15,711 nucleotides of DNA, taken from contig CALIVE010000021.1 in NCBI GenBank assembly GCA_938048445.1, forward strand, positions 1 to 15,711. Direction: 5' to 3'. The stretch comes from Minisyncoccota bacterium. Its GTDB lineage: Bacteria > Patescibacteriota > Minisyncoccia > UBA6257 > HR35. Position numbers and translations under genes: made by a program. The notes beneath the pieces are model-generated. The model was not told the origin of the DNA. It saw nothing but the letters and a program-made list of their open reading frames with translations, and searched no databases. Below, piece after piece: positions 1 to 15,711 of the stretch (the stretch's first letter is position 1; every line of letters begins with the position of its first letter).

Positions 1-213
1 CTTAAAAAGAAAGAAATAAATTATTTAATAGGAAAATCAAAAGAAAAAGGAATTACGATTGTGCCACTTAAGATTTATTCAAAAGGTAGTTTAATAAAAA
101 TTGAAATTGCTTTAGCTAAAGGACTTAAAAAATATGAGAAAAAAGAGAAAATTAAAGAAAGAGAATTTAGAAAAATAAAGGAAAGGATTGAAAAAGAAAA
201 ATTAAAATGGTAA
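1..213 (+). CDS. smpB: SsrA-binding protein SmpB, C-terminal part (5' end outside window)
   Basis: This is the last 70 residues of SmpB, the small beta-barrel protein that binds the tRNA-like end of tmRNA and carries it into stalled ribosomes. The frame opens at base 1 and ends with TAA at 211-213. Family signatures are visible in order: IGKSKEKGITIVPLKIY, where SmpB usually has GKxxxKGxTLVPL, then IEIALAKGLKKYEKKEKIKERE, matching the conserved LALAKGKKxYDKRxxIKxR. A basic, lysine-rich helical tail ending in W follows; in the family this tail occupies the empty mRNA channel of the ribosome. The tmRNA gene begins 12 bases after the stop, so the two partners of trans-translation sit together and may share a transcript. 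About half the protein is missing on the left. Confidence 0.93.
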   Translation, partial: LKKKEINYLIGKSKEKGITIVPLKIYSKGSLIKIEIALAKGLKKYEKKEKIKEREFRKIKERIEKEKLKW

Positions 214-215
214 AA

Positions 216-221
216 TATAAA
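216..221 (+). promoter_or_regulatory. Possible -10 element for tmRNA
   Basis: TATAAA lies between the smpB stop and the first base of tmRNA at 226. The spacing of 4 bases is slightly short for a -10 box, and TAAAAT at 211-216 (9 bases away) is an alternative. There is no convincing -35. Co-transcription with smpB and 5' processing by RNase P is equally possible. Confidence 0.35.
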
Positions 222-225
222 ATGA

Positions 226-568
226 GGGGGTGAAAATTGGATTTCGAGAAAGGAAAAAGGGCAAAAATTGCTGGAGGTTTGCTCGCCTTAAGAGCAAAAA
301 ATAAGTGCCAATCAACCCCTTGTCTACGCTTTGAGCTAAGCGTAGGCTTTACAGGATACCTTTCTAGGGAGGTACCTGTAGGGTGATGGAAAACCCTAGA
401 TAGGAGTTAAAAAGTTTGGTTGGTGCTTTTTAACTCCGAATTAAAAAACCAACCGGTCTTAGCTGTTTTGCCGGTTTAAAAAGCTAAGACAATATTTAGA
501 AACCGGCTATTCCAGTAGAGATTTTTGCCCTTTTCCTTTCCACAGGGGTTCGATTCCCCTCACCTCCA
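226..568 (+). ncRNA. ssrA: Transfer-messenger RNA (tmRNA), complete
   Basis: tmRNA rescues stalled ribosomes by acting first as tRNA-Ala and then as a short mRNA. The acceptor stem is GGGGGUG (226-232) with CACCUCC (561-567), and includes the G-U pair at position 3 that specifies alanine. The T arm is 544-560. The long helix P2 pairs 248-268 with 521-540, with one bulged A. Four pseudoknots can be drawn: PK1 (274-277/286-289 plus 278-284/292-298), PK2 (351-360/371-379 plus 363-369/394-400), PK3 (403-414/426-437 plus 418-424/448-454) and PK4 (456-464/482-490 plus 470-477/500-507). The likely reading frame starts at GCC 307 and ends at UAA 337-339, giving the tag ANQPLVYALS. The end of the tag lies in hairpin 324-331/338-345, as in E. 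coli. CCA is not encoded. The gene is one-piece, not permuted, and converges on recA with 6 bases between them. Confidence 0.96.
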
Positions 569-574
569 CACAAT

Positions 575-1570
575 TTATTTAGCTTGTTTTTTTATCTCTT
601 CAAATATCTCTTCTGCAATTTTGGGATTTTGTTTTAGAAACTCTCTTGCTGATTGAAAACTTCCTCCGAGTTTTAAGTCTTTGTAAAAAAGACTTGTTCC
701 TGTTCGTTTGATTACACCATATTTCTCGCCTAAATTTAAAAGATCAGCCTCATAAGAGATTCCTTCACCATAATAAATTTCAAATTCAGCGGTTTTAAAT
801 GGAGGTGCAACTTTATTTTTAACAACTCTTGCTTTTATTTTTGTTCCTATTATTTCATCACCTTTTTTTATTTGGGAAATTTTTTTAAGTTCAATCCTTA
901 CTGAAGCATAAAATTTTAGAGCTTTTCCACCTGGAGTTGTTTCTTGAGCACCAACCATAGCACCTATTTGAGCTCTTGTTTGATTAAGGAATATAACAAT
1001 AGTCTTTGTTTTTGAGATTATTGCTGTTAGTTTTCTTAAAGCTTGAGATAAAAGTCTTGCTTGAAGGCCAATAAAATGATCGCCAATTTCTCCTTCAAGT
1101 TCTGCCTTAGGTGCCAAAGCAGCTACAGAATCAACAACAATAACATCAAATAGTCCAGATTTTACTAATCTTTCAACCAAATTTAAAGCATCTTCTCCTG
1201 AATCAGGTTGGGAAATTACTATTTTGTTTATATCAACTCCTATTTTTTTTGCATATTCAGGATCTAAAGCATGTTCAACATCAATAAAAGCGACATTCCC
1301 ACCTTTTTTTTGAGCTTCAGCCATTGTTTCTAAAGCAACTGTAGTTTTACCACTTGCCTCAGGACCAAAAATTTCAATAACTCTTCCTCTTGGCAACCCT
1401 CCAACACCTAATGCTAAGTCTAAAGAAGGTGAACCTGTTGAGATTACTTCTACATCAACCTTAGGAACTTCTTCTAATTTCATAACAGCTCCTTCTCCAA
1501 ATTCTTTTTGAAGTTCTTGTAATAAGCTTTCTAAATCTTCCTTTTTATTATCTTCTTTCTTTTTTGCCAT
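575..1570 (-). CDS. recA: RecA recombinase
   Basis: RecA forms ATP-dependent filaments on single-stranded DNA, catalyses strand exchange and normally activates LexA-type self-cleavage. The 331-residue product is slightly shorter than the usual 340-355. Visible features are an N-terminal polymerisation helix (about 10-30), Walker A GPEASGKT at 69-76, a catalytic Glu in DVEHALDP (about residue 99), Walker B VIVVDSVAAL at about 143-152, the L1 region around 157-168, and the L2 region with NQTRAQIGAMVG then ETTPGGKALKFYASVR at 196-225. The C-terminal domain ends in EEIFEEIKKQAK and lacks the long acidic tail of E. coli RecA. The gene is last in the rpsF-ssb-recA run, 17 bases after ssb. TATAAT at 1579-1584 lies 8 bases before ATG, so it probably also has its own promoter. 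No Shine-Dalgarno and no obvious LexA box were seen. Confidence 0.98.
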   Translation of the reverse strand: MAKKKEDNKKEDLESLLQELQKEFGEGAVMKLEEVPKVDVEVISTGSPSLDLALGVGGLPRGRVIEIFGPEASGKTTVALETMAEAQKKGGNVAFIDVEHALDPEYAKKIGVDINKIVISQPDSGEDALNLVERLVKSGLFDVIVVDSVAALAPKAELEGEIGDHFIGLQARLLSQALRKLTAIISKTKTIVIFLNQTRAQIGAMVGAQETTPGGKALKFYASVRIELKKISQIKKGDEIIGTKIKARVVKNKVAPPFKTAEFEIYYGEGISYEADLLNLGEKYGVIKRTGTSLFYKDLKLGGSFQSAREFLKQNPKIAEEIFEEIKKQAK

Positions 1571-1578
1571 CGTTGGTA

Positions 1579-1584
1579 ATTATA
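1579..1584 (-). promoter_or_regulatory. Probable -10 element for recA giving a leaderless transcript
   Basis: On the minus strand TATAAT is followed by 8 bases and then the recA ATG (first base 1570). Transcription would start within a base or two of the AUG. The 17-base ssb-recA gap contains no Shine-Dalgarno. A -35 box would lie inside the end of ssb and is not obvious. Confidence 0.5.
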
Positions 1585-1587
1585 AAC

Positions 1588-2004
1588 TTAAATTTGAATT
1601 TCCCATATACTTGGAGGTGGTTCTTCAAAATCTTTTAATTCTTCAGGTAATTCTTCGGTTTCTGAAATCTCTAAGCCTGGTTTTGGTCCAAAAATAATGT
1701 TTTCAGCTATTATTTCTGTTGTTGTTCGTTTTGTACCATCTGCTGAAAGCCATTCTCGATAATGAATTCTTCCTTCAATAAATACCAATCTTCCTTTACT
1801 TAGATAATTTTTACAAAGTTCAGCCAATTTACCCCAAGAGACGATTCTATGAAATTCAGTTTCTGTTTTTATCCCACCCAATTTATCTTTATAGCTTCGA
1901 TTAGTAGCAATATTTAAAATAGCTATTGGAGTTCCAGATGGAGCAATTTTAAAATCGACATCTTGAACTAATCTTCCTATTAAAAATACTTTATTCAGAT
2001 TCAT
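1588..2004 (-). CDS. ssb: Single-stranded DNA-binding protein SSB
   Basis: SSB coats single-stranded DNA during replication, repair and recombination. The 138-residue protein begins with the family signature MNLNKVFLIGRLVQDVDFK and continues through an OB fold: LNIATNRSYKD (30-40), FHRIVSWGKLAELCKNYLSKGRLVFIEGRIHYREW (51-85) and TEIIAENIIF (96-105). The tail (106-138) is short and acidic, then proline-rich, and ends SIWEIQI instead of the canonical DDDIPF tip that binds partner proteins in E. coli. The gene starts one base after the rpsF stop, indicating translational coupling. In many bacteria rpsR follows ssb; here recA takes that place. No Shine-Dalgarno precedes the start. Confidence 0.96.
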   Translation of the reverse strand: MNLNKVFLIGRLVQDVDFKIAPSGTPIAILNIATNRSYKDKLGGIKTETEFHRIVSWGKLAELCKNYLSKGRLVFIEGRIHYREWLSADGTKRTTTEIIAENIIFGPKPGLEISETEELPEELKDFEEPPPSIWEIQI

Positions 2005-2005
2005 T

Positions 2006-2311
2006 TTAAGATTTTTCCTTAGGAGTTAGTTCTTTCCTTTTTACAATTAAATGTCTTAAAAGATTTTTGGCAACGAGAAGTTCTTTATTAATTTTCTCAA
2101 TTGATTCTTTGTTGATTTTAAAAACTAAATAAGAAAAATAACCAATTTTTTCCTTTTTAACCGGATATGCTAACTCTTTCTTTTTAGCAATATCAATATA
2201 GATTATTTCACCTTTATTTTTGTTTATCAAATCAATAATTGAGTTGATCTCTTTCTCGGGGTCAGAATCTAACTTAATCCAAAAACTTAATTCATATAAT
2301 TGCTTATCCAT
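2006..2311 (-). CDS. rpsF: 30S ribosomal protein bS6
   Basis: bS6 binds the central domain of 16S rRNA, normally as a heterodimer with bS18. The 101-residue product has the family pattern: an N-terminal YELSFWIKLD strand, a helix with INSIIDLINKNKGEIIYIDI, the conserved KKKELAYPVKKEKIGYFSYLVFKI block (44-67, matching the usual rrLAYpIkkkxxGyYvlxxF) and NKELLVAKNLLRHLIVKR near the end, where most bS6 proteins have LRxxxxVLRxlxVR. The C-terminus is short. The start codon lies 16 bases after the 3' end of 5S rRNA with no Shine-Dalgarno, so the gene is probably transcribed together with 5S or from within it. It is followed almost without a gap by ssb, the common bacterial pair, but rpsR (bS18) is not in the window. 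Confidence 0.95.
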   Translation of the reverse strand: MDKQLYELSFWIKLDSDPEKEINSIIDLINKNKGEIIYIDIAKKKELAYPVKKEKIGYFSYLVFKINKESIEKINKELLVAKNLLRHLIVKRKELTPKEKS

Positions 2312-2327
2312 TTTTGCACAGAATTAA

Positions 2328-2445
2328 CCCCTTGCAGCACCTACTCTCGCGCTCTTACGAGCACTACCATCGGCACCGGGCCGTTTCACCTGCCTGTTCG
2401 GAATGGGAAGGGGTGGTTCCAACCCGGTTATACAGCCACAAGGGA
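2328..2445 (-). rRNA. rrf: 5S ribosomal RNA
   Basis: The minus strand reads as a complete 5S rRNA of about 118 bases. Helix I pairs the 5' CCCUUGUGGC with the 3' GCUGCAAGGG. The loop C region has CCAUUCCGAAC and AGGUGAAACGGCC, and helix IV and loop E contain the near-universal GCCGAUGGUAGUG and GCGAGAGUAGG. No 16S or 23S gene is next to it. It lies between the RNase HI-like gene (stop 6 bases upstream) and rpsF (start 16 bases downstream), all on the minus strand. Helix I can extend by a U-G and an A-U pair, so the ends are uncertain by 1-2 bases. Short open frames across this segment on either strand are artefacts of the RNA gene. Confidence 0.95.
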
Positions 2446-2450
2446 TAATA

Positions 2451-2456
2451 ATTATA
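2451..2456 (-). promoter_or_regulatory. Probable -10 element for 5S rRNA, overlapping an upstream stop codon
   Basis: On the minus strand TATAAT includes the TAA stop of the RNase HI-like gene and lies about 5-6 bases before the 5' end of 5S rRNA (about 2445). This spacing fits a -10 box whose start point is the mature 5' end. Any -35 element would lie inside the RNase HI coding sequence. Confidence 0.55.
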
Positions 2457-2880
2457 ACATAAATAGTTTATTTTTGAACAAAAGAGATTTAACAAGTTTA
2501 TCAGCAATTTTATTTTCTTCTCGAGGTATGATTTTAATTTCCAAATTAGGGTAATCAATTTTTAAATTCCAAAATTTTATAAACAATTTTTGAAGATTTT
2601 CCTCTTTTATCTTATATTCACCCTTTAATTGCTTACCAACTAATTCACTATCAAGATGAACGATAACTTTATATTCTTTTAATTTCTTTTTACCAAAAAT
2701 TTCTTTTAGTTTTTTGAGAGCGTAAATAACCGCTAAATATTCAGCTTCATTATTTGTTACATAATTTAGCTTAGCTTTATAATGATTAACTCTATCACCA
2801 AAATCTATAACTACTCCTAAGGCTCCTTCACCTGGATTATTAATTGCTCCTCCATCTGTCCAAATATTAATTATTTTCAT
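2452..2880 (-). CDS. RNase HI-family protein (RnhA/RVT_3 type)
   Basis: Proteins of this fold cut the RNA strand of RNA:DNA hybrids with two metal ions. The 142-residue protein is a single catalytic domain with all four acidic residues visible: D9 in WTDGGAINNPGEGALG, E47 in TNNEAEYLAV, D77 in VHLDSELVGKQLKGEY and D127 in IPREENKIADKLV. TDGGAxxNPG together with NNEAEYxA and LKGEYKIKxENL marks the short bacterial/archaeal RNase HI subfamily, which lacks the basic handle loop of E. coli RnhA and any N-terminal hybrid-binding domain. The start overlaps the nth stop by 4 bases (ATGA), so translation is coupled. Its stop codon is part of the likely 5S promoter. Primer or R-loop removal is the expected job, inferred from the family. 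Confidence 0.9.
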   Translation of the reverse strand: MKIINIWTDGGAINNPGEGALGVVIDFGDRVNHYKAKLNYVTNNEAEYLAVIYALKKLKEIFGKKKLKEYKVIVHLDSELVGKQLKGEYKIKEENLQKLFIKFWNLKIDYPNLEIKIIPREENKIADKLVKSLLFKNKLFML

Positions 2881-3518
2881 TTTTTAACTATAAATTTTCT
2901 CAAAGGACAATTTTTGTGCTGACACCGCGCTTTGCAATATTTTCTTCCATACTCAATTAATTTATAGGGAAGATCACCCCATCTATTTTTAGGAATAATT
3001 TCCATCAAATCTTTTTCAATCTGGTCAGGGTTAGATTTTTTCGTTAAACCAAAAAGTCTTGAAAGTCTTCTGACATGGGTATCAACAGCAATCCCTTCAG
3101 CTTTATGATAAGCATTCCATAAGATGATATTAGCAGTTTTCCGACCAACTCCTGGTAGTTTTAAAAGTTCGTCCATCGAATCAGGAATTTTTCCATTATA
3201 TTTCTCCTTAACAATTTTGGCGGCTTTAAGAATATATTTTCTTTTTTGCTTATAAAGCCCTAATTTTTTGATATACCTTTCAAATTCTTTAGTTTTTGCC
3301 TTTACATAATCATCTAAGGTCTTAAATTTTTGGAATAATTTTTCAGTAACTTTATTAACAACATCATCTCGATTTCTTGCTGAAAGAACTACAGCAACAT
3401 AAAGTTCCCACGGATTAGAAAAGTTTAAGGCTATTTTTGCTTGAGGGATTAATTCATCTAATTTTTCTATTATTTTTAAAGCTTTATTCCTTAACTTTTC
3501 TTTTTCCTTCATATTCAA
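2877..3518 (-). CDS. nth: Endonuclease III-family DNA glycosylase/AP lyase
   Basis: Endonuclease III removes oxidised pyrimidines and nicks the resulting abasic site. The 213-residue protein has the helix-hairpin-helix LPGVGRKTAN (121-130) with the catalytic lysine K127, and the catalytic aspartate D146 in AVDTHVRRLSRLFGL. Near the N-terminus LSARNRDD (45-52) replaces the E. coli LSAQATD. The C-terminal iron-sulfur motif is abnormal: enterobacterial enzymes have C-X6-C-X2-C-X5-C, but here only C195, C199 and C204 remain (C-X3-C-X4-C) and the chain ends nine residues later, so a standard [4Fe-4S] site looks incomplete. MutY is unlikely because the protein is short and keeps the lyase lysine. 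The gene overlaps both neighbours by ATGA. Confidence 0.9.
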   Translation of the reverse strand: MNMKEKEKLRNKALKIIEKLDELIPQAKIALNFSNPWELYVAVVLSARNRDDVVNKVTEKLFQKFKTLDDYVKAKTKEFERYIKKLGLYKQKRKYILKAAKIVKEKYNGKIPDSMDELLKLPGVGRKTANIILWNAYHKAEGIAVDTHVRRLSRLFGLTKKSNPDQIEKDLMEIIPKNRWGDLPYKLIEYGRKYCKARCQHKNCPLRKFIVKK

Positions 3519-3709
3519 AGATTGTGAACTTTTAGTATTTCAGAAATCCTTTTTATGTGTTCTCCTTTTTCTTTCAACAATCTTTGCCACAATTCTTTAC
3601 ATTTTTTGCAATTTTTTGCATCTTTAACATAATATTTCTTCAATCTCCACAAACTTCTATGTTCTTCCACTAATTGAGACATTAAATTGTAGATATGATT
3701 ATCATACAT
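3515..3709 (-). CDS. Small conserved-looking Cys/His protein, unknown function
   Basis: This 64-residue protein is not assigned a function. It is highly charged and helical, with VEEHRSLWRLKKYYVKDAKNCKKCKELWQRLLKEKGEHIKRI. H17, C34, C37 (a CxxC pair), H51 and H62 could bind metal, but no zinc-finger family is recognised. I have the impression that similar small EHRSLWR proteins recur in Patescibacteria, which cannot be checked here. Two starts are possible: ATG at 3709, or ATG at 3682 giving MSQLVEEHRS, which looks like a natural N-terminus and would make 55 residues. The stop overlaps the nth start by ATGA, implying coupled translation. The 20 bases upstream are A/T-only and lack a Shine-Dalgarno. 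Confidence 0.75.
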   Translation of the reverse strand: MYDNHIYNLMSQLVEEHRSLWRLKKYYVKDAKNCKKCKELWQRLLKEKGEHIKRISEILKVHNL

Positions 3710-3729
3710 ATTTTTATTTTTTTTAAAAA

Positions 3730-4254
3730 TTACGACCTTAATTTTTCTAAAATTTTATTACCAAACTTTTCAGCTGCTTGGGGACCATTAGCAGTAATTA
3801 TATTTCCATCTTCAACTACATCTTCACCAACAAAAACTGCTCCATTTTCTTCTAAAACTTTAATTGGTTTTTTATCAAGCTCAGAATGCCAAACAGTAGC
3901 TTTTCTATTTTTCAAAACTCCTGCTTTAGCTAAAATAGTTGGAGCAATACAAATTGCACAAAGAATCTTATTTTTTTCTATAGCTTCTTGAGCAATTTTA
4001 TAACTTATTTCATTATCCAGATTTTTTAAAGCTCCAGGACCACCAACAAAAATTATTGCTTCATAATCATCAACATTAACATTTTCATAATTAAGATTAA
4101 CATTTGCTTCACCACCTAAGCATCCCAAAGCCATTTTATCATTATTATTACTAGCAGTTATAATTTGAAATTCTTTTTCTAAAATACTTTTAGGAATAAA
4201 GTATTCTTCATCTCGAAAGTCATTTTTGGCAATTATAAAAAGAATTTTTTTCAT
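3730..4254 (-). CDS. DJ-1/PfpI family protein
   Basis: This 174-residue protein belongs to the class I glutamine amidotransferase-like DJ-1/PfpI superfamily, whose members include deglycases, glyoxalase III-type enzymes, chaperones and a few proteases. The nucleophile elbow is clear: ILCAICIAPTILAKAGVLKNRKAT with C102 following A-I and preceding I-A-P, the usual AICxxPxxLAxAGLL motif. The oxyanion region IIFVGGPGA lies at 68-75, and an acidic residue near E16-E17 (FRDEEYFIPKSIL) is where DJ-1 proteins carry the Glu that tunes the cysteine. The match is closer to the PfpI/YhbO branch than to human DJ-1, and the protein is probably cytoplasmic. The start overlaps the stop of the secreted protein upstream by 4 bases. 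The substrate cannot be told from sequence. Confidence 0.9.
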   Translation of the reverse strand: MKKILFIIAKNDFRDEEYFIPKSILEKEFQIITASNNNDKMALGCLGGEANVNLNYENVNVDDYEAIIFVGGPGALKNLDNEISYKIAQEAIEKNKILCAICIAPTILAKAGVLKNRKATVWHSELDKKPIKVLEENGAVFVGEDVVEDGNIITANGPQAAEKFGNKILEKLRS

Positions 4255-5021
4255 TTTATTTCCTTAGAATTTTGAATTAGAAAATCTAAGTTTTCTTTTA
4301 TTTTATCTATGTTTTTATTTACTTCTTCGACCTTAAGTTGTTTAACATTATTTTGAGCAGCTTTTATCTCTTCTTGAATTTCTAAAATCTTCTTTTCAAC
4401 ATCTTCGTAATTACTGACAATAACCCTTTCCCCTCTTTCGAATTCCTCAACTAAATTTTTAAAATCTTTCATAATCTGTAATAGATCATTAAATTTTATT
4501 TTTTTAAAGAAATCTGATTCCTGTTTGCTTTGAAGTGCTTGAAGATTAATATTATGCTTATTAACTAATTCTTCAAGAAACTCAATACCTGTTTTATTAT
4601 CTATTTTTCCTATAACAATGGAGGTGATTTCGGTGAGATATTTTTCAGCTATTTTATTTTTTATTTCTTTCTTTACTTTAATTAAATGTGAGGTATATAA
4701 TTCCAAAGATTTTTTGTAAAAATTTTCGTATTGGGAATAACTAAAAGAAAAGTTCTCCCAATTCTTTTTAAGGTCTGATAAAACAATTATGTAGTTGTTT
4801 AAAAATTTTTGTTTTTGAGTTAAAGGTAATTTAAAATAAGTTTTTAAAAGAGCTTCGGCTAAAGCATTTAAGTAAGAAATTCTATTGATTGGATCAGGTA
4901 AAACTTTTGTTAAATTATATAGAGTTTTAAATTTTAAATTTTCATAATAGAAAGATAAGCTTGCTGCAAAGGTAATATTAAATAGAAGAATTAGGCTTAA
5001 AAAGATTATTACTCTTTTCAT
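4251..5021 (-). CDS. Secreted helical/coiled-coil protein, unknown function
   Basis: A 256-residue protein of no recognised family. It has a classical signal peptide, MKRVIIFLSLILLFNITFAAS, with probable cleavage after TFA or TFAA (residues 19-20). The mature part is almost entirely helical and very rich in Lys, Glu, Asn and Leu. The last 70 residues (about 188-254, FKNLVEEFERGERV through KNIDKIKENLDFLIQ) look like a coiled coil. There is no cysteine and no second hydrophobic segment, so it is probably exported and soluble or surface-attached. It is the first gene of the long minus-strand run and overlaps the DJ-1-like gene by ATGA. TATAAT at 5029-5034 lies 8 bases before its ATG, so a leaderless message is likely. 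Confidence 0.75.
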   Translation of the reverse strand: MKRVIIFLSLILLFNITFAASLSFYYENLKFKTLYNLTKVLPDPINRISYLNALAEALLKTYFKLPLTQKQKFLNNYIIVLSDLKKNWENFSFSYSQYENFYKKSLELYTSHLIKVKKEIKNKIAEKYLTEITSIVIGKIDNKTGIEFLEELVNKHNINLQALQSKQESDFFKKIKFNDLLQIMKDFKNLVEEFERGERVIVSNYEDVEKKILEIQEEIKAAQNNVKQLKVEEVNKNIDKIKENLDFLIQNSKEIK

Positions 5022-5025
5022 TATT

Positions 5026-5037
5026 TATAATTATAAT
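5026..5037 (+). promoter_or_regulatory. Tandem TATAAT hexamers, probable -10 region of the HD-domain gene
   Basis: Two TATAAT hexamers lie end to end (5026-5031 and 5032-5037), 11 and 5 bases before the ATG at 5043. The whole gap between the divergent start codons is only 21 bases, so the resulting mRNA would have a leader of about 4 bases or none. Any -35 would lie inside the opposite gene. Confidence 0.55.
5029..5034 (-). promoter_or_regulatory. Probable -10 element of the divergent secreted-protein gene
   Basis: On the minus strand TATAAT is followed by 8 bases and the ATG whose first base is 5021. It overlaps the plus-strand TATAAT pair, so the two divergent transcription units share the same short A/T core and their polymerases should compete for it. 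Confidence 0.5.
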
Positions 5038-5042
5038 TTAAA

Positions 5043-5600
5043 ATGGAATTAAGAGAAAAGTCTTTGGAGCTTATTAACAAATATTTAAAGAATGAAAATT
5101 TAAAAAAGCATTTATTAGCTACTGAGGCTTTGATGAGAGAATTAGCTAAAAAATTTAATGAGGATGAAGAAATTTGGGGAATTGCTGGTTTAATTCATGA
5201 TATTGACTGGGAACTTACAAAAGAAACTCCGGAAAAACATTCACTAATAGGAGCAGAGATTTTAGAGAAAGAAGGATTCCCAAAAGAAATTGTTGAGGCT
5301 GTAAGAAAACATAACCATATTCATAATTTTGAACCAAAAACTCTTTTAGAGAAAGCATTATATTCTTGTGAAGAAATGACAGGTTTTATAGTTGCGGTAG
5401 CCTTGGTTATGCCTAATAAAAGCTTAGATGAAGTGACAGTTGAAAGAATTATGAATAAATTCAAAGAACCATCTTTTGCTCGTGGAGTTAACAGAGAAAT
5501 TATCCAAAAATGTGAGGAGCTTTTAGGAATAACCGTTGAAGAGCTTGCTGAAATATGTTTAGAAGCTATGAAAAAAATTAGGGATAAGCTCGGCTTATAA
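5043..5600 (+). CDS. HD-domain (HDIG-type) phosphohydrolase-like protein
   Basis: A 185-residue single-domain member of the HD superfamily of metal-dependent phosphohydrolases. Metal-ligand candidates are H23 (KKHLLATEALM), H52-D53 (GLIHDIDWE), H66 (PEKHSLIGAEIL) and H90/H92 (VRKHNHIHN). The rest follows a widespread family of unassigned HD proteins: ALYSCEEMTGFIVAVALVMPNKSLDEVTVERIMNKFK, FARGVNREII and a C-terminal EAMKKIRDKLGL. The position before MTGF, usually aspartate in ALYxADELTGF, is glutamate here (E110-E111). The substrate is unknown; nucleotide or phosphodiester cleavage is the family expectation. The gene diverges from the secreted protein with 21 bases between starts. Its TAA stop is part of the TATAAT that probably drives tRNA-Val. 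Confidence 0.88.
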   Translation: MELREKSLELINKYLKNENLKKHLLATEALMRELAKKFNEDEEIWGIAGLIHDIDWELTKETPEKHSLIGAEILEKEGFPKEIVEAVRKHNHIHNFEPKTLLEKALYSCEEMTGFIVAVALVMPNKSLDEVTVERIMNKFKEPSFARGVNREIIQKCEELLGITVEELAEICLEAMKKIRDKLGL

Positions 5601-5601
5601 T
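5596..5601 (+). promoter_or_regulatory. -10 element for tRNA-Val, overlapping the upstream stop codon
   Basis: TATAAT contains the TAA stop of the HD gene (5598-5600). Its last base is followed by exactly 7 bases and then the first base of tRNA-Val (5609), the ideal distance for transcription to begin at the mature 5' end. No good -35 hexamer is visible in the A-rich stretch about 17 bases upstream. Confidence 0.6.
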
Positions 5602-5608
5602 TTTAATA

Positions 5609-5680
5609 GGGCGGGTAGCTCAGTGGCAGAGCGTCTCGCTTACAACGAGAAGGTCAGAGGTTCGATCCCTCTCCCGCCCA
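5609..5680 (+). tRNA. tRNA-Val (anticodon UAC)
   Basis: A complete cloverleaf of 72 bases. The acceptor stem is GGGCGGG/CCCGCCC, the D stem GCUC/GAGC, the anticodon stem UCUCG/CGAGA around loop CUUACAA (anticodon UAC, reads GUA and probably other GUN codons), and the T arm GAGGUUCGAUCCCUC. The discriminator is A5680. CCA is not encoded; the next bases are CATA and then the valS ATG. The tRNA is therefore directly upstream of the gene for the enzyme that charges it. Confidence 0.97.
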
Positions 5681-5684
5681 CATA

Positions 5685-7766
5685 ATGTTAAAGACAACAT
5701 ATAATCCCAAGGAAGTTGAAGAAAAAATTTACAAAAAGTGGCTTCCTTATTTAAAAGTTGAGAAACAAAAGGGCAAAGAATATTTTATTGCTTTAATGGC
5801 TCCGCCCAATGTCACTGGTTCTTTACATATGGGGCATGCTTTGCAAAATATCTTACTTGATATTCTATTAAGATATAAAAGGATGATTGGCTATAAAATT
5901 GTTTGGCTCCCTGGCTTAGACCATGCTGGAATTGCTACTCAAAATGTTGTTGAAAAAGAATTAAAAAAAGAAGGGCTAACAAGATTTGATTTAGGTAGAG
6001 AAAAATTCATAAAAAGGGTTTGGCAATGGAAAGAGAAATATGGAGGAATTATTTTAGAACAATTTAAAAGATTAGGGATATCTCCTGATTGGACAAGAAT
6101 TAAATTTACAATGGACAAAAAATATGTTGACTGGGTTGAAAAGGCTTTCATTGAATATTACAAAAAGGGGTGGGTTTATAGAGATTATCGAGCTATTAAC
6201 TATTGCCCACGCTGTCGAACAAGTCTTTCGGATTTAGAAATTGAATATGAACAAAAAGAATGCTATTTGTACTATATTAAATATCCTTTAAAAGATACTA
6301 AAGAATATTTAATTGTTGCGACAACAAGACCAGAAACAATGCTGGGAGATTCTGCTTTAGCTGTAAATCCTAATGACCAGAGATATCAAAAATATTGGGG
6401 GCAGATAGCCATTTTACCTATTGTCAATCGCGAATTATTAATAATAACTGACCAAAGGGTTAACCCAAAGTTTGGGACTGGAGTTTTAAAAGTTACTCCC
6501 GCTCATTCTATTTTAGACTATGAGATTGGTAAAAGACATAATCTTGAGATAATAAAAGTAATTGATGAAAATGCAAAGATTATCAATGTTAAAGATTTTG
6601 AAGGTTTAGATTATCTCTCGGCTCGAGAAAAAATTTTAAATATTTTAAAAGAAAAATCTCTTTTAGAAAAAGAAGAAAAAATTATTCATAATGTTCCTTA
6701 TTGCTATCGTTGTCACACTGAAATTCAAGTCATCCCTTCTCAAGAATGGTTTTTAAAGATGTCAGAATTAGCAAAATATGCTAAACAAGCTGTTAAAAAG
6801 AAATCAGTCTATATTTTTCCTAAAAGATTTAAAAAAATTTATTTTGATTGGCTAAAAAACATTAGAGACTGGTGTCTATCGCGTAAGATTTGGTGGGGGC
6901 AACAACTTCCTGTTTGGTACTGTAAAAATTGTGAAAATTCTTATGTTGTCAGCAGAAAAGCTCCAAAACAAAAATGTAAAAAATGCAAAAAAATAAAATG
7001 GTACCGCACTGAAGAGGTTTTTGATACTTGGTTTTCTTCAGCTTTATGGCCTTTTGCTATTTTATATACAAAAAAAGAGAAAGAATGGTATCCAGCTGAT
7101 GTTGTTTTTACAGCTCGGGATATTATTAATCTTTGGATTGCCAGAATGATTTTTTCAGGAATATTTTTTATGAAAAAACCTCCTTTTAAATTAGTTTATG
7201 TCCACCCCACTGTTTTAACCAAAGAAGGAAAAAGAATGTCAAAATCCTTAGGAACAGGTATTGATCCTTTAGATCTTATTGAAAAATATGGAGCTGATGC
7301 CCTAAGATTTGGCTTAACTTGGCAAACTACTTTTCTTCAAGACTTAAGATTTGATGAAACAAATATTGAAAATGGATTGAAATTTGCAAATAAAGTTTAT
7401 AATGCAGTTAGATTTTATTTAATAAGATATCCCCAAATGAAAAAAAGGGATGGATTTTCTACTCAAGATAAAAAAATAATAAAAGCTTTTAATGCTACAT
7501 TAAAATCAATGAAAAAAAATATCGAAAGCTTGAGGTTTTCTGAAGCCTTGAAAAAATTTTATAAATTCTTTTGGCATCAATTTTGCGATATTTACATAGA
7601 ATCTTGTAAAGAAAAGACCAATAATAACCCTGAGGTTTTAAAAATGGTAATAGTTAATTCTTTAAAAATTTTACATCCTTTTATGCCTTTTCTTACTGAA
7701 TATTTATGGAAAGAAATAGGTTGTAAAAATTTATTAATGCTTGAAGAGTGGCCACAGGAAATATAA
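5685..7766 (+). CDS. valS: Valyl-tRNA synthetase, short C-terminus
   Basis: This class I synthetase charges tRNA-Val. In order: N-terminal YNPKEVEEKIYKKW; catalytic PPNVTGSLHMGHAL with HMGH at 48-51; DHAGIATQ (79-86); CP1 editing domain with VATTRPETMLGDSALAVNP (211-229) and KVTPAHSILDYEIG; zinc-type pairs CPRC (174-177), CYRC (340-343), CKNC (413-416) and CKKC (431-434); RDWCLSRKIWWGQQLPVW; and the KMSKS loop as RMSKSLGTGIDPLD (517-530). The anticodon-binding helical domain follows, but the chain stops at EEWPQEI, residue 693. Typical bacterial ValRS is about 850-950 residues and carries a C-terminal coiled coil that clasps the tRNA; that part is absent here. ATG 5685 is the only sensible start and lies 4 bases after tRNA-Val, so no Shine-Dalgarno is possible outside the tRNA itself. 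Confidence 0.96.
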   Translation: MLKTTYNPKEVEEKIYKKWLPYLKVEKQKGKEYFIALMAPPNVTGSLHMGHALQNILLDILLRYKRMIGYKIVWLPGLDHAGIATQNVVEKELKKEGLTRFDLGREKFIKRVWQWKEKYGGIILEQFKRLGISPDWTRIKFTMDKKYVDWVEKAFIEYYKKGWVYRDYRAINYCPRCRTSLSDLEIEYEQKECYLYYIKYPLKDTKEYLIVATTRPETMLGDSALAVNPNDQRYQKYWGQIAILPIVNRELLIITDQRVNPKFGTGVLKVTPAHSILDYEIGKRHNLEIIKVIDENAKIINVKDFEGLDYLSAREKILNILKEKSLLEKEEKIIHNVPYCYRCHTEIQVIPSQEWFLKMSELAKYAKQAVKKKSVYIFPKRFKKIYFDWLKNIRDWCLSRKIWWGQQLPVWYCKNCENSYVVSRKAPKQKCKKCKKIKWYRTEEVFDTWFSSALWPFAILYTKKEKEWYPADVVFTARDIINLWIARMIFSGIFFMKKPPFKLVYVHPTVLTKEGKRMSKSLGTGIDPLDLIEKYGADALRFGLTWQTTFLQDLRFDETNIENGLKFANKVYNAVRFYLIRYPQMKKRDGFSTQDKKIIKAFNATLKSMKKNIESLRFSEALKKFYKFFWHQFCDIYIESCKEKTNNNPEVLKMVIVNSLKILHPFMPFLTEYLWKEIGCKNLLMLEEWPQEI

Positions 7767-8479
7767 CAACTTGTTTAAGCTACCCACATATTTTTCTCTT
7801 ATCTTTGGCAACATTTATACCTCTTTGGATTTGGCTTGAAATTATAATTAAAGCTGATCCTCACCCTGAACCAAAATTATTAATATTTTTTTCTATCTTA
7901 CTTGGATTTTTAGCAACAATTTTAAGTTATTACAGTGAGTTATTTCTTTATAACAAAATAGGAGATTTCAACAATATTTATTTTTTTTATTCAGCTTTTA
8001 TCGAAGAGTTTTTTAAATTTTTAGTTATTTTTTTATTTATTTTCCGTACAAAATATTTTGATGAACCAGTCGATGCTATGATCTATATGGGATTTTCAGC
8101 AATAGGCTTCAGTATTTTTGAAACCTTTGCTAATTTATGTAAAGTTTTACTAACAGAATTATATTTGCCTTTTTATAGCTTTTTCTTTGTTATAGTAGTT
8201 AGCGTTTTTAGATTTATAGGAGCAAATTTTTTACATATCTTAGCTTCAGCAATTATAGGCTTTGGATATGCATTTTCTATAAGAATGAGGAGAATTTACC
8301 CTTTTATTTTTTCTTTTCTTTCCTCAGTCTTTTTGCATTTTATTTATAATCTATTTATAATTAAAGAAGATATAAGCTTATATATCTTTCCGATTTTGTG
8401 GGCAATATTTTTTATAGTAATTATTCAATTAACAATTTTAAGAAAAGAAAATGGATTGGGAACACGAACATCCTATTAA
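7748..8479 (+). CDS. PrsW-family glutamic intramembrane protease
   Basis: A 243-residue membrane protein with about seven to eight hydrophobic segments. It carries the motifs of the PrsW group (RsiW-degrading site-1 protease of Bacillus and relatives in the glutamic intramembrane protease/CPBP clan): EEFFK at 86-90 with the E-E pair, FSIFE with E125 after DAMIYMGFSAIGF, H163 in GANFLHILASAIIGFGYA, and H197 in SVFLHFIYNLF. PrsW of Bacillus cleaves an anti-sigma factor; whether this one does is unknown, and no sigma/anti-sigma pair is in the window. The start is GTG 7748, overlapping the end of valS by 19 bases, because the next plausible codon (TTG 7805) would cut into the first membrane segment. 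It overlaps the hsp20 gene by 29 bases, so the three genes are probably coupled. Confidence 0.85.
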   Translation: MATGNITTCLSYPHIFLLSLATFIPLWIWLEIIIKADPHPEPKLLIFFSILLGFLATILSYYSELFLYNKIGDFNNIYFFYSAFIEEFFKFLVIFLFIFRTKYFDEPVDAMIYMGFSAIGFSIFETFANLCKVLLTELYLPFYSFFFVIVVSVFRFIGANFLHILASAIIGFGYAFSIRMRRIYPFIFSFLSSVFLHFIYNLFIIKEDISLYIFPILWAIFFIVIIQLTILRKENGLGTRTSY

Positions 8480-8819
8480 CCTAAGCGAGGAAGAAGGACA
8501 ATTAGCAGTTGATATCTATATAAAAGATGATGATTTAGTAATTGTTTCACCTATTTCTGGAGTAACAATGAATGATATCGAAATTTTAGTTCATGGCGAT
8601 ATGCTAATTATTCGCGGTAATCGTTTGCCTCCAGAAAATCCGAAAGTTACAGATTATTTATATCGAGAGTGTTATTGGGGTCCATTTTCAAAAACAATAA
8701 TCCTTCCCCGTGATGTAGATACTTCAAATATTAAAGCAAGTTTAAAAGATGGAATTTTAATTATAAGAATACCTAAGATTAAAACAGAAGGAGTTAAAAA
8801 AATCTCTATTGAAGATTAA
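8451..8819 (+). CDS. Small heat shock protein, Hsp20/alpha-crystallin family
   Basis: Hsp20 proteins are ATP-independent holdases that bind unfolding proteins and form oligomers. The 122-residue product has a short N-terminal arm, then an alpha-crystallin domain from about 17 to 110: GQLAVDIYIKDDDLVIVSPISGV, GDMLIIRGNR, YRECYWGPFSKTIILPRDVD and the signature ASLKDGILIIRIPK (96-109). The C-terminal I-S-I at 118-120 is the IxI motif that docks into neighbouring subunits. WGPFSRSIILP-type sequences are common in the Hsp20 proteins of candidate phyla. ATG 8451 lies 29 bases inside the PrsW gene; a later start would remove the first strand. Pairing with a membrane protease suggests a protein-quality unit, which is inference. 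Confidence 0.93.
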   Translation: MDWEHEHPINLSEEEGQLAVDIYIKDDDLVIVSPISGVTMNDIEILVHGDMLIIRGNRLPPENPKVTDYLYRECYWGPFSKTIILPRDVDTSNIKASLKDGILIIRIPKIKTEGVKKISIED

Positions 8820-8848
8820 ATCAATTTGAAATAAAATTTTAATAATAA

Positions 8849-8920
8849 GCGGCTGTAGCTCAGTGGTAGAGCGGGTGTCTTATAAACACCAGGTCGGAGG
8901 TTCGATCCCTCCCAGCCGCA
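8849..8920 (+). tRNA. tRNA-Ile (anticodon UAU)
   Basis: A complete 72-base cloverleaf: acceptor GCGGCUG/CAGCCGC, D stem GCUC/GAGC, anticodon stem GGUGU/ACACC around loop CUUAUAA, T arm GGAGGUUCGAUCCCUCC, discriminator A8920. The loop gives anticodon UAU, which reads the isoleucine codon AUA directly, with A37 and A38 as expected for tRNA-Ile. Most bacteria instead use a CAU anticodon converted by TilS to lysidine. CCA is not encoded: the base after the discriminator is the A of the next gene's ATG. Candidate -10 sequences upstream (TAAAAT 8832-8837, TTTAAT 8838-8843) are weak. Confidence 0.93.
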
Positions 8921-9280
8921 ATGAAAAATTTTCTTCTTGTTATTTTCATCTTGATAGTTTTTTCTAATAATATAACCTTTGCCCAAGGATTGCCTTTTGG
9001 AACCCCAAGAGTTGTTTGGATATCCCCATTTCCTTGTCTAAATGGTGGAGTAATGATTAAAGTCCAACCCCCTGTAGGAAGCCTTATACCACCTGGCCCT
9101 TATTTTGTCCCCATTGGCTCGAATAGATATTTAAATTTTGTTTACCCTCCAGTTCCAGGAACGAAAATGCTTGGCTGGTGGGTTCCTGGTGGAGTTTGTA
9201 TAAAACCTGCTTTTCCACATCCAATTCCAATACCTACTATTGGAACTATTACAGGCTACGGAAGTGCCTTAGGATTTTAG
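8921..9280 (+). CDS. Small secreted Pro/Gly-rich protein, unknown function
   Basis: A 119-residue protein with a clear signal peptide, MKNFLLVIFILIVFSNNITFAQG, with likely cleavage after TFA (residue 21). The mature part of about 98 residues is rich in Pro, Gly, Val and aromatic residues and has only two cysteines (C39 in PFPCLNGG and C93 in GGVCIKP), which could form one disulfide after export. The end PIPIPTIGTITGYGSALGF and the PPVG/PGPY pattern recall a type of small secreted protein I associate with Patescibacteria, but this is only an impression and no function follows. The ATG begins at the first base after the tRNA-Ile discriminator. The TAG stop overlaps the leuS stop on the other strand. 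Confidence 0.8.
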   Translation: MKNFLLVIFILIVFSNNITFAQGLPFGTPRVVWISPFPCLNGGVMIKVQPPVGSLIPPGPYFVPIGSNRYLNFVYPPVPGTKMLGWWVPGGVCIKPAFPHPIPIPTIGTITGYGSALGF

Positions 9281-11688
9281 TCTTTAGTAACAATATTAAG
9301 AATTTTATTTTGAACAAAGATAAATTTTTCTATAGTTTTATTTTGTAGAAATTTTTTAATTTTTTCTCTTTCTAAAGCTAATTTTTTTATTTCTTCAATC
9401 TGATAATCTGAAGGTACTAAGATTTCATCTCTTTTCTTACCATTTATTTCAATAATAATTTTCCTTTCTTCTTCAGAAATTAATTTCAAATCAGGTAAAG
9501 GCCATTTCTCTCTATCTAAAAATTTATTTTTATAGTAATGCGAGTAAATCTCTTGAGCGATATGAGGAGCAAATGGAAAAAGAAGTTTTATAAAAGTGAG
9601 CCAAGATTTTATAGAAATTTTTTTGTCGTAAACAAAATTCATAAACTCCATCATTGAGCTTATCGCAGTATTAAATTTCATAGCCTCTATATCTTCAGCA
9701 ACTTTTTTAATTAGTTTGTTGAGATTAATCTTTACTTCTAAGTTTTCTTTTTCAACTTTATATTTTTTAACTTTTTTATTATATTCCCAAATTTTATTTA
9801 AAAACCTAAAGACACCTATAATTCCATGGGTATCCCAAGATTTTACATCTTCTAATGGCCCCATAAACATTTCATACATCCTTAAAGTATCAGCACCATA
9901 TTTTTGAACAATCTCGTCAGGATTAATAACATTTCCTCTTGATTTAGACATCTTTTCTCGGTCAGGTCCTAAAATAATTCCTTGATTAACTAACTTAGTA
10001 AAAGGTTCATCAGTTGGTACTAAATTTAAATCATATAAAAATTTATGCCAAAATCTTGCATAAAGCAGGTGTAAAACAGCATGTTCAACTCCGCCAACAT
10101 ATATATCAACTGGAAGCCAATATTTTAATTTTTTGAAGTTAGCAAATTCTTTGTTATTTTTGGGATCAATATAACGCAAATAATACCAACAAGATCCTGC
10201 CCATTGAGGCATAGTATGAGATTCTCTTTCAGCATCACCTTTACATTTAGGACATTTTACTTTTATCCATTTTTTGATATTTTTTAAAGGAGACTCACCT
10301 GTACCAGTTGGTTCATAACTTTTTACCTTAGGCAATTTTAATGGTAATTCTTTTTCAGAAAGAGGGACTATACCACATTTGGGACATTTAATTAAAGGGA
10401 TTGGTTCTCCCCAGTATCTTTGTCGAGAAAATATCCAATCTCTTAATTTATAATAAACAGCTTTTTTTGCTAATCCTTTTTCTTCTAAAAATTTTCCAAT
10501 TTCTTCAATAGCTGTTTTAGAATCTAAACCATCATAATCAAAAGAATTTATTAAGTAACCATAATCTTCGAAGGGCAAACTTTGTGGTTCTTTGTTTTTT
10601 TCAGGAGAAACAACTGGTTTAATTTTTAGGTCAAATTTTTTAGCAAATCGATAGTCTCGTGCATCATGAGCAGGAACTCCCATTATGGCACCAGTTCCAT
10701 AATAATAGAAAACATAATCGCTAATCCATATAGGTAATTTCTCGCCTGTTAAAGGGTGGACCGCAAATCTTCCAGTAAATACACCTGAAATTTCCTCTTC
10801 CATTTTCCTTTCTCTTTCCGGTTTTTTTAAAATGTTTTCTAAATAATTCTCCACATTGAAAATATAATCTTCTTCCGGTATTTTTGTGCTTAAAGGATGT
10901 TCTGGTGCTAAAACAATAAAAGTTGCTCCAAAAATAGTATCAAGTCTTGTTGTAAAAATATTAATCTCCTCATCAGAACCCAAAATTTTAAAAGTTACTT
11001 CGTAACCTTCACTTTTACCAATCCAATTTCTTTGCATAGTTTTTACATTCTCTGGCCAATCTAATTTTTCTAAATCTTGTAAAAGCCTTTCAGCATAAGC
11101 AGTAATTCTTATGTGCCATTGATTAAGATATTTAATTTGCGTTGGGGTATTACACCTTTCACATCTTCCATTAACAATTTCTTCATTAGCTAAACCTGTT
11201 TTACAGGAGGGACAAAAATTAATAGGCGCTGTTTTTTCATAAACCAATCCTTTTTCATACATTTTTAAAAACATCCATTGGGTCCATTTATAGTAATTAG
11301 GATCTGTAGTATTTATTTCTCGATTCCAATCATAGCTTAGTCCTAACATTTCCATTTGTTTTTTATACCTTTTAATATTTTTAGGAACAAAAGTCATTGG
11401 ATTTTTTTTCATTTTTAAAGCATAGTTTTCAGCTGGTAAACCAAAAGCATCCCAACCCATTGGATGCAAAACATTATATCCTCTCATACGGTAATAACGA
11501 GCTAAAATGTCAGTTGCAGTATATCCTTCAACATGACCAACATGTAATCCTTCGCCTGAAGGGTAGGGAAACATATCTAAAATATAAATCTTCTTACCTT
11601 TGAAATCTTGAGCTTGCCAAAGTTTATATTTATTCTTTTTCCAGATTTTTTGCCACTTTTTTTCTATTTTCTTAAAGGGATAACTCAT
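9277..11688 (-). CDS. leuS: Leucyl-tRNA synthetase
   Basis: This class I synthetase charges tRNA-Leu and hydrolyses mischarged products. Taking ATG 11688 (MSYPFKKIEKKWQKIW) as the start gives 803 residues; an in-frame upstream extension of 14 hydrophobic residues reaches 11730 but has no counterpart in the family and would cross the promoter region. Features: FPYPSGEGLHVGHVEGY with HVGH at 49-52; GWDAFGLPAENYA (78-90); a zinc knuckle with CPSC and CERC (159-179); CP1 editing domain with FTTRLDTIFG (245-254) and GTGAIMGVPAHDARD (331-345); RDWIFSRQRYWGEPIP; a second Cys set, CPKC at 435-438 and 479-482; WAGSCWYYLRYIDP; and EKMSKSRGNVINPDEI with KMSKS at 579-583. A helical anticodon domain and a small C-terminal domain (EIKKLALEREKIKKFLQ) follow. 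Length is slightly below the usual 820-880. It converges with the secreted-protein gene. Confidence 0.96.
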   Translation of the reverse strand: MSYPFKKIEKKWQKIWKKNKYKLWQAQDFKGKKIYILDMFPYPSGEGLHVGHVEGYTATDILARYYRMRGYNVLHPMGWDAFGLPAENYALKMKKNPMTFVPKNIKRYKKQMEMLGLSYDWNREINTTDPNYYKWTQWMFLKMYEKGLVYEKTAPINFCPSCKTGLANEEIVNGRCERCNTPTQIKYLNQWHIRITAYAERLLQDLEKLDWPENVKTMQRNWIGKSEGYEVTFKILGSDEEINIFTTRLDTIFGATFIVLAPEHPLSTKIPEEDYIFNVENYLENILKKPERERKMEEEISGVFTGRFAVHPLTGEKLPIWISDYVFYYYGTGAIMGVPAHDARDYRFAKKFDLKIKPVVSPEKNKEPQSLPFEDYGYLINSFDYDGLDSKTAIEEIGKFLEEKGLAKKAVYYKLRDWIFSRQRYWGEPIPLIKCPKCGIVPLSEKELPLKLPKVKSYEPTGTGESPLKNIKKWIKVKCPKCKGDAERESHTMPQWAGSCWYYLRYIDPKNNKEFANFKKLKYWLPVDIYVGGVEHAVLHLLYARFWHKFLYDLNLVPTDEPFTKLVNQGIILGPDREKMSKSRGNVINPDEIVQKYGADTLRMYEMFMGPLEDVKSWDTHGIIGVFRFLNKIWEYNKKVKKYKVEKENLEVKINLNKLIKKVAEDIEAMKFNTAISSMMEFMNFVYDKKISIKSWLTFIKLLFPFAPHIAQEIYSHYYKNKFLDREKWPLPDLKLISEEERKIIIEINGKKRDEILVPSDYQIEEIKKLALEREKIKKFLQNKTIEKFIFVQNKILNIVTKD

Positions 11689-11701
11689 TTTAATTAAAAA
11701 T

Positions 11702-11707
11702 ATTATA
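11702..11707 (-). promoter_or_regulatory. Probable -10 element for leuS
   Basis: On the minus strand TATAAT lies 13 bases before the leuS ATG (11688), so the leader should be about 5-7 bases. The 35-base gap to the divergent gene is nearly all A/T and contains no Shine-Dalgarno. Confidence 0.45.
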
Positions 11708-11710
11708 AAA

Positions 11711-11716
11711 TATAAA
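11711..11716 (+). promoter_or_regulatory. Probable -10 element for the PH-like membrane protein gene
   Basis: TATAAA is followed by 7 bases and then ATG at 11724, so transcription would start at or next to the initiation codon. A second TATAAA at 11704-11709 is an alternative that would give a leader of about 7 bases. Confidence 0.45.
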
Positions 11717-11723
11717 TAATAAT

Positions 11724-12209
11724 ATGCCAAAAACTGAAGATATTCCTAAATTTTCCTTAAGTTGGACAACTCTTTCCCATGATGAACATCCTTACGGTGA
11801 TATATTGTGGCATTTATTTTGGGGAATTGTAATTGGGTTTTCAATTTTATATGCAATAATTAGCAAAGACTTTCTTTACTTGGTAATATCCTTAATAGCC
11901 CTTTTTTTCTTTTTTCATCCGATTTTTTATGAAGAAAAAGAGTTAAAAATAAAAATTGATCAAACTGGTATTTATGTAGATGAAAAAAAATATAACTGGG
12001 AAGATATTATAGGCTTTGAAATTTTAAAAATAAAAAATAAAGTTTACCTCTATTTTATACCTAAGCACATTTTCGCTATAGGTCCAATTATTCCCTTTGA
12101 AGATTATATATCCTATGAAGAAGTTAGAAAAATTTTAAGACAGTTTTTAGATGAATATGAAAATTCTGTTGCACTTTGGGAAATTATTTATCGAAAATAT
12201 TTTCAATGA
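11724..12209 (+). CDS. Membrane protein with two transmembrane helices and a PH-like domain
   Basis: A 161-residue protein of unknown function. A polar N-terminus (1-25) precedes two membrane segments, about 29-47 (LWHLFWGIVIGFSILYAII) and 50-68 (FLYLVISLIALFFFFHPIF). After these comes a soluble domain (72-150) with the pattern of bacterial PH-like domains: KIKIDQTGIYVDEKKYNWEDIIGFEIL, short strands with YLYFIPK, and a final helix YEEVRKILRQFLDEY. The tail is presumably cytoplasmic. Comparable two-TM plus PH-like proteins exist in many bacteria without a known role; the domain call is by pattern only. The stop overlaps the start of the yraN-like gene by ATGA. It diverges from leuS with 35 bases between starts. 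Confidence 0.78.
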   Translation: MPKTEDIPKFSLSWTTLSHDEHPYGDILWHLFWGIVIGFSILYAIISKDFLYLVISLIALFFFFHPIFYEEKELKIKIDQTGIYVDEKKYNWEDIIGFEILKIKNKVYLYFIPKHIFAIGPIIPFEDYISYEEVRKILRQFLDEYENSVALWEIIYRKYFQ

Positions 12210-12541
12210 TAAAAATTGGTAGATTAGGTGAAAGAATTGTTGAAAAATATCTTATCAATAAAGGACATAGGATTATAGGTAAAAATATTTGGTTAAAAAA
12301 ATTTGGAGAGGTAGATTTAATTACTCAAAAAGATGATGTTTTTTATTTTGTTGAAGTAAAGGCTTTAAAAGAAAATGAAAATTTTACTCCTGAGATTCAT
12401 TATAGCTTGAAAAAAAGAAAAAAATTCCATAACCTTATAAGCTATTTTGTAAATAAATATGATATTAAAGAATTTAAATCTTTATTAGCAACTGTAAAAG
12501 TTGGAAAGAAAATAAAGATAAAGATTTATGAAAATGTATAG
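12206..12541 (+). CDS. yraN: YraN/UPF0102 family, nuclease-fold protein
   Basis: A 111-residue protein with the pattern of UPF0102 (YraN), small proteins with an endonuclease-like (PD-(D/E)xK) fold and no settled function. The N-terminal helix GRLGERIVEKYLINKGHRII matches the usual GxxGExxAxxyLxxxGyxil. It is followed by FGEVDLITQKDDVFYFVEVKA, where E and D of GEVDLI and the E-K of VEVK are the expected catalytic-type residues. After VEVK the family often has arginine; here it is A-L. ATG 12206 is chosen because it overlaps the previous stop by ATGA and gives the family N-terminus; an upstream TTG (12176) would only add residues inside the previous gene. The end overlaps the FtsB-like gene by 14 bases. 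Confidence 0.88.
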   Translation: MIKIGRLGERIVEKYLINKGHRIIGKNIWLKKFGEVDLITQKDDVFYFVEVKALKENENFTPEIHYSLKKRKKFHNLISYFVNKYDIKEFKSLLATVKVGKKIKIKIYENV

Positions 12542-12809
12542 ATTTTATAAACTTTTACTAATTTTGGAAATCTTAATTATCATTTATTTAGGATTTTTAA
12601 TTAAAAAAGAATGGGATAGGAATAAACCCTTGAAATTAGAATTTGCTACTTATAAAAGTTACTTTGAAAGGAGAAAAAAAGAAAATGAAGAATTATTAAA
12701 AAGAGTTGAATATCTTAAAGATCCTGAAAATTTTAAAAAGGAATTAAAAGAAAAATTTAATATTGTTGAGCCTGGTGAAAAGGTAATTATTTTACCAGAA
12801 AATTTTTAA
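12528..12809 (+). CDS. FtsB/DivIC-like septum formation protein
   Basis: A 93-residue single-pass membrane protein with the architecture of the FtsB/DivIC division proteins: a short cytoplasmic N-terminus, a membrane helix at about 8-24 (KLLLILEILIIIYLGFL), a coiled coil at about 36-64 (KLEFATYKSYFERRKKENEELLKRVEYL), and the characteristic DPENFKKELKEKFNIVEPGEKVIILPE, matching the family DPxyiExxARexlgmvkpGE. These proteins bridge FtsL and FtsQ in the divisome and help activate septal peptidoglycan synthesis. ATG 12528 overlaps yraN by 14 bases; a second ATG at 12534 is two codons in. A run of A/T-only sequence follows the stop before tRNA-Thr. Confidence 0.85.
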   Translation: MKMYRFYKLLLILEILIIIYLGFLIKKEWDRNKPLKLEFATYKSYFERRKKENEELLKRVEYLKDPENFKKELKEKFNIVEPGEKVIILPENF

Positions 12810-12831
12810 AATTTTTTAAAATTTTATTAGA

Positions 12832-12903
12832 GCCAGTATAGCTCAATGGGAGAGCGACCGCTTCGTAAGCGGTAGGTTGCGGGTTCGAATCCCGCTACTG
12901 GCT
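12832..12903 (+). tRNA. tRNA-Thr (anticodon CGU)
   Basis: A complete 72-base cloverleaf: acceptor GCCAGUA/UACUGGC, D stem GCUC/GAGC, anticodon stem ACCGC/GCGGU around loop UUCGUAA (anticodon CGU, reads the threonine codon ACG), T arm CGGGUUCGAAUCCCG, discriminator U12903. CCA is not encoded. One base (A12904) separates it from the ATG of the next gene. Upstream sequence is low-complexity A/T, with TAAAAT (12817-12822) nine bases before the tRNA as a weak -10 candidate. Confidence 0.96.
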
Positions 12904-12904
12904 A

Positions 12905-13591
12905 ATGAAGGAAATTTTAAAAGACATCATAAATTGGATAAAAAAGAGGAAATTTGTTTGGATTTTATTTTTAATATTTTTTATTTTATTTAGTATAGGA
13001 ATCAAGCAATTAATCAATCAAAAAATTAAAAAGGAAAACTTGAAAGTAGCATCTAAAAAAGCATTAGAATTATATAAAAAAGAATTAGAAAAGTATCCTG
13101 AATTTAAAGATTTAATGAAAATTTTAGATCCCAAAAACACTCTTGCTATTGAAAAACAATTCTATACACTTTTAAGAGCTGAACTTTTATCATCAGGAGT
13201 TAAAAAAATTGAAATTGAAGCACAACTTCTTAAAGAAATTCAAGATATTCTTAAAAATATTGTTGTTGATGAAACAAAAAGTAATTTCGAATATGCTAAT
13301 GAATTTAGAAAAGAAATTGAAAAAATAAAATTAATAAATCTGGATTTTAAGGATAAAAATAATTTAGCTATGTCTGGAGAATTTATTTTAAATGTTGCTA
13401 AAAACCTTTCCAATATCAAGCCAACAAAAAATTATTATGAATTTCATAAAGGAGAGGTACTATTATTAGCTATGATGGGTAAAGCTTTAATAAAGCTTGC
13501 TAACACGAATGACTACGAAGAAGCTATTGCTCTTTCTCTGATTTTAAATAATTTAGCTGATTTACAAGAAGAAATTCTTAAAAGATTATGA
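12905..13591 (+). CDS. Membrane-anchored helical protein, unknown function
   Basis: A 228-residue protein that I do not recognise. A basic N-terminus (MKEILKDIINWIKKRKF) is followed by one membrane helix at about 18-34 (VWILFLIFFILFSIGI), without a signal-peptidase site, so it is probably anchored with the C-terminal part outside. The remaining 190 residues are helical and charged, for example SKKALELYKKELEKYPEFKDLMK, GEFILNVAKNLSNIKP and YEEAIALSLILNNLADLQEEIL. The repeated helical pattern could be TPR-like but no clear repeat unit was found. There is no cysteine. ATG 12905 lies one base after tRNA-Thr; no other start is near. The stop overlaps the next gene's ATG (ATGA), tying it to the large secreted protein. 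Confidence 0.78.
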   Translation: MKEILKDIINWIKKRKFVWILFLIFFILFSIGIKQLINQKIKKENLKVASKKALELYKKELEKYPEFKDLMKILDPKNTLAIEKQFYTLLRAELLSSGVKKIEIEAQLLKEIQDILKNIVVDETKSNFEYANEFRKEIEKIKLINLDFKDKNNLAMSGEFILNVAKNLSNIKPTKNYYEFHKGEVLLLAMMGKALIKLANTNDYEEAIALSLILNNLADLQEEILKRL

Positions 13592-15711
13592 AAAAAATTC
13601 TTGTTTCAATTATAATTACTTCCTTAACTTTAAATAATATATTACTACCTTTTACTTTTGCCCAAAATGATCAAGAGTCTACTCCTATAGATTTTTCTAC
13701 CCTTAAATTATCTTGTTCTTTAAAAAAGATTAAAGTTGAAGATATCGAAGAACCTACAACATCTATTGATTATATTAGTGAATTAGAAGGTTTTTCGGGA
13801 AAAATTGAAGGCGAAGGTGGAGTAAACTTTTTCCAAGGTCTTTTAAATGCTATCTTGGCTGATATTGCAATTGGAACAATTCAAGGATTTATAGAAGGAT
13901 TATTAGGGAAAGTACCTGTAGGTGCTGCTGAAACCAATAATGCTATAGCTACTTCTATTAGAGAATCAACAAAAAATGTTTTAGCAAGCATAAGAACTTC
14001 TATACAACTTGCTATTCAAGATGCTGTTCAATATTTTAAATTCCAACTTATTAATAAATTAAATGAGTTAGTCTACGGAAAGATTCTTAAAAATTTTATT
14101 CCTAATTTTGAAGCCTACCGAAATTTTAGATTATTTACAGCCTATCAAAGAGCTTATAATAGGGTTTTCCAGAGATATAAAAATTTACCTTGTATTCCTG
14201 AAGAAATTAAAGGATGTTTAAACTACTTAATCAAAAATGCTAATGATGCTGCTAAAGGTTTAGCAATAGGAGCTGAAAAATCTGATAAATTAATAAGATT
14301 TTTGAATACCTTTCATAAACTTCAATTAGTTAGCATAATTGGAAAAAGAAATTGTGAACCTGAAGAGATTAAACAAGTTTATACAGATTTAAATTTAACT
14401 GAACCACCAGCTGTAGGTCCGGTTGAACTACAATATGCCTATCTTAAAAAACCTGAAAAGTATGTAGCTAAGGTTGAGTCACCAACATTTAATCGAAGTT
14501 TAGCTAATATTTTTAATAACATTAAAAATCTTTTAGGAAAAATAAATTTAAAACACCTGACAGCTCAAATATTGCCTGAAGGATTACCAAATGAATGGTT
14601 CCAACCTGAAATTTTTTTTGATATTTATCAACCAATAAGAGAACAAATCAATATTGGAAATTGCTCTATTATAAATGATAGATTTATTACTCAAATTTTG
14701 GACGATTTACAAAAAGAAGAAGAGAAAATTAAAATTCAAGCGCAACAACCAGGTGGTCTAACTTTTAAGCCAAAAAGCCAATGCCTTAAAACCTGGACTG
14801 AAATTGAATATGAGGAAACTTTGAATTCTTTAGCAACTGCAATGGAAAAGGGCGATATGTCTGAAATCCAAAGGTTAGATAAAAAAAGAGAAGAATTAAA
14901 AGCAAAACTTGAAAATCAAAAGGAAATATCTGGAGAAGACCCAGATTGTTTGATTCCTGGACCAACTCTTTCCTCACCTGCTGATTATGAAAAACTAAAA
15001 GAAAAAATTTTAACTTCACCTTGGGATATTTTCCAATCTCAAGAAAGAATAACCAATGTCTTAGTTGCCTTTATTAGAAGTTGGTTAGCAAGTAAGCTTT
15101 TCAAAATTATTGATAAAGGATTTGCTAGTTTGGAAGCAAAATCTTCAAGTAATTCATATTATTTAGGAGACATTAAAAAAGCATATAGCCCTGAAAGAAT
15201 CAATAAAATCTGTATTGAAATGCAATCAACTCATGTTCCTAAGACAAAAGAATCTTGCGAAGCGGCATTAAGCTCTCAACTTAGGAAAATTAATGACATT
15301 GAAAGGCAAAATATTATTGACCTTCAAAAAAGAGTAAATAAAACTTTAACAAATATATCTTTTACTCAACAAAATTTAGAAACCCTTATAGAAGAAATAT
15401 CATCATCAACAGCATTTTTAGAAACAGAATATAAAGATTATACCAGCCAAGAGAATTTAGAGGAACTTTCTTCATTATTAGAAGCCTTCAAATCAGCACA
15501 AGCAGGAATAAAAACTTCTTTAGAAGGAACAGAAGAGGCTTCTTCTTCTTTAAGTGAATTTTTGAAATCAGATATATATACAGAAATTAATTCAACAACA
15601 CAAAGATATAAAGAAAAAATAGATAGAATTAATAAAGAACTCCAAGTTGTTCAAAGTGAAGTAGAAAAAATAAGTAGAGAGGTAAATCAAAAATTTTCAT
15701 CCTTATTCAAG
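13588..15711 (+). CDS. Large secreted coiled-coil protein, 3' end outside window
   Basis: An uninterrupted frame of 708 codons that is still open at the window edge. It starts with a signal peptide (MKKILVSIIITSLTLNNILLPFTFAQ, cleavage likely after TFA, residue 25). Residues 79-110 are glycine-rich and hydrophobic (FFQGLLNAILADIAIGTIQGFIEGLLG) and, with 127-172, could be membrane-associated amphipathic helices; a similar stretch lies at 485-516 (ERITNVLVAFIRSWLASKLFKIIDKGFASL). Nine cysteines are spread through the chain (43, 202, 210, 256, 359, 399, 454, 542, 557). Residues 400-448 and 560-708 are charged or Ser/Glu-rich and look like coiled coils. No named family is recognised. Large secreted proteins of this style occur near type IV secretion/pilus genes in Patescibacteria, but that link is only an impression. 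The gene overlaps its upstream neighbour by ATGA. Confidence 0.8.
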   Translation, partial: MKKILVSIIITSLTLNNILLPFTFAQNDQESTPIDFSTLKLSCSLKKIKVEDIEEPTTSIDYISELEGFSGKIEGEGGVNFFQGLLNAILADIAIGTIQGFIEGLLGKVPVGAAETNNAIATSIRESTKNVLASIRTSIQLAIQDAVQYFKFQLINKLNELVYGKILKNFIPNFEAYRNFRLFTAYQRAYNRVFQRYKNLPCIPEEIKGCLNYLIKNANDAAKGLAIGAEKSDKLIRFLNTFHKLQLVSIIGKRNCEPEEIKQVYTDLNLTEPPAVGPVELQYAYLKKPEKYVAKVESPTFNRSLANIFNNIKNLLGKINLKHLTAQILPEGLPNEWFQPEIFFDIYQPIREQINIGNCSIINDRFITQILDDLQKEEEKIKIQAQQPGGLTFKPKSQCLKTWTEIEYEETLNSLATAMEKGDMSEIQRLDKKREELKAKLENQKEISGEDPDCLIPGPTLSSPADYEKLKEKILTSPWDIFQSQERITNVLVAFIRSWLASKLFKIIDKGFASLEAKSSSNSYYLGDIKKAYSPERINKICIEMQSTHVPKTKESCEAALSSQLRKINDIERQNIIDLQKRVNKTLTNISFTQQNLETLIEEISSSTAFLETEYKDYTSQENLEELSSLLEAFKSAQAGIKTSLEGTEEASSSLSEFLKSDIYTEINSTTQRYKEKIDRINKELQVVQSEVEKISREVNQKFSSLFK

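Follow-up and report, generated by a model that had tools for sequence, protein, structure and literature searches.

Transfer RNA genes directly preceding start codons in a Parcubacteria-type family of Patescibacteria suggest tRNA punctuation

Results

The window, that is, the whole stretch of DNA analyzed here (15,711 nt), comes from G000, a 638-kb draft genome that is 95% complete. It contains three tRNA genes, all on the plus strand according to ARAGORN and Rfam, from each of which an encoded CCA is absent (Table 1). The preliminary description had placed each of these tRNAs 0-4 nt before an ATG, which proved correct: counted from the discriminator base (ARAGORN's own printed ends are 5681 and 12904), the gaps are 4 nt for tRNA-Val, 0 nt for tRNA-Ile and 1 nt for tRNA-Thr, and all three stand before genuine genes. 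No alternative ATG, GTG or TTG lies between any of the three ATGs and the in-frame stop closest upstream of it, and AGGA, GGAG and GAGG are absent from the 20 nt before each ATG. Homology backs the three start calls. valS begins MLKTTYNPKEVEEKIYKKW in the window and MLGSRYNPQEIEEKIYKKW in G001, which belongs to the same genus; among its closest matches (the best 120 of 7783), the named valS proteins come from Candidatus Parcubacteria and Patescibacteria records. The proteins linked to tRNA-Ile and tRNA-Thr have comparable start positions and a hydrophobic N-terminal stretch across four genomes; searches of Pfam and NCBIfam at E 0.01 matched neither, one sub-threshold Pfam match aside. The stop of the 228-aa protein gene overlaps the ATG of the following gene at 13588. 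It may also be observed that valS sits behind the tRNA of its own amino acid.

Table 1. Features at the three tRNA/gene junctions of the window.
Feature	Positions	Strand	Remarks
-10 box TATAAT before tRNA-Val	5596..5601	+	Exact match; -13 from tRNA 5' end; overlaps stop codon of upstream HD-domain gene
tRNA-Val (TAC)	5609..5680	+	Discriminator A5680; no encoded CCA
Gap CATA, tRNA-Val to valS	5681..5684	+	4 nt
valS, valine--tRNA ligase	5685..7766	+	ATG 5685; 693 aa, short C-terminus; NCBIfam NF004349 889 bits, TIGR00422 842 bits
-10-like box TAAAAT before tRNA-Ile	8832..8837	+	One mismatch; -17 from tRNA 5' end
tRNA-Ile (TAT)	8849..8920	+	Discriminator A8920; no CCA
Small protein, signal-peptide-like start	8921..9280	+	ATG 8921; 119 aa; gap 0 nt after tRNA-Ile; pair in 4 family genomes
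-10-like box TAAAAT before tRNA-Thr	12817..12822	+	One mismatch; -15 from tRNA 5' end
tRNA-Thr (CGT)	12832..12903	+	Discriminator T12903; no CCA
Gap A, tRNA-Thr to next ATG	12904..12904	+	1 nt
Membrane-type protein	12905..13591	+	ATG 12905; 228 aa; pair in 4 family genomes

The surroundings of tRNAs were compared across a family set consisting of G000, G001 and two further genomes of the same family (G003 and G008). Rfam had 39, 44, 43 and 44 tRNAs in these genomes, of which 38, 41, 41 and 42 were kept after removal of one unclear tRNA and of repeats of identical letters, and 37, 41, 41 and 42 (161 in all) had enough flank to be evaluated; tRNA-Pro (GGG) and tRNA-Ser (TGA), found at contig ends of G000, are each present in two copies, perhaps through duplication in the assembly. 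For these statistics, the first ATG of a long frame served as the gene start, without curation. After the 161 tRNAs, ATGs opening at least 60 aa were found 16 times at 0-5 nt and 26 times at 6-15 nt (42 within 15 nt), while the numbers expected from the density 64-159 nt away are 3.0 at 0-5 nt and 8.0 at 0-15 nt. The corresponding Poisson P values (~1e-7 and ~2e-17) are both too small because orthologous pairs are not independent. As a mirror control, an opposite-strand ATG just before the tRNA 5' end, within 15 nt, was found in 0 of 156 cases. The preliminary description had proposed a survey of related genomes for an enrichment of short tRNA-to-ATG distances, and such an enrichment is present: the short gaps are not due to chance and are not confined to the window, so that the pattern is wider than the window alone could show. 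Of the 16 tRNA-CDS pairs evaluated in G000, five have a gap no longer than 4 nt, and three of these five lie in the window, which is nevertheless a rich spot.

When same-strand tRNA-CDS pairs were considered (longest frame per tRNA), 42 of the 69 pairs in the four family genomes had a gap of at most 15 nt and the other 27 a longer one. The same short gaps were seen in 4/22 pairs from other families of the order (Fisher P 5e-4 against the family), in 3/16 elsewhere in the phylum (P 0.004) and in 0/8 from Thermobrachium, Limosilactobacillus and Sulfurovum (P 0.001), with P values uncorrected for shared ancestry and control groups of 30 loci each around the best-scoring tRNAs set against nearly all tRNAs of the four family genomes. 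In a GTDB scan, tRNA ends 0-3 nt before ATGAAA were present in many phyla, although only 15 of the 80 loci listed open at least 60 aa. CDS-CDS gaps in the family genomes are likewise often short or negative.

Fourteen ortholog groups, comprising 37 of the 76 pairs examined, retain both the tRNA and the gene behind it, each group in two to four genomes. The gaps are 1, 2, 1 and 1 nt for tRNA-Lys/rplS, 0, 0, 4 and 12 nt for tRNA-Ile(TAT)/119-aa protein, 1, 5, 4 and 22 nt for tRNA-Thr(CGT)/228-aa protein, 2 and 0 nt for tRNA-Met/mnmA, 10, 8 and 10 nt for tRNA-Leu/infB, and 14 and 14 nt for tRNA-Pro/infA. The pair tRNA-Gly(CCC)/CCA-adding enzyme has gaps of 9, 13 and 9 nt in G008, G003 and G012, while the CCA-adding enzyme gene of G001 is not beside tRNA-Gly, and tRNA-Val/valS was seen in just two genomes, with a gap of 4 nt in G000 and 30 nt in G001. 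Names resting on profile matches are valS and the CCA-adding domain (PF01743); rplS, infA, infB, mnmA, rpsF, ssb and recA are what we take these genes to be from their sequences. Since the gap letters vary between orthologous pairs, it is the arrangement that is kept and not a leader motif.

Translation starts were examined with the -10 consensus, the T-loop consensus, the Shine-Dalgarno (SD) words and the canonical 16S tail as they are generally known. SD-like words precede 4 of 124 family genes with an opposite-strand upstream neighbor (1.4 in shuffled sequence) and 2 of 83 family genes after a longer same-strand gap (shuffled 2.2). In the unrelated genomes, the same test does recover SD sequences, in 4/13 (shuffled 2.2) and 6/8 (shuffled 2.1), respectively. 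A -10-like box starting 17-11 nt before the ATG was found in 58 of the 124 genes with an opposite-strand neighbor (control bins 16-28) and in 36 of the 83 after a longer same-strand gap (control bins 6-14); in a related count, which covered 96 genes, the most frequent position is -12. This placement is the layout of leaderless promoters, and mRNAs from them are therefore expected to begin with the AUG or only a few nt upstream of it. In addition, the 16S 3' tail reads GGACCAATTCT in place of GGATCACCTCC in all three relatives (G001, G003 and G008) and contains no CCUCC; the anti-SD is thus lost in these three, from which its state was read, the 16S stretch of G000 ending after model position 423. 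It is likewise absent from a Patescibacteria contig (L150), and the tail of G071, a genome of the same phylum, reads GGATCACCTCCTTTC. The preliminary description had proposed that leaderless messages arise at these tRNAs, and the sequence supports their leaderless character well through the scarcity of SD words, the leaderless -10 boxes and the loss of the anti-SD, whereas the cut that would release them is a step we infer.

Leaderless-type boxes also occur in other families of the order, in 10 of 26 genes after a longer same-strand gap (control 1-2) and, not above control, in 6 of 39 with an opposite-strand neighbor (control 1-10). As these families have such boxes and few short tRNA gaps, the pattern cannot be predicted from leaderless initiation alone. 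In 46 of their 49 tRNAs the discriminator is followed by C; either these tRNAs keep part of the CCA or the cut differs.

Promoter-like boxes also precede the tRNAs themselves. Among family tRNAs not preceded by another tRNA, 79 of 124 have a -10-like box starting 22-9 nt upstream, and each position in the range -22..-13 has 4-15 box starts, compared with 1-5 at positions farther away. Where a gene lies within 12 nt of a tRNA, a -10 box at -17..-11 is present in 0 of 35 cases, a figure that mainly reflects a tRNA body without such a box, because the remaining bins, which fall inside the tRNA, are likewise 0. When the tRNA is more than 12 nt away, 8 of 37 genes carry a leaderless -10 box (control bins 0-4), which means that part of the tRNA-linked genes are equipped with a promoter of their own. 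With boxes before the tRNA and none before the close genes, transcription at short gaps most likely starts just upstream of the tRNA and enters the gene, such that the two would be co-transcribed.

Transfer RNAs without an encoded CCA are usually cut by RNase Z just after the discriminator base, and the preliminary description had assigned the cut at these tRNA 3' ends to that enzyme. This assignment finds no support. The RNase Z model TIGR02651 gave no match above its cut-off of 292.95 bits in the 17 genomes of the family and order (best 31.6 bits), the cut-off being a strict one that was passed in 9 of 14 control genomes. The matches in 11 family genomes are partial, score 18-32 bits and lie in open frames of 393-606 aa, unlike the 300-aa full-model MBL protein. 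In the phylum, 0 of 59 genomes pass the cut-off; a divergent RNase Z is nonetheless visible to the search, because 6 of the 59 gave matches of 66-106 bits in frames of 257-279 aa, which are read as RNase Z. Two matches were typed, and neither is RNase Z: that of G000 is a 447-aa beta-CASP protein whose nearest models are Cas14 and aCPSF1 (405 and 292 bits, both below the cut-offs), and that of G001, in a 600-aa frame, scores 498 bits with TIGR00649, which exceeds the cut-off and identifies it as RNase J. The cutter is thus probably not a canonical RNase Z, and the aCPSF1-like beta-CASP nuclease and RNase J are candidates only for the 3' cut. RNase P RNA is present in G000, in whose draft genome a search for the CCA-adding domain found none; G001, G003 and G008 have that domain.

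Discussion

Taken as a whole, the tRNA positions, the conserved pairs, the near absence of SD sequences, the leaderless-type promoters, the anti-SD loss in three relatives and the lack of a promoter box between tRNA and ATG at short gaps are best accounted for by a model, held here with moderate confidence, in which tRNA-mRNA co-transcripts are cut at the tRNA 3' end into leaderless mRNAs, a form of tRNA punctuation. The host appears to be a Parcubacteria-type member of the Patescibacteria whose family would have abandoned SD initiation. About half of the genes that head a transcription unit have a -10 box located 11-17 nt upstream of the ATG, which is predicted to start the mRNA at or near the AUG. 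For many tRNAs, RNA polymerase may start from a promoter upstream of the tRNA and pass through it into the protein gene, and maturation of the tRNA 3' end would then cut after the discriminator, leaving a tRNA ready for CCA addition. The same cut would leave an mRNA with 0-15 nt before the AUG, translatable as a leaderless message. Such a cut is suggested by the situation of a ribosome without an anti-SD facing an AUG that is pressed against a folded acceptor stem. The model requires an endonuclease for a precise cut at the tRNA 3' end, and no canonical RNase Z was found in the 17 genomes to supply it. The interpretation offered in the preliminary description therefore holds in part, its positions and leaderless reading being retained and its RNase Z step not. 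Several points weigh against the model, as 27 of the 69 gaps exceed 15 nt, the valS gap is 30 nt within the same genus, no CCA-adding domain was found in the draft genome of the window, some genes farther from a tRNA have a leaderless promoter box of their own, and either passive compaction or a tRNA that stays attached could be at work.

Passive compaction would have followed the loss of SD sequences and leaders, with deletions shrinking all intergenic stretches; read-through from the tRNA promoter would reach the gene, tRNA processing would free it incidentally, and nothing would be tuned or regulated. The frequently short or negative CDS-CDS gaps in the same genomes are in keeping with this, as is the drift of gap letters and lengths between orthologous pairs. 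However, compaction leaves the translation of a tRNA-linked AUG unexplained and needs the same cut, and the 14 kept ortholog groups suggest some selection, although synteny among close relatives would give likewise. On balance, compaction as the whole explanation is rather doubtful. Cutting might also be dispensed with, the tRNA remaining as a structured 5' leader, translation starting internally at an AUG without SD, and exonucleases trimming the tRNA 3' end upon mRNA decay. Exonucleolytic trimming and CCA addition would need no RNase Z, of which none was found, and operon-internal genes must already start without SD. However, with only 0-4 nt between tRNA and AUG, the folded acceptor stem would be expected to fill the upstream mRNA path of the ribosome, and the supply of tRNA would hinge on mRNA decay, making this scenario unlikely. 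Finally, each downstream gene could be transcribed from a promoter within the tRNA gene that serves it alone, giving a primary leaderless transcript, as leaderless-type promoters are common in these genomes. This is very improbable as a general explanation, given the -10-like box at -17..-11 in 0/35 abutting genes vs. 58/124 with an opposite-strand neighbor, though it may apply to some genes whose gap is longer than 12 nt (8/37).

Beyond cutting of the co-transcripts as such, it is tentatively proposed, as a possibility of distinctly lower probability, that the lineage has re-invented a mitochondrial style of expression, in which the anti-SD and canonical RNase Z were lost and the 3' ends of tRNAs are matured by another nuclease, e.g., an aCPSF1-like beta-CASP protein, whose cut also creates leaderless mRNAs of core genes and ties the output of these genes to tRNA processing. 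If true, the core genes so tied would be valS, rplS, infA, infB, mnmA and, in some members, the gene of the CCA-adding enzyme.

In mitochondria, where there is no SD system, tRNAs directly abut protein genes and punctuate the transcript, their excision yielding leaderless mRNAs. The family resembles this in that its tRNAs abut same-strand protein genes (42/161 within 15 nt, 16 of these within 5 nt), in that their excision would yield leaderless mRNAs, and in that the SD system is absent. It differs in being bacterial, in having a promoter before many tRNAs and in involving only part of the genes. In addition, the mitochondrial enzymes are RNase P and an ELAC-type RNase Z, whereas here RNase P RNA was found and a canonical RNase Z was not found in the 17 genomes. 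ELAC2 is described as processing mitochondrial tRNA 3' ends (PMC11996679).

Leaderless mRNAs are reported to be abundant in mycobacteria (PMC4633059) and in Streptomyces (PMC4681348). As in those bacteria, mRNAs are here predicted to start at or close to the AUG, and the genes concerned have no SD. However, the leaderless ends of mycobacteria and Streptomyces are described as mapped transcription start sites, while a second route via tRNA ends is proposed here, and the anti-SD itself has been lost in the three relatives. With respect to that loss, 128 organisms without an anti-SD, and generally without SD, have been described, concentrated among Bacteroidetes, Mycoplasma and Carsonella, and "Parcubacteria" is not mentioned in the main text as accessible (PMC6107228); the family resembles the organisms so described in its 16S tail without CCUCC and its genes without SD. 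Dicistronic tRNA-mRNA transcripts reported from plants (PMC8166872) likewise place a tRNA and an mRNA on one transcript, the arrangement inferred here, although the role proposed for them is RNA mobility and not the creation of a leaderless start. The accessible portion of a review of leaderless translation names no tRNA-derived leaderless ends (PMC9031893), and in the open-access literature, mostly at listing level, no precedent was found for bacterial tRNA punctuation or for leaderless mRNAs from tRNA-mRNA transcripts. CPR bacteria are reported to keep RNase J, RNase III and PNPase, in an account that also mentions YchF and leaderless mRNA (PMC12641178). Mollicutes are described as encoding CCA and dispensing with both RNase Z and the CCA enzyme (PMC4014445), such that their loss of RNase Z would have followed a different route, that of encoded CCA, from the one taken by this family.

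tRNA 3′ Ends and the CCA-Adding Enzyme

Across the 162 tRNAs of the four family genomes, the base following the discriminator is A in 79, C in 64, T in 18 and G in 1. In the sample drawn from other families of the order, C occupies this position in 46 of 49 tRNAs, and a complete CCA is encoded in 13 of the 49. It was also observed that a tRNA-Gly(CCC) precedes the gene for the CCA-adding enzyme by 9–13 nt in G008 and G003, both of the family, and in G012, such that the would-be finisher of these tRNAs itself lies behind a tRNA. The CCA-adding enzyme gene of G001, of the same genus as the window's genome (G000), lacks this placement.

16S rRNA Tails

The 16S rRNA of all three family genomes examined, G001 (L350), G003 (L351) and G008 (L352), ends in GGACCAATTCT, and the CCTCC anti-SD is absent from these three tails. 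The tail of L150, a named contig of Patescibacteria, is GGATTAATTC, and a normal tail is retained in G071, a genome of the same phylum (L294).

Individual Genes

Locations of the features discussed
Feature	Location	Strand	Length	Basis
5S rRNA	window 2329-2443	-		
valS	window 5685-7766		693 aa	profile-model match
beta-CASP nuclease	L346:1885-3228 (G000)		447 aa	profile-model matches

Stable RNAs other than tRNAs may likewise stand directly before protein genes. On the minus strand of the window (2312-2443), an ATG at 2311 begins 17 nt past the end of the 5S rRNA; its gene, in our naming, resembles rpsF and is followed by ssb-like and recA-like genes.

The valS product aligns to positions 2-697 of an 860-position model and, because the match stops there, its C-terminal region is missing; its closest relatives among the matches listed (the best 120 of 7783) are of similar length. 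For the beta-CASP nuclease, the closest model is that of type VII CRISPR Cas14, and the protein lacks what the aCPSF1 model has at its N-terminal end.
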